DNA from: Leucocoprinus leucothites
Taxonomy: Eukaryota > Basidiomycota > Agaricomycetes > Agaricales > Agaricaceae
Length of the DNA: 64,000 nt
Direction of reading: 5' to 3'
NCBI GenBank assembly: GCA_013368445.1
Contig: JAACJO010000002.1
Location: forward strand, 1,860,001-1,924,000
Shown one piece after another: positions 1 to 64,000 of the stretch. Under the pieces are notes generated by a model. It searched no databases. It was not told the origin of the DNA and saw only the letters and a program-made list of their open reading frames with translations. The first letter of the stretch is position 1. Each line of letters starts with the position of its first letter. Both the position numbers and the translations under genes were made by a program.

Positions 1-362
1 TGGTTGAATAAACCCAAGATTTGTATGTCATGATGGTTAACCCACTCTTGTCAAAGGATGGGTCTCATGCGAAGTAATTGTCTATGAACATAGGTCAGAG
101 TACAGGGTCGCGGGTCATTTGGCTTAGTAGGGCAAACCATACACAGCCACTCAGGGTGAATAGGAGCACCTATGACATCATCCCCTTCAGGGTTAGTTGT
201 AGAGGGAGCTTTTCTGATATGATTCCAAGGAGGTTCCTGTAGAAAAAAGATGTCGAAGTCCAGCTTCTTGGACTCAAGAATGGTGTCAACAAGGGCATAA
301 GATCGTCCCACGTTTTGCGAATAGATATGAACAGAAGAAATAGGATTGTTCTTACCAGGCAT
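1..362 (-). pseudogene. LINE-A ORF2, N-terminal endonuclease fragment
   Basis: This is the start of the second ORF of a non-LTR retrotransposon, reading leftward off the window edge. The first ~100 residues match the start of an APE-type endonuclease: an SQNV strand near the N-terminus, then FLQEPPW, then the VCPTKPNDPRP segment that also occurs in LINE-C. Such a nuclease nicks target DNA for target-primed reverse transcription. An in-frame TGA at about 51-53 replaces the Trp codon of an RPILWQD-like motif; LINE-C carries TGA at the same codon, so the lesion may be inherited within this subfamily. ORF1 lies just upstream. The fragment is inactive as it stands. Confidence 0.8.
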
Positions 363-1393
363 ATTTAAACAGCAACTCCGCCACTGGAGCAGTTGGAATT
401 AGTGCAGACAGCATGTGCAGTGCGTGATTCGGCAGCTTTGTTAGAGTACCAGGTCTGGTCGAACCTGTTTCTCCAAAATGGACATTTGGTGTCGTTAGCA
501 TGATGATCACCTTTGCAATTAAGGCACTTGAAGTTCTCGAGGTGAGGACATGGGATGCCATCAGGAGTGGCATCCCAAGGGGGATTGGATTTGGGGTTGG
601 CCTTGCAACACCAGGCTATGGATCAATGATTCTCAACATGGTGAGGGCCACCACAAATTTGACAGCATGCGCCGAGGGCACGACACACATGAGTGGGGTG
701 ACCCCACCGCCAGCAGTTCCTGCACTGTGCAACACCAGGATGCATACTGGTAGCACGAATAGTTCCAATATGTCAGCCAAAATTGATAGTACGGTTAACT
801 AACATCTTGGCTTTGGTACCATTCTGGGAATCCCAGATATCGAACCATACAACTGCTGTGTCTGATTTTGGGGAGGCTTTCATGACATGAGGGCGGGCAG
901 CAAGGATGACATTTTCAAAAAGCAATGATTGGCCAAGGGCTTGTTCAACAAATGCAGGGGAGAGAGGATTGGAGGAATTGGCTACCCAATAAGGGATGCC
1001 AATGATTTTGAGGAATGATTTAGATTGTGGGAGACAAGGCTCAATAGGGATGGCATCTCCTAATTGCCAGGCTTTTTTCAGCCATGATTTAATGGTGTCG
1101 AGGTCGGAGGGAGTGGTGATGCCCGAGATGGCGATGGAGATGCCATTGTATGATTCGCAGACAGACTCAACGTGGAGTTTAGACTGGGCGGCAGTAAGGC
1201 CACAGTTACAGAATTCTGCTGCCTTATTGAAATCTTTAATTTGGTCAGTGATGATGTTACCCTCGAAGGGGATGAGGACTTGATGGCGAGTAGGCCCATG
1301 TGTAGTCATTTTGGGTTTAGCATGTTGAGCGCCTGTGGTTGTTGGTTCAGGGGCCTGAAGTTGGGCATTCCCAAAGCCTGCCTTGTATATAGC
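363..1393 (-). pseudogene. LINE-A ORF1 (gag-like), C-terminal part
   Basis: Nucleic-acid-binding first ORF of the same LINE. From 1393 leftward it reads a moderately conserved domain (MTTHGPTRHQ, FEGN), then VWFDIWDSQNGTKAK, then after one stop a run of CCHC knuckles: CRNCWRWGHPTHVC (C-X2-C-X4-H-X4-C), a CxxCGGPHH block and CLNCKGDHHANDTKC. This order recurs in every LINE ORF1 in the window. The ORF is cut at 1393 by gypsy-1. Its N-terminal part resumes at 9397, and the frame continues across the join when gypsy-1 and one target repeat are removed. At least one stop near 770 disables it. Confidence 0.8.
1389..1393. repeat. Target-site duplication of gypsy-1 (atagc)
   Basis: The 5 bases atagc lie immediately before the 5' LTR, and the identical 5 bases lie at 9392-9396 right after the 3' LTR. 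Five bp is the usual Ty3/gypsy integrase stagger, so this confirms one intact insertion. Confidence 0.93.
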
Positions 1394-1940
1394 TGTCACA
1401 ATCTGCGATCGTGACCTCTCCGATTTGATCTCTGACTATTTTTTTCGATTTCTGATTCCCACGATTTTTCATTATCTATCATTTCTATAAATATTTCGCA
1501 GCCTGTCTCCACTTATCATTCTATCATCCTTTCATTTGCGCTCATATTCATTTCCCCCATTTCATTTATGTTTGTTATTCTCCATCGTGTCGCGTTTGTC
1601 ATTGTCTATTTACTTTTTGTTTATCTGTTTATTTGTTTATCGTTGCATTGTGAGCTTCGCGATATTTACGTGTTATTTGTCCAATTTCACGTTATCTTAA
1701 ATATGTCGCTACTAGCTCATGTATTATTCATTCTGAATATCGACTAAGATTCCAATCTGAATTCTCTGTCCATTATTCCTTCAGTGTTGAATTCCAATTC
1801 GCACTGTCTGTCATCTTCCTCATAGACCAAATTGGTCGACATGATATTGGAAGGGCACAGCACATACGTTGAAGCCAATGACCGACCTCTCTGTAACTTT
1901 CACGCACTTCGTAAGCGCCAGCATTTCACAAATCTTGACA
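1394..1940 (+). repeat. gypsy-1 5' LTR (547 bp)
   Basis: Starts tgtcacaatctgc and ends cacaaatcttgaca. The pair is 8845-9391, of the same length. It contains the predicted promoter and RNA start (see 1697-1740). Confidence 0.95.
1697..1740 (+). promoter_or_regulatory. gypsy-1 LTR TATA-like box and predicted RNA start / self-primer
   Basis: An AT-rich TATA-like element (taaatat, 1698-1704) lies about 32 bp before attctgaatat (1730-1740). That 11-mer is the exact reverse complement of 1943-1953, two bases after the LTR. In Tf1 of fission yeast the first 11 nt of the RNA fold back on the primer site and prime minus-strand synthesis; the spacing here fits RNA starting at about 1730. The start site is inferred. 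Confidence 0.65.
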
Positions 1941-1942
1941 GT

Positions 1943-1953
1943 ATATTCAGAAT
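1943..1953 (+). other. gypsy-1 primer-binding site, self-priming type
   Basis: atattcagaat sits 2 nt after the 5' LTR and pairs over all 11 bases with attctgaatat at 1730-1740. No tRNA-like TGG primer site is seen next to the LTR. Confidence 0.7.
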
Positions 1954-1980
1954 CCCAACTTTCAGTATTGTTCTCTTAAT

Positions 1981-3561
1981 ATGTCTACAACACTTACTCG
2001 CAATACTGCTCGTACTCATGGTATTTCTGTCCAGAATCATCCACTTCCCTCTCGACGTGCACCTTCTACTCGTGGTAGAGGTGGTGCTCCTTCTACTCCT
2101 CGGTTTTCAGGTCTACCTCAAAATGGGCGTGAAGCTTTGCGTAGGACTATTCATGAGTCCAAAGAAGATGAACCCCAGCCTGAGCGCGACCAGGTCAGTG
2201 TTGACCACAATGAAGACAACAAGGAAGAAGAGGAGAATAACGCACAATAACCAGAGGGTAATACCCAATTTTTCGAACCTGAAGATTTGGGTCAGGATAA
2301 TGAACATTTGGATAATGATGGTACTGATGCAGGAGGTGGAGATGGCGATGGAGGTCCTCCCAATGATGATCCTGATGATGAAGGTGACCCAGAGGATGAG
2401 CCTGACGAGCCTCCTCATCGCTGCCGTCGAAACCCAGACCCTGAAGAATGATTCCTGAACATTATGGATTGTTTTGCAACTAATCTCGAAAATTGCAACC
2501 ATACTCCCCAGCCTGTCGTTAAAACAGAATGCATTCAGGCTAAAGAGCCTGACACATTTGACAGCTCCAAGCCTCAGAAACTAGACAAGTTCCTTTTTCA
2601 ATGCCGTTTATACTTCAATACTAACCCATCGCAATTCACTACAGAACGTGCGAAGGTTAGCTTTGCGATGACCTTTCTCAAGGGACCTGCTCAGCAGCAC
2701 TTTCAAATGGTTCTTCAAGTGGAGTACGATTGGGACGTCATTTCCTGGTTTCAGGATTTCCAATTGTTTGTGGACGAGTTGCGCAAGAATTTTGGGGCCC
2801 TTGATCGTGAGACAGAGGCAGTGGAGGAGTTGGAACACCTTTGCATGGGTCATAACTGGACCATAACCAAGTATAACATTGAGTTCTCATGACTTGCTAG
2901 TATCTTGGGATGGCCCAACAACGTCCTAGTTTACTGCTATTATCAAGGCCTTCCAGATCGCATTTCCGACATCATTTCCAGCTCTCCTACTGGCAAACCC
3001 TCTTCCCTTGTTGCTATGTGACATCTTGCTATGCAAATCGACAACAACTACTGGTCCTGTGTCCGTGAAAAGAAGTGTACTGGTGAAAAACCAGGTCAGT
3101 CTTCCACGCGTCCTGATACACAGAACCAGCAGAACCAGCAGAATAAAAACAAGGGGAAGAACAACAACAACAATCACCAGCAGAATTCATCACAACAGTC
3201 CAACACACCTTCCAATCCTCCTTCCAACAATCCTAAACCATTCCAGAAATCATCGAATCCTTCTTCCTCATCACAACCCTCCAATCCTCTTGCCAGAAAA
3301 CTCAACAAGGATGGTAAGCTGACTGCTCAAGAGTGTCAGCGCCACATCGCAAATGGACAATGCTTATACTGTGGTGGAAACCACATGATTCACGACTGTC
3401 CTTGCAAGAACGAGTCCGGTAATACTAATAATAATTCCAATTCTACTTCTTCTTCTTCTTCTAACGCGAACAAGCCTAAAGGGCGAAAAGCCAAGGCCGA
3501 TGCAGACTCCAAGGATGCTTCGCAACCTTCAGGCTCTCAATCCGAGAGTTCAAAAAAATAG
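1981..3561 (+). pseudogene. gypsy-1 gag
   Basis: Structural protein that would form the virus-like particle. The ATG at 1981 is 41 bp after the LTR. Order: basic Arg/Ser/Pro-rich N-terminus, acidic Asp/Gly/Pro-rich linker (about 2200-2450), capsid-like region with LDKFLFQCRLYF and LCMGHNWTI (about 2560-2900), Asn/Gln/Ser-rich linker, and one CCHC knuckle CLYCGGNHMIHDC near 3362. Stops interrupt it: a TAA near 2248 and TGAs near 2449, 2890 and 3019. The frame ends at a TAG directly after seven A's, and pol continues in the -1 frame. Confidence 0.85.
3552..3561 (+). other. gypsy-1 gag-pol -1 frameshift site
   Basis: Seven A's (3552-3558), phased A-AAA-AAA in the gag frame, run straight into the gag stop TAG (3559-3561). 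Pol is open in the -1 frame across this point. The arrangement fits a canonical -1 slippery heptamer; frameshifting itself is inferred. Confidence 0.6.
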
Positions 3562-6500
3562 CAAGCAATCCTCAGAACTCTGCACAGGCTGAGGATCGCG
3601 TTGAACTCTCCTGTGCTTCAGAGAGTATTTGACTCAATGTGTCCGCTCTTTCCAATCCGAACTCTCTTCATATTTCGCTTACTTCTTCTTTGCTTTTGGA
3701 CAAATCTTCTTCACTCCCTATTTCACTTACCACACTCATTGATAGTGGTTCGACTCATTGCTTCATAGACAATTCGCTTATTTGTAAATATCGTGTACCC
3801 ACTATTCTGATTCCTCCTGTAGAGTTGCAATTGTTTAATGGTTCATCTAATTCGTTCATTTCAGAGACTGCGAAAATCCCTATCTTGTTTCCAACTGGTG
3901 AATGTATAAATCTGGACTTCTATGTCACTCGGCTTGATCTGTCTTGCTCTGTGGTTCTTGGACATAATTGGCTTGCCCGCTACAATCCGTTGATTGATTG
4001 GGTTTCAGGTCAAATCGCTTTCCAATCTACTCTGCAATCAGATCTTGCTACTCCTTCTGTCTGTGCGCCTATCTCTGCCGAATCGCTGGCTCCTGATACA
4101 ATCTCACCAGTTCCTGATTCTTCTCCTTCTTGACCTGATGTTCGACTGATTGGCGTGGCTGCATTTGCACGTGTCTGTTGTCAACCTGGCTCTATGCGTT
4201 TTGGTCTGGATCTCCGGCACTCATCTGTGGCTGGAGCTGCTTCTTCTTCTTCGCAGGATCCCATCGACCTTTCTAATGTTCCTTCGGAATATCACGAATT
4301 CACGGATGTTTTCAGCAAATCCCATGCTGACACTCTTCCACCTCACTGACCTTACGACTTGCGCATTAATCTCGAGGAAGGCACTTCTCCTCCTGTCAGA
4401 ACGATTTATTCGCTTTCACAGGTTGAGCTTGCTGCACTCCAAGAATTCATTGACGAAAATCTTTCCATTGGTTTTATTCGACCTTCTAATTCTCCTCATG
4501 GTGCTCCTGTTCTCTTCATCAAAAAGAAAGATGGCTCTCTTCGACTCTGTGTTGATTTCCGTGGTCTTAACCGAATCACTAGGAAAGATCGCTACCCACT
4601 ACCACTCATTTCTGACTTGCTGGACTCTCCGCGAAAGGCTGGTATCTATACCAAGATTGATCTCCGACATGCTTATCATTTGGTTTGTATTGCTGAAGGT
4701 GATGAGTGGAAAACTGCATTCTGCACTCGCTATGGTTCATTTGAGTGGCTTGTGATGCCTTTCGGTCTCACCAATGCTCCTGCTGCCTTCCAGCGATTCA
4801 TGAACGACATTTTCAAGGATCTTCTTGATATGTGCATAACCGTTTATCTTGACGATATTCTCATATATTCGGAGGACATTAATTCGCATCGCAAACACGT
4901 TCACGAAGTCCTTAAAAGGTTGCGCCAAAACAGCCTTTATGCTCGCGCTGATAAATGCGAGTTCCACACTGACACAGTCGAATACCTCGGCTACATTCTT
5001 TCTCCAGATGGTCTGAAAATGTCAGAAGAAAAGGTAAAAACTATCCAGGACTGGCCTGAACCAAAGAAGGTCAAGGACATACAATCCTTCCTTGGTTTTG
5101 CAAACTTCTATCATCGTTTCATTTATGGTTATTCCGATATTGTTATACCACTAACTCGCCTCACGCGAAAACACATACAGTGGAACTTCGACGAAAAAGC
5201 TCGCAAGGCTTTTAACTCCCTCAAGGAGGCCTTTACATGTGCACCAGTTCTTACCCATTGGATTCCTGATACACAAATTATTGTGGAAACTGATACCTCT
5301 GACTATGCCCTGGCAGCTATACTCTCTATCATTGCTCCTGATGGAGATATTCACCCTATTGCTTTCCATTCCCATACATTTTCCACATCCGAGCTTAACT
5401 ACGACACCCACGACAAGGAACTGCTTGCAATTTTTGAAGCATTCCGAATCTGGCGCCATTATCTAGAAGGCGCTGCACTTCCTATCAATGTGGTCACCAA
5501 TCATAGGAACCTTGAGTATTTCTCTACCACAAAGATACTAACGCGCAGACAAGCCAGATGGTCCGAGTTCTTATTGCAGTTCAACCTTGTTATTCGATTT
5601 AGACCTGGTAAGCTTGGAACGAAACCAGATGCCCTAACTAGACATTGGGATGTCTACCCAAAAGGGGGGAATAATGGCTACACCATGGTTAATCCTCACA
5701 ATTTCTGACCTGTCTTTACTAACGAACAACTTTCTACTTCTATTTGTGCTTTGTATCTTTATACACCTGTGCTGTGCGCTGGTCTTATTATGGACATTTC
5801 GCAACTTCGCACAGACATTCTTTCCGCTATTTCCACTGATGATTCTGTTTCCAATCATTTTGCTCATCCAGAGGGTTGCTGGTCCAAAGACTCCGAGGGT
5901 TTCTTGTTACTTGATGGTAGAATCTATGTTCCCGATACTAATGATCTTTGTTTGCGCATTTTGCAGTACTATCACGACCATGCACTCGCTGGCCATTTCG
6001 GTCAAAACAAAACTCTAGAACTTGTTCGCCGTGAGTATACGTGGCCAAATATCCGCAACTTTGTCAAGGATTACTGCAAAAGTTGTGTTACCTGTTCAAG
6101 ATTGAAAGCTCGACGCCATTGTCCCTATGGAACTCTCAAGCAACTTCCCATACCATCACGACCTTGGGATTCAATTTCTATGGATTTCATCAAAAAACTT
6201 CCAAAGTCCTCAGGGTTTGACTCAATTCTGGTCATTGTGGATAGGCTAACCAAACAAGCGATTTTCATTCCAACTCATGATACCATTACTTCCACAGAAC
6301 TCACTAAACTCTTCGTCATTCATGTCTTCTCCAAACATGGTATTCCTGCTAATGTTACCTCTGATCACGGTTCGGAATTTGTTTCGCACTTTTTCCGATC
6401 ACTAGGAGAAGCTTTGGACATGAAGTTACACTTCACATCGGGTTATCATCCTGAAGGTGACAGTCAGACTGAACGAACTAACCAAACTCTTGAACAGTAC

Positions 6501-7261
6501 TTGCACATTTATTGCAACTACCAACAGAGTAATTGGTCCGACCTATTACCTATAGCTGAGTTCGCTTTCAATAATTCTCCTTCCGCTACCACTGGTATCT
6601 CTCTGTTCTTCGCTAATAAAGGTTACCACCCTAATATCACAGTTCACCCTGAGAGGGATCTCGCATCAGCTCGTGCTTGCGACTTCGCTATGGATTTAGA
6701 CAAACTACATTCGACTCTCAAGTTGGAAATCGCTCATGCCCAGCATCGCTATCAGGCCAATGCTGATGATCGCTGTCTTGTTGCACCTGCATTTAAGATT
6801 GGTGATAAGGTCTTTGTCAAAGTGCAGTACTTCCGCATGACGAGACCTTCGAAGAAACTCTCCAAAAAATACCTTGGACCCTACGAAATTATTTCCCAAC
6901 CAGGTTCACATTCTTTTACTCTTTGACTTCCTGACTCTATGCGTGCTGTTCATCCTGTATTCCATGTTTCCATGCTTGAACCTTTCACCCCTAGCTCCAT
7001 TCCAAATCGTGTCGCATCACCACCATTTGCAGTGGAGGTTGATGGAGAACCAGAATATGAAGTTGATTGCATCGTTGATTCAAAGATCAATTGACATTGA
7101 CACGCTTGTAAACTCCTTTACAAAGTAGTATGGCTTGGTTACAAAGATACGGATGAAGCAGAGTCGTGGTTACCTGCAACAGAGCTCGAACATGCCATAG
7201 ACCTAGTTTCCGACTTCCACTACATGTACCCCAATAAACCTGGACCTCTCTCTTCACTTTA
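3562..7261 (+). pseudogene. gypsy-1 pol: protease, RT, RNase H, integrase, chromodomain
   Basis: Polyprotein of a chromovirus. In order: aspartic protease with LIDSGSTHCFID (~3740); RT with [24 protein letters not shown] and YLDDILIYS (4500-4880); RNase H with ETDTSDYALAAIL and VVTNHRNLEYF (5285-5520); integrase with an HHCC zinc domain (GHFGQNKTLELVRREYTWP ... CKSCVTC), MDFIKKLP, TSDHGSEF and an HPEGD..TE catalytic block (5990-6480); a KYLGPYEI (GPY/F) module; and a chromodomain-like end (YKVVWLGYKDTDEAESWLP) up to 7261. TGA stops occur near 3630, 4131, 4348, 5706, 6925 and twice near 7090; at most of these gypsy-2 has Arg. In the RNase H, Asp of gypsy-2 VTDHKN is Asn. Not functional. Confidence 0.92.
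5660..5673 (+). other. gypsy-1 central polypurine tract copy
   Basis: aaaaggggggaata lies in pol between RNase H and integrase, near the element midpoint, and matches the tract abutting the 3' LTR (8832-8843). It encodes the YPKGGNNGY peptide. A second plus-strand priming site is inferred by analogy with Ty1 and lentiviruses. Confidence 0.55.
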
Positions 7262-7558
7262 AAACTACTCACTATCATTTTCAATCTTTTACAGACATTC
7301 TTGCATATTCTTCGCAACATTCCTTTTCATTCCAAGTCGATATTCCCAGTCCTTAACATCTCATTTTCGCTTTCCTTTTCTTTCACACCATACTCACTTC
7401 ATTCCATCAAGATATCATTTATTACAAAACAAGAAAAACCAAAAGAAAAACATTCGAGTAGTATACAATTATTCTTCATTAAAAGCAGAGACAATGACGA
7501 CAGCAATCTTCATAGTCCTTTTCTTTATAGTCCTTTCCCTTTCTACTCCCTTCTTCCC
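7262..7558. other. gypsy-1 spacer between convergent pol and antisense ORF
   Basis: T/C-rich, non-coding on inspection. It separates the pol stop from the stop of the antisense ORF, so both transcripts would end here. No clear terminator motif was recognised. Confidence 0.5.
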
Positions 7559-8764
7559 TCATTTCCAATACCCATGTCCCACACCATCCTTCAATCCCTG
7601 CGCCATCGCTAGCTTCGCCTCCTTGATCGCCACAAGCCTCTCAAGTGTCCTTCCATGCGCCTGTAACACCCTTGTAGTCTCCCTCGATGCCGACACCTGC
7701 TCATCCAATGCACTAACCTGCTGTTGCAACATAACCTGATTTTGAAGTTGCGCCTGCATATTTTCTCTCAATCTGATCTCCACATTGTCCACTGCTGATG
7801 ATAATCGTGCGACTTCTTGCGAAAGACTTGGGGAATGACCGGGAGCCCATGATAGTTGGGGTGGAAGGGGCTGAGGAGACTTCATCGCGATTTTAGTAAT
7901 GTTGCATCACAGATCTGCAAACAAACTTACCACCATCCTAGTGTCCTGTTCAGTGACAATTGCAGGTGACCTGATCTCTATTGCTCCAAATGTATCATCA
8001 TCCACCATGGGCGGGATTTCAGGCAGATTCCACTGCGAAGAGGATGATGGTTGAGTAGACGGAGGTGGTGCAAAACTCGATTCCCAATCACTGGAGCTCG
8101 ATAGCAACAGTTGACTCATGGGAGGCACTGTTATTTTTCGTTTTTTTGATTCTGTCGTTCTGATCAGCGACGAGCTCACTCCTTGACTAGAGGCCTCCTT
8201 CTTTGGATCATCCTGCGGATTGTAACACCCCTTCTTTGCTTGTGCACAATACATACATTTCCCTAATCCACACTGCGACTTACACTCCCGCTGCCCAGTG
8301 ACGCATTGCGAACACGTCATGTAACTCTTTCGGTAAGGTAGCCCATCGGTCGGTTTCTGCTGATGGGCACCGTTCTTCTTCCAAGCGAAGCTTGATGAAG
8401 CCCTACTCGACCTTGCGACAGGAACGGATACATGATCCATTACTTCGCACGTTCCCAACATTGATGCCCTTGTTGGTGCTCTCCCCTTACCCTTCGATGA
8501 TATCTGCGACTCTTCCTCCTCATCATCATCATCATCATTGCTTCGGACTATCTGTCATGATCTAGTAGTCCTTCGTGTCGCAGTAGAAGCTGGATTTGTT
8601 GTCGCACTATTGCTGGGTTGACTCATTGTCATTCCTAACACCACAGCCATCGCTGGCCGTATGTTCGCTCCCTGTTTGGTGTTCCGACGTTGAATCTCGG
8701 CCATGAGTTTGTCATTGGTCATTGCACTTAGGTTGGGGGTTTTCTTTGAGGAGTGGGGAGCCAT
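7559..8764 (-). pseudogene. gypsy-1 antisense gene: Zn2Cys6-like, coiled-coil protein
   Basis: Gene on the strand opposite to gag-pol. The chosen ATG at 8764 starts MAPHSSKK, like MAPNSTTQ in gypsy-2. Exon 1 (8764-7931) is 278 codons with one TGA at 8555-8557, where CGA is likely ancestral; an acidic DDDDDEEEE run follows. Cysteines near 8313-8228 are spaced C-X2-C-X6-C-X8-C-X2-C-X6-C (starting CSQCVTGQREC, ending CMYCAQAKKGC), the spacing of fungal Zn2Cys6 binuclear clusters. A Ser/Lys-rich region with KKRK follows. A 60-bp intron (7930-7871, GTAAGT...CAG, TTACTAAAA branch-like) joins in phase 0 to exon 2, a heptad-like Leu/Val/Gln helix of ~100 residues ending at 7559. Total about 381 codons. 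DNA or chromatin binding is inferred from the Cys pattern; no homologue was searched. Confidence 0.7.
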
Positions 8765-8831
8765 GGTGGTAGGAGGCAAGATGATCTTGATAAGGGATCA
8801 AGGATCAGTAAGTCCTTGAGGGCTCAGTCCT

Positions 8832-8844
8832 AAAGGGGGAATAC
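8832..8844 (+). other. gypsy-1 3' polypurine tract
   Basis: aaagggggaatac immediately before the 3' LTR; the expected plus-strand primer. Confidence 0.8.
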
Positions 8845-9391
8845 TGTCACGATCTGCAATCATGACCTCTCTGATTTGATCTCCGACTATTTTTTTCGAT
8901 TTCTGATTCCCATGATTTTTCATTATCTATCATTTCTATAAATATTTCGCAGCCTGTCTCCACTCATCATTCTATCATTCTTTCATTTGCGCTCATATTC
9001 GTTTCTGCTATTCCATTTATGTTTGTCGTTCTCTATCACGTTGCGTTTGTCATTGTCTATTTACTTTTTGTTTATCTGTTTATTTGTTTATCATCGCATT
9101 GTGAGCTTCGCAATATTTACATGTTATTTGTCCAATTTCACATTATCTTAAATATGTCGCTACTAGCTCATGTATTATTCATTCTGAATATTGACTAAGA
9201 TTCCACTCTGAATTCTCTGTCCGTTATTCCTTCAGTGTTGAATTCCAATTCGCACTGTCTGTCATCTTCCTTGTAGACCAAATCAGTCGACGCGATATCG
9301 GAAGGGCACAGCACATACGCTGAAGCCAACGACCAACCTCTCTGTAACTTTCACGTGCTTCGTAAGCACTGGCATTTCGCAAATCTTGACA
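8845..9391 (+). repeat. gypsy-1 3' LTR (547 bp)
   Basis: Pairs with 1394-1940. Begins tgtcacgatctgc, ends tcttgaca, followed by the atagc duplication. Confidence 0.95.
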
Positions 9392-9396
9392 ATAGC

Positions 9397-9780
9397 AAGG
9401 ACTTTGTCGTAAGATAATTCAGGGAAGGCGAGTATCATTTCTCGCATCTTGACCCCGTCAATATTGGAGGAGGAGTTGGAAGCGGAAGTCACCAGCTGGA
9501 CACCCTGTCAGGCGGCATCAGCAAACAACACATTCTTCTTGTTAAAATGTTCCGTAAGGGGTTTGGTGGATGCCTTACGGTCAGGGGGGGGAATAGGAGG
9601 CAGCATATCAGAGGCGCCCTTGGGGTTAGGTTTTGATGGCTGAGCCTGGCCATCAGAAGAAGAGCACCCAACTGAATGCTTGAAGTTTCCATTCCCGTTC
9701 CTTGGAGTCACGTGATTGGAAGGTGGAGGAGGGGCCTTGGAGATGCAAATAGGGCCGGCTGGTTTGGAAGATGTAACATC
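9397..9780 (-). pseudogene. LINE-A ORF1, N-terminal part
   Basis: Continuation of LINE-A upstream (to the right) of gypsy-1. It reads Ser/Pro/Lys-rich sequence with NGNGNFKHS and KASTKPLTEHFNKKN in one frame, then, after a frame change near 9490, MREMILAFPELSYDKVL. The last residues join in frame to the IYKAGFGNAQ segment at 1393 when gypsy-1 is removed in thought. The proximal Pro-rich region resembles ORF1 of LINE-S at 40400-40900 in composition. The right edge, around 9780, abuts an opposite-strand LINE fragment and is placed only approximately. Confidence 0.6.
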
Positions 9781-10502
9781 ATTCCTTGCCTTCCAGGAGC
9801 CTAACTACGGTGTCCAGTCTATGATCAAGGCTGCACACGCTCACCCCAGGACCCCCCAGTGTCAATGATGCTGGCGTTGGGGCCACACTACCACCACCTG
9901 TTGCAATCACGTGCTCAGGTGCTCACAATGCAGTGGGCCACATCGGTCTGAGAATCACCACACTAGCTCCTCCTGCTGTAAGGGGTTGCCAAAGGCCAAC
10001 CCTCCCATCCAGCCCACACCCACTGGGGATCCCTGTCCCCATATCAAGTGCATCAATTGCGGCAAGGAACATGCTGCTACTGACTGCAAGTGCACATTCT
10101 GGCACCACCAGTTTGATCAGGATTGGCTGCAAAGTCATTCTGGTTCTGCTGGTTGGCCCCAGGCCTAGGGGGAGCTCCCTAGTGCCAACGCATCATCCCC
10201 CATCCATCGCCGGTCACTGGATGGGCTCCCACCAACCTCAAGGCCTGCCATTCCAGATGCAGTGATATCAGTATATGTTTCATCTCTTTGTATTTTGTCA
10301 CATGCCTAGCCCCCTTCTGCTGTCGTTTTGCATATTGTCTTGGACAGGACTTTTATATATTCCTGGTTGTTTACTCTTGCATGGTCGGTAGTGGTATCAG
10401 TTCCCTGTAGTAGATAGTCGGGCGCAGACTGCTATCATGCACCACATTATAAATTTGGACCCCTTTGGGGTCCACTGATTATATAAAAAAAAAAAAAAAA
10501 AA
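9781..10502 (+). mobile_element. 5'-truncated LINE-type element: ORF1 zinc knuckles, 3' UTR, poly(A)
   Basis: The sequence matches the 3' end of element E4 (35990-36690): the ORF1 C-terminus with CCHC motifs (LRCSQCSGPHRSENH, CINCGKEHAATDCKC), a stop near 10166, the same 3' UTR (cctagcccccttctgctg), the terminal block with gcgcagactgctatcatgca and ttataaatttggacccc, and an A-run at 10485-10502. The first half of ORF1 is missing, as in ordinary 5' truncation during target-primed reverse transcription. No ORF2 lies between ORF1 and the tail. The 5' junction is approximate. Confidence 0.75.
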
Positions 10503-11055
10503 GGGCATCAGCTTCCTTTGAAAGGAGGTTGATAGCAGTATGCATGTTGTCAGAATAGATGTTCATGAGATTGAGTGGCTCTCCCCTAGAAAACAGGAAG
10601 AGAACCAGTACATCACAATGGTCAATGAGATCCTGCCAAAGAGCAGGCCTCAGTTTCGAGAGGCACTTATGGACATATGCCATAATGCAAGGGGGGCTGT
10701 CTGGTGCAGGGGGACGCACCATATACAACCAGTCTGGGTGCTTGGGGGCACCCACCACCTCATCCCCCTCTGGAGAGGAGGTTGAGATGGTTGGTCTAAT
10801 GGAGCACCAAGGTGGCTCCTGAAGGAAGAGAATATTGGTATCACTCTGTATATTATCCAAGAGGTAGTCAACGTGTGTGTAGTTACAGTTAATATTCTGA
10901 CTGAATATCCCTAACTCTGTAATTGTACCAGGTTCCCTAGACATGGATACATGAGTTTTGGGCTGAGGTAGGAGAATGAGACTGATGGTCACATACCTCC
11001 ACATATGCTTGCTTTATCCACACCACATCAAAGTGGTGCTTCCAGAATGGGCAAG
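10503..11055 (-). pseudogene. LINE-B fragment: ORF1 end and ORF2 endonuclease start
   Basis: The minus strand reads the last ORF1 residues (a FWKHHFD-like end) at 11055-11005, then ORF2 from ATG 11004: MWRYVTIS, IFSQNIN, FLQEPPW, EGDEVVGAPKHPDWLYMV, NIYSDNMH. This is the APE endonuclease N-terminal half, nearest to LINE-S and LINE-D. It is cut at 10503 by the opposite-strand A-run. On its right it is fused directly to the RNase H of LINE-C with no poly(A) between, an abnormal junction. Here ORF1 has CAA where LINE-S has the ORF1 stop TGA. Confidence 0.7.
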
Positions 11056-11901
11056 TCTACAAGTGGAACAGAAGTGTCAGTAACAACTGATATACAATTA
11101 CGATCAGAAGAAGAAGAAGAAAAGACAGAATCAAGAGATGATACATGTTTGTACATTTTGTATTTGTCCAAGCGATTACAGGGATGGAAATGAATGGAAT
11201 CAGAATAGATGTCCATCAAATGAGATCCAGGCTTGGATTCAGAAGCAAAGGGGGAGAAGGAATCAGAGAGATGAGAGAGAGAACTATCTACATCAATAAG
11301 AGGGCCTTTTAATTTAGCTTTTATGGCCAGGGTGAGAAGATGAAGTGATTGAGGATGAGGGGGAGAGTCAAGAGAGAAACAATCAGATAAGAGGGAATGT
11401 AACACATGGTTAGAAGGTAAAGTAGAAACTTGAAACCAAGAATGAATAGTTAATTTACAAAGATGAAGGTGGATGGGAATGAGTCCAGCAATACTTTCAG
11501 CACCACCCAATGGAGAAGTATGAAAAGCACTGGTGATCCAAAGAGCTGCATGCCTTTGCATAGAAGATAGGGACTTGAGAAGTGCCTTGTTATGAGTGCC
11601 CTTGAAGTACCATAGATGAAAGCCATATGTGGCTACAGGGATGATGTATGATCTATATAAGAGTCACTTTTGAAGTGGGAGGAGACCTCGGGTGGAGTTA
11701 CCTAGCATGCCCATGGCTTTCACCATTGACAGTGCTTTGGTTGAATAGTATCAGACGTGTTCTTGGAACAACAGTCGATGATTGAAGTAGAAACTGAGAT
11801 ATTGCCAGAAGCATTTTGGAGAGAAGACAGGGCCACCAATGTCAGATAGGTCAAGTGGAGGGTTTAGGTCATTATGTCATCATGAGAAATGGAAGACCTC
11901 A
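11056..11901 (-). pseudogene. LINE-C ORF2, RT C-terminus and RNase H start
   Basis: Minus-strand continuation of LINE-C after element E1. It begins with the same EHDKS motif region where the RT was cut (14193), then HAALWITSAFHTSPLGGAESIAG and the connection region, then SDSFSPF, SHLMDIYSDSIHFHPC and CISVVTDTSVPL, the last being the first strand of RNase H with its catalytic Asp. It stops abruptly near 11056, where LINE-B sequence begins. The remaining RNase H strands are absent here, but a related copy is at 24343-24750. Stops and frameshifts are present between 11562 and 11901. Confidence 0.75.
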
Positions 11902-11915
11902 GATTTGTCATGTTC
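11902..11915. repeat. 14-bp target-site duplication of element E1
   Basis: gatttgtcatgttc occurs here, abutting the poly(A) end of E1, and again at 14180-14193 beyond its 5' end. A 14-bp duplication plus an A-tail is the mark of non-LTR retrotransposition. Confidence 0.93.
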
Positions 11916-14179
11916 TTTTTTTTTTTTTTTAAAAAAAATCAATGATTTATTACACAGTACCCAGTCACAGTCCAGGCCTGCCAACATAGTACAGGACCTA
12001 AGTACTGCTACCTAAGCCAAACACTACAAAGACGGGAATACATAAAGTCCTGTCTGAATATAGTACACTACTCGATGGCAAAGAGATGGGGCATAGTAAC
12101 AAAGTGAAATGAAACTAAAGTCCAACTTGCAGACCTCTAACAGTAAGCTTACATGTGCATGTGGCCCTAGCAACATACCGATGGGGTTGGAAGATGTGTT
12201 GAAGCAGGTACATGACCTACTACCAGGGCCTCCTATTGTCCTCTTTGTGACAGCTAAGCCAATCACGGTCAAACCAGTGGCACCAGAACGGGCACTTTCG
12301 ATCATCAGCTGTATGGTTGCCCTTGCAGTTGATACATGAGATGTGGGGACAGGGCTCTCTGGCGGGTATAGGCAGGATAGGGGGGTTTGCCTTTAGACTC
12401 CACTTACAGCATGACAATGTGGAGCAATAATTCTCACTATGGTGAGGACCACCACACTGGGAACACCTGAGAGCACAGTTGTGGCAGATGGGAGTAGAGT
12501 GACTGAAGCACCAGCAGCGCTGGCACTGAGGGACACCAGGGTAGGCACAGGCAGGCTTAATGACAGCCTGCATACCGTTGAAGTTGAGGTACTTGTTGAG
12601 GAGCTTCTTGGCACCAGCTCCTGACTGAGAGTCCCATAGGTCAAACCAAACAGTGGCAGTGTTGGCCTTGGGGGAGTTGCACATGATGTGCATGGATGAA
12701 ACATCAGTGAAAGTGTCCTTGAATGGAGACAATCACATGTGATCAGTGATCTGGACTGGCATAATATGGACACTGTTCACATAGAAGGGGATGTCAAGGA
12801 TCTTAAAATAAGACCTTGACCTGGGACAGTGCATCTTCAGCTTGAACAGGGCAGTGAAGACGGAGGGGATAGCAGACTCAACAACAGTAATTTTGGAGTC
12901 CGAGGGCATGGCAGAGGTATACAGTGCAATGGTGCTGTATGCCTTGGTGATATTCTAAATGCACAAGGACAACTTGGCACATGAGAGGGCATCATTGAGA
13001 AGGCACATGGCCTTGTGATGGAGATAAGTGATCTCACTGGCATTACCAGTGAAATCAAGGAGTAGTTGGTGGTGGGTGGGCCTGGCAGTGGTCATGCACA
13101 GCTTCTTGGCAGAGCTAGTGGTGGTAGTGGCAGCCTGATGCATCATGGTGATGTAATCAGGGTTGAGGGAGGGGTTTGCCTGTGCCAGCTTGATCAGTGA
13201 CACAGGTGACACCAAAGTGCCAGAACGAGTGGCTTCCACAAACAAGCACTGATGAGGTACCAGAGCGGGAGTGGGGATGGGCACCTTGGTGGGTGCTTGA
13301 GGGGGGCCACTAGCACATGCCTTAGGGGGCGCTTACTTGGGCAGTACAGGGGGATGGGCTGGAGCAGGCTGTGATGCCTTGGGTGTTTGCTTGGGCACCT
13401 TGGGGGAGCCCATGTCAATGTCATGTGGTCCTGCTTTGTCAGCAGATCCATGGGTCACCTCATAGATGATGTCTATATGTTTAGGGCCCGCCCCCACAAC
13501 TCTAGTGGCACAGTCCTGAATGAAGTCTGCAAATGTGGCCCATCCCTGGGCTTGTATACACTTGCTGTCAAGGGCTATGTTACCTTGGCCTTTGTTGAAG
13601 ATCTCTGCAACAAGCCCAATGAGGGTCAGGATGAGCACAGCGGTGGTGGTCTCTGGAAGAGGGCCTGGGGGGGCTGACCCAGCAAAGCAGGTGAAGAAAT
13701 GGAGCCCAGCAAGAGCCTGAGTCTCAACAGACTCCTCAGTTGACCTAGAGGAGACAGCAGATAGCGGTGCTAGGGGAGGAAGGTTCTTCACAGGGTAGAA
13801 CATCTGTCCACCAGCAGTGAAGGGCTTTGGGGACAGTGATGAAATGTCAGCCATGAGGTGAACTACCAGCTGAAATGGAACATCAGCAGCAGGCAGGGAG
13901 GAGGGTCTGGGTGATGAGATGTCAGCCTGGGAAGAACCAGGGAACCTGCAAACATTGTGGGGGTCATCATAGGGGTCGAGATGTTCATCCTTGGACATCT
14001 CAGTGATGTTGAGCTCATCGGCAGAGGCTTCGGCAGACTCAGTTGTTTGGCAGGGAGGCTTGTTAGACTTAGATTTATGTTTACCCATGTAGCTACAAGT
14101 AGACACAGTAGTATTGAACTCAAAATGCAACATACCAACTAAGAGATGGTGGTGGTAAGAGGACAAGAAGGGATGTGTG
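11916..14179 (-). mobile_element. E1: full-length ORF1-only non-LTR element
   Basis: 2,264-bp element inserted in the RT of LINE-C, with a perfect 14-bp TSD. Its 5' end (14175 leftward) is CATCCCTTCTTG then CTCTTACCACCACCATC, shared with E2, E3 and E4. It then has a single ORF1, a ~290-bp 3' UTR, a terminal GCGCAGACTGC block, and a tail of 8 T then 15 A. There is no endonuclease, RT or RNase H. Because the 5' end is complete, the lack of ORF2 is not due to 5' truncation. It must have moved using enzymes from another LINE. Four extra bases (14176-14179) lie between motif and TSD. Confidence 0.9.
12220..14088 (-). pseudogene. E1 ORF1: RNA-binding, zinc-knuckle protein
   Basis: One continuous frame of about 623 codons from ATG 14088 (MGKHKSKSNK) to the stop at 12220, broken by three stops: TAA near 13333, TAG near 12955 and TGA near 12733. 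N-terminal acidic and Ser/Pro-rich stretch (DEHLDPYDDPHNVCRF), a helix-rich middle, a Pro-rich linker, LIKLAQANPSL, MTTARPTHHQLLLDF, then WFDLWDSQSGAGAKKLLNKYL, and three CCHC clusters (CQRCWCFSHSTPIC, CSQCGGPHHSENYC, CINCKGNHTADDRKC) ending DNRRPW. Typical of LINE ORF1 proteins that coat element RNA. The TGA at 12733 corresponds to CAA in E3, implying ancestral CGA. Confidence 0.85.
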
Positions 14180-14193
14180 GATTTGTCATGTTC

Positions 14194-15113
14194 AACAACT
14201 AGTCTGAGGTCAGTGCAGATGGATGTGATGATGGTATAAGCTGCTTTCAAGGAAGAAATAGTGTCAGTATAGTTTTCTGCTTGAGATATACAAAGCCCAT
14301 CATCAACAAAGAATAAAAGGGAAGAGGGGATAGATTGTAGACAAGCACACTGATCAAACATGAACACAAGAGGTGCTCAGTAGAGCGCTGAGAGAATGGG
14401 AGAGAGAGCTGATCCTTGCCCTACACCAACATCTGCATCATGAGCATCAGACAGGAAAGTATTCCACATGAATTGTGTGGAGTGACCTATAAGGCAGTGG
14501 GAGAAATTTTTTTTGAGTTCTGGGGTGAACCCCTGGTGTTGCAGGATGTCAGTAAGGATATCATGATTTAGAGAGGGGAAGAATTGGGCAATGTCAAAAG
14601 CACAAACACTAGTGATCATACCTTTGGCCCATCTGGCCCAGATAATATGAGTGAGGAAAACACCTGCATCCTCAGTGGAGCATTGGATAACCCCTCCCAT
14701 TTGATTTGGGTGGAGAGCTCCTGAAGAAACCGCTTCAAATTGCATGTGGCATGTGATCATCTTTTCAATAAGTTTCCCTAAAGTGTTTAGTAGGACAATA
14801 GGTCGGAAAGCTTTGGGGGTATCATAGGTTGGTTTATTTGGTTTGGGGATGATGATAGAGACCGAGTCTTTGAAGTGACTTGGCCAGTGAGATAAACGTA
14901 TGTATGCATTGGCAATGAGAATAATGTTCTTGAGGCAATTGTTGTGAGTGACAATAGACTTCAAGTGTTTCCAAGAGATATGATTGGGTCCAGGTGCTGA
15001 ATAGTTAGTGCAAGACAAGAGGGATTCAGTGAGTTCTAGAGCAGAGAAGTCCACCCAGGAATGGGGGGGAATAGTTTTCATTTCATTAAGAACATGAAGG
15101 CTTACCAGTCGGC
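14194..15113 (-). pseudogene. LINE-C ORF2, reverse transcriptase domain
   Basis: Minus-strand RT core: APGPNHISWKHLK, IIIPKPNKPTYDTPKAFRPI, LLNTLGKLIEK, motif A AFDIAQFFPSLNHD, motif B GVGQGSALSPILSALY, one TGA near 14375, then motif C FFVDDG (about 14310), ending LVVEHDKS where E1 is inserted. The catalytic Asp residues of A and C are intact, but stops inactivate it. The upstream endonuclease part lies across gypsy-2 at 23326-24342. RNase H follows at 11901. Family placement: Tad/I-like, from the domain order endonuclease-RT-RNase H. Confidence 0.88.
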
Positions 15114-15118
15114 CCGAT
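15114..15118. repeat. Target-site duplication of gypsy-2 (ccgat)
   Basis: ccgat here and at 23321-23325 flank the two LTRs exactly. Confidence 0.95.
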
Positions 15119-15677
15119 TGTCACGAGCCGGGCCTCAAGAACGGCTGACGGTTTGAACTTGGTAATATTTTCATGAAATACTATCCGTTCTCGCATATCG
15201 GTTACTTCGGTTTTTATCGGTCTTTTACCTTCGGACTTATTCTGACATCTTCCATTTTATTAATTCATACCGCCTTGTCGAAATTTTCTGACAACCGTTT
15301 AATAGTAAATTTTCTATCTTCTAGCCTTGTAAAATTTGCGGACTCCACTTTGATTATTTCTCCGTTTACTACTTTGCTTGTTTTCCTTATCCGATCCTAT
15401 ATTCCGCATCGTATATAAGTAGCACGACTTTGTACTTGGATGGGGCAGTCTGATAATCAACTTAGCGATACGCTACTTTCCTCTGCTCTCTGTTCGTCCT
15501 CAGCTCTCTTATATAGTCTGAAATCCGGGTCAAGCGTCAGTAGTTGGCACAACACATAAGTTGAGGCCACGATCCGCTCCCGCATCCGACGACCGGCTCC
15601 TGCCTTACCTCTGTCACACCTCTGTCCAACCGGTCCTTGACGTCGGCTCCCTATCCGTAGCGTTTGCGCACTTAACA
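15119..15677 (+). repeat. gypsy-2 5' LTR (559 bp)
   Basis: Begins tgtcacgagccgggcc, ends gcacttaaca; partner 22762-23320. Confidence 0.97.
15412..15457 (+). promoter_or_regulatory. gypsy-2 LTR TATA box and predicted RNA start / self-primer
   Basis: TATATAAG (15412-15419) lies 35 bp before agtctgataat (15447-15457), which is the exact reverse complement of 15680-15690 just after the LTR. This matches the Tf1 self-priming design and predicts RNA starting near 15447. The same layout occurs in gypsy-1, although the 11-mers differ. Confidence 0.75.
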
Positions 15678-15679
15678 GT

Positions 15680-15690
15680 ATTATCAGACT
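15680..15690 (+). other. gypsy-2 primer-binding site, self-priming type
   Basis: attatcagact, 2 nt after the LTR end, pairs perfectly with 15447-15457. Gypsy-4 keeps the same site, with one mismatch in its LTR partner. Confidence 0.75.
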
Positions 15691-15724
15691 CAGATTCTAC
15701 TGTCGCACTCGCACTTCTGTCATC

Positions 15725-17317
15725 ATGGTCAACACCCATACTATCAAGGGCAAGACCTCCACCGTTGCGCAACCAGAGCGGAAACGCTCTCACACTCCTC
15801 CTCCTGTCCCAAGCTCTTCTCGTCTGACCGACGACAATTCTCGTATCAGTATCCGTGCTCGTCGTTCACGTCGTCTTAATCCCAATCTCCCAGAAACTCC
15901 TCGATCTGCTAGTTCTCCTCCACCGCCTCCTCGTCGTTTTCGAAATATCCGTTCTCCCAGAACTCCTGCCCCACCTGGCGGTCTGCCATCTGACAGAGAT
16001 CCATCCGATCCCTCGGAACCGGGTGACTCTGATGGTCCAGACTATGCCGATAATCAATCTATGGGCCACGATGGCGATGATGAAGACAATGAACCCATCT
16101 ATAACAGCTCCCCCGGTGGTCCTGGTGACCCCGACGACAATGATCCTGAAGATCCTTCCCACTCCTCCGACGATGAGCCTCTTCCTCCTCGACGGGTACC
16201 TCATCCCCGAGCTCCCCGACAGGATCCAAACAATGATCGTCTAGCCGAGGCCTTGGGTAGGCTCGCTGACAATCTTGATCACCAAGCAGCTGCACAAGCC
16301 AACCAGACTCGCACCAATAAGGCTCGCCTCCCAGACACTTTTAGTGGCTCTGACCCCGAAAAACTCAACACTTTCCTAATCCAATGCCGTCTATATTTCT
16401 GAGCCAACCCCACACAGTTCCAGCACGACAATCAGAAAGTCGATTTTGCCATGACCTACCTCACCGGTGTTGCACTTGACTGGTTCAAGGTCGGCCTCAC
16501 TCAGGAAGAACAGGGTGTCTTCCATGACTGGTTCGAGGATTGGAATGCATTTGTCCGCGAGCTCCGTACGCATTTTGGCATTGCCAACCCAAAGGGAGAA
16601 GCAGCCGAGATGCTTGATACCCTTTGCATGAAACCGGGTGATAAAATCGCCACTTTCAACGTCGAGTTCCTCAAACACGCCTCTCAACTCGGTTGGAATG
16701 ACGAGGTCCTCTGCCATCGTTACTACAAGGGACTTCCGAACCGCATCCAAGACCCTCTCAGTACCCGTGAGCAGGGTAAACCCACTACTTTCGAGGAAAT
16801 GCATCGCTTGGCCATCGTTTACGACGGACGCTACTGGGAGCGTCACCGTGAACGTGTTCGTGCCCGCGCTGCAGAGAAGGATGCTGCCGATTCTCTGAAT
16901 CGGAAGCAGCCCAACAAGCCCTCGACCTCCAATCCTTCCAACCCGAATCCGTCACGTGGCCAGTCTCAACCTGGCAACAACAACAACAACAACAATCGAG
17001 GAGGCAACAACAGTAACAGCAACAACAACAGCAACCGTAATCAGTCGCAGGCCCCGACTACCAAATCCAACACCCCCGCTCCATCCACATCCAGTACCCA
17101 ACGCCCTACGCCGAAATTCGACCTATCTAGTAAACTCGGCCAAAATGGCAAACTGACACCCGAGGAGCAGAAACGACGCCTCGACGAAGATCTCTGTCTA
17201 TTCTGCGGTGGCAAAGGCCACAAGGTCGAGAATTGCCACAAGAAACAAAATCGGGCCAAGATCCGCAAGGTCGAAGCGGCTCCGCCTAAGGACTCTGAAA
17301 AGAGTCCGGAAAAATAG
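15725..17317 (+). pseudogene. gypsy-2 gag, one internal TGA
   Basis: Structural protein of the particle, ATG at 15725, 47 bp after the LTR. Basic Arg/Ser/Pro N-terminus, acidic Asp/Glu/Pro linker (16000-16190), capsid-like region (LNTFLIQCRLYF, LDWFKVGLTQEEQGVFHDW, LCMKPGDKIATFNVEFLKHA), Asn/Ser-rich linker with a long Asn run, and one knuckle CLFCGGKGHKVENC near 17209. The only lesion is TGA at about 16400 (LYF-stop-ANPT); gypsy-4 has TGA at the same codon, while gypsy-5 reads Cys. It ends at TAG after a run of A's, and pol lies in the -1 frame. Readthrough or two separate products cannot be excluded. Confidence 0.88.
17306..17317 (+). other. gypsy-2 gag-pol -1 shift region
   Basis: ccg gaa aaa tag: the gag stop follows an A-run and pol is continuously open in the -1 frame. 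The GAAAAATAG core is kept in gypsy-4 and gypsy-5. It is not a perfect X-XXY-YYZ heptamer, so the mechanism is less certain than in gypsy-1. Confidence 0.5.
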
Positions 17318-20300
17318 AGGGCGACCCTCAGGACTCTGCACAGACTGGGGGTCGCGTTGAGCTCATCTGTGCACCAGAGAGTCTCCTCCGCCTCAATGCG
17401 TCCGCTCTTTCCGACCCAAATTCTCTTATCGCTTCCCTCACTTCTTCTCTCATTTGCTCATCCGATAATATCCAACGGATACCGTTTTGTGCTCTCGTTG
17501 ATTCCGGCTCGACTCATTGCTTCATAGATTCTGATTTCGTCCGCACTCACTCTCTTCCGACTTCGCCCTTACCTCCTATCGAGCTTCGCCTATTTGACGG
17601 ATCGTCGAATAGTTACATTACTGAACTTGTGAATCTGCCTGTTACATTCTCTACCGGTGAATCTATGACTATTGACTTCTACGTCACTCAGCTTGATTCT
17701 TCCTGCTCTGTGGTACTTGGACACAACTGGCTCACCCGCTACAATCTGTTGATTGACTGGGTTTCGAGCAGTATATCTTTCCGATCGCATTTGCAGGATA
17801 ATCTTGCCCCTTCTGCCCGCGTCGCATCCGCTCCCATAGCGGCTCCTACATCGTCACCCGCTCCTAGTATGATGGCTGACACTCCTCCTCTGAATTCACC
17901 ATCCTCTGGGACTTCTATGTCTACTCCTGGTATTGCAACAGCTCCTCGCATTTCTATCATCAACGCTGCTGCATACATTCGCGCTTCGCGCCTTCCTGGT
18001 TCAGTAAACTTCCGCCTCAATCTCAGCTCGCCTTCCGCTTCCGCCAATTCGGCTCGGGTTTCCGACGAGTCAATTGACCTTTCTAAAGTGCCCGACGAAT
18101 ATCATGAATTCGCCGATGTGTTCAGCAAAGCTCGTGCTGACAGCCTTGCACCGCATCGCCCTTACGATCTCAAAATCAATATTGAAGAGGGTGCTCAACC
18201 TCCCATTGGCACTATCTATTCATTATCTCCATCCGAGCTTGAGTCGCTCTGCGAATTTATCAACGAACACGTATCTATTGGTTTTATCCGCCCCACTTCT
18301 TCGCCTCACGGCGCACCCGTTCTCTTCGTTCGGAAGAAAGACGGTTCATTACGACTTTGTGTCGATTTCCGCGGCCTCAATCGCATCACCAAGAAGGATC
18401 GCTACCCGCTCCCGCTCATCTCTGACCTACTCGACTCTCCTCGCAAAGCCCGCATCTACACCAAGATAGACCTTCGACACGCTTATTACCTCGTTCGGAT
18501 CGCTGAAGGAGACGAATGGAAAACGGCTTTCAGGACCCGCTATGGATCCTTTGAATGGCTGGTTATGCCTTTCGGACTCACCAACGCACCCGCAGCTTTC
18601 CAGCGGTTCATGAACAACATCTTTTCCGACCTCCTCGACGTCTGCGTCACAGTCTATCTCGACGACATCCTCATCTACTCTGACGACCTCGACACACACA
18701 AGAAACAAGTTCGAGACGTCCTCAAGTGGCTCCGCAAGCATGGCCTATATGCTAAAGCGGAAAAATGCGAGTTCCATTCCGATTCTGTCGAATACCTCGG
18801 GTATATCCTTTCACCAGCCGGTCTCAAAATGTCGGAAGACAAAATCAAAATCATCCAGGAGTGGCCTGAACTGAAGAAAGTCAAAGACATCCAGTCTTTT
18901 CTCGGTTTCGCCAATTTCTATCGACGCTTCATTTACAACTATTCCGATATCGTCGTCCCGCTTACGCGCCTCACCCGAAAAGCATCTAAGTGGAATTTCA
19001 ACGAACGGTGTCGCGAAGCCTTTAACTCCCTCAAAGAAGCATTCACCACTGCTCCTATACTCACTCACTGGATACCCGACACCCAGATCATCATTGAGAC
19101 TGATGCTTCCGATTATGCACTTGCTGCCATCCTTTCCATTGTCGCGGATGACAACGAAGTCCACCCGATTGCGTTCCATTCCCGCACCTTCAACATGGCC
19201 GAGTTAAACTATGACACTCACGACAAAGAGCTCCTTGCTATCTTCGAGGCTTTCCGCACCTGGCGGCATTACCTTGAAGGAGCCCCACTTCCTATTGACG
19301 TTGTTACCGATCACAAGAACCTGGAATACTTCTGCACTACGAAGATCCTAACTCGTCGACAGGCTCGTTGGTCTGAGTTCATATCACAGTTCAACCTCAT
19401 CATCCGTTTCCGACCCGGCCGACTCGGAACCAAGCCTGACGCTCTCACTAGACGATGGGACGTCTACCCTAAAGGGGGGAATAATGGCTACGCTTCGGTC
19501 AATCCTCATAATTTCTGTCCTGTATTTTCGCATGAACAGTTATCGGCTTCAGTTCGAGCTACTTATTTTTCAACTCCTTCCCTTCGCGCTGCCACCATAC
19601 TAGATCTCGAGAAACTTCATTCTGATATCCTTACTTCGCTCCCTCAAGACCCGATCGCATCCGCTCACATCACTCATCCCGAAGGCCGCTGGTCAGTTGA
19701 TTCCGCTGGTTTCCTTCGGCTCAACGACAGGATCTATGTACCCGACGTCAACAATCTTAGACTCAGAGTTCTACAATACAAACACGATCACGTCCTTTCT
19801 GGCCATTTCGGTCAGAACAAGACCCTCGAACTCATCCGACGCGAGTACACCTGGCCTGATATCCGATCTCAGGTCAAGGCTTTCTGTAAATCCTGCGTTA
19901 CCTGTATGCGATCCAAGTCTCAGCGCCACAAGCCATACGGTAACCTCAAGCAACTCCCCATTCCTGAACGCCCTTGGAATTCGATTTCAATGGATTTTAT
20001 CGAGAAACTCCCTTCTTCCTCTGGCTTTGACACCATCCTCGTTATCGTCGACCGACTCTCCAAACAGGCTGTATTCATTCCGACCCACGACACTATCACT
20101 TCCGCAGAACTAGCACGGTTATTCGTCATTCACGTATTCTCTAAGCACGGTGTTCCTTCTCATGTCACTTCCGATCGCGGTTCAGAGTTCGTCTCACACT
20201 TCTTCCGTTCCCTCGGCACGGCTCTGGACATGCGCCTTCATTTCACATCCGGCTATCATCCTGAAGGTGACGGACAGACGGAACGAACTAACCAAACGCT

Positions 20301-21069
20301 AGAGCAGTACCTCCGCGTTTACTGCAACTATCAGCAGAACAACTGGTCCGACCTCCTCCCACTTGCAGAATTCGCATACAACAACGCGCCCAGTGCTACC
20401 ACCGGAATTTCGCCCTTCTTCGCCAACAAGGGTTATCACCCAAACATTACAGTCCATCCTGAACGCGATATCGCATCGGCTCGCGCACACGACTTCGCAG
20501 TCGATCTCGACGAATTACATATGACTCTCAAGGCTGAGATAGCCACTGCTCAAGAACGCTACCAACGATCCGCTGATGCATGTCGGTTACCAGCCCCGGA
20601 GTTCAAAGTCGGCCAGAAAGTTTTCGTGAAAGCTCAATTCTTCCGCACTACCCGTCCATCCAAAAAGCTTTCCGAAAAATACCTCGGTCCATACGAAATT
20701 ATTGCCCAACCTGGCTCTCACTCGTTCACCCTTCGCCTTCCAGATTCCATGCGCGCTGTTCATCCTGTCTTCCACGTTTCCATGCTTGAGCCGACCACAC
20801 CCAATCCATTTTCCGATCGCACAGAACCGGCTCCTGCTCCCGTTGTCATTGACGGTGAGCCAGAGTACGAGATCGCCCGCATCGTAGACTCGAAGATCGA
20901 TCGACGTCGCGCATGCAAACTTCTCTACAAGGTCATCTGGTTGGGATATGAAGATACTGACGAAGAATCTTCATGGTTACCTGCTACCGAGCTTACACAC
21001 GCGACTGAACTTCTTTTTGATTACCATTCTGCTTATCCTGACAAGCCTGGCCCACTTCCTTTATCCTAG
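17318..21069 (+). CDS. gypsy-2 pol polyprotein (PR-RT-RNase H-IN-chromodomain)
   Basis: Open throughout, about 1,250 codons. Protease active site ALVDSGSTHCFID (~17493); RT with [24 protein letters not shown] and YLDDILIYS (18355-18680); RNase H with ETDASDYALAAIL and VVTDHKNLEYF; integrase HHCC domain (GHFGQNKTLELIRREYTWP, CKSCVTC), SMDFIEKLP, TSDRGSEF and HPEGDGQTE; a KYLGPYEI GPY/F module; and a C-terminal chromodomain-like segment (LLYKVIWLGYEDTDEESSWLP), which in chromoviruses directs integration to heterochromatin. All catalytic residues I can identify are present. It has no start codon of its own and is expected to be made as a gag fusion through -1 frameshifting. Complete enough to be a plausible active enzyme. 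Confidence 0.95.
19471..19483 (+). other. gypsy-2 central polypurine tract copy
   Basis: aaaggggggaata inside pol, about 250 bp from the element midpoint, repeats the core of the 3' tract (22749-22760) and recurs at the same place in gypsy-1 and gypsy-4. Confidence 0.6.
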
Positions 21070-21374
21070 ACTTTCTCTCGGCTACGTATTTTCTTCACCC
21101 GTTTTATGATACCGGCTCACTCGTTTTCTTTTGGACTTAGACAATTTTTCGCACTTCCGTACTTACCGTTTTGTTTTTGCTTACACCCAATAGCCTCATC
21201 TCCCTCTCGTCTTTTTTCTCTTATTTCGGACTTTTTTCTTTACTCACACTTGGCCCCAAGAAATATCATGCATTTCAAACACAAGTCCAAAGAGCAAAAG
21301 TAAAATATGCGACAACAAAAAACGGATTCACGACGACACGAGCCGAGCATGAGGAACGGGATGGACGAAACGAC
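21070..21374. other. gypsy-2 spacer between convergent pol and antisense gene
   Basis: About 300 bp, T/C-rich on the plus strand. It separates the pol stop from the stop of the antisense gene. No ORF is credible here. Confidence 0.5.
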
Positions 21375-22632
21375 CTACTTACTCCCACTCTCATCCTCCT
21401 TCTCTCCCTCATCCTCCTCCTCTCCAGCCTCCCCCTCATCCCCAGATCCAGCTTCCGACGTCTCGGGCACGTTCTTCTTCTTAGCAGCCAATCTGGCGTC
21501 CAACTCCGCCCGTGCCTTTTCATGCGCCTCATCGTCCATTACCTTGTCATCCAGAACAAGCCGGTCATAGAACTCTTCAAAGTCCTTAGCCAGCCCATCC
21601 ACGACCTTGGTCTGTGATCGGATACTTGACAATACTGCCAAGTGCTGCGTCCCCAACTCGGCTCGAATTCCCTTCAACTCCTTCAGGATAGCCGATTGTA
21701 CGGCCCGGGTCTTCCTTTGCTCGACGATGAGCTCGTACGTTTGCTCATGAGGCTGTTTGTCAGCCTCTGTAGGAACCGCACACTTCTGCTTTGAAGTATG
21801 GCACGGCTCACACATGTACTTGCCCCTGTGGATGTTGTCAGTTGATCAGCCGAGCCGAAGAATCGGGAATTACTCACGCGTCACTTTGCTCGGTGCAATT
21901 TTTTCCCAGGCGCAAGCACCGCCCGCACTCGTTATCTCCGCCCATTTTTATCTTCCCTCCCTTGGCATCGTAGTTTCCGCGTTTTCGGAGGGCGGCGGTC
22001 TCGTCTCTTCCGTCTCCGGCCAAACCTGAGCCGGGCGTCCACAGCGGGTCGTCATCTTGATCATCCAACTCCGTGAGTTGGTACTTGGAGGGGCCAGCGG
22101 CTGCACTCCGTTGAAGTACCCTGGCGGTCTCAGTTGGTCCGCTCGTGGGTTTTGCACAAGGCTTTCGAGCCCCGGTCCCTGCCTTCGCATTTTCTGTTGT
22201 CTTCGTCTTCTTCACCGGACTCTCCACTATCTCGACTTCCACCTCCATTGCTCTCTTCTTCCCTTTCCCTTTTTCTTTCTCCTGTCTCTCCTTCTCTTTC
22301 TTTTCGGCCTCTAACCGAATCCGTTCTGCTAGCTCGGCTTCCTCTCATTCCCTTTGCAACCGCTCCGCCTCTGCGGCCTCCCTCTTTTTCTTCTCCGCTT
22401 CCTCCGCCTCCCTCCGCTTTTTCTCAGCCATCTTCTTCCGTAATTCATCTTTTCTTTTTCGATGTTCCTCCTCCTCGCGCCTCTTTTTCTCTGCCTCCTC
22501 AGCCTCCCTTTTCATCCGTTCTGCCTCCTCGGCCACTTTGCGATCGTCCTCCTCGTCCATTCGTCATAGCTCGTCTTCCAGATCGATATCGGACATCGGG
22601 TCGGAGCCTTGAGTGGTGGAGTTGGGCGCCAT
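21375..22632 (-). pseudogene. gypsy-2 antisense gene: Zn2Cys6-like, charged coiled-coil protein
   Basis: Transcribed against gag-pol from its own TATA box (22687-22693). ATG at 22632 (MAPNSTTQGSDP). The first half is a long Lys/Glu/Arg-rich helix (about residues 25-110), then MEVEVEIVESPVKK, a Lys-rich stretch and SKYQLTELDDQDDDPLW. Next come CGRCLRLGKNC and, after a 52-bp intron, CEPCHTSKQKC. Spliced, the spacing is C-X2-C-X6-C-X10-C-X2-C-X6-C, the Zn2Cys6 pattern. The C-terminal part is helical and ends in an acidic Glu/Asp tail. Splicing gives 402 codons in frame, including the stop. Two TGAs (near 22565 and 22346) interrupt it; gypsy-4 has sense codons at both. Possible roles are chromatin or DNA binding, transcriptional control or assisting integration; none is proven. 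Confidence 0.8.
21826..21877 (-). other. Intron in the gypsy-2 antisense gene
   Basis: 52 bp from GTGAGT (5' end at 21877) to CCACAG (3' end at 21826), with CAACTGACAAC as likely branch point. Removal joins the two cysteine half-sites in frame (GC+G codon). Gypsy-4 keeps the same 52-bp length (53239-53290), but its donor is AT rather than GT. Confidence 0.75.
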
Positions 22633-22686
22633 GGTAGATAAAGGGGATTAAGTTGTGAGAAAGCTTAATTTTTCCCTCAGAGCGGA

Positions 22687-22693
22687 ATTTATA
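22687..22693 (-). promoter_or_regulatory. TATA box of the gypsy-2 antisense gene
   Basis: TATAAAT on the minus strand starts 61 bp before the antisense ATG. Gypsy-4 has the same box with the same 61-bp spacing. Confidence 0.65.
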
Positions 22694-22748
22694 CGGAGTT
22701 CAAATTGGTTCCCACGATCAAGTCACGTGGCTTCGAGGGCTCAGCCCT

Positions 22749-22761
22749 AAGGGGGGAATAC
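22749..22761 (+). other. gypsy-2 3' polypurine tract
   Basis: aaggggggaatac immediately before the 3' LTR. Confidence 0.85.
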
Positions 22762-23320
22762 TGTCACGAGCCGGGCCTCAAGAACGGCTGACGGTTTGAA
22801 CTTGGTAATATTTTCATGAAATACTATCCGTTCTCGCATATCGGTTACTTCGGTTTTTATCGGTCTTTTACCTTCGGACTTATTCTGACATCTTCCATTT
22901 TATTAATTCATACCGCCTTGTCGAAATTTTCTGACAACCGTTTAATAGTAAATTTTCTATCTTCTAGCCTTGTAAAATTTGCGGACTCCACTTTGATTAT
23001 TTCTCCGTTTACTACTTTGCTTGTTTTCCTTATCCGATCCTATATTCCGCATCGTATATAAGTAGCACGACTTTGTACTTGGATGGGGCAGTCTGATAAT
23101 CAACTTAGCGATACGCTACTTTCCTCTGCTCTCTGTTCGTCCTCAGCTCTCTTATATAGTCTGAAATCCGGGTCAAGCGTCAGTAGTCGGCACAACACAT
23201 AAGTTGAGGCCACGACCCGCTCCCGCGTCCGACGACCGGCTCCTGCCTTACCTCTGTCACACCTCTGTCCAACCGGTCCTTGACGTCAGCTCCCTATCCG
23301 TAGCGTTTGCACACTTAACA
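22762..23320 (+). repeat. gypsy-2 3' LTR (559 bp)
   Basis: Nearly identical to 15119-15677; followed by ccgat. Confidence 0.97.
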
Positions 23321-23325
23321 CCGAT

Positions 23326-24342
23326 GCAGAATTATATGATGAATGTAGGGCATTCCATAAGTCTGGTAAGTCATTGCATGGGTGTCCTTGATATTGGATT
23401 CCCTCTATAGATGGTAGCTTTTGCTGCTTGACCCACTCCATGAGGTCCCAGGGTCATTTGTTGGTTGAGGTGATTTCATGAATTCACTTGTCAAAGAAAG
23501 AGCATTTGGCAGTTCAAGTAGCAGCCCTAAATGCTTGCCAGTCTTTTTGTTCTTTGGTTCTCCTGTAAGTAAGTAAAGTTTCAGAGCAGTGGGGAGTCCA
23601 CCATTCTTTCAACTGGTTAGTAATCCATACAATCTTAGAGTTCATATTCCAAGAATCAGTAAATATATGAGAGATAGAGTCAGAAATATTATCCAGACAA
23701 GAAGAGGAGTGGATGTTCAAACAGTCAATAGCTGCCAGATGCTCTGAGACCTGAGAAATAAAGGCGGTCTCTTCATTGCTATCCTTGGACAATACATGTT
23801 TTCTGTAGTTAATATAATCCAGGCAAATCAGGAGATCTATGAGTAAAGGTGCATGATCTGAGGGAAGTCTTGAATTTGCATCAATAATATGAGAAGTGGA
23901 ATCATTAGCACAGAAGATGAGATTGATAACTGAATTGTCATGTCCTTTGATAGAGGAGAAATGGGTAGGAGAAGTCATAGTTGGTATGGACCTTGTAAGA
24001 TTAAAACTGTCCACTAACTCCGTTAGAGTTATAGCAGAACAAGGAAGATGGGAGACCAGAGGATCCCATTCTGGAGAGCAACAGTTGAAGTCACCTCCCA
24101 TGTATACAATATTAGGGATGTCAATGAAATTTGTTGAAAGAAAGGTAATTGCTGATGATGACGAGTCGGAGTATATGTTAAGGAAGTGGATGTAATTACC
24201 CTAGTTGAATAGACCCAGAATTTGGATATTGCGATGATTGACCCAATCCTGTCAAAGAATAGGTCTCATATATATAAGGCGTCTATGAATGTAAGTCAAA
24301 GTATGGGGGCGAGGGTCATTGGACTTAGTAGGGCAAACCAGC
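23326..24342 (-). pseudogene. LINE-C ORF2, endonuclease and linker
   Basis: Minus-strand APE endonuclease: VCPTKSNDPRPHTL, a TGA at the RPIL-stop-QDW site also seen in LINE-A, FLNIYSDSS, MGGDFNCCSPEWD (the catalytic GDFN is kept here), SVINLIFCAND and SDHAPLLIDLL. The linker towards the RT follows (EETAFISQVSEHL, WWTPHC, RTKEQKDWQAFRAA) and ends with YNSAS at the gypsy-2 insertion. Several stops and a frameshift make it inactive. The N-terminal ~70 residues, including FLQEPPW, are missing: the sequence at 24342 switches to RNase H. Confidence 0.85.
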
Positions 24343-24750
24343 TTAGCTGCTGGGAGACAGTCAGTAATGAGGATGATTTTGTCGCACTGAAGGGAGATGG
24401 CCTTGGCAATGCCAATGTGAATGGAATAGAGTTCAGCATCTGTAGAAGATGCCCAGCCCCTTGCCTGTTTTGCATAGGACACTTGTTGTCCACTGCAATA
24501 TAAATGTGCTGCTGAAACTGCCTGAAGGGAACCTACAAGTGGAACAGAAGCATCAGTAACAACTGATATACAAGTATGATCAGAAGAGGAGGAAGAAAAA
24601 ACAGAGTTGAGGGACGATACATGTTTGTACATTTCATGTTTGTCCAAGCAATTACAAGGATGAAAATGAATGGAATCAGGAAAGATGTCCATGAGATGAG
24701 ACCCAGGCTTGGATTCAGGAGTGAAAGGAGAGAAAGAGTCAGAAATGTGA
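24343..24750 (-). pseudogene. RNase H segment in mosaic junction
   Basis: Reads SDSFSPFTPESKPGSHLMD, then an RNase H core: CISVVTDASVPL, ARGWASSTDAELYSIHIGIA (catalytic Glu) and KIILITDCLPAAK (second Asp). It is open and fused in one frame to ORF1 sequence on its upstream side (24751) and to endonuclease sequence on its downstream side (24342). The order ORF1 - RNase H - endonuclease is impossible in an intact LINE, so this is a recombinant or template-switch product. The long shared frame covers about 400 codons from 25451 to 24252. Confidence 0.8.
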
Positions 24751-26017
24751 TCAGTAATCTGGACCAGCATAATATGGATGCCATTCACATGGAAGGGGAT
24801 ATCAAGGATCTTGAGATAAGACCTCAACCTGGGGCAGCACATCCTCAGCTCGAATGGGGCAGTGAAGATGGAGGGGATAGCAGACTCGATGATAGTGATA
24901 TCAGAGTCTGAGGGCACAGCAGAGGTGTACAGCGCAATGGTGCTGTATGCCTTGGTGATATTCTCAATGCACAAGGACAACTTGGCATGTGAGAGGGTGT
25001 TATTGAGAAGGCACATGGCCTTGTGATGGAGATAAGTGATCTCACTGGCATCACCAGTGAAATCAAGGAACAATTGGCAGCAGGTGGGCCTGGCAGTGGT
25101 CATGCACAGCTTCTTGGCAGAGCTGGCAGTGGCAGTGGTGACCTGATGCATTGCAGCAATGCAATCAGGGTTGAGGGAGGGGTTTGCCTGTGCCAGCTTG
25201 ATAAGCGACACAGGTGATGCTAGAACGAGCGGCTTCTGCAAATGAGCACTGATGAGGTGCCGGAGCAGGAGTGGGGATGGGCATCTTTGTGGGTGCTCGA
25301 GGGGGGCCACTAGTATGTGCCTTAGGGGGTGCTTGCTTGGGTGGTACAGGGGGACAGGCCAGGGTGGGCCACAGTGCCTTGGGTGTTTGCTTGGGTGTCT
25401 TGGGGGAGCCCATGTTGATGTCACATGGTTCTGCTTTGTCAGTGGATCCATGGGTCACCTCATGGATGACACATGTGTCTTTAGGGGAGGCTTCAGGCTT
25501 ATTGAACCAAGTGAAGCCCTGCATGAAGGAACAAAAGGTAGTCCAGCTGTGGCTGGCCCACCCCTTGCCCATGGAAATGTGTGTACTCCTGTGCCCACTC
25601 ATCTCAAATTCATAGATGGCACTAGCAAGATAGCTAGTACACACCTTGGCATAGTCCTTGTCAAGGAGGGAATTATCAGGGAGTTCACACATGAAGCATG
25701 AGAACTTCTTGAGGCTGTTGAAAGCCTGCTTGGCCATGGCATTGTCTCCAGACATGGTCCCAGAGGAGGACAATGGGGTGGATGGCATAATCAGGGGAGG
25801 AGTGGGAACTGGGTAGTATGTGGTACTACCAGTGACAAGAGGGGCCTTGGGACCAAAGGTCACCGGAGGCTGAGTAGTAGGCACCAGCAATGGAATATTA
25901 GCAGGCACCAAGGGGAGAGGTGAGGGCAACTGAACATCAGCCCTCATAGAGGTGGCCAGAGCCTTGAAATCCGCCATTGTGCAGACTGGCTGGGTAGAGG
26001 TGGAGGGCCTGGGGGCC
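24751..26017 (-). pseudogene. ORF1 fragment of an E2-like ORF1-only element
   Basis: From 26017 leftward: MADFKALATSMRADVQLPSPLP, Pro/Thr-rich sequence, AFNSLKKFSCFMCELPDNSLLDKDYAKVC, the TCVIHEVTHGSTDKAEP motif, a Pro/Ala linker, LIKLAQANPSL, ARPTCCQLFLDF and VQITDH, then a switch to RNase H. It aligns with E2 from about 30000 onward, so about 100 N-terminal codons are missing and the zinc knuckles are lost. It directly follows the poly(A) of E3 on the same strand. Confidence 0.75.
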
Positions 26018-28275
26018 TTTTTTATTTTTTATTTAAAATCAATGATTTATTACGCGGTGCCTGGTTGCAGTCCACACTCACCAATATAATACAGGGCCTA
26101 AGTACTGCTACCTAAGCCAAACACTACAGAGATGAGAATAGATAAAGTCCTGTCCGAATATAGTACACTACTTGATGGCAAAGAGACATGGCATAGTAAC
26201 AAAGTGAAATGAAACTAAAGTCCAACTTGCAGACCTCTAACAGTAAGCTTACATGTGCATGTGGCCCTAGTGATGTACCAATGGGGTTGGAAGATGCATT
26301 GAAGCAGGTATGTGACCTACTACCAAGGCCTCCTATTGTCCTCCTTATGACAGCTAAGCTAATCACAGTTGAACCAGTGGTGCCAGAATGGGCACTTTCG
26401 ATCATCAGCTACATGGTCACCCTTGTAGTTGATACATGAGATGTGGGGACAGGGCTCCCCAGTGGATGTGGGCAGGATAGGGGGGTTTGCCTTTGGACTC
26501 CCCTTACAGCATGACAATGTGGAGTGATGATTCTCACTATGGTGAGGACCACCACACTGGGAACACCTGAGCACACGGTTGCAGCAGGTGGGAGTAGAGT
26601 GACTGAAGCACCAGCAGTGCTGGCACTGGGGAACACTAGGGTGGGCACAGGCAGGCTTGATGACGGCCTGCATACCATTGAAGTTGAGGTACTTGTTGAG
26701 GAGCTTCTTGGAATTGGCTCCTGACTGGGAGTCCCATAGGTCGAACCAAATAGTTGCAGTGTCGGCCTTGGGGGAGTTGCACATGATGTACACAGATGAA
26801 ATGTCAGCGAAAGTGTCCTTGAACAGAGACAATTGCATGCAATCAGTGATCTGAACTGGCATAATACAGACACTGTTCACATGGAAGGAGATGTCGAGGA
26901 TCTTGAGATAAGACCTCAACCTGGGATGGCACATCTTCAGCTCGAATGGGGTAGTGAAGATGGAGGGGATAGCAGACTTGACGACAGTAATGTCAGAGTC
27001 TGAGGGCATGGCAGAGGTGTACAGCGCAATGGTGCTGTATGCCTTGGTGATATTCTCAATGCGCAAGGACAACTTGGCATGTGAGAGGGTGTTATTGAGA
27101 AGGCACATGGCCTTGTGATGGAGATAAGTGATCTCACTGGCATTACCAGTGAAATCAAGGAACAGTTGGCAGCAGGTGGGCCCAGCAGTGGTCATGCATG
27201 GCTTCTTGGCAGAGCTGGCAGTGGCAGTAGTGGCCTGATGTATTGCAGTGACATGATCAGGGTCGAGGGAGGGGTTTGCCTGTGCCAGCTTGATCAGTGA
27301 CACAGGCAATGCTGAAGCACCAGAATGAGCAGCTTCCACAAATGAGTGCTGATGAGGCACCAGAGCAGGAGTGGGGATGGGCACCTTTGTGGGTGCTTGA
27401 GGGAGGCCACTAGCATGTGCCTTAGGGGGTGCTTGCTTGGGCAGTACAGGGGGATGGGCCAGAGTAGGCCACGATGCCTTGGGTATTTGCCTGGGTGCCT
27501 TGGGGGAGCCCATGTCAATGTCACATGGTTCTGCTTTGTCAGAAAATCCATGGGTTGCCTCATAGATGATGCATGTACATTTAGGGCTGGCCTCCACAAC
27601 TCTGGTGGTGCAGTCCTAAATGAAGTTTGTGAATGTAGCCCATCCCTGGGCTTGCATACACTCCCTGTCAAGGGCTGTGTTACCTTGGCCTCAGTTGAAG
27701 ATCTCCACAACAAGCCCAACAAGGGTCAGGATGAGCATGGTGGTGGTGGCCTCTGGAAGAGGGCCTGGGGGGGCCAACCTGGCAAAGTGGGTGAAGAAAC
27801 AGAGCCCAGCAAGAGCCCAAGTCTCAACAGACTCCTCAGTTGACCCAGAGGAGACAGCAGACAGTGGTGCTGGGGGAGGAAGGTTCTTCACAGGGTAGAA
27901 CATCTGTCCACCAGCAGTGAAGGGCTTTGGGGACAGCAACAAGACATCAGCCATGAGGGAAACTACTGGCTGCAATGGAACATCAGCAGCAGGCAGGAAG
28001 GAGGGTCCAGGCAATGAGATGTCAGCCTGGAAAGAACCAAGGAACCTGCAAACATTGTGGGGGTCATCGTAGGGGTCGAGATGTTCATCCTTGGACATCT
28101 CAGTGATGTTGAGCTCATCAGCAGAGGCTTTGGCAGACTCAGTTGTTTGGCAGGGAGGCTTGTTAGACTTAGATTTATGTTTACCCATATAGCTACAAGT
28201 AGACACAGTAGTATTGAACTCGAAATGCAACACACTAACTAAGAGATGGTGGTGGTAAGAGGTCAAGAAGGGATG
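26018..28275 (-). mobile_element. E3: full-length ORF1-only non-LTR element
   Basis: 2,258 bp with the shared 5' start CATCCCTTCTTGACC (28275 leftward), one ORF1, a 3' UTR close to that of E1 and E2, and an A-rich tail (26018-26037). It interrupts the endonuclease of LINE-D on the right, but the expected LINE-D continuation and a target duplication are absent on the left, so the flank has been rearranged. Confidence 0.82.
26359..28188 (-). pseudogene. E3 ORF1
   Basis: One frame from ATG 28188 (MGKHKSKSNKPP) to a stop at 26359. The domain order is that of E1: acidic Ser/Pro N-terminus, Pro-rich linker, LIKLAQANPSL, AGPTCCQLFLDF, WFDLWDSQSGA and CCHC clusters (CQHCWCFSHSTPTC, CSQCGGPHHSENH). 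A 412-codon stretch (27597-26359) is open. Where E1 and E2 have TGA (DHM-stop-LS), E3 has CAA, which points to an ancestral CGA. Stops lie between 27597 and 27691. It ends about 17 codons early at a Trp codon relative to E1. Confidence 0.82.
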
Positions 28276-29116
28276 TCATCACTTTCCTTTGGCAGGACAG
28301 TGCATGTGACTCTAATGCTAGAGGCCACAATAGGAAGAGATAATACTATTGGAACATGGTCCAATGGTCCCTTCTGTGAGTGATCCAGCCTGGGGAGGTT
28401 CAGATCTGAATTGGGGGCCTGTGTGAACATGAGGTCAATCACAGAGCCTTCAAGATTCACATTGTGGGGAACATGGGTGTTGGCAGCATTGATGGGCCTG
28501 GCCCATTCAACACCAAGATTGGACGCTGTCCCGAGAAGAGAGATAGCAGAAGTACAGTGGTGCTCCACAGCTAGATCCCACACTGATGAATGACAATTGA
28601 AGTTGCCACCTATGTAAATAAAGGTGGGAAGAGTATTGACATCCTTCGAAAGGAGGTTGATAGCTGTGTGCATATCATCAGAATAGATGTTCAAAAGATT
28701 GAGTGGCTCTCCCCTGGAAAACAGGGAGAGAACCAGCACATTGCAATAGTTGATGAGGTCCTGCTGAAGGGCAGGTTTCAATTTTGAAAGGTGCTTATGG
28801 ACATATGCCATAATGCGAGGAGGGCTGTCTGGTGCAGGGGGACATACCATGTTAGGGGCACCCACCACCTCATCTCCCTCAGGGGAGGAGGTTGAGACAG
28901 TTCATCTAATGGAGTGCCAGGGTGGCTCCTGGAGAAAGAGAATATTGGTATCATCCCATATATTATCCAACAGGTAGTCAACATGCATATAATTATGGTT
29001 AACATTCTGACTGAATATCCTTAACTCTGTAATTGTACTAGGTTCCCTAAACATGGATACATGAGTTTCAGGCTGAGGTAGAAGGATGAGACCGACAGTT
29101 ATGTACCTCCACATAT
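28276..29116 (-). pseudogene. LINE-D ORF2, endonuclease fragment
   Basis: MWRYITVG start near 29114, IFSQNVNHNYMHVDYLL, FLQEPPWHSIR, an in-frame stop, then MAYVHKHLSKLKPAL, LNIYSDDMHTAINLL, IGGNFNCHSSVWD, SVIDLMF and DHVPIVLSLP. The catalytic motif reads GNFN rather than GDFN, a GAC-to-AAC change at a CpG; LINE-S has the same change. The fragment ends in KESDD where E3 begins. Confidence 0.82.
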
Positions 29117-29808
29117 GCTTGCTTTATCTATGCTGCATCAAAGTGGTGCTTCCAGAACAGGCAAGCCTTTGAAGAGGCTGGGTGGTCGCCCTTGCAGTTG
29201 GGACATATTGCCAAGTGAGGGCAGGCCTGCCCCTGAGGGGTGGGCTGCTTAGGGGGGTTTGCATTAAGGTTACCCTGGCAACAGGTAGCCAACACACAAT
29301 GCAAGTTCTTGTAGTGTGGCTGGGTGCACCAAGGGCACTTGGGGTTCATCTGCTTGCACAGATGGGTCTCATGGCCCCATCACCAGCAGCACTAGTAGAC
29401 AGGGATACCTGGACAGGCCCACACCTTGTGAATGTGACAAGGATGCTGGCCAATATAGAGAGCCTTACTGATGAGGCTTTTGGCCTGGGAACCAGCTTTG
29501 GAATCCCAGACCTCAAAGAAGCAGGTGACAGTGTCAGACCCACAAGTAGGGGAAAGAATGCATGGAGCCCTTTCCAGAGCAAAGACGTGATGGTAGGTGG
29601 ACCAATGCATCATCTCTTCCATGACATTAGCACCCATTGTAGTGCCACTAGAGATAAAGCATAGGATGTTGACAATTTTAAGGAAGGATCGTGACTGGGG
29701 GACGGCCATGTCAACTTGGCAATTGATGGTGGGCCAGACACACTGAGCAAAGCCCTCACAGATGAGTTCCAGCCGAGCAGGATTGGGAATGACATTGGTC
29801 TGAAAAGA
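29117..29808 (-). pseudogene. LINE-D ORF1, C-terminal half
   Basis: Reads SFQTNVIPNPARLELICEGF, QSRSFLKIVNI, CFFEVWDSKAGSQAKSLI, then CCHC clusters and FWKHHFD. It is the ortholog of LINE-S ORF1 at 39386-40070 and clearly different from the E-type ORF1. It is cut at 29808 by the 5' end of E2. ORF2 starts a few bases after the ORF1 end, as in LINE-S. Confidence 0.8.
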
Positions 29809-32093
29809 CATCCCTCCTTGACCTCTTACCACCACCATCTATTCATTGGTGTGCAGTTAGATGTCTAGTATACACCGATTCTACTCTATCTAACATGGGT
29901 AGATACAAATCTAAAGCTGTCGCTTGCAAAATCACAAACATGGACCTCAACTCTGACATTGTGTCTGGCAATGATGAGCTCGATACAATCAAAGAGGCCC
30001 CCAGGCCCTCTACCTCCACCCAGCCAACCTGCACGATGGCAGACTTCAAGGCTGGTATCTCCTCCATGAGAGCTGACTTTCAGTTGCCCTCACCCCTTCC
30101 TCGGTACCCACTGATGTTCCATCACTGGCACCTACTACTCAGCCTCCAGTGACCTTTGGTCCCAAGGCCTCTCTTGTCGCTGGTGGTACCATGTACTACC
30201 CAGTCCCCACTCCTCCCCCAATTGTGCCATCCACCCCATTGTCCTCCACCAGGATTGTGCCTGGAGACAATGCTGTGGCCAAGCAGGCTTTCAACAGCCT
30301 CAAGAAGTTCTTGCGCTTCATGCGAGAGCTCCCTGACAATTCTCTCCTCAACGAGGACTACGCCAAGGTGTGTGCTAGCTATCTTGCCAGCATAGTCTAT
30401 GAATTTGAGATGAGCGGGCATGGGAGTGCACGCATTTCTATGGGTGAACAGTGGGCCAGCTGTGGCTGGACCACCTTTCGCTCCTTTATGCAGGGCTTTG
30501 CTTGGTTCAATGAGCCAGAAGCCTCCCCTAAAGACATGCATATCACCTATGAGGTGACCCATGGATCCGCTGACAAAGCAGAACCACGTGACATCAACAT
30601 GGGCTCCCCCAAGGCGCCCAAGCAAATGCCCAAGGCACCATGGCCTGCCCCAGCCTGTCCCCCCATACTGCCCAAGCAAGCACCCTCCAAGGCGTATGCT
30701 AGTGGCCCCCCTTGAGTGCCCACAAAGGTGCCCATCCCCACTTCTGCTCTGGTGCCTCATCAGTGCTTGTTTGCGGAAGCCACTTGTTCCAGTGCTTTGG
30801 CACCACCTGTGTCGCTCATCAAGCTGGCACAGGCAAACCCCTCCCTCGATCCTAATCATGTCACTGCGATGCATCAGGCCACCACTGCCACCATTGGCTC
30901 TGCTAAGAAGCCGTGCATGACCACTGCTGGGCCCACCCGCCATCAATTGTTCCTTGATTTCACTGGGGATGCCAGTGAGATCACCTATCTCCACCACAAG
31001 GCCATGCGCCTCCTCAATGACGCCCTCTCACATGCCAAGTCTTCTTTGCACATTGAGAATATCACCAAGGCATACAGCACTATTGCGCTGTACACCTCTG
31101 CCGTACCCTCAGACTCCGACATTACTGTCATTGAGTCTGCTATCCCCTCTGTCTTCACTGCCCCATTCGAGCTGAAGACGCACTGCCCCAGGTTGAGGTC
31201 TTATCTCAAGATCCTTGATGTCCCCTTCCACGTGAATGGCATCCACATTACGCCAGTTCAGATCACCAATCATATGTGATTGTCTCTGTTCAAGGACACT
31301 TTCGTTGATGTTTCATCTATGCACATTATATGCAACTCCCCCAAGGCTGACACCACCACTGTTTGGTTCAACCTATGGGACTCTCAGTCAAGAGCTAGCA
31401 CCAAGAAGCTCCTCAACAAGTACCTCGACTTCAACAGTATGCAGGCCATCATCAAGCCTGCCTGTGCTCACCCTGGTGTTCTCCAGTGCCAGCACTGCTG
31501 GTGCTTCGGTCACTCTACTCCCACCTGCCACAACCATGCACTCAGGTGTTCCCAGTGTGGTGGTCCTCACCGTAGTGAGAATCATTGCTCTACATCATCA
31601 TGCTGTAAGGGGAGTCCGAAGGCCAACCCCCCCATCCTGCCCATACCTGCCAGGGAGCCCTGTCCCCACATCTCATGTATCAACTGCAAGGGCAACCATG
31701 CAGCTGATGATCGAAAGTGCTCATTCTGGTGTTACCAGTTTGACCATAATTGGCTTAGCCATCACAAGGAGGACAATAGGAGGCCCCAGTAGTAGGTTAT
31801 GTACCTGCTTCAACGCATCTTCCAACCCCATCGGTATGTTGCTAGGGCCACACACACATGTAAGCTTACTGTTAGAGGTCTGCAAGTTGGACTTTAGTTT
31901 CACTTCTTTGTTACTATACCACATCTCTTTGCTGTCGAGTTGTATACTATATTCAGACAGGACTTTATCTATTCTCATCTCTGTGGTATTTGGTTTAGGT
32001 AGCAGTACTTGGACCCTGTATTATGTTGGTGAGCGCAGACTGCAACCAGGCACTGTGTAATAAATCATTGATTTTTTTAAAAAAAAAAAAAAA
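29809..32093 (+). mobile_element. E2: full-length ORF1-only non-LTR element
   Basis: 2,285 bp. The 5' start is CATCCCTCCTTGAC then CTCTTACCACCACCATC, followed by ORF1 (29895-31792), the 3' UTR shared with E1 and E3, the GCGCAGACTGC block, and a 7-T/15-A tail. No ORF2. A target duplication is not visible: the right flank at 32094 is another truncated element on the same strand. Confidence 0.85.
29895..31792 (+). pseudogene. E2 ORF1
   Basis: ATG 29895 (MGRYKSKAVACK). Acidic/Ser N-terminus, a second Met region MADFKAGISSMRADFQLPSP, FNSLKKFLRFMRELPDNSLL, the THGSADKAEPRDINMGSPK motif, then after a TGA near 30713 the Pro linker, LIKLAQANPSL, AGPTRHQLFLDF, a TGA near 31277, WFNLWDSQSRASTKKLLNKYL and three CCHC clusters (CQHCWCFGHSTPTC, CSQCGGPHRSENHC, CINCKGNHAADDRKC), ending DNRRPQ. 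Both TGAs sit where CGA is the likely ancestor. Only two lesions in 633 codons make it one of the better-preserved copies. Confidence 0.87.
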
Positions 32094-33292
32094 GCTGCGC
32101 ATGACAACCATGGGCCCAACCTGCTGCCAACTCTTCCTTGACTTCACTGGCAGTACCAGTGATGTTGTCTATCTCCACCACAAGGCCATATGCCTCCTCA
32201 ATGACTCCCTCTCCCATGCCAAGTTGACCTTGCATATGGAGAACATCACCAAGGCATACAGCACAATTGCACTGCACACCTCCTCCATTCCCTCTGATGC
32301 CAATTGTGACATCATTGAGTCCTCCATCCCCTCCGTCTTTGCCACTCCCTTTGCAATCAAGACACGCCGCCCCAGGTTGAGGTCCTACCTTAAGGTCCTC
32401 AACGTCCCTTACTTTGTGAATGGTATCCATATCACACATGAGGGTGTCTGCCTTCAAGGACATCTTTGCAAATGTTTCATCCATGCACATCATGCGCAAC
32501 TCCACCAGGGCTGACACCACCACCATCTGGTTTGACCTCTAGGATTCCCAATTAGGAGCTAACACCAAGAAGCTCCTAGGCAAGTACCTTGACTTTGAGG
32601 GTGCTCAGTCCATCATCTGGGCTGTACATGCTCATCCAGGCAGTCCTCAGTGTCAGCATTGCTGGCGCTGGGGTCACTCTATCCCATCCTGCCACACCTG
32701 TGCATTGCAATGCACCATGTGTGGTGGTCCTCATTGTACTGAGAATCACTGCACTCACTCAAGCTGTTGCAAGGGGAGTCCGAAAGTAAATCCCCCCATC
32801 CTGCCCACACCTGCCAGGGATCCCTGTCCCCATGTCAACTGTGTCAACTGTGTCAAGTCACATGCAGCTGATGACCACAAATGCCCATTCTGGTGCCATC
32901 AGTTTGACCAGCTTTGGCTTGAATGCCATTGTTGCAATGCCAACCATGTGTGTGTGTAGGATTCTCTTCCCTGCATGTCATATTATCTGCCTCCTGCAAT
33001 GTACATGGGCAGCCTGCAAGTCAAAGCCGTACATTCTTGGTTAGCTGGTATGTCAGAACAATCCAATTTGTATTGTAGTATGCATTCACTTCGAACTATG
33101 TACCTCTCTGTGTGAAGATATCATATGTACTATGCAGACTTTGGACACATATTTATACCTAGCTATGTAGATGTGTAGTTGGTAGTGGTACTTTCTGCAT
33201 GTCGTAGTAGTTGGGTGCAGACTGCTCTTGCACACCATGTTATAAATTTGGACCCCTTCAGGGTCCACTGATTAAAAATAAACAAAAAGACC
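32094..33292 (+). mobile_element. 5'-truncated ORF1-only element, different 3' UTR subtype
   Basis: Starts inside ORF1 (KLRMTTMGPTCCQLFLDF) directly at the poly(A) of E2. It continues through the WFDLxDSQLGANTKKLLGKYL region and CCHC clusters (CTMCGGPHCTENHC, CVNCVKSHAADDHKC) to a stop near 32959. The 3' UTR is unlike E1/E2 until the terminal block (gggtgcagactgctcttgcacacc, ttataaatttggacccc) and an A-rich end near 33275-33292. No ORF2. It abuts the RNase H end of LINE-S on the opposite strand. Confidence 0.75.
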
Positions 33293-33989
33293 TCATGGAA
33301 TTCAATGGTGCACTCAGCATCATTGCTGAGCCACTCCATCAGATGGCCACACACTGCCAGGGAGTGAGCCTGGCCAGAGTGGGTAGGTAGGTCCACCACT
33401 GATCATGCCATGGTAATGTGGTCAGTAAATAGGACAATCGACTTGGTGTCAGGCATGCAACATGCATGCTTGACACTGAGCCGGAGGGCAAATAGTTCCA
33501 CATCTGGTGTGGTGGCTTTGCCTGCTGCATGGCAAACTGCTGAAGTGGCTTGTCCCTGTGCAGGAGACAGACAGCAGCAACTGCCTGAATAGTGTGATTG
33601 GTGTGCACTGAGGCATCAGTAGCCACTGTCACACAGTCAAGATTGGCTCTGGCACATTCATAAGCAGATTCCAATGCCCAGAGTTTGTCAGCATCATCTT
33701 GATTGTTATCAACCTCTTCAAATTTGACCCTGTCTGCAAAGCAGTCCATGAGCCAGTGTCCTGGGTGAGCTTTGGCAGCATCCGCATTGAAGTGCTCAGT
33801 AAGTTGGGGAAGCTTGGAAGCAGCCTCCATGATAGAAGATTGGGTGCAATCTGCTGCCCTTCTGAGATTCAAAAGGTGGTGGCAGTGCACAGACATGCCA
33901 GCCAGAGTGCCCCTGCCCACTAAGGATCTCAGAGGGTGGGTGCAAGAAAGAGTCACAATGTAGAACGATGACTGCAAAGTGAGCTTCTT
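33293..33989 (-). pseudogene. LINE-S ORF2, RNase H part
   Basis: After E4 is removed, VHLHLKKLTLQSS continues from the RT part. It includes WLMDCFADRVKFEE, CVTVATDASVHTNHTIQAVAAVC (RNase H strand with catalytic Asp), a frameshifted middle, and HLMEWLSNDAECTIEFHEV near the end. It is truncated at 33293 before any 3' UTR. Confidence 0.78.
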
Positions 33990-34004
33990 GAGGTGCAGGT
34001 GGAC
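33990..34004. repeat. 15-bp target-site duplication of element E4
   Basis: gaggtgcaggtggac here and at 36692-36706 flank E4 exactly. Confidence 0.95.
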
Positions 34005-34086
34005 CATCCCTCCTTGTCCTCTTACCACCACCATCGAAAGTTGGTGTTTGTTCTAAGGTAATTCTACATCATCTATCTACATTACT

Positions 34087-36355
34087 ATGGGTAGGCACAA
34101 GTCTAGAAACACCACAAACCAGTTTGCAGCACTCGAATCTGAGTCTGCTGTGTCTGACAATGAGCTCAACATCACCAAGATAGCCAAAGACAACCACCTT
34201 GACCCCTACAACAACCCACTCAATATGCATGGGTTCTTTGCTCCCTTCCAGGCTGATGTCTCATCACCTGGCCCCTCCCAACCAACTGCTGACATCCCGT
34301 TGCTATTGGTTGCTCCTCTAGTAGCTGACATCTCATTGCCACTTAAACCCTTCACAGCCAGTGGAACCACCTTCTACCCTGTCGACACTCCCCCTGCCAT
34401 GTCTGGATCAGTGACTTCCTCCAAGGGAAAGAAGAAGGAACTCACCCCAAAGCATGCTTTAACCAACCTCCAGTCCTTTCTCACATGGTTGGACACCATC
34501 GACTATGCCACCGAAATTGCAGACTGAGACACACAGGCCATGGTTACTTGCCTAGCCAAGGCCTTGCATGCTGTAGCCAGCGAGCTGAAGATGAGCAGCA
34601 TACTGATCACCTTGAACTCTCTCAATGCCAAGGGCTGGGAGACATTCACTGATTGTTTGGTGGGCCTCAGTCAGAGATTCTCAGCCGAAGCCTCCCCTAA
34701 AGCAATATGTGTTATCTACAAGGTGACCCATGGATCTGCTGACTCAGTAGGTCCACATGACATCAACATGGGCTCCCCCAAGGCACCCACCATACCTCTC
34801 CTGGATCATCAGCCTGCTCTGGCCCATCCCCCCCTACCACCCAAGCTGGTGCCTACAAAGGGCCACACTAGTGGCAAAGTGCCCACTCAAGTGCCCCCTG
34901 CTTCTAAGGTTAGGTCTGATGGCCAAGCCCAGCAAGTGCCTATCCCACCTTTGGCGGCTAAGAAGTCATTCGCCAAGGTAGCCCACACCCTGGCATCTGC
35001 AGCAGCACTTATCAAGCTTGCCCAGTCCCACCCCACCCTCAAGCCCAATCACATTGTAGCAATGCATCAGGCCACCCTTGCTGATGCGCCTTCTGCAAAG
35101 AAGCCACACATGACCACATCAGGCCCCACCTGGCACCAACTCTTCCTTGATTTTATAGGCAATGCCAGTGATATCACCTACCTGCACCATAAGGCCATGC
35201 ACCTTCTCAATGACTCCCTCACTCACATGAAGAGCTTGCTTCATGTTGAGAACATTGCCAGGCCATACAACACCTGTTAGAATAAGAGTGGTCTATGGTG
35301 ACTTCCCATAAGCACTAGCAGATTAGGCTGTGGGTGGAAGGGAACTGGGTAAGAGGCTTTGTATTCAAGGTGGAACATGACAAGGTGATAACCTTGCCAT
35401 GTTCATAACTATATACAACAATGCACGGACCAATTGTACAGTACCTAAAGATATACAAATATGTGTAGTACAATACAAACAAACAAACAGATATACATAA
35501 ATGATGCTAACAATAGTCAATGGCCAAGGAGGCTGAGATTGCTGAGGACCCCAAGACTCCTGAGAAGACTGAACGTGGCTGAGATGTCCAACTTACCCGA
35601 GATGACTGAGTCCGGTCAGATTACCCTCCTCTAACAATACCATCTTGTTGTACACCAACACCATTGCCACTGATGCTGAGGTATTGGTGATCAAATCCTC
35701 CCTCTCTTCAGCTTTCACAGCCCCATTTGAGCTGAAGACTAAACATCCCAGGTCCAGGTCTTACCTCAAGATCCTGGACATCCCTTACTACATGAGTGGT
35801 ATCCGCACCACCCCACAACATGTCTCTGACCACATGTGTCTGTCTCCCTTCAAGGAGACATTTGCTAATGTCTCTTCCATATGCATCATGCACAACTCTG
35901 CCAAAGCCAACACTGCCACCATTTGGGTCGACCTTTGGGATTCTCAGTCCAGTGCTAATGCTAAGTGCCTGGTTGGCAAATACCTCAACTTTGACAGCTT
36001 GCAGTCCATGATCAAGGCTGCATGTGCTCACCCTGGGACCCCCCAGTGTTAATGATGCTGGTATTGGGGCCACACTACCACCACCAGTCACAACCATGCA
36101 CTCAGGTGCTCACAATGCAGTAGGCCACATCGGTCTGAGAATCACTGCACCACCTCCTCCTGCTGTAAGGGGTCACTGAAGGCAAACCCCCCTATCCAGC
36201 CCACACCTGCCGGGGAACCCTGTCCCCACATCAAGTGTGTCAATTGCGGCAAGGAACTTGCTGCTACTGACTGCAAATGCACGTTCTGGCACCACTGGTT
36301 TGATCGGGATTGGCTGCAAAGTCATTCTGGTCCTGCTGGCCAGCCCCGGGCCTAG
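34087..36355 (+). pseudogene. E4 ORF1, interrupted by solo LTR
   Basis: ATG 34087 (MGRHKSRNTTNQ). N-terminal acidic/Ser region (DNHLDPYNNPLNMHGF), a TGA near 34525, MVTCLAKALHAVASELKM, the THGSADSVGPHDINMGSPK motif, Pro linker, LIKLAQSHPTLKPNH, SGPTWHQLFLDF, an interruption by an LTR at 35275-35636, then VDLWDSQSSANAKCLVGKYL, a TAA near 36050 and CCHC clusters (CSQCSRPHRSENHC, CVNCGKELAATDCKC) to the stop at 36353. Same architecture as E1-E3 but a distinct subfamily. Confidence 0.82.
35275..35636 (+). repeat. Solo LTR, copia-like, inside E4
   Basis: 362 bp beginning tgttagaataag and ending cctctaaca. Flanking pentamers acacc (35270-35274) and atacc (35637-35641) agree at four of five bases. 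The surrounding ORF1 resumes after it. Copia assignment rests only on the TGTTAG...CTAACA ends and the lack of coding sequence. Strand is arbitrary. Confidence 0.7.
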
Positions 36356-36706
36356 GGGAAGCTCCCTAGTGCCAATGCATTGTCCTCTATCCATCACCAG
36401 TTGCCGGGTGGGCCCCTACAAACCCCAAGGCCTGCCACTTTCAGATGCAGTGATATCAGTATATGTTTCATTTCTTTGTATTTCATTACATGCCTAGCCC
36501 CCTTCTGCTGTTGATTTGCATATTGTCTCAGACAGGACTCATATATATTCCCAGTTGTTTACTCTTGCATAGTCAGTAGCAGTATTGGTTCCCTGTAGTA
36601 GATAGTTGGGCATGGACTGCTATCACACACCACTTTATAAATTTGAACCCCTTTGGGGTCCACTAATTTTTTTTTTTTTTAAAAAAAAAAAGAGGTGCAG
36701 GTGGAC

Positions 36707-39381
36707 TGGGCTGAGGCCGGCAAGGGCCTCAGCCCCACCTGTAGGGGAGGTGCAGAAGGCACTGACAATCCAAAGAGCAGTGCAACACTGCATCTTGGTA
36801 AGGCTGGCCAGGTGTGCCTTGCAATAGGCATACTCATTATACCAGAGTCTATAGCCATATGTCGCAATAGATATGACACATGCTCTATAAAGCAGACATT
36901 TCTGCTTAGGGGTGAGACCCCTGAGAGAATTCCCCAGCATCCCAATTGCACGAACAGTGGAGATGGCCTTGGTGGAATAGTAGCAAACATGCTCTCGAAA
37001 AGAGAGCTGATGATTAAAGTAGAATTCCAAGTACCTCCAATAGGTCTTGGGTCTAAGAGGTGTGTCACTGGTGTAAGGGGTAAACCCCAGATCAATCAGT
37101 GGATTGGCATCTCCCTTCTTGCAGGAGAAGTAAAAAAGCTCAGACTTGTCATGCTCCATGATGAGACTGAACTGATTAAAGATGTTGAACATAATCCCAT
37201 ATGCACCTTTCAGCACATCAAGATTCACGGCCCAGTCTTTCCCCTGGGCAATGAATGTGCTGTCATCCACGTAGGAAAGAATGTCACATGTGAGGTGTGT
37301 GGCCTGCTATTTGAAGAGTTGAATAGCTGGAGCCAGATATAGTGCTGATAGGACCAGAGAGAGGGCCAAGCCCTGACCCACACCCACATCAGCTGCAAAG
37401 TTGCCAGAGGAATCTGCACCCCAAAGGTAGCGTGTCTCCCTAATGACTAGGTATGAAGCAAAGAAGTCCCTCACATTAGGTGGGAACCCCTGCTTTGCAA
37501 GGATAGCCATGAGCATGTCATGGTTCAATGATGGGAAGAACTGTGCGATATCAAAAGTGACAATGCTAGTCTTCAAGCCCTTCACCCACCCTGCACAAAC
37601 AAGGTGAGTAAGGAATAGCCTAGCATCCTTGGTGGATCTTTGGCATATACTGCCAAGCTGGTTGGAATGGAAGACTTCATATTTGATGCTATCAAACTGA
37701 AGCCAAGTACTGAGCATCTTCTCAACGAGCTTGCCAAGTGTGTTCAGGAGCACAATGGGCCTGAATGACTTTGGTGTGGAATAGGAAGGTTTGCTCAGCT
37801 TCAGAATGATAACCGAGACAGACTCCTTGAAGTGCGTCAGCCAATACCCAACCATAAGGCAGGCATTGGAAACAGATAGAAAGACAGCCATGATGTCAGA
37901 ATTGACCAGGATGTCCTTCAGATAGGCCTATGTGATGTGGTCTGGACCAGGTGCTGAGTGCAAGGAGCATACATTAAGCACATCCCATGCCTCAGCCCTC
38001 GGAAATGGGACCCAATCCCTCTCATCAAGAGATGGAAGATCCTCCAGTACTGACACATCAACTGGCCTGCTAGAAGCTGCATTGTATGTCCTGTGCAGCA
38101 CACCCCAGAGGGAATTGAGTGTATGGCATGGACATCCCTGATAGGAGATCGCCTTGCATGCCAGAAGTTTGCATACCTTGACCCATTCCATGAGGTCCCA
38201 AGTTCACTGATTCTCAGTGGCCACCTCAGCAATGTGCTTGTCGAAGAAGTCCCACTTAGCCTGCCTAGTGGTATGGTGGAATGCAGTCCAATCAGCCCTG
38301 GCACCAGTCTCCTGGTACCGGGCTTTGGCTGCAGAGCACTCATCAGTCCACCACGATTTGGGACTGATTTGTGATAGTGATCATCTTGGCGTGGGTGGTC
38401 CACATCTGAGAGAAGATGTCCACTATAGCTGAAACCACAGCTTTGATCTAATCAGGGGTCATTAGATCTGACATATCAAGATCTAGGAAGAGACATCCAA
38501 CATCCATCAGGAAAGCAGCTTCCTCGTTGCTTTCCCTTGGCAGGACAGTGCGTGTGACTCTGATGCTAGAGGCCACAATGGGAAGGGATAACACCATTGG
38601 AATATGGTCCAATGGTCCCTTCTGTGATTGATCCAACCTGGGGAGGTTCAGATCTGTATTTGGGGGCCTGTGTGAACATAAGATCGATCACAGAGCCTTC
38701 AAGATCCATGTTGTGAGGAATGTAGGTGTTGGCAGCATTGATGGGCCTGGCCCATTCAACACCAAGATCAGACACTGTCTCGAGAAGAGAGATAGCAGAA
38801 GTACAGTGGTGCTCCACAGCTGGATCCCACACTGATGAATGACAATTGAAGTTGCCACCTATGTAAATAAAGGTGGGAAGGGTATCAACATCCTTCAAGA
38901 GGAGATTGATAGCTGTGTGCATGTCATCCAAATAGATGTTCATGAGATTGAGTGGCTCTCCCCCAGAGAACAGGGAGAGAACCAACACATCACAATGGTC
39001 GATGAGATCCTGCCAAAGGGCAGGCCTCAATTTCAAAAGGTGCTTATGGACATATGCCATAATGCGAGGAGGGCTGTCTAGTGCAGGGGGACACACCATG
39101 TACAACCAGTCTGGATACTTGGGGGCACCCACTACCTCATCTCCCTCAGGGGAGGAGGTTGAGACAGTTTGTCTGATGAAGCACCAGGGCAGTTCCTGAA
39201 AGAAGAGAATATCAGTATCACTCCATAGATTATCCAAGAGGTAGTCAACATGCATGTAGTTATGGTTAACATTCTGACTGAATATCCTTAACTCTGTAAT
39301 TGTACTAGGTTTCCTAGACATGGATACATGAGTTTCAGGCTGAGGTAGGAGGACAAGACTGATGGTCATGTACCTCCACAT
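36707..39381 (-). pseudogene. LINE-S ORF2, endonuclease and reverse transcriptase
   Basis: ATG 39381 (MWRYMTIS). Endonuclease: IFSQNVNHNYMHVDYLL, FFQELPW, LNIYLDDMHTAINLL, IGGNFNCHSSVWD (Asp of GDFN replaced by Asn), SVIDLMF. Linker: RTYNAASSRPVDVSVLED, HSAPGPDHIT. RT: VIILKLSKPSYSTPKSFRPI, TFDIAQFFPSLNHDML (motif A), GVGQGLALSLVLSALY, YVDDSTFIAQG (motif C), then EHDKSELFYFS and the thumb/connection up to GGAEALAGLSPVHLH. Several frameshifts and stops (near 38560, 38400, 37918, 37300). E4 cuts it at 36706. Confidence 0.87.
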
Positions 39382-39385
39382 ATGC

Positions 39386-41092
39386 TCACTTTATCCACAC
39401 TGCATCAAAGCAGTGCTTCCAGAACAGGCAAGCCTTTGAAGAGGCTGGGCAGTCACCCTTGCAATTGGGACATACTGCTGAGTGAGGGCAGGCGTGCCCC
39501 TGAGGGGTGGGCTGCTTAGGGGGGTTTGCATTAAGGTTACCCTGGCAACAGGTAGCCAATGCACAATGTGAGTCCTTGTAGTGTGGCTGGGTGCACCAAG
39601 GGCACTTGGGGTTCATCTGCTTGCACAGATGGGTCTCATGGCCCCATTGCCAGCAGCACTGGCAGACAGGGACACCTGGGCAGGCCCATACCTTGTGAAT
39701 GTGACAAGGATACTGGCCAATATAGAGAGCCTTACCGATGAGGCTTTTGGCCTGGGAACCAGCTTTGGAATCCCAGACCTCAAAGAAGCAGGTGACAGTG
39801 TCAGACCCACAAGTAGGGGGAAGAATGTATGGAGCTCTTTCCAGAGCAAAGAGGTGATGGTGGGTGGACCAATGCATCGCCTCTTCCACAACATTAGCAC
39901 CCATTGTAGTGCCACTAGAGGTAAAGCATGGGATGTCGACAATTTTAAGGAAGGATCATGACTGGGAGATGGCCATGTCAACTTGGCAATTGATGGTGGG
40001 CCAGACATGCTGAGCAAAGCCCTCACAGATGAGTTCCAGCTGAGCAGGATTAGGAATGACATTGGTCTGAAAAGACTATCTGCTGTAGGTGATGATACCA
40101 CTCTTGAGGCAAAGATAGTTCTTCTTCTTGGAGAGATAACAGTTGACTTGGGGCATTGCCTTGTCAGGGCTCAACTGCAATGAAGAATTGTTGGTTGTAA
40201 GGAGGACCACCTTATGGGATGGCCCTGAGGTGGTGGTGCAAGGACACTTCCTGGGGGAATTATCCACTCTGCCACTAGATGACAACCCCTGCTTGTGAAG
40301 GTGAAGGAGCTCATTGGGGGAGAGGTGAAGAAAGGCACGAGCAAGGAGAACCAGGGACAAGTCCCCAGAGCCCTGCTGGGCCTTTGGCACTGCATGGGAA
40401 GAAGAGGTTGCTGCTGCCTGAGCAAAAGAGCGTTTGGCAGGGGTTGACTTGGGATTGAGGGTAGCCTCCATCACAGGAACATTGGCATACTTAGCAGGGC
40501 ATTTGCCCTTGTCAGCTGGCTTGGGAGGCACAGCAGAGGACCCCTGTCCAGCTGTCCTAGCCCTCGGGGGAGAGGCCGGGTCAGCAGCCTTGGGCATATG
40601 GGGTGCTGCAGGCTTAGAGGAGGAGGGAGGAGGGGGTGCCAGCTGGGCAGACACAAGAGCCTGCCTGGGACCAGGTGTTGCATTCCTCATATCAGTATCT
40701 ATGTTGCCCTGGGGGTTGGCAAAGAGAGCACAGAGTGCCTTGGTGACCATTCTCTGGTTGTCAGGGTCCTCAGGGTCAGCCAGCAGGTTGCTCCACTTAG
40801 GCTGAGAGAAGACTTCAGCCAGGGTAATAAACCTGGCAGCCATGTCTTGAAGAGAATGAGTAGTCAATGGGGAGAAAAGGTTCCAGCCCAGCCAGTTGGC
40901 GGCATTGGCAAAGGAGGTGCTGATCACTCCAGCATTGTCATCCACTGACAAACTGTCATCCAAACAAAGGGAAGATGGTCTGAAGGCTGTGCAAGAGTTC
41001 TCCCGACTGCCTTGCAATAGTGCAGAGATGTCAGAGACAGGCAGAGGTGGTCAAGAGCCTGTGGGGGTTGAAGAGAGCGTCCATTGACATGA
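39386..41092 (-). pseudogene. LINE-S ORF1
   Basis: ATG 41092 (MSMDALFNPHRLL), a frameshift near 41035, then a 300-codon open stretch: DDSLSVDDNAGVI, NAANWLGWNLFSPL, MAARFITLAEVF, a Pro/Ala/Ser-rich linker, KRSFAQAAATSSSH, LLARAFLHLSPNELLHLHKQGL, SGPSHKVVLL. After another frame change: NVIPNPAQLELICEGF, FFEVWDSKAGSQAKSLIGKAL and CCHC clusters (CQCCWQWGHETHLC, CPWCTQPHYKDSHC, CPNCKGDCPASSKAC). The stop TGA at 39386 lies 2 bp before the ORF2 ATG; LINE-B and LINE-D have CAA there, so ORF1 may once have overlapped ORF2. Confidence 0.82.
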
Positions 41093-41146
41093 TACCAAGC
41101 AGGAGCCTCTGAGGCTGGGTAGAGAGGCCAAGTGCAATGAGGGATG

Positions 41147-41385
41147 ACTGCCTGCCACTTTATATGCAGTGATATTGGTATATGTTTCATCTCTTCATAT
41201 TTCATTACATGCCTAGCCCCCTTCTGCTGTTGATTTGTGTATTGTCTTGGACAGGACTCTTATATATATTCCTGGTTGTTTACTCTTGTGTAGTCAGTAG
41301 CAGTATCAGTTCCCTATAGTAGATAGTCAGACATAGACTGCTATCATGCACCACATTATAAATTTGGACCCTTTTGGGGACCTAT
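41147..41385 (+). mobile_element. 3'-tail fragment of an E4-type element
   Basis: Matches the E4 3' UTR (gcctagcccccttctgctg, ttactctt) up to cattataaatttggaccc. No A-tail: the sequence changes directly into ORF1 of another element at about 41386. Confidence 0.7.
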
Positions 41386-42238
41386 CACATGCAATTGTCT
41401 GCCTTTAAGGACATTTTCATAGATGTTTCATCCATATGCATTATGTACAACTCCTCCAAAGCTGACACTGCCACCATCTGATTTGACCTCTGGGATTCTC
41501 AATCAGGAGCAAGCACCAAGAAGCTCCTGGGCAAGTACCTCCACTTTGAGGGCATTCAGTCCATCATCTGGGCTGCATACACTTACCCAGGCAGTCTACA
41601 GTGTCAGCGTTGCTGGCACTGGGGACATTCTACCCCATCATGCCATGCCTGTATGTTGTGATGCACTGCTTACAGCAGTCCTCATTGTACTGAGAACCAC
41701 TGCTCCCACTTGAGTTGCTGTAAGGGGAGTCTAAAGGCAAATCCCCCTATCCTACCCACTGCTGCTGGGGATCCCTGTCCCCACATCAAGTGCATCAACT
41801 GTGCCAAGTCCCATGCAGCTGATGATCACAAATGCCTATTCTGGTGACACTGGTTTGACCAGCTTTGGCTTGAACACCATCATTGCAATGCCACTCAGTT
41901 ACATCTGTAGGGTTCTCTTCCCTGCAGGTTGCATTGTCCACCCCCACACTGTGTGTAGTGGGCCCTGGAGATACATGCCATGCACTTTCCATCCACTGGC
42001 AAATCAGAACAGCCTGACTTGTATAGTAGTATGCTTTCATTTTGAACTATATACCACTGCATGAAGATGTTGTTTGTACTAGATAAACTTTGGAATCATA
42101 TTTATACCTAGCTATGTAGATGTGTAGTTGGTAACAGTACTTTCTGCATGTCATAGTAGTTGGGCACAGACTGCTATTGTGCACCATGTTATAAATTAGG
42201 ACCCCTTCCAGGTCCATTGATTTTTATTTTTATTTAAA
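41386..42238 (+). mobile_element. 5'-truncated ORF1-only element with tail
   Basis: Begins inside ORF1 (the region following the DHM/TGA position: caattgtctgcctttaag), then the DLWDSQSGASTKKLLGKYL region, CCHC clusters (CQRCWHWGHSTPSC, CINCAKSHAADDHKC), a stop near 41908, the 3' UTR subtype of 32094-33292, the terminal block at 42155-42215, and a T-run then A-run end near 42220-42238. Several stops in the ORF. Confidence 0.72.
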
Positions 42239-43206
42239 AACCCACTGATTGGGCCCCATTGTGGCCTTGGGCACAACGTGGGGGCATACTATACCAGAGT
42301 ACAGACTAATCAGACCAGTGGATGCTGTTCAAGGACATTGAGGACATTGATCAAGAGCATGGGAAGAAAGCTTCCAGTTGGTGGTATGAGATCAAGAAGC
42401 AATGGAGATGTCTCCCTTCAAGGAGACATTCACTAATATATCCTCCATGTGCATCATGCACAACTCCCCCAAGGCCAACACTGCTACTATCTGGTTTGAC
42501 TTATGGGACTCTCAGTCAGGAGCAAATGTGAAGAAGCTCCTCAACAAGTACCTCTATTGAAATGGATGCCAGACTATAATCAAGCCCACCTGTGCCCACC
42601 CTGGTGTGCCCCAATGTCAGCACTGCTGGTGCTTCAGCCACTCTACCCCCACCTGTCACAATCACTCACTCAGGTGTGCCCAGTGTGGCAGTCCTCACCA
42701 TAGTAAGAACCACTGTGCCACATCTTCATGCTGTAAAGGGAGTACCAAGGCCAACCCTCCCATTCTTCCAACACCTGAGGGGGAGCTCTGCCCCCACATC
42801 AAGTGTATGAACTACAGAGGTGAACATGCAGCAAACAACCACAAATGCCTGTTCTGGTACCATTGGTTTGACTGTGACTAGTTACTCCAGCATATGATGG
42901 ACTCGAGGGCCCCAGTCATGAGGTCTTAGTACCTCTGTCAACACATCCCCCAACCCTTTTGGCTGTTACTGGGGCTACACTGTCTCAAGCATATTTGGTG
43001 ATTTGTGAGTCAGACTTTGGTTTCATTTATATGTATACCTTCCATCTTCTTTGATGTCATGTAGTGTACTATATATGGACAGGACTTTATATATTCCCAG
43101 TGATGTATATATGTAGTTGGTAGTGGTACTGGCTGCATGTAGTAGTTGTCAGGTGTGGACTGCTATTATGCCCTGTGTTATAAATCTTTGATTTAAAATA
43201 AAATAA
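42239..43206 (+). mobile_element. 5'-truncated ORF1-only element with a non-LINE head
   Basis: About 150 bp (42245-42400) do not match LINE sequence in this window; one frame reads MLFKDIEDIDQEHGKKASSW. ORF1 then follows from cttcaaggagacattcac, with CCHC clusters (CQHCWCFSHSTPTC, CAQCGSPHHSKNHC, CMNYRGEHAANNHKC), a stop near 42880, a 3' UTR, the terminal tail and taaaataaaataaaa. The head could be captured foreign sequence. Confidence 0.65.
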
Positions 43207-43388
43207 AATGTAGATGTAGATGGACCTGTCACTCTGGAGTTGTTTAAAGCCCAGGAAATCAAGCACAGTGTGTAGCTTCTTGTTCCACTGTCTGGGTGAC
43301 TGTTTGAGGCCATAGAGCAACTTGTGCAGCTTGCAAATGATATTTAGGCCTCCCTGGTGATATCCTTCAGGCTGCCTCATGTAGATTT
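43207..43388 (-). pseudogene. Copia reverse transcriptase fragment
   Basis: Sixty residues of Ty1/copia RT: QPEGYHQGG, CKLHKLLYGLKQSPRQWNKKL, FLGFKQLQSDRSIYI. The LYGLKQSPRQW motif is diagnostic. It is truncated on both sides by LINE-type tails and gtagat-like sequence. No other copia coding sequence was seen in the window. Confidence 0.85.
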
Positions 43389-43552
43389 TTTATTTTATTT
43401 TAAAAAACCATAAATTTATATAATTATGTGCAATAGCAGTCTGGTCAAACACAAACAAGTATTCTATCTTTTTTTTTTATATATAAAAAAATCATAAATT
43501 TATATACCAGTGTGCAATAGCAGTCCAGTTGAATACAAATAAGTACTCTATC
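43389..43552 (-). repeat. Two tandem, severely truncated LINE-type 3' tails
   Basis: On the minus strand both copies read cagtc/gactgctattgcac, then a tataaattta block, then an A-rich run. They span about 43389-43469 and 43470-43552. Both upstream ends share aagta(t/c)tctatc, which looks like a shared duplicated target. Confidence 0.6.
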
Positions 43553-44205
43553 TGTTATAGTGACACTGGCCCAGTCCTAAGCTCACATGATAAGTATCAA
43601 CTTGATCTTATCAAAGGGGACTCCTTCTTAGTAAGCAACAAAGTCATTTACAAAGTCAGAGTTATAATATAGTGATTATAGAGTTAAGACTTTAGTAATT
43701 GAGATCTTAAGTGACTTAAGTTTCAATTTGACTTTGTAGAGAAAGGCTCATATTGAGTCTCCACCTAACCAAGTAGAAATGATGTTTTTCCTTGGTAGAT
43801 GTTGACAACTTATATACAATACAAGTCTGTATCTAATATTAACTAGGGCTAAGGGCTTCTAATGAAAGAAGAGAAGTGTACAGCTTCCTTAATGCTAATT
43901 AAACTATATAAGATGTGATCTGTCAAAGAAGCTTTTAGAAGTTCTTCTTTGATCATCTGACAAGATCACAAGATAAGTCCAAATATAGCACAGCTATATT
44001 TAACAATCACATGTCATCAAAATATAAATAATACCAAACAAGACAAAGCAAGTTATAATGAAACAAAGTAAATGAGTCAAAACAAGATAGGAAAATATAA
44101 GAACAAATACAGTGAAAACATAATTGCAATATTACTTAAGTAAAGCTAATATTGACTTCATATTGTAGAGGAAACAAATGCTAGATATAATCAATATATA
44201 TAACA
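43553..44205 (-). repeat. Probable LTR (653 bp), solo or 3' LTR
   Basis: AT-rich block with inverted ends tgttata...tataaca. Flanking pentamers ctatc (43548-43552) and ttatc (44206-44210) match at four of five bases, favouring a solo LTR. A purine-rich gctaggaaagagataa on the minus strand just outside would also fit a 3' LTR of the element carrying the ORF at 44256-45605. It has no similarity by eye to the LTR at 50999-51613. Confidence 0.55.
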
Positions 44206-44255
44206 TTATCTCTTTCCTAGCTAAGATGTCCACATCTTAGTAACTATCTAAGTTA

Positions 44256-45605
44256 CTAAAGTAAATTACCTTCACTGTCTATGTTGAAGTTGGCTTCATC
44301 ATCATAATAAGATTTGTAATTGCCATCTTCATATGGGGGTGTAAGGGGATGGTCTCCCTCATGGATGCAAGTAGTCCAACTGTGATAGGGACATCCATTT
44401 GGACTGCATCCTCGATGGTTTAGATGGGAGGAACAGACTGAGGTCTGAAGATGACCATATTGTCATCCTTGTGGTGCAGGTTTATGGCCTTGTTGCAGCA
44501 TAAAAGGAGGGTTGTAGGTGGGGCCGAGAGTGGTGGTATTAACAGCCATGGATGTTGGATTATGTTGTTCAGATCAAAGTCTGTCAACATTAGTGATGGG
44601 GGCACTGTAATTGCTGGTTGGTACACCAGACTGTTGGGGCTGTACTCTGGTAGATCTGGAGATGGACTGCAGAGCAAGAGCCTTGGCAGCATTGACTCCT
44701 TTGGTAATGGAAAGTGCTGCTAGGGCAACTGGGGGTAGGTCCCATTAAGCAATTCCTTTATAAGGATTTCGGAAACAATACTTGGTGGAATGGCTGGGGG
44801 CAAAAGTGTTGCACCAGGTGCAATGATATCCTGGGAAAAGCATCTTGATATGACCCATTCCATGACATATGTTGCAGGTTTGACTAATACATCCAGACCA
44901 AGTTGCATCTTAATTGGTATTTTGAGGAGACCCATTAGTAGGCATTGGAGGGGGTGTACACAGTAATATGGCATTGTGTGCAGCCACATCATGACATTGC
45001 TGAGGTTTGACACTAGGAATGGAAGTTTCTCCTTTGTCATCAACTGGGGTGCACTCAGAATTCTGTACATATTGCTCTAGAGCTTGTTGATGCTTGAGTG
45101 TAGTGAAGTAATCTCCATCTGGGTCAGTGCATTGGACGTGTCAGATGATGTTCTAAGTATAGGGACCCTGAGGGATATAGTATGCCAGGTTACTAAGATG
45201 GAAGTCCATTTCTTCCTGGAGATGCTTGTACTCACTTCTTGCAGAAGCAAGAGCATCAAGGTGATTCCCAATGTTGTAGACATATAAAGTGAGTCTAGGA
45301 TTGCTGCTGTAGGCAGACAGAAAGTCAATAGCTGTTTGTTCTTTAATAAATGCATGTTGTAGGGTAGCATTCTCCTTATAGGGTGAAGAGTTTTCACTGC
45401 TAGAGTTTCCACCTGCACTATCTCTAGCAGGGGAAGGGGTGCCTTGTTCTTGCAGTGTAGCAAGACCAGAACTTTCCTTGACCTTGTTCGCATCATCGAT
45501 GGTGTTGGTCAGCATAATAGGAGGAGTAAGAGGTGAGGGTGATTCATAAATAATAGTTCTAAAGATGGGTACTGCTGGTTGTTCACTGACTTCTGGAGTA
45601 GTCAT
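44256..45605 (-). pseudogene. ORF downstream of gypsy-3 pol: Cys/His protein of unknown function
   Basis: A single frame of 450 codons from ATG 45605 to TAG at 44256, broken by several stops (near 45153, 45135, 44905, 44745 and others). N-terminus Ser/Pro/Thr-rich (MTTPEVSEQPAVPIF), then a helical region (AFIKEQTAIDFLSAYSS, LDALASARSEYKHLQEEMDF), YFTTLKHQQALEQYV, Cys/His clusters (CNICHGMGHIKM, CTWCNTFAPSHSTKYC), a further CxxxxC-H region and an acidic Tyr-rich end (YEDGNYKSYYDDEANF). I do not recognise it. It could be a gag-like RNA-binding protein of a non-autonomous LTR element, or a third ORF of gypsy-3. It has its own TATA box. Confidence 0.55.
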
Positions 45606-45640
45606 TGAAGCTGGGGAGTGTTAAGAGAGATTGTGCTGGG

Positions 45641-45647
45641 TTTTATA
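45641..45647 (-). promoter_or_regulatory. TATA box before the ORF at 44256-45605
   Basis: TATAAAA on the minus strand, starting 42 bp before the ATG at 45605 and within a few bases after the gypsy-3 pol stop. Confidence 0.45.
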
Positions 45648-45650
45648 CTC

Positions 45651-48600
45651 TTAAATAATTTCTTTTGAATTTTCAAGATTTTTCTCTGGTTCCCATAAGT
45701 ATTCAGTAGGTCTGTATCCTTTCTAACAAATTAGGTATTCTATTTTTGTTCCTGAGCATAGTCTGCAAGTTCCATGATTTAGGACTGCTTTGACTTTGTA
45801 TTGTTCTTCTCCAGAGATAAGAATAGGTGGTGGTTTAGGGTTGTGTTTACCATAAATGTCATTCTCAGGCACTGGCATGAGAAGTGAAGCATGGAATTTG
45901 TTGTGAATTTTCCACTTTGGTGGCAGTTTGAGTTCATAGTTGACTAGAGAGGTCTTTCTAATAATAGTAAATGGACCTTCTCTTCTTTGGTTGAGCTTCT
46001 TAGAAGCATAGGGCAAAGGGAGATTTTGGTTATCTAACCAAACTTGGTCTCCTACTTTGAATGGTGTCCATGGTTGGTTCTTTTGTTGAGCCATCATGAG
46101 ACATGTTTGTTCATGTGCCTCTAAAGCTGCTTCTCTAGCTTGTTCTAAGAATGGAGACTTCTCATTAATAGAAGGTGTATTTGTTTCTTTGTTTGAGATA
46201 AACACTTGTGGGTTGTATCCTAAGATTAATTTGTATGGTGTGTGTTTTCTTCTTGAATGAGGTTTCATATTGTGTACAAATTTGATCATTGGAAGTGCTT
46301 GTCTCCATATGGTTGGATTTTGTGATGTGTAAACTGCTGAGTAAAACTCAATTTCTTGGTTGTATCTTTTAGTAGTACCATCTGTCTGTGGATGATATGC
46401 TGTAGACAGAGCTGGTGTGATATTTAGTTTTTCATATAATTTTTGCATTGATTTAGCAGCAAATCATAGATCTTGATCTGAGATTATTTTGTTGGGTGTT
46501 CCATATTTTGAAAATACTTTGTCAATAAGAATTTCAGCAATGCCATCGGCATCTACTGTCTTCTTTGTTGGAGTTAGGATTATCCCTTTCATAAGTCCAT
46601 AGTCCACTATGGACAATATACAATCATATCCATTGTCAGGTGGTAGATCTGTAATAAGATCCATTGATATTTGGGAAAAGGGCCTTGTGGAAGAAGGGCC
46701 TTTGATTGGTTACATTGGTGGTTTAACTGGATGATGGTTAATTTTGTACTGTTAACAAATAGGGCATCCTTTCACATAGGTCTGAACATATGTGTTCATT
46801 CCAGGCCAGTAAACTAATTTAGATAGTTTACAGAATGTTTTAGTTGTTCCTGGGTGTCCTGATGTCTCGTGATCATGTACATGTTGTAGAAGTCTTCTTT
46901 TTAGTTCAGCATCTTCAGGTATCACATGTCTTCCCTGATATTTATAAATGCCATTGTCTTCTGTAAATCTTTCAGATGGGGTGATTTTCACTTGTTTATT
47001 TTTAATTTCTTCTTTAACTTCCTCAGAAAGGAAGTTAATGAATTTTTCTGATAGTATCACAATGAGATCTTTGTTATCTTTTCCTTCTGGAACCAGGTCT
47101 GGTCTTCTACTTAATGCATCAGCAAGAGTATTTTTGTTACCAGCCAAATGCTTTATGGAGTAATGGAAGCATGTTATGTACAGCATCCATCTGGCTTGTC
47201 TTCAATTTAATTGTTGTGGTTCTCACCATCTGGTGAGGTTCTCATGATCAGACCATATGATGATAGGGTGTACTGATCCTTTGAGGTAGTGTCGCCATTC
47301 CTTTAGTGCTCTAATAATAGTAAAGGAATTCTTGGTCAGACACATGATAGTTTCATTCTGCAGGGTTGAGGGTTTGTGAATAATAGGCCATGGGTGCTTA
47401 TCTCCATTTGAATCTCTTTGGAGTAGCACTGCACCAGTAGCAAATGTGGAAGCATTGCATTCCATTTTGAATGGCTTTGATTTGTCAACTATTTGAAGTA
47501 TGGGTTGCTTAAGGAATTGTTCCTTGAGCTTCTCAAAGCTTTCCTGTGCTTCTGGGTTCCATTTGAATTTTGTTGTTTTGTGAAGTAATGCATTAAGTGG
47601 TTGTGCAATAGCTGAGAAGTTGTGGATGAATTTTCTGTAGAAGTTACAGAAACCAATGAATTGTCAGATATTTCGGACAGACTTGGGTACAGGCCAATCC
47701 TGTATACCCTTAAGTTTGACTGGGTCCATCTCAATAGAGTCAGGAGTTATGATAACTCCAAGATACTCTAGATGTTGCTTCTCAAATTCGCATTTCTCAG
47801 TCTTTAAATACAACTCATTTTCTTGTAGAATTTTCAAGACTCGTTTAGTAAGTCTTTTGAGTTGTTCTTTTGTTTTTGCATGGATAAGAATGTTATCCAT
47901 ATAGATAATGACTCCGCCTTTTTCAGTAAGGTCTTTAAAGATGTGATCCATCATGGATTGGAATGTAGCAGGTGAATTTGTCATTCCAAAGAACATAACT
48001 GTGGGTTTGTATAACCCATTAGGAGTTTGGAACACTGCTTTCCATTCATGTCCCTCATGAATTCGGACATTATTGTATTCTAGTCAGACATCTAACTTGG
48101 TGAACCAATTAGATCCTTTGAGCTTATCCATGATTTGTGATATGCTTGGTATTGGGTGAGCATTCTTTATCATATTCTTGTTAAGGAATCGATAGTCTTG
48201 ACATGGCTGTAAGTCTCCTCCTTTCTTTCCTACAAAGAGGAAGGGAGAGGCCATAGGTGATTTAGATTTCCAAATATATCCCTTTCATAGGTTTTTGGAA
48301 ATAAAATTGTCAAGTTCAGTTCTTTCCTGAGGTGTTAGGTGATAAACTGGCATGCATTTGGGTTCAAATTCAGGTATTGTCTCGATTTTGTGATCCCAAG
48401 GATGTCTGGGTGGTAATTTCTCAGATTTGTCTTTGTTGAAGACTTTGAGAAACTGATGAAATTTCTTTGGTATGGCTTTCACAGGGTTGGATTCCCATTT
48501 AGGTTTAGTAGCCAAGTTGTGAAGTTGTTGTGATGTGTTAGATTTCACATTGATTTCATAATACAACTGATTGGTGGAGCTGGTTTTCACTTTGGTTAAT

Positions 48601-49450
48601 TTGATTGTGTGAGAGTTTTCATCTCACCAACATAATGACAGTTTCTGCCAATCAATGTCAGGGTTGAATCTCTGTTGGAAAAAGCTGAAATCAGTTATGA
48701 TGCATCATAATGTGTTATAATGGACTTAGCCAACCCTGAATACCTTGGGGAATTATAACACATCATAATGGTACACTTTGTCAATAATTTAGAGTTCTAA
48801 TGCATTATAACACTGACAATTCCAAGGCCAAAATTCAGGGGAAACTATCCTAAAATGGAAATCAAAAGTTAAAACACTGTTAGAACTCTGCCTAACTTGT
48901 TATAACCCAAGTTATAACTCCAAAAAAGTATTATAACATGTAATTACACAAATTTGGTATTATAATAATTTTCAGCTTTTTCTGACATCTTTAACCATGT
49001 GATTCCTAAGAATAGTTGATTTGATCCAAGTTTGACTATTCTTGGAGAGATCATCATAATCTTGTTGTTTACTTCTATTTTTAATTTTATATAGTGAGTA
49101 CAACTTCCTGATAGATTTTGTGTTCTGTCAGCATTACAGATTTTGATTGCTTTTTTCATTTTTCATTTTGGCAGGTTGTAGGTATCGACTAGTTGTGGGT
49201 CAATGAATTCTCCACTAGCTCCTGAATTGAGTAGTGCTTGTAGGTTGTGTTTTGCTCTAGTTGTATGGAGCAATATAGGTACATGTACTGTTAATCCTTT
49301 GTTTGATTGAAGATTGATGTTGTCTATCTAATCTTCATGAGTACTCAAAAATTTTCATTCAAGTATTCTTGAAACAGATCATCTTCATCACTTGCTTAAT
49401 CTATTTCATAGACCATGGCATTGGGATCTTTCCTTTTAGGTTTGAAAGGT
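45651..49450 (-). pseudogene. gypsy-3 pol remnant
   Basis: Protease: LLNSGASGEFIDPQLV (~49230) and ITWLKMSEKAENYY. RT: KAIPKKFHQFLKVF, PRHPWDHKIET, YHLTPQERTELDNFI, MFFGMTNSPATFQSMM, YMDNILIHAKTKEQ, CEFEKQHLEYLGVII (48480-47670). RNase H: ECNASTFATGAVLLQRD (47465-47420) and WRHYLKGS. Integrase: HDHETSGHPGTTKTFCKLSKLVYWPGM with CPIC (46870-46755), MDLITDLPPDNGYD, DQDL and a SAYHPQTDGTTKR block (46664-46370), GPFTIIRK (GPY/F-like), then a chromodomain remnant to 45651. In motif C the second catalytic Asp is Asn. Not functional. Confidence 0.85.
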
Positions 49451-49476
49451 CTACAATTCCCTTGTTTCAGTTTGGA

Positions 49477-50757
49477 CTAGGACTTATGCATCTGCTTCAA
49501 TCCCATGTTTGTCTTTCCTGTTGACTTAAACCAAACCTTCCTTGCCAGACAAGATTTAGTGAAATGTCCTTTCTTGTGGCAGAAGAAGCATTCTCCTCTT
49601 TTGAGTGTGATTCTCTGTTTGTCAGTGAGAACATTATTGATGATGTGGGAGTATAGTGAACCATAGACATCTCTGTCTGTGTTGCTTGGACCTTCATTGT
49701 ATGTTTGGTTGATGTCTTCTCCTTCACTCTCCTCTTCTTCAGAATTATCATCATCCTCTGTGCCAAGTTTGTATATACCTCTGTCGTCTGCTTCCCTATC
49801 ATCTTCAACTGATAATTGGTATATACTTCTTGATATTCTGTCAATATCCATGTCCCACTTGGATTGTCTGGGTCTAGATATGGGTTGACTATGGATGTCA
49901 TTATATCATGGTTGGGATCTGTGTTGTTGACTATTCTTTTTGTTCTTTCCTGATCTATTTGAAGATTCTGGATTAGAATTTCCAATGCAGTATCTCCTTT
50001 GCTCTTGGACAACTTTGTATGCCTGTCTTGCAGCAGTTTTCCACTGTGCAAGGGTTTGGGGGTCAGCTTGAATTGCTTTGAATCTGACATTGTTGTCAAG
50101 TCCTTTGGCAAAGTAGGATCAAAGAGAAGTGCTGTCAGTAAGTCCTGCACATGAGGCAAGGACGGAAAAATTGGCAATGTATTCTTTGATGTATTTGCCT
50201 CATTGCCTGTAATAATGGAGCTCTCTTTCAGCCTCAAAGCTCTGTTGTGTTGGAGTGAATGACTGTTTGAGCACATTCTTGAAGTTGTCAAAGGTGTGCA
50301 TGACATATCCTTGTTATCTAGCTGCATCTGCTTGACTAGTTCTGTAATCCTGTTGCCATAACTTGGCAGCTCCATCAAGTAATCCGAGGGTGTAGTTGAT
50401 TCTCTGGGTGTCATTTGTAACACCATATAAGTTGAAGTAGAGTTTGACTTTGGCCATCCATGGTCTGTAGTAGCTGGAGTTGCCATCAAACCTGTTGGGC
50501 TTTGGGTACTTGAGCTGGAATCCTGCTTGAGGTTGTGCCATGTTTGGATTTGGCAGGGGGTTTGGATTAGGATTTGGTGGTCCTCCTCCTCCTCCTGGTC
50601 CTCCTGGTCCTCCTGGGCCTCTAGATGGATTACCTCCAGGACTTGGTGGTCCTCCTTATAGTCTTGGTGGTGGCAGTGTGGGGCTTCTTTGATTTGAAGA
50701 ACCTGCTGTGTTGGTAACAGTTGCCTTTGCTTTCCCTTTTGTTTGGGTGTTAGTGGT
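49477..50757 (-). pseudogene. gypsy-3 gag remnant
   Basis: Gly/Pro-rich N-terminus (GGPGGPGGGGGPPNPN, about 50640-50545), MAQPQAGFQLKYPKPNRFDG, YYRPWMAKVKLYFNLYGV, INYTLGLLDGAAKLWQQDY, then frameshifted capsid sequence, an acidic linker (DDNSEEEESEGED) and one CCHC knuckle CFFCHKKGHFTKSC (49592-49551). Unlike gag of gypsy-1, -2, -4 and -5. The start codon is uncertain. Confidence 0.78.
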
Positions 50758-50998
50758 GAAGAGGCAGAAATGTGATTGTTAAGGTAATAAAGGGAATGTA
50801 GTCAGATAGTGAATGATAGGTAACATTAATAACAATAACAACCAACACTCCTAAACTCAATGCAAGTTTGTGGGAGGTTAATCAATAAAGAAGGATGTTT
50901 TGCAAAAGTGCAAAGATTGATAATGAAAGATAATGGGAGTTGTCTGTAGACTGGTTTGTAATGGAATGACCAGTTCGTGAAAGATACTTGACAATCCT
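50758..50998. other. gypsy-3 leader region
   Basis: About 240 bp between gag and the probable 5' LTR. No ORF. The primer site should lie next to 50998, but neither a tRNA-complementary nor a self-complementary primer site was recognised. Confidence 0.4.
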
Positions 50999-51613
50999 TG
51001 TTATGCAATGCTGCACAACTACAAGTCCCTTAGAATGCAGAAGTGTAATAGACTAGTATTCACGAATCATCACTTTCACTAACACTTGGCACTATCACAA
51101 TACAACTGACACTGACTAGCACCACTCCTGGATACTAGATGCAATATACAGTTTATAAGTCTTTTCCAGACTTCTTCACACTCTGAACTTATATGAATCT
51201 CATAGTAATGTTCTTTCTCGAAAGGTGTTTTTCCAATGCTTTAATAGTCTATGACTGAAGGGTGCTCAATACACTTTTTACTACTCACTCAGATATGTTG
51301 TGTGGGACAGTCTCTAAGTGTAGCCTTAGCAGGTGAGATTCCTTGCTAGACTATATGCTCGAGAAAGGTTTATATTGGTTTTGCAAAAGTACTAAAGGAG
51401 TAATTACATGGATGATGCATACACATTGTTGATAATAAAAAGAGATTTATTGAAAAGTTGTCCAATAGGAGTATCTCTGGGCTTTCTTTGGGGTTTAAGT
51501 GCTGACATATCCTTTCATGAAGGCATGCTTACTCCTGCTCCTCTGATATCATGAGATCTCTATCACTGCTGATAGTTGTCTTATTCTGCGAAAGCTCGTT
51601 CCTGACTGTAACA
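50999..51613 (-). repeat. Probable gypsy-3 5' LTR (615 bp)
   Basis: On the minus strand it begins TGTTACAGTCAGGAACG and ends TTGCATAACA, contains a TATAAACC box and an AATAAATC polyadenylation-like signal, and lies directly upstream of gag. No partner copy is present in the window, so the call rests on position and ends. Confidence 0.5.
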
Positions 51614-51794
51614 ATGTCTACTAGTCAGTAGTCAAGTGCTGATGCATCCTGTTAGTTTCCACTAACCTGGTTCTATAATCAAGTAGGTCATTCAGTGCCC
51701 ATGCGGAACTTCTCCGTCTTTTGCAAAAGGGTCTACTTCTACTGTAGCAATGTTTAAAAAGATAGGACTTCCATGAATGTGCACAAGTGCCTGT
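51614..51794. other. Unassigned 181-bp spacer
   Basis: Between the gypsy-3 LTR and gypsy-4. I see no ORF, repeat or tail in it. Confidence 0.4.
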
Positions 51795-52354
51795 TGTGAA
51801 GCATGCAAATGCTACAGGTAGGGGAGCTGACATCAGAGACCGGGTAGACAGAGGTATGACAGAGGTAAGGTAGAAGCCAGTTGTCAGACACAGGAGCAGG
51901 TCATGGCCTCAACTTATGTGTTGTGCCTACTACTGACACTTGACCTGGATTTCAGATGAGAGAAGAGAGCAGAGGATAAATAGAGAGCAGAGGAAAGTAG
52001 TGTATTGCTAAGTTGATTATCAGACTGAGGACTTCAAGTACAAAGTTGTGCTACTTATATACGATGCAAAATATAGGATCAGATAAGGAAAACAAGCAAA
52101 GTAGTAAATGGAGAAATAATCAAAGTAGACTCTGCAAATTTTACAAGGCTAGAAGATATAAAATTTACTATTAAACGGTTGTCAGAAAATTTCAACAAGG
52201 CAGTATGAATTAATAAAATGGAAGATGTCAGAATAAGTCTGAAGGTGAAAGACCAATAAAAACCAAAGTAACTGATATGCAAAAGTGGATAAGAGTTCAT
52301 GAAAATAATACTAAGTTTGAACCATCAGCTATTCTTGAGGATTGGCTTATAACA
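51795..52354 (-). repeat. gypsy-4 3' LTR (560 bp)
   Basis: Reverse-complement match to the gypsy-2 LTRs; minus strand begins tgttataagccaatcctc. Confidence 0.92.
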
Positions 52355-52367
52355 GTATTCCCCCCTT
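52355..52367 (-). other. gypsy-4 3' polypurine tract
   Basis: The minus strand reads ccctaaggggggaatac up to the LTR, with the same core as in gypsy-2. Confidence 0.8.
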
Positions 52368-52422
52368 AGGGCTGAGCCCTAGAAGCCACATGACTTGATT
52401 GTGGGAACCAATTCAAACTCCA

Positions 52423-52429
52423 TATAAAT
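52423..52429 (+). promoter_or_regulatory. TATA box of the gypsy-4 antisense gene
   Basis: TATAAAT starting 61 bp before ATG 52484, the same box and spacing as in gypsy-2 despite heavy divergence elsewhere. Confidence 0.65.
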
Positions 52430-52483
52430 TCCGCTCTGAGGAAAAAATTAAGCTTTCTCACAACTTAATCCTCTAATACTACC

Positions 52484-53732
52484 ATGGCACCTACTTCCAC
52501 CACCCAAGGTTCCGACCCAATATCTGACAATGACCTAGAGGAGGAACTTTGCAAGATGGAGGAAGAGGACACTTGTCAAGTGGCCAAGGAGGAGGATTGC
52601 AAAAGGAGGGAGGCTGAGGAAGCCTCAAAAAAGAAGCAAGCAGAGGAAGAGCAGCAACAGAGGAAGGAAGAGCTGAGGAAGAAAATGGTTGAGAAGAAAT
52701 GTCGAGAGGTGGAAGAGGCAGAGAGGAAGAGGAAAGAGGCCAAAGATGCTGCACAGCTGCAAAGGGAGAAGGAGGAGGCCGAGCTTGCAGAGCAGATTTG
52801 GCTAGAGGCCAAAAAGAAGGAAAAGGAAAGACAAGAGAAAGAGAAGGGCAAAGGGAAGAGGACAGTGATGGAGGTGGAAGTGGAGATAGTAGAGAGTCCA
52901 GCAAAGAAGAAGAAAATGACAGAAAATGCAAAGGTGGGAAACAGGGTTCAAAAGCCTCATGTGAAACCAACGAGTGGGCTGGCTGATACAGCCAGGCTAA
53001 TTCAATGGAGTGCAGCTGCTGGTCCCTCCAAGTATCAACTTACGGAGCTGGATGATCAGGACAACAACCCACTGTGGACACCCAGCTTAGGTTTGGCTGG
53101 GGATAGAAGAGACAAAACCACTGCCCTATAAAAACGCGGAAACTACAATGCCAAGGGAGGAAAGATAAAGATGGGCAGAGATAACAAGTGTGGACAGTGC
53201 TTGTATTTAGGCAAGAACTGCACTGAACAAAGCGATGCATGAGTGACTCCTGATTTCTCGATTCAGCTGAGCAACTGACAACTACCACAGGGGCAAGTAC
53301 ATATGCGAACTGTGCTATACTTCAAAGCAGAAGTGTGCAGTTCTGACAGAGGCTGACAAACAGCCTCATGAGCAAACATATGAGCTCATTGTCAAGCAGA
53401 GGAAGACCCAGGCTGTGCAATCAGCTATCTTGAAGGAGTTAAAGGGTATTCAAGCTGAGTTGGGGACACAGCACTTGGCTGTGTTGTCAAGTATCTGATC
53501 CCAGACCAAGGTCATAGATGGGCTGGCCAAGGACTTTGAAGAGTTCTATGACCGGCTTGTCCTGGATGACAAGGTGATGGATGATGAGGTGCATGAAAAG
53601 GCACAGGCAGAGTTGGATGCCAAATTGGCCACTAAGAAGAAAATCATGTCAGATGCTGGATCTGGGAATGAGGGGGAGGCTGGAGAGGAGGAAGGTGAGG
53701 GAGAGGATGAGGGTGAAAATGGTAGTAAGTAG
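52484..53732 (+). pseudogene. gypsy-4 antisense gene: Zn2Cys6-like, charged coiled-coil protein
   Basis: Counterpart of the gypsy-2 antisense gene: MAPTSTTQGSDP start, Lys/Glu/Gln-rich helix, MEVEVEIVESPAKK, SKYQLTELDDQDNNPLW, then CGQCLYLGKNC, a 52-bp intron-like gap (53239-53290) and CELCYTSKQKC: the same C-X2-C-X6-C-X10-C-X2-C-X6-C. Helical C-terminus and an acidic end at 53732. Spliced length 399 codons with the stop, against 402. All six zinc-pattern cysteines are kept although nearby CpG sites have decayed. Lesions: TAA near 53130, TGA near 53498, and a donor changed from GT to AT. It shows that the gene was already present before gypsy-2 and gypsy-4 diverged. Confidence 0.78.
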
Positions 53733-54030
53733 GTCATCTCCTCTGATCCATCCCCTCAGCTCATGTATTTGTCATGAGTTCTGTCTGTTTGTTGCATAAT
53801 GTATATCTTGTATTTTTGGACTTCGTTAAAATTTGCATGGTATTTTTCTTGGGACAAGGTTTAAGGAGAAATCTGAAGTCAGAAAATAGATGAGAGGGAG
53901 ATGAGACTATTGGGTGTAAGTGAAAACAAAACGGTAAGTAAGAAAGTATGAAAAATTGTCTAAGTCCAAAAGAAAATGAGTGAGCCAGTATTAGAGAATG
54001 GGTAAAGAAAATACATAGCCGAGATGAAGT
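53733..54030. other. gypsy-4 spacer between convergent antisense gene and pol
   Basis: About 300 bp, matching the spacer 21070-21374 of gypsy-2; no ORF. Confidence 0.5.
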
Positions 54031-57000
54031 CTAGGATAAAGGAAGTGGGCCAGGCTTGTCAGGATAAGCAGAATGGAAATTAGAAAGAAGTTCAGCTGTG
54101 TGTGTAAGTTCCATAGCAGGTAACCATGAAGATTCTTCATCAGTATCTTCATATCCCAACCAGATGACCTTGTAAAGAAGTTTGCATGCATGATGTTGAT
54201 CGATCTTCGAGTCTACAATGCAGGCAATCTCGTACTCTGGCTCACTGTCAATGACAATGGGAGCAGGAGCTGGTTCTGTGCGATTGGAAAATGGATTGGG
54301 TGTGGTCAGCTCAAGCATGGAAATGTGGAAGACAGGATGAACAGCATGCATGGAATCTGGAAGGTGAAGGGTGAACAAGTGAGAGCCAGGTTGAGCAATA
54401 ATTTCATATGGACCAAGATATTTTTCGGAAAGATTTTTGGTTGGATGGATAGTACAGAAGAATTGAGCTTTCACAAAAACTTTCTGGCCAACTTTGAACT
54501 CTGGGGCTGGTAACCAACGTGCATCAGCAGATTGTTGATAGCATTCTTGAGCAGTGGCTATCTCAGCCTTGAGAGTCATATGTAATTTATTGAGGTTGAC
54601 TGCAAAGTTGTGTGCATGAGCTGATGCAATATCGCATTCAGGATGGACTGTAATGTTAGGGTGATAACCCTTGTTGGTGAAGAAGGGCAAAATTCTGGTG
54701 GTAGTAGCACTGGGCATGTTGTTGTATGCGAATTCTGCAAGTGGAAGGAGGTCAGACCAGTTGTCCTGCTGATAGTTGCAGTAAACATGGAGGTATTGCT
54801 CTAGCATTTGGTTAGTTCATTCCATCTGTCCATCACCTTCAGGATGATAACCGGATGTGAAGTGAAGGCACATGTCCAGAGCTGTGCCAAGGGAACAGAA
54901 GAAGTGTGAGATGAACTCTGAACCACAATCAGAAGTGACATGAGAAGAAACATGATGCTTAGAGAATACATGAATGACAAATAACCATGCCAGTTCTGCA
55001 GAAGTGATAGTGTCATAAGTCAGAATGAATACAGCCTGTTTTGAGAGTTGGTTGACGATAACAAGGATGGTGTCAAAGCCAGAGGAGGAAGGGAGTTTCT
55101 TGATGAAGTCTATTGAAATTGAATTCCAAGGGTGTTCAGGAATGGGAAGTTGCTTGAGGTTACCATACAGCTTATGGCACTGAGACTTGGATCGCATACA
55201 GGTAATGCAGAATTTACAGAAAGCCTTGACCTGAGATTGGATGTCAGGCCAGGTGTACTCGCATCAGATGAGTTCAAGGGTCTTATTCTGACCAAAATGG
55301 CCAGAAAGGACATGATTGTGTTTGTATTGTAGAACTCTGAGTTGAAGGTTGTTGACATTGGATATGTAAATCCTGTCATCGAGCCGAAGAAAACCAGCAG
55401 AATTGACTGACTGGTGGTCTTTGGGATGAGTGATGTGAGCAGATGCAATCAGGTCTTGAGGAAGTGAAGTAAGGATATCTGAATGAAGTTTCTCGAGATC
55501 TAATATGGTGGCAGCACGAAGGGAAGGAGTGGAAAAATAAGTAGCTTGAACTGAAGCCAATAACTGTTCATGCAAAAATACTGGACAGAAATTGTGAGGA
55601 TTGACCAAAGCATAGCCATTATTCCCCCCTTTAGGGTAGACATCCCATCGTCTAGTGAGAGTGTCAGGCTTGGTTCCAAGTTGGCCGGGTCAGAAACAGA
55701 TAATAAGATTGAACTGTGATATGAACTCAGACCAATGAGCCTATTGATGAGTTAGGATCTTCGTAGTGCAGAAGTATTCCAGGTTCTTATGATTGGTAAC
55801 AACATCAATAGGAAGTGAGGCTCCTTCAAGGTAATGCTGCCAGGTGCAGAAAGCCTCAAAGATAGCAAGGAGCTCTTTGTTGTGAGTGTCATAGTTTAAC
55901 TCAGCCGTGTTGAAGGTATGGGAGTGGAATGCTATTGGGTGAACTTTGTTGTTGTCCACAACAATGGAAAGGATGGCAGCAAGTGCATAATCAGAAGCAT
56001 CAGTCTCAATGATGATCTGGGCATTGGGTATCCAGTGAGTGAGGATAGAAGCAGTAGTGAACACTTCTTTGAGGGAGTTAAAGGCTTTGTGACATCATTC
56101 ATCATAATTCCACTTAGATGCTTTTTGGGTGAGGTGCGTAAGTGGGATGACAATATCGGAATAGTTGTAAATGAAGCATCAATAGAAATTTGCAAAACTG
56201 GGAAAAGACTGTATGTCTTTGACTTTCTTCAGTTCAGGCCACTCCTGGATGATTTTGATCTTGTCTTCTGACATTTTGAGACCATCTGGTGAGAGGATAT
56301 ACCCGAGGTATTTGACAGAATCAGAATGGAACTCGCATTTTTCCGCTTTAGCATATAGGCTATGCTTGTGGAGCTGCTTGAGGATGTCTCGAACATGTTT
56401 CTTGTGTGTGTCGAGGTCATCAGAGTAGATGAGGATGTCATTGAGATAGACCATGACACAGACGTTGAGGAGGTCAGAAAAGATGTTGTTCATGAATCGC
56501 TGGAAGGCTGCAGGTGCGTTGGTGAGTACAAAAGGCATAACCAGCCATTCAAAGGATCTATAGCAGGTCCTGAAAGCCATTTTCCATTCGTCTCCTTCAG
56601 TGATCTGAACGAGGTAATAAGCATGTCAAAGGTCTATCTTGGTGTAGATGCAGGCTTTGTGAGGGAAGTCAAGTAGGTCAGAAATGAGCAGGAGTGGGTA
56701 GCAATCCTTCTTGGTGATGTGATTAAGGCCACAGAAATTGACACAAAGTCATAATAAACTGTCTTTCTTCCGAACAAAGAGAATGGGTGTGCCATGAGGC
56801 GAGGAAGTGGGGTGGATAAATCCAATAGATAGGTGTTTGTTGATAAACTCATGGAGCAACTAAAGCTCAGATGGAGATAATGAATAAATGGTGCCAATGG
56901 GAAGTTGAGCACCCTCTTCAATATTGATTTTGAGATCATAAGGGCGATGTGGCACAAGGCTATCAGCACAAGCTTTGCTGAACACACCGGTGAATTCATG

Positions 57001-57774
57001 ATATTCATCAGGCACTTTAGAAAGGTCAATTGACTTGTCAGAAACCCGAGCTGAATTGGCGGAAGCAGAAGGCAAGCTGAGATTGAGGCAGAAGTTTACT
57101 GAACCAGGAAGGCATGAAGCACGAATGTATGCAGCAGCATTGATGATAGAAACGTGAGGAGCTGTTGCAATACCAGAAGTAGACATAGAAGTCCCAGAGG
57201 ATGGTGAATTCAGAGGAGTGTCAGCCGTTGGGCTAGGAGCAGGTGACAATGTAGGAGCCGCTATGGGAGCAGATGCAACATGGGCAGAAGGGGCAAGATT
57301 ATCCTTCAAATGCAATTGGAAAGATATACTGCTCGAAACCCAATGGATTGTAGCAGGTGAGCCAGTTGTGTCCTAGTACCACAGAGCAGGAAGAATCAAG
57401 CTGAGTGACATAGAGGTCAATAGTCATAGATTCAGCAGTAGAGAAAGTAACAGGAAGGTTCACAAGTTCAGTAATGTAACTATTTGATGATCCATCAAAT
57501 AGGCGAAGCTTGATAGGAGGTAAAGGTGAGGTTGGAAGAGAGTGAGTGTGGACAAAATCAGAATCTATGAAGCAATGAGTTGAGCTGGAATCGATGAGAG
57601 CACAAAATGGTATCCGTTGAATATTATTGGATGAACATATAAGAGAGGAAGTGAGAGAAGCAATAAGAGAATTTGGGTTGGAAAGAGCGGATGCATTGAG
57701 GCAGAGGAGACTCTCTGGTGCACAGATGAGCTCAATGTGACCCCCAGTCTGTGCAGAGTCCTGAGGGTCGCCCT
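54031..57774 (-). pseudogene. gypsy-4 pol
   Basis: Collinear with gypsy-2 pol: protease (a [19 protein letters not shown] active site, ~57600), RT (CHIAL/FLRL region, [23 protein letters not shown]), RNase H (ETDASDYALAAIL, VVTNHKNLEYF), integrase (GHFGQNKTLELI, TSDCGSEF, HPEGDGQ), KYLGPYEI and a chromodomain (YKVIWLGYEDTDEESSWLP). The RT motif reads YLNDIL, losing a catalytic Asp (GAC to AAC at a CpG). Many stops occur where gypsy-2 has CGA or CGN. Dead copy, useful as an ancestral comparison. Confidence 0.9.
55620..55632 (-). other. gypsy-4 central polypurine tract copy
   Basis: The minus strand reads aaaggggggaata at the position equivalent to 19471-19483 of gypsy-2; unchanged although flanks have mutated. 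Confidence 0.6.
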
Positions 57775-59749
57775 CTATTTTTCCAGACTCTTTTCAGAGT
57801 CCTTGGGCAGAGCTGCTTCGACCTTGCAGATCTTAGCCCGATTTTGTTTCCTGTGGCAATTCTCGACCTTGTAGCCTTTGCCACTGCAAAATAGACAGAG
57901 ATCTTTGTCAAGGTGTCGTTTTCGCTCCTTGGGTGTCAGTTTGCCATTTTGGCCAAGTTTGCTCAAGAGGTCAAATTTTGGTGTAGGGTGTTGGGTACTA
58001 GATGTGGATGGAGTGGGGGTGTTGGATTTGGTTGACAGAGCCTGCAACTGAGTGTAGTTGCCGTTGTTGTTGCAATTGTTGTTGTTGTTGTTGTGATTGT
58101 TGTTGTTGTTGTTGTTGTTGCCAGGTTGAGACTTGCTGCATGATGGATTCAGGTTGGAAGTATTGGAGTTAGAGGGCTTGTTGGGCTGCTTCTGACTGAG
58201 AGAATTGGCAGCATCCTTTTCTGCAGCATGGGCACAAACACATTCACAGTCATGCTCCCAGTAGCATCTGTCATAAACAATAGCCAAACAGTGCATTTCT
58301 TCAAAGGTAGTAGGTTTGCCCTGCTCGTGAGTACTGAGAGGGTCTTGGATGCGGTTTAGAAGTCCCTTGTAGTAATGATGGCAGAGGACCTTGTTGTTCC
58401 AACCAAGTTGAGAGGCGTGTTTGAGAAACTCTACATTGGAGGTGGCAATCTTGTCACCCAGTTTCATATGAAGGGTATTGAGCATCTCAGCTGCTTCTCC
58501 CTCTTGAAGCAGCAATGGGGAGCGTAGTGGTGAAGGTAGACAACATAGTTGATGACTCACTTTACTAGGCAGTTGGTCTGTTATGGGAGTTTGTAGAGGT
58601 AATAGTTGCGACTGAGAGAGTAGAATTGACTGTAGAATATTGAAGAAAATACAAAGTATTTATACTAAAGAGTTTGAATAATCTCTACTATAAAGAGACT
58701 ATTACACCATCATTTCGAGGTGGTAAAGGGTACAAGTAAAATGGATAGTAAAACATGTATAGTCCGCACGAAGTATCGGTGCATGAACATAGTGGTATTT
58801 ATTTATAGAATGCATATGTCATAATTGAGAGTGAATATGAACATAGCAGCATGTAGATGCACACGTGATTCAACACTCCCTTTAGGTTGGCAATGCCAAA
58901 ATGCATACAGAGCTTGCAGACAAATGCATTCCAATCGTCGAACCAGTCATGGAAGACACCCTGTTCTTCCTGAGTGAGGCCGACCTCAAACCAGTCAAGT
59001 GTGACACCAGTGAGGTAGGTCATGGCGAAGTCGACTCTCTGATTGTCGTGCTGGAACTGAGTGGGGTTGGCTCAGAAATATAGATGGCATTGGATTAGGA
59101 AAGTGTTGAGTTTTTCGGGGTCAGAGCTGCTGAAAGTGTCTGGGAGGCAAGCCTTGTTGATGCAAGTCTGGTTGGCTTGTGCAGCCACTTGGTGATCAAG
59201 ATTGTCAGCAAGCCTACCCAAGGCATTGGCTAGATGATCATTGTTGGGATCCTGTCAGGGAGCTCGGGGATGAGGTGCTTGTCAAGGAGGAAGAGGCTCA
59301 TCATCAGAAGAGTGAGAAGGGTCTTCAGGATCATTGTCATTGGGGTCACTAGGACCACTGGGAGAGCCGTTATAGATGGGTTCATTGTCTTCATCATTGC
59401 CATTGTGACCCATAGATTGATTATTGGCATAGTCTGGACTATCAGAGTCACCCAGTTCCGAAGGGTTGGATGGATCTCTGTCAGATAGCAGACTGCCAGG
59501 TGGGGTAGGAGTTCTGGGAGGATGGATATTTCAAAAGTGACAAGAAGGCAGTAGAGGAGAACTAGGAGATCAAGGAGTTTCTGGGAGATTGGGGTTAAGA
59601 TAACATGAATGGCGAGTATGGATACTGATACAAGGACTATCATTGGTAAGACGAGAAGAGCTTGGGACAGGTGGAGGAGTGTGAGAGCGTTTCTGCTCTG
59701 GTTGTGCAACAGTAGAGGTCTTGCCCTTGATAGTGCGGGTGTTGACCAT
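57775..59749 (-). pseudogene. gypsy-4 gag, interrupted by a solo LTR
   Basis: ATG 59749 (MVNTRTIKGKTST) to TAG 57775. Same regions as gypsy-2 gag, including the knuckle CLFCSGKGYKVENC, in which the knuckle His is now Tyr. Stops are frequent in the N-terminal half. The TGA after LYF is in the same place as in gypsy-2. It is split between NLKG and GEAAEML by an insertion at 58502-58875. Confidence 0.87.
58502..58875 (-). repeat. Solo LTR in gypsy-4 gag (374 bp)
   Basis: On the minus strand it begins TGTTGAATCAC and ends GCTTCAAGA, with a TATAAATA box. It is flanked by the direct repeat ctccc (58497-58501 and 58876-58880). Gypsy-2 lacks it, so the empty site is known. The terminal dinucleotide is GA rather than CA. 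Confidence 0.8.
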
Positions 59750-59796
59750 GATGACAGAAGTGTGAGTGCGACAGTAGAATCTGAGTCTGATAATAC

Positions 59797-60356
59797 TGTT
59801 AAGCATGCAAATGCTACAGGTAGGGGAGCTGACGTCAGAGACTGGATAGACAGAGGTATGATGGAGGTAAGGTAAAAGCCGGTCGTCAGATACAGGAGCA
59901 GGTTGTGGCCTCAACTTATGTGTTGTGCCTACTACTGACACTTGACCCAGATTTCAGATGAGAGGAGAGAGCAGAGGACGAATAGAGAGCAGAGGAAAGT
60001 AGCATATCGCTAAGTTGATTATTAGACTGAGGACTTTAAGTACAAAGTCATGCTACTTATATACGATGCAGAATATAGGATCAGATAAGGAAAACAAGCA
60101 AAGTAGTAAATGGAGAAATAATCAAAGTGGAGTCCGCAAATTTTACAAGGCTAGAAGATATAAAATTTACTATTAAATGGTTGTCAGAAAATTTCAACAA
60201 GGCAGTATGAATTAATAAAATAGAAGATGTCAGAATAAGTCTGAAGGTGAAAGACCAATAAAAACCAAAGTAACTGATATGCAAAAGTGGATAAGAGTTC
60301 ATGAAAATAATACTAAGTTCGAACTATCAGCCATTCTTGAGAATTGGCTTGTGATA
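59797..60356 (-). repeat. gypsy-4 5' LTR (560 bp)
   Basis: Pairs with 51795-52354. The adjacent primer site (minus strand attatcagact) is identical to that of gypsy-2; its LTR partner differs at one base. Confidence 0.92.
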
Positions 60357-61942
60357 CCTTCTTAGGTTTGAGCCACTCTTGGATAACCTTGATTTTGTCT
60401 TCCAACATTTTGAGACCAGCTGGGGAGAGGATGTATCTGAGGTACTTGACAGAGTTGGAATGGAATTCACACTTATCTGCTTTAGCATATAGGCCATGCT
60501 TGCAGAGCCACTTGAGGACATCTCGAACATGTTTCTTATGTGTGTTGAGATCATCAGAGTAGATAAGGATATCGTCAAGATAGACCGTCATGCAGACATC
60601 AAGGAGATCAGAGAAGATGTCATTCATAAACCACTGGAAGGCGGCAGGTGTGTTGGTAAGACTGAACAGCATGACAAACCACTTAAAGGAGCCGTAGTGG
60701 GTCCTGAAGGCTGTCTTCCATTCGTTGCCTTCAGCGATGTGGATGAGATGATAGGCATGGCAGAGGGCAATCTTGCTGTAAATGTGGGCTTTGTGGGGAG
60801 AGTCGAGAAGGTTGGAAATGAGCAGAAGTGGATAATGTTCCTTTTTGGTAAGCCGATTGAGCCCATGGAAGTTGACACAAATTCAAAGTGAACTGTCTTT
60901 CTTCTGAATGAAGAGAACAGATGCACTGTGAGGTGAAGAAGTGGGATGGATAAATCCAATGTTGACATGCTTGTTGATGAACTTGTGGAGAGCCTCAAGC
61001 TGGGATGGAGAAAGGGAGTAGATGGTGCCAATGGGAGGTTGAGCACCTTCTTCAAGGTTGATCTTGAGGTCATAGGGGCAATGCAGGGTGAGAGCATCAG
61101 CATGAGCCTTGCTGAATACATCAGCAAATTTGTGATATTCACTGGGCACATTAGAAAGGTCTGCTGACTCATCAGAGACATGAGCCAAGCCAGTGGAAGC
61201 AGATGTCGAGTTCAAATTGAGATGGAAGTTTACCGAGCCAGGAAGATGTGAAGCACAAATAAAAGTAGGAGCATTGATGAGTGAAATGTGAGGATGTGCA
61301 GAAGCAGAATCAGAAGTGCAGAAGCAGAATCAGAAGTGGACAAAGGGGTCCCAGATGGTGATGAATCCAGAGGAAGGGCATCAGCTGTTGGACTGGGATT
61401 AGGTGATGATGCAGAAACCACTGTAGAAGCAGATGTGATGCAAACAGAAGGGGCAGGAGTATCCGGCAAATGTGATTGGAATGTAATACTGCTCAAAGCC
61501 CAGTCAATCAACAGATTGTAGCAGGTGAGCCAGTTGTGTCCAAGAACCACAGAGTAGGAAGAATTGAGCCAGGTGACATATAAGTCAAGGGTCATAGATT
61601 CACCACTAGGAAAAGTAATAGGCAAGTTCACTAACTCAGTAATATAACTATTCAATGATCTGTCAAATAGATGAAGCTCGATTGGAGGGGTAGGAGAGGT
61701 CGGAAGGGAATGAGTGCAGGTAAATTCAGAATCAATGAAACAATGAGTAGAGCTGGAGTCAACAAGAGCACTGAAGGGGAGCCATTGGATATTATCAGAT
61801 GAGCAAATTAAAGAAGAAGAAAGTGAAACAGAAAGGGAATTGGGATCAGAAAGAGTGGATGCATTGAGGCAGAGGAGACTCTCTGGTGCACAGATGAGCT
61901 CCATGCGACCCTCAGTCTGTGCAGAGTCCTGAGGGCTGCTCT
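60357..61942 (-). pseudogene. gypsy-5 pol, truncated after RT motif C
   Basis: From the gag stop leftward: [15 protein letters not shown], protease [15 protein letters not shown] (DSG changed to DSS), an Ala/Ser/Pro linker, KVPSEYHKFADVF-like region, RT LNLEEGAQPPIGTIYSLS, SLRLxVxFHGLN, LTNTPAAFQWFMND, VYLDDILIYS and LSPAGLKMLEDKIKVIQEW. It is cut at 60357 by the gypsy-4 LTR. RNase H, integrase and the antisense gene are missing. Several stops. Confidence 0.85.
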
Positions 61943-63494
61943 CTATTTTTCTAAACTCTTTTCAGAGTCCTTGGTGGGAGCTGCTTTGACCTTGTGGATC
62001 TTAGCCCTGTTTTGCTTCCTGTGGCATTGGTCGACCTTGTGACCTTTACCACTGCAGAACAAGCAGAGGTCTTCATTGATATGGCATTTGCACTCTTCAG
62101 GAGTCAATTTACCATCCTTGCCTAGCTTGTTGGAAATATCCAGTTTTGTGGGACAGGTTGAAGAGCATTGCTGGTTAGAGATAGATGGAGCGGGGGTAGC
62201 TGATTTGGAGGGGGCCTAAGAGGTATTGCAATTGTTGTTGCTGCCCCAATTAAAGTTAGATGGTTGTGACAAAGAGCTGTACTGGGGATTAAGCTAAAGG
62301 TTATTCAAGGAGTTGGAGGGTTTGGATTGCTTGTGCTCGGCAAGATCCTTTTCTATGGCATGGGCATGGGCTCATTCATAATTGTGTTCCCAATAGCAAC
62401 CATCAATAAGCATAGCTGTATAGAGTATCTCCTGGAAGGTGTTGGGTTTACCCTGTTCGTGGACACTGATAGGGTCCTGAATGTGATTTGGGAGACCCTT
62501 ATAGTAGCAATGGCAGAGGACCTCATCACCCCAGCTGAGCTGTGCAGCATACTTCATGAAGTCAATGTTGTAAGTGGTGATTTTATTGCCCAATTTCATC
62601 TGCAGGTTATCAAGTTCAGCCGCTTCTGACTTTAGGTTGGCAACCCCAAAGTGCATGCAGAGCTCGTGGGTAAAAGCATCCCAATCCATGATATAATCAT
62701 GGAAGATGCCTTGCTCTTCCTGAGTGAGGGCAACCTTGAACCAGTCTAGAGCTACACTGGTGAGGTAGGTCATTGTAAAGTTGACCTTTTGGCTATCCTC
62801 CTGGAACTGGGTCGGATTGGCACAGAAATAGAGATGACATTGGATGAGGAAGGTGTTGAGTTTGTCCAGGTCTGTTCCACTGAACATATCTGGAAGGTGA
62901 GCTTTATTAACAGGAGCTGTATTAGGCTGAGGATGATTGTCAAGGTTGTCAGTGAGCTGAGACAATGCATTGGCTAAGCAACCTTGAAAGCAATCATGAT
63001 GATGAGGATGAGGTAGAGGAGCAGGAAGGTTGTCGGATGAGGAAGAGGATGAGTCATCATTGTCTGGGAGGGTTGTCAGGATACTCAGGGCTACCAAGGT
63101 GATCTTTGATGTCTTTCCAATCATTGTTTTCATCATCCTGGTGGGGAGGATCAAAATAGTTGAGACCATCCTCATCACCCGATTCTGAAGGACCAGATGG
63201 ATCTCAATTAGGTGGCATACTGCTGGGAGGTGCAGGAGTACTAGGAGGATAAGTGTCATGATGGCAAGGCAATGGACGAGTAGGACAAGGGATTTGAGAG
63301 GGTTAGGGAGTTGAGGGCAAATCGGGATTTAGAAGATGTGAATAACAGATCCGACTAGGAATATAATTGTTTCCTGAGCTGCAAGTGGAGCTTTCAGCCG
63401 GGGTAGCAGGGACAGAGTTGGAGCATTTCAGCTCCTGAGTGGTGGAAGTGGTAGCAGTGGGCTGACACCTTACTGCAGTGTGGGTGTTTGCCAT
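61943..63494 (-). pseudogene. gypsy-5 gag
   Basis: ATG 63494 (MANTHTAVRCQP). Ser/Thr-rich N-terminus, acidic Asp/Ser linker, capsid-like region (LNTFLIQCHLYFCANPTQF, LDWFKVALTQEEQGIFHDY, LQMKLGNKITTYNIDFMKYA) and a knuckle CLFCSGKGHKVDQC near 62060. It reads Cys where gypsy-2 and gypsy-4 have TGA. It ends GAAAAATAG, with pol in the -1 frame. Diverged from gypsy-2 but the same lineage. Stops are concentrated at the two ends. Confidence 0.82.
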
Positions 63495-63558
63495 GATGAA
63501 GACAAGAGAAGGGAGCAGAGGGATGATGTGACAGTAGTGAGGCGCAGTCTGATAATAC

Positions 63559-64000
63559 TGTCAAGAACTGGGTTACTAGAGGGATGGGGAATGGAGCTGA
63601 TGTTCAAGACCGGGTGTCTAAGACAGAGGAGCAGAGATGACTGATCTGGTTGTTGAATATGGGAGTGGGTCTTGGCCTCAACTTATGTGTTGTGCCACTA
63701 CTGATGCTGACCCAGATTTTAGAAACAGATAGAGATGGGAGGGTGAGGAGAGCAGAGGTCAGACAATGTAGTAACATGTGACTTAGTTGATTATTAGACT
63801 GAGGAGTACAGTACAAGTTCGACTACTTATATACAATACAGCGGATAGAGTCAGATAGTAGCAAAACAAAGATATTGCAGAAAAAGGATAAGAGCAGAAT
63901 TATCATCCGACATTTCAGAAAGGCTAGAAGATAAGAATATCTGAGACATTAGAAGGGAACTAAAAATGACAAGGGGAATGGAACATGACATGATATGGAA
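63559..64000 (-). repeat. gypsy-5 5' LTR, partial (runs off the window)
   Basis: Starts (plus strand) tgtcaagaactgg next to the primer site gtctgataata (63550-63557 region) and carries the same gttgattattagactgag block as the gypsy-4 LTR near 63790. It extends beyond 64000. Confidence 0.75.

Follow-up and report, generated by a model that had tools for sequence, protein, structure and literature searches.

A conserved, spliced antisense gene in a Ty3/gypsy chromovirus of Leucocoprinus leucothites and its candidate role as a Zn2Cys6-like regulator of the element

The stretch of Leucocoprinus leucothites DNA analyzed here (64,000 nucleotides in full, referred to as the window) contains a Ty3/gypsy chromovirus that carries a gene-like unit on its minus strand, in the interval separating pol from the 3' LTR. 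This locus raises the question of whether the unit is a third gene of the element and, if so, what its product might do. All elements used for comparison stem from one genome, the 47 Mb genome of L. leucothites.

The host element

The element is bounded by two plus-strand LTRs at 15119..15677 and 22762..23320, which differ at 5 of 559 positions, and is flanked by the 5-bp target duplication CCGAT. Both full LTRs were visible in 12 of 20 records examined, and all 12 showed a 5-bp duplication, consistent with the LTRs and short duplications of Ty3/gypsy chromoviruses. The gag region (15725..17317, plus strand) consists of the ORFs 15725-16402 and 16451-17317 and matches Retrotrans_gag (PF03732, E 4.3e-07); in the window copy it is interrupted by an in-frame TGA at 16400-16402. 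The pol ORF (17629..21069, plus strand) encodes reverse transcriptase, RNase H, integrase, and then a C-terminal chromodomain, the order characteristic of chromoviruses, with matches to RVT_1, RT_RNaseH, Integrase_H2C2, rve, SH3_Tf2-1, and Chromo that all exceed the Pfam cut-offs (Chromo: 27.2 bits, cut-off 25.1). The polypurine tract preceding the 3' LTR (22746..22761, plus strand) is conserved between the element families A and B described below, and over 35–37 bp also with family C. A second, nearly equal polypurine tract is found within pol (19467-19484), after the RNase H and before the integrase region, and could be a central priming site. Diverged direct repeats at 12737-13486 and 24745-25486 (87% and 82%) flank the element on both sides, which suggests that it is nested in another repeated element.

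Anatomy of the antisense gene

On the minus strand, a TATA box (TATAAA, 22693-22688) begins 61 bp before an ATG at 22632. Exon 1 (21878..22632) encodes a charged helix, a basic stretch, and a first C-X2-C-X6-C triad (21895..21927); it is separated by a 52-bp phase 2 intron (GTGAGT...CAG, 21826..21877) from exon 2 (21375..21825, stop included), which encodes a second C-X2-C-X6-C triad (21780..21812), a further helix, and an acidic tail. The spliced frame carries the motif C-X2-C-X6-C-X10-C-X2-C-X6-C at codons 236-267, and since the intron splits Cys 3 from Cys 4, the six-cysteine cluster is present only in the spliced form. A preliminary description of the locus had already proposed this TATA box, 61-bp leader, ATG, and 52-bp intron, as well as a cluster joined only by splicing, and all of these features were found at the positions it gave. 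Its argument that an intron on the antisense strand withstands retrotransposition, since the gag-pol RNA does not splice it, is sound on general grounds.

The window copy itself contains TGA codons in exon 1 at codon 23 (22566-22564) and codon 96 (22347-22345) and is dead, as it cannot give rise to the full protein. The predicted structure of an intact relative, P0001 (mean pLDDT 63.5), comprises a long helix at 15-121, a second helix at 272-343 behind the cluster whose blocks mostly have pLDDT values of 78–90, and a low-confidence tail; Zn2Cys6 proteins have a coiled coil behind the cluster, for which the second helix is a candidate. A second, older copy of the antisense region with 80% identity is located at 52416..53732 on the plus strand and contains stops and an AT donor.

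Copy number and purifying selection

A DNA search of the genome yielded at least 40 distinct copies as best matches (family A), which were aligned; the start region is absent in two of them. Among the 40 matches listed, TATAAA and the ATG are each present in 37 and all six cysteines in 30. The intron of these 40 copies has a length of 52 bp in 39 cases and of 51 bp in one, with GT..AG ends in 29 and AT..AG ends in 11. Twelve of the 40 listed copies have a stop-free frame, including L010 with its changed donor, and the remaining 28 are decayed or incomplete. The LTR pairs of L017, L018, and L019 are identical (0/559 differences), which shows that copies with an open antisense gene have spread recently. 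Spliced products agree letter for letter with public gene models (P0001 with L021, P0002 with L025, and P0003 with L047), all of which are named “hypothetical” at NCBI; the UniRef name of P0003 begins with “Zn(2)-C6 fungal-type domai”.

In six pairs formed by four stop-free alleles (L017, L013, L010, and L025), dN/dS ranged from 0.07 to 0.13 with bootstrap limits of 0.04–0.18, and 114 of the 162 differences between L017 and L013 fell on third positions. Neutral simulations (2,400 under four mutation models) resulted in mean dN/dS values of 0.48–0.99, the lowest single value being 0.29. A ratio near 1 among related elements, which the preliminary description had named as counting against its proposal, was not observed; a spliced, protein-coding antisense gene that is part of the element and conserved in related elements is supported. 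As judged from these substitutions, the antisense frame is conserved as a protein-coding gene under purifying selection. The gene agrees with the antisense accessory genes of LTR retrotransposons (aORF-3R) in lying antisense in the pol–3' LTR interval of most family members and in its protein-level conservation relative to simulated neutrality; its conserved TATAAA is a candidate promoter for antisense transcription. Pairs that involve decayed or near-identical copies gave ratios close to the simulated minimum or higher (window copy/L009 0.31, window copy/L010 0.28, L047/L050 0.40, and, on very few changes, L017/L021 2.18 and L017/L022 0.67), and these pairs were rejected as evidence on selection.

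As a separate observation, 50 of 66 stops in decayed copies (for example, L033 and L039) coincide with a CGN codon of the window copy, and 11 of the 40 listed copies have lost the donor G. Both patterns point to CpG decay by methylation or a RIP-like process.

A second family with the same gene

A protein search of the genome revealed many more diverged antisense matches beyond the 40 copies. At least 78 exon-2 matches among those listed were picked by hand, with exon-1 rows dropped, and for 69 of these 78 listed core matches the opposite strand encodes an integrase C-terminus no more than 6 kb away; three of the nine listed matches lacking an integrase match (C7, C3, and C41) are family A copies. 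Six diverged loci were retrieved (L047-L052), five of which (L047-L051) constitute family B, while L052 is nearer to family A and has an intron of 54 bp. The spliced frames of L047 and L050 encode 402 and 404 amino acids, respectively; decay or incompleteness affects L048, L049, and L051. The family B intron (52–53 bp) occupies a site identical to that in family A, and the cysteine spacing with its linker of 10 and the place beside the integrase are common to both families.

The integrase C-terminal pieces of families A and B share 73.5–88% identity and exon 2 shares 32–40%. At the integrase C-terminus, dN is about 0.07 and dS 0.9–1.2, compared with a dN of about 0.5 and a nearly saturated dS of 1.7–2.1 in the antisense core, so that the antisense protein evolves much faster than the integrase while the cluster is kept. 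Protein searches for relatives in other species returned only L. leucothites proteins, and neither a scan of viral contigs nor a plasmid DNA search revealed a relative. Since gene sets often mask transposon-borne genes, the absence of relatives in other species is weak evidence.

The six-cysteine cluster

The preliminary description had classified the cluster as Zn2Cys6-type. The canonical Zn2Cys6 spacing is C-X2-C-X6-C-X5-12-C-X2-C-X6-8-C with the basic half first. Families A and B, with a linker of 10, agree with this spacing; their half-motifs, however, are in reversed order, the first triad resembling the second half of the Zn_clus profile (PF00172) and the second triad its first, basic half. 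The search against Zn_clus that the preliminary description had proposed left the spliced proteins below the cut-off of 21 bits, with whole-protein scores of 13.1 bits in family A and 9.0 bits in family B, and Zn_clus, at this level, was the only Pfam family obtained at E values up to 10 for the full-length proteins of both families. The earlier classification thus stands with regard to the cysteine spacing, but neither with regard to the Pfam cut-off nor to the order of the halves, and by sequence the antisense protein is not filed as a member of PF00172.

In the native order, the best stretch of the first triad aligns to profile positions 16-34 of 39, whereas exchanging the two halves resulted in a single match that starts at profile position 3 and reaches position 31 or 32. 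The exchange increased the score from 19.0 to 24.2 bits in family A, from 17.8 to 23.0 bits in L052, and from 14.8 to 20.0 bits in family B, which even then remained below the 21-bit cut-off. The same operation lowered the scores of Gal4 (47.9 to 34.7 bits) and Ppr1 (49.6 to 34.5 bits), a loss of 13–15 bits. The swapped order was hence superior in all three domains from Leucocoprinus, and the native order in both canonical ones. A search of the PDB with the native order gave the LIM protein PINCH as best match (E 0.015) ahead of AlcR, whose first half aligned to the second triad (E 0.045); with the swapped order AlcR ranked first and was matched over both halves (E 0.006). The cluster region of the structure model is poor (pLDDT 43–46 per block), comparing its fold with the PDB revealed no structure at an E value of 0.001 or below, and the matches to A1 in a profile search of the PDB were weak and of unrelated kinds (best E 0.42).

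With modest scores, these comparisons support the interpretation of the cluster as a permuted Zn2Cys6-like domain. It resembles the fungal Zn2Cys6 domains (PF00172; Gal4, Ppr1, and AlcR) in its two C-X2-C-X6-C halves, one of which is basic, and in its piecewise profile match, but differs from them in the reversed halves, the native score below the cut-off, and a score of only 20–24 bits after swapping, compared with 48–50 bits for native Gal4 and Ppr1. A permuted zinc cluster, if true, would represent a domain architecture that is invisible to a standard Pfam search.

Promoter block and CGG triplets

Two plus-strand CGG triplets at 22683-22685 and 22694-22696 flank the TATA box (CGG-N8-CGG). 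This block, CGG-AATTTATA-CGG, is unchanged in the window copy, L017, L047, L050, and L051, and has one changed triplet in L052. Over the region between the beginning of exon 1 and the first LTR bases, the window copy and L047 agree at 81% over 180 columns, with values of 84% over 154 columns for L050 and 80% over 161 columns for L051, while the LTR bodies of families A and B are alignable only in pieces. Zn2Cys6 proteins read CGG triplets, and the block is therefore a candidate operator. The leader region shows no enrichment of CGG triplets (3, compared with a mean of 4.9); the LTR contains 26 CGG and CCG triplets, compared with a shuffle mean of 15.8, a number reached in only 1 of 1,000 shuffles. 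At the sequence level, the frame, the splice signals, the promoter block, and the cysteines are shown to be preserved in many copies and in a second family.

Proposed function and alternative explanations

The reading that we favor, with a probability of roughly 0.55, is that the element encodes a third gene whose product is a self-made nuclear DNA-binding regulator with a permuted, Zn2Cys6-like cluster that controls the element's own transcription. The gene would have a TATA promoter of its own, be transcribed in the direction opposite to gag-pol, and lose a single intron by splicing, giving a predicted product of approximately 400 residues with a long charged helix, a basic stretch, the six-cysteine cluster, a second helix, and an acidic tail. 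This protein would enter the nucleus, pair via its helices, and bind DNA through the cluster with its permuted halves, the most likely targets being control regions of the element such as the CGG-N8-CGG block over the TATA box and the CGG-rich stretches of the LTR; by binding there, the element may control its own transcription. The combination of strong selection, a defined promoter and intron, and a candidate binding module with a candidate site makes such self-regulation by an element directly testable.

A less probable but serious alternative is a real accessory protein that acts elsewhere, as a nucleic-acid chaperone, as a nuclear import or export factor for RNA or cDNA, or as a chromatin partner of the integrase. 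It would account equally for the coding evidence from dN/dS and simulations, and the conserved place next to the integrase end would fit it as well; such roles are discussed for plant antisense ORFs in the accessible part of a review (Vicient and Casacuberta, 2020; PMC7264820). Against it speaks that the sole Pfam family listed, albeit below its cut-off, is the DNA-binding Zn_clus. Improbable is a model in which the antisense transcript matters as RNA, through double-stranded RNA and silencing, and the protein is secondary. That antisense transcripts can feed RNA silencing is discussed in the same review (PMC7264820), but in the antisense gene selection acts on the protein frame (0.07–0.13) while the intron diverges by 11.5–25% among L017, L013, and L025 and, between L017 and L010, at 9 of 52 positions.

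It is also improbable, and perhaps slightly more so, that a host gene was captured recently. Introns are typical of host genes; however, 64 of the 78 listed core matches lie at a distance of 312–571 bp from the integrase C-terminus, and the gene is common to families A and B, whose integrase C-termini have diverged to a dS of 0.9–1.2. A capture long ago is possible. That the frame is open by chance, or results from coding on the sense strand, has a negligible probability, because, even though charged low-complexity repeats can hold frames open and the opposite-strand frame -1 also has low ratios (0.14–0.22), each comparison shows a stop in 6–8 codon pairs of frame -1, ratios in the other four frames are 1.47–3.25, the spliced frame is kept across families A and B, and its dN/dS contrasts with neutral simulation.

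Mosaic elements

The antisense gene and gag-pol have different divergence profiles. Between the window copy and L017, synonymous differences amount to 0.4–2.6% in gag and pol and to 47% in the antisense gene, so that the latter seems to move as a cassette. Along the sequence, these two copies have no difference in 269 bases at the end of pol, 3 in the next 305 bases, 84 in 382 in the 5' half of exon 1, and none in the 68 bases of the leader. Conversely, L009 shares its antisense allele with the window copy (pS 0.07), whereas its gag-pol is more distant (pS 0.10–0.14). In comparisons of the window copy with L010, L013, L017, and L025, the antisense gene differs at 32–49% of synonymous sites and gag-pol far less, and these elements are thus mosaics. 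The simplest reading of the aligned sequences is recombination between elements, and the pattern suggests that the antisense gene evolves by other rules than gag-pol. A far-reaching model in which a mushroom chromovirus clade has a spliced antisense regulator with a circularly permuted Zn2Cys6 domain that would control its own promoter and LTR via CGG repeats, and in which divergent alleles are shuffled among elements with near-identical gag-pol as a possible identity cassette for recognition or exclusion, is speculative and, taken as a whole, unlikely.

Comparison with known systems

Both plant gypsy elements and Boty are known to carry antisense accessory genes with suspected nuclear roles, so that the Leucocoprinus gene is not of a wholly new kind. 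According to the accessible parts of two papers, antisense ORFs of plant gypsy elements (gene23 of Grande, RIRE2, and TRP28 of Retand) are located between pol and the 3' LTR and kept in most copies, the Grande gene has its own promoter and a nuclear protein, and DNA binding is suspected for the plant antisense ORFs (PMC7264820; PMC11963269). As far as these excerpts go, the gene described here shares their place and strand; it differs in host kingdom, in the element, and in that its full-length proteins have no Pfam match to TRP28, and its own features are the conserved intron and the six-cysteine cluster. Among fungi, Boty-like gypsy elements of Botrytis cinerea have an additional antisense gene, brtn (Zhao, 2011, as cited in an excerpt of PMC8365987), the position of which is mentioned in the available portion of PMC7264820. 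The Leucocoprinus gene is likened to brtn, as an additional antisense gene of a fungal gypsy element, by the description in these excerpts and not by sequence, and brtn has an ascomycete host. Antisense genes have been described in LTR retrotransposons from the 1990s onward, but no function has been established for them (PMC7264820), and the accessible text of a survey of fungal LTR elements (PMC3248453) does not contain the word “antisense”. Among the titles and abstracts listed in searches of open-licence PMC papers, none describes the present combination, which subscription papers may contain.

A further parallel is HBZ of HTLV-1, a spliced antisense gene of a retroelement that encodes a nuclear regulator of the bZIP type. 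By analogy, the Leucocoprinus gene resembles HBZ as a spliced antisense gene, and the nuclear regulator role of HBZ would be a putative one here; unlike it, HBZ is a bZIP protein of an animal retrovirus, and no relation is implied.

A different antisense gene in family C

Integrase rows with at least 57% identity (117 in total, 33 weaker rows being dropped) included 47 without an antisense match within 2.5 kb. Thirteen stretches lacking such a match were read, one of which belongs to the window's other gypsy element. Eight of the 13 contain C-X2-C-X6-C-X8-C-X2-C-X6-C in an antisense frame, one of these with a stop inside the motif; of the rest, one has a changed cysteine, the front is replaced in L056, and three have no cluster, including L063, which looks like a piece of family B. 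The members of this sister family C (L053-L055, L057, L058, L060, L061, and a decayed copy at 7559..8764 on the minus strand of the window, with coordinates computed by hand from offsets) have, at the position that the antisense gene occupies in family A, a different one with its own 51-bp intron, a six-cysteine cluster, and one extra cysteine. L053 encodes 384 residues once the 51-bp GT..AG intron, which is located behind and not inside the cluster, is removed. In the 120 bp upstream of the family C gene TATAAA was not found.

The family C cluster has no Pfam match to Zn_clus in either native or swapped order, so that Pfam does not support family C as a bearer of the same Zn_clus. A profile comparison aligned the clusters of families C and A over 40 columns with a probability of 11%, so that a relation between them is suggestive only; family C may be a remote relative or a case of convergence. 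For family C, dN/dS was 0.29–0.39 in 33 pairs with pS >0.07, a range shared with the smallest values of the neutral simulations, for which the family A gene was used, and 0.32, 0.94, and 0.79 in three near-identical pairs. In L056, a transposase-like frame at positions 1-441, of the DDE type as judged by eye only, interrupts the family C antisense gene.
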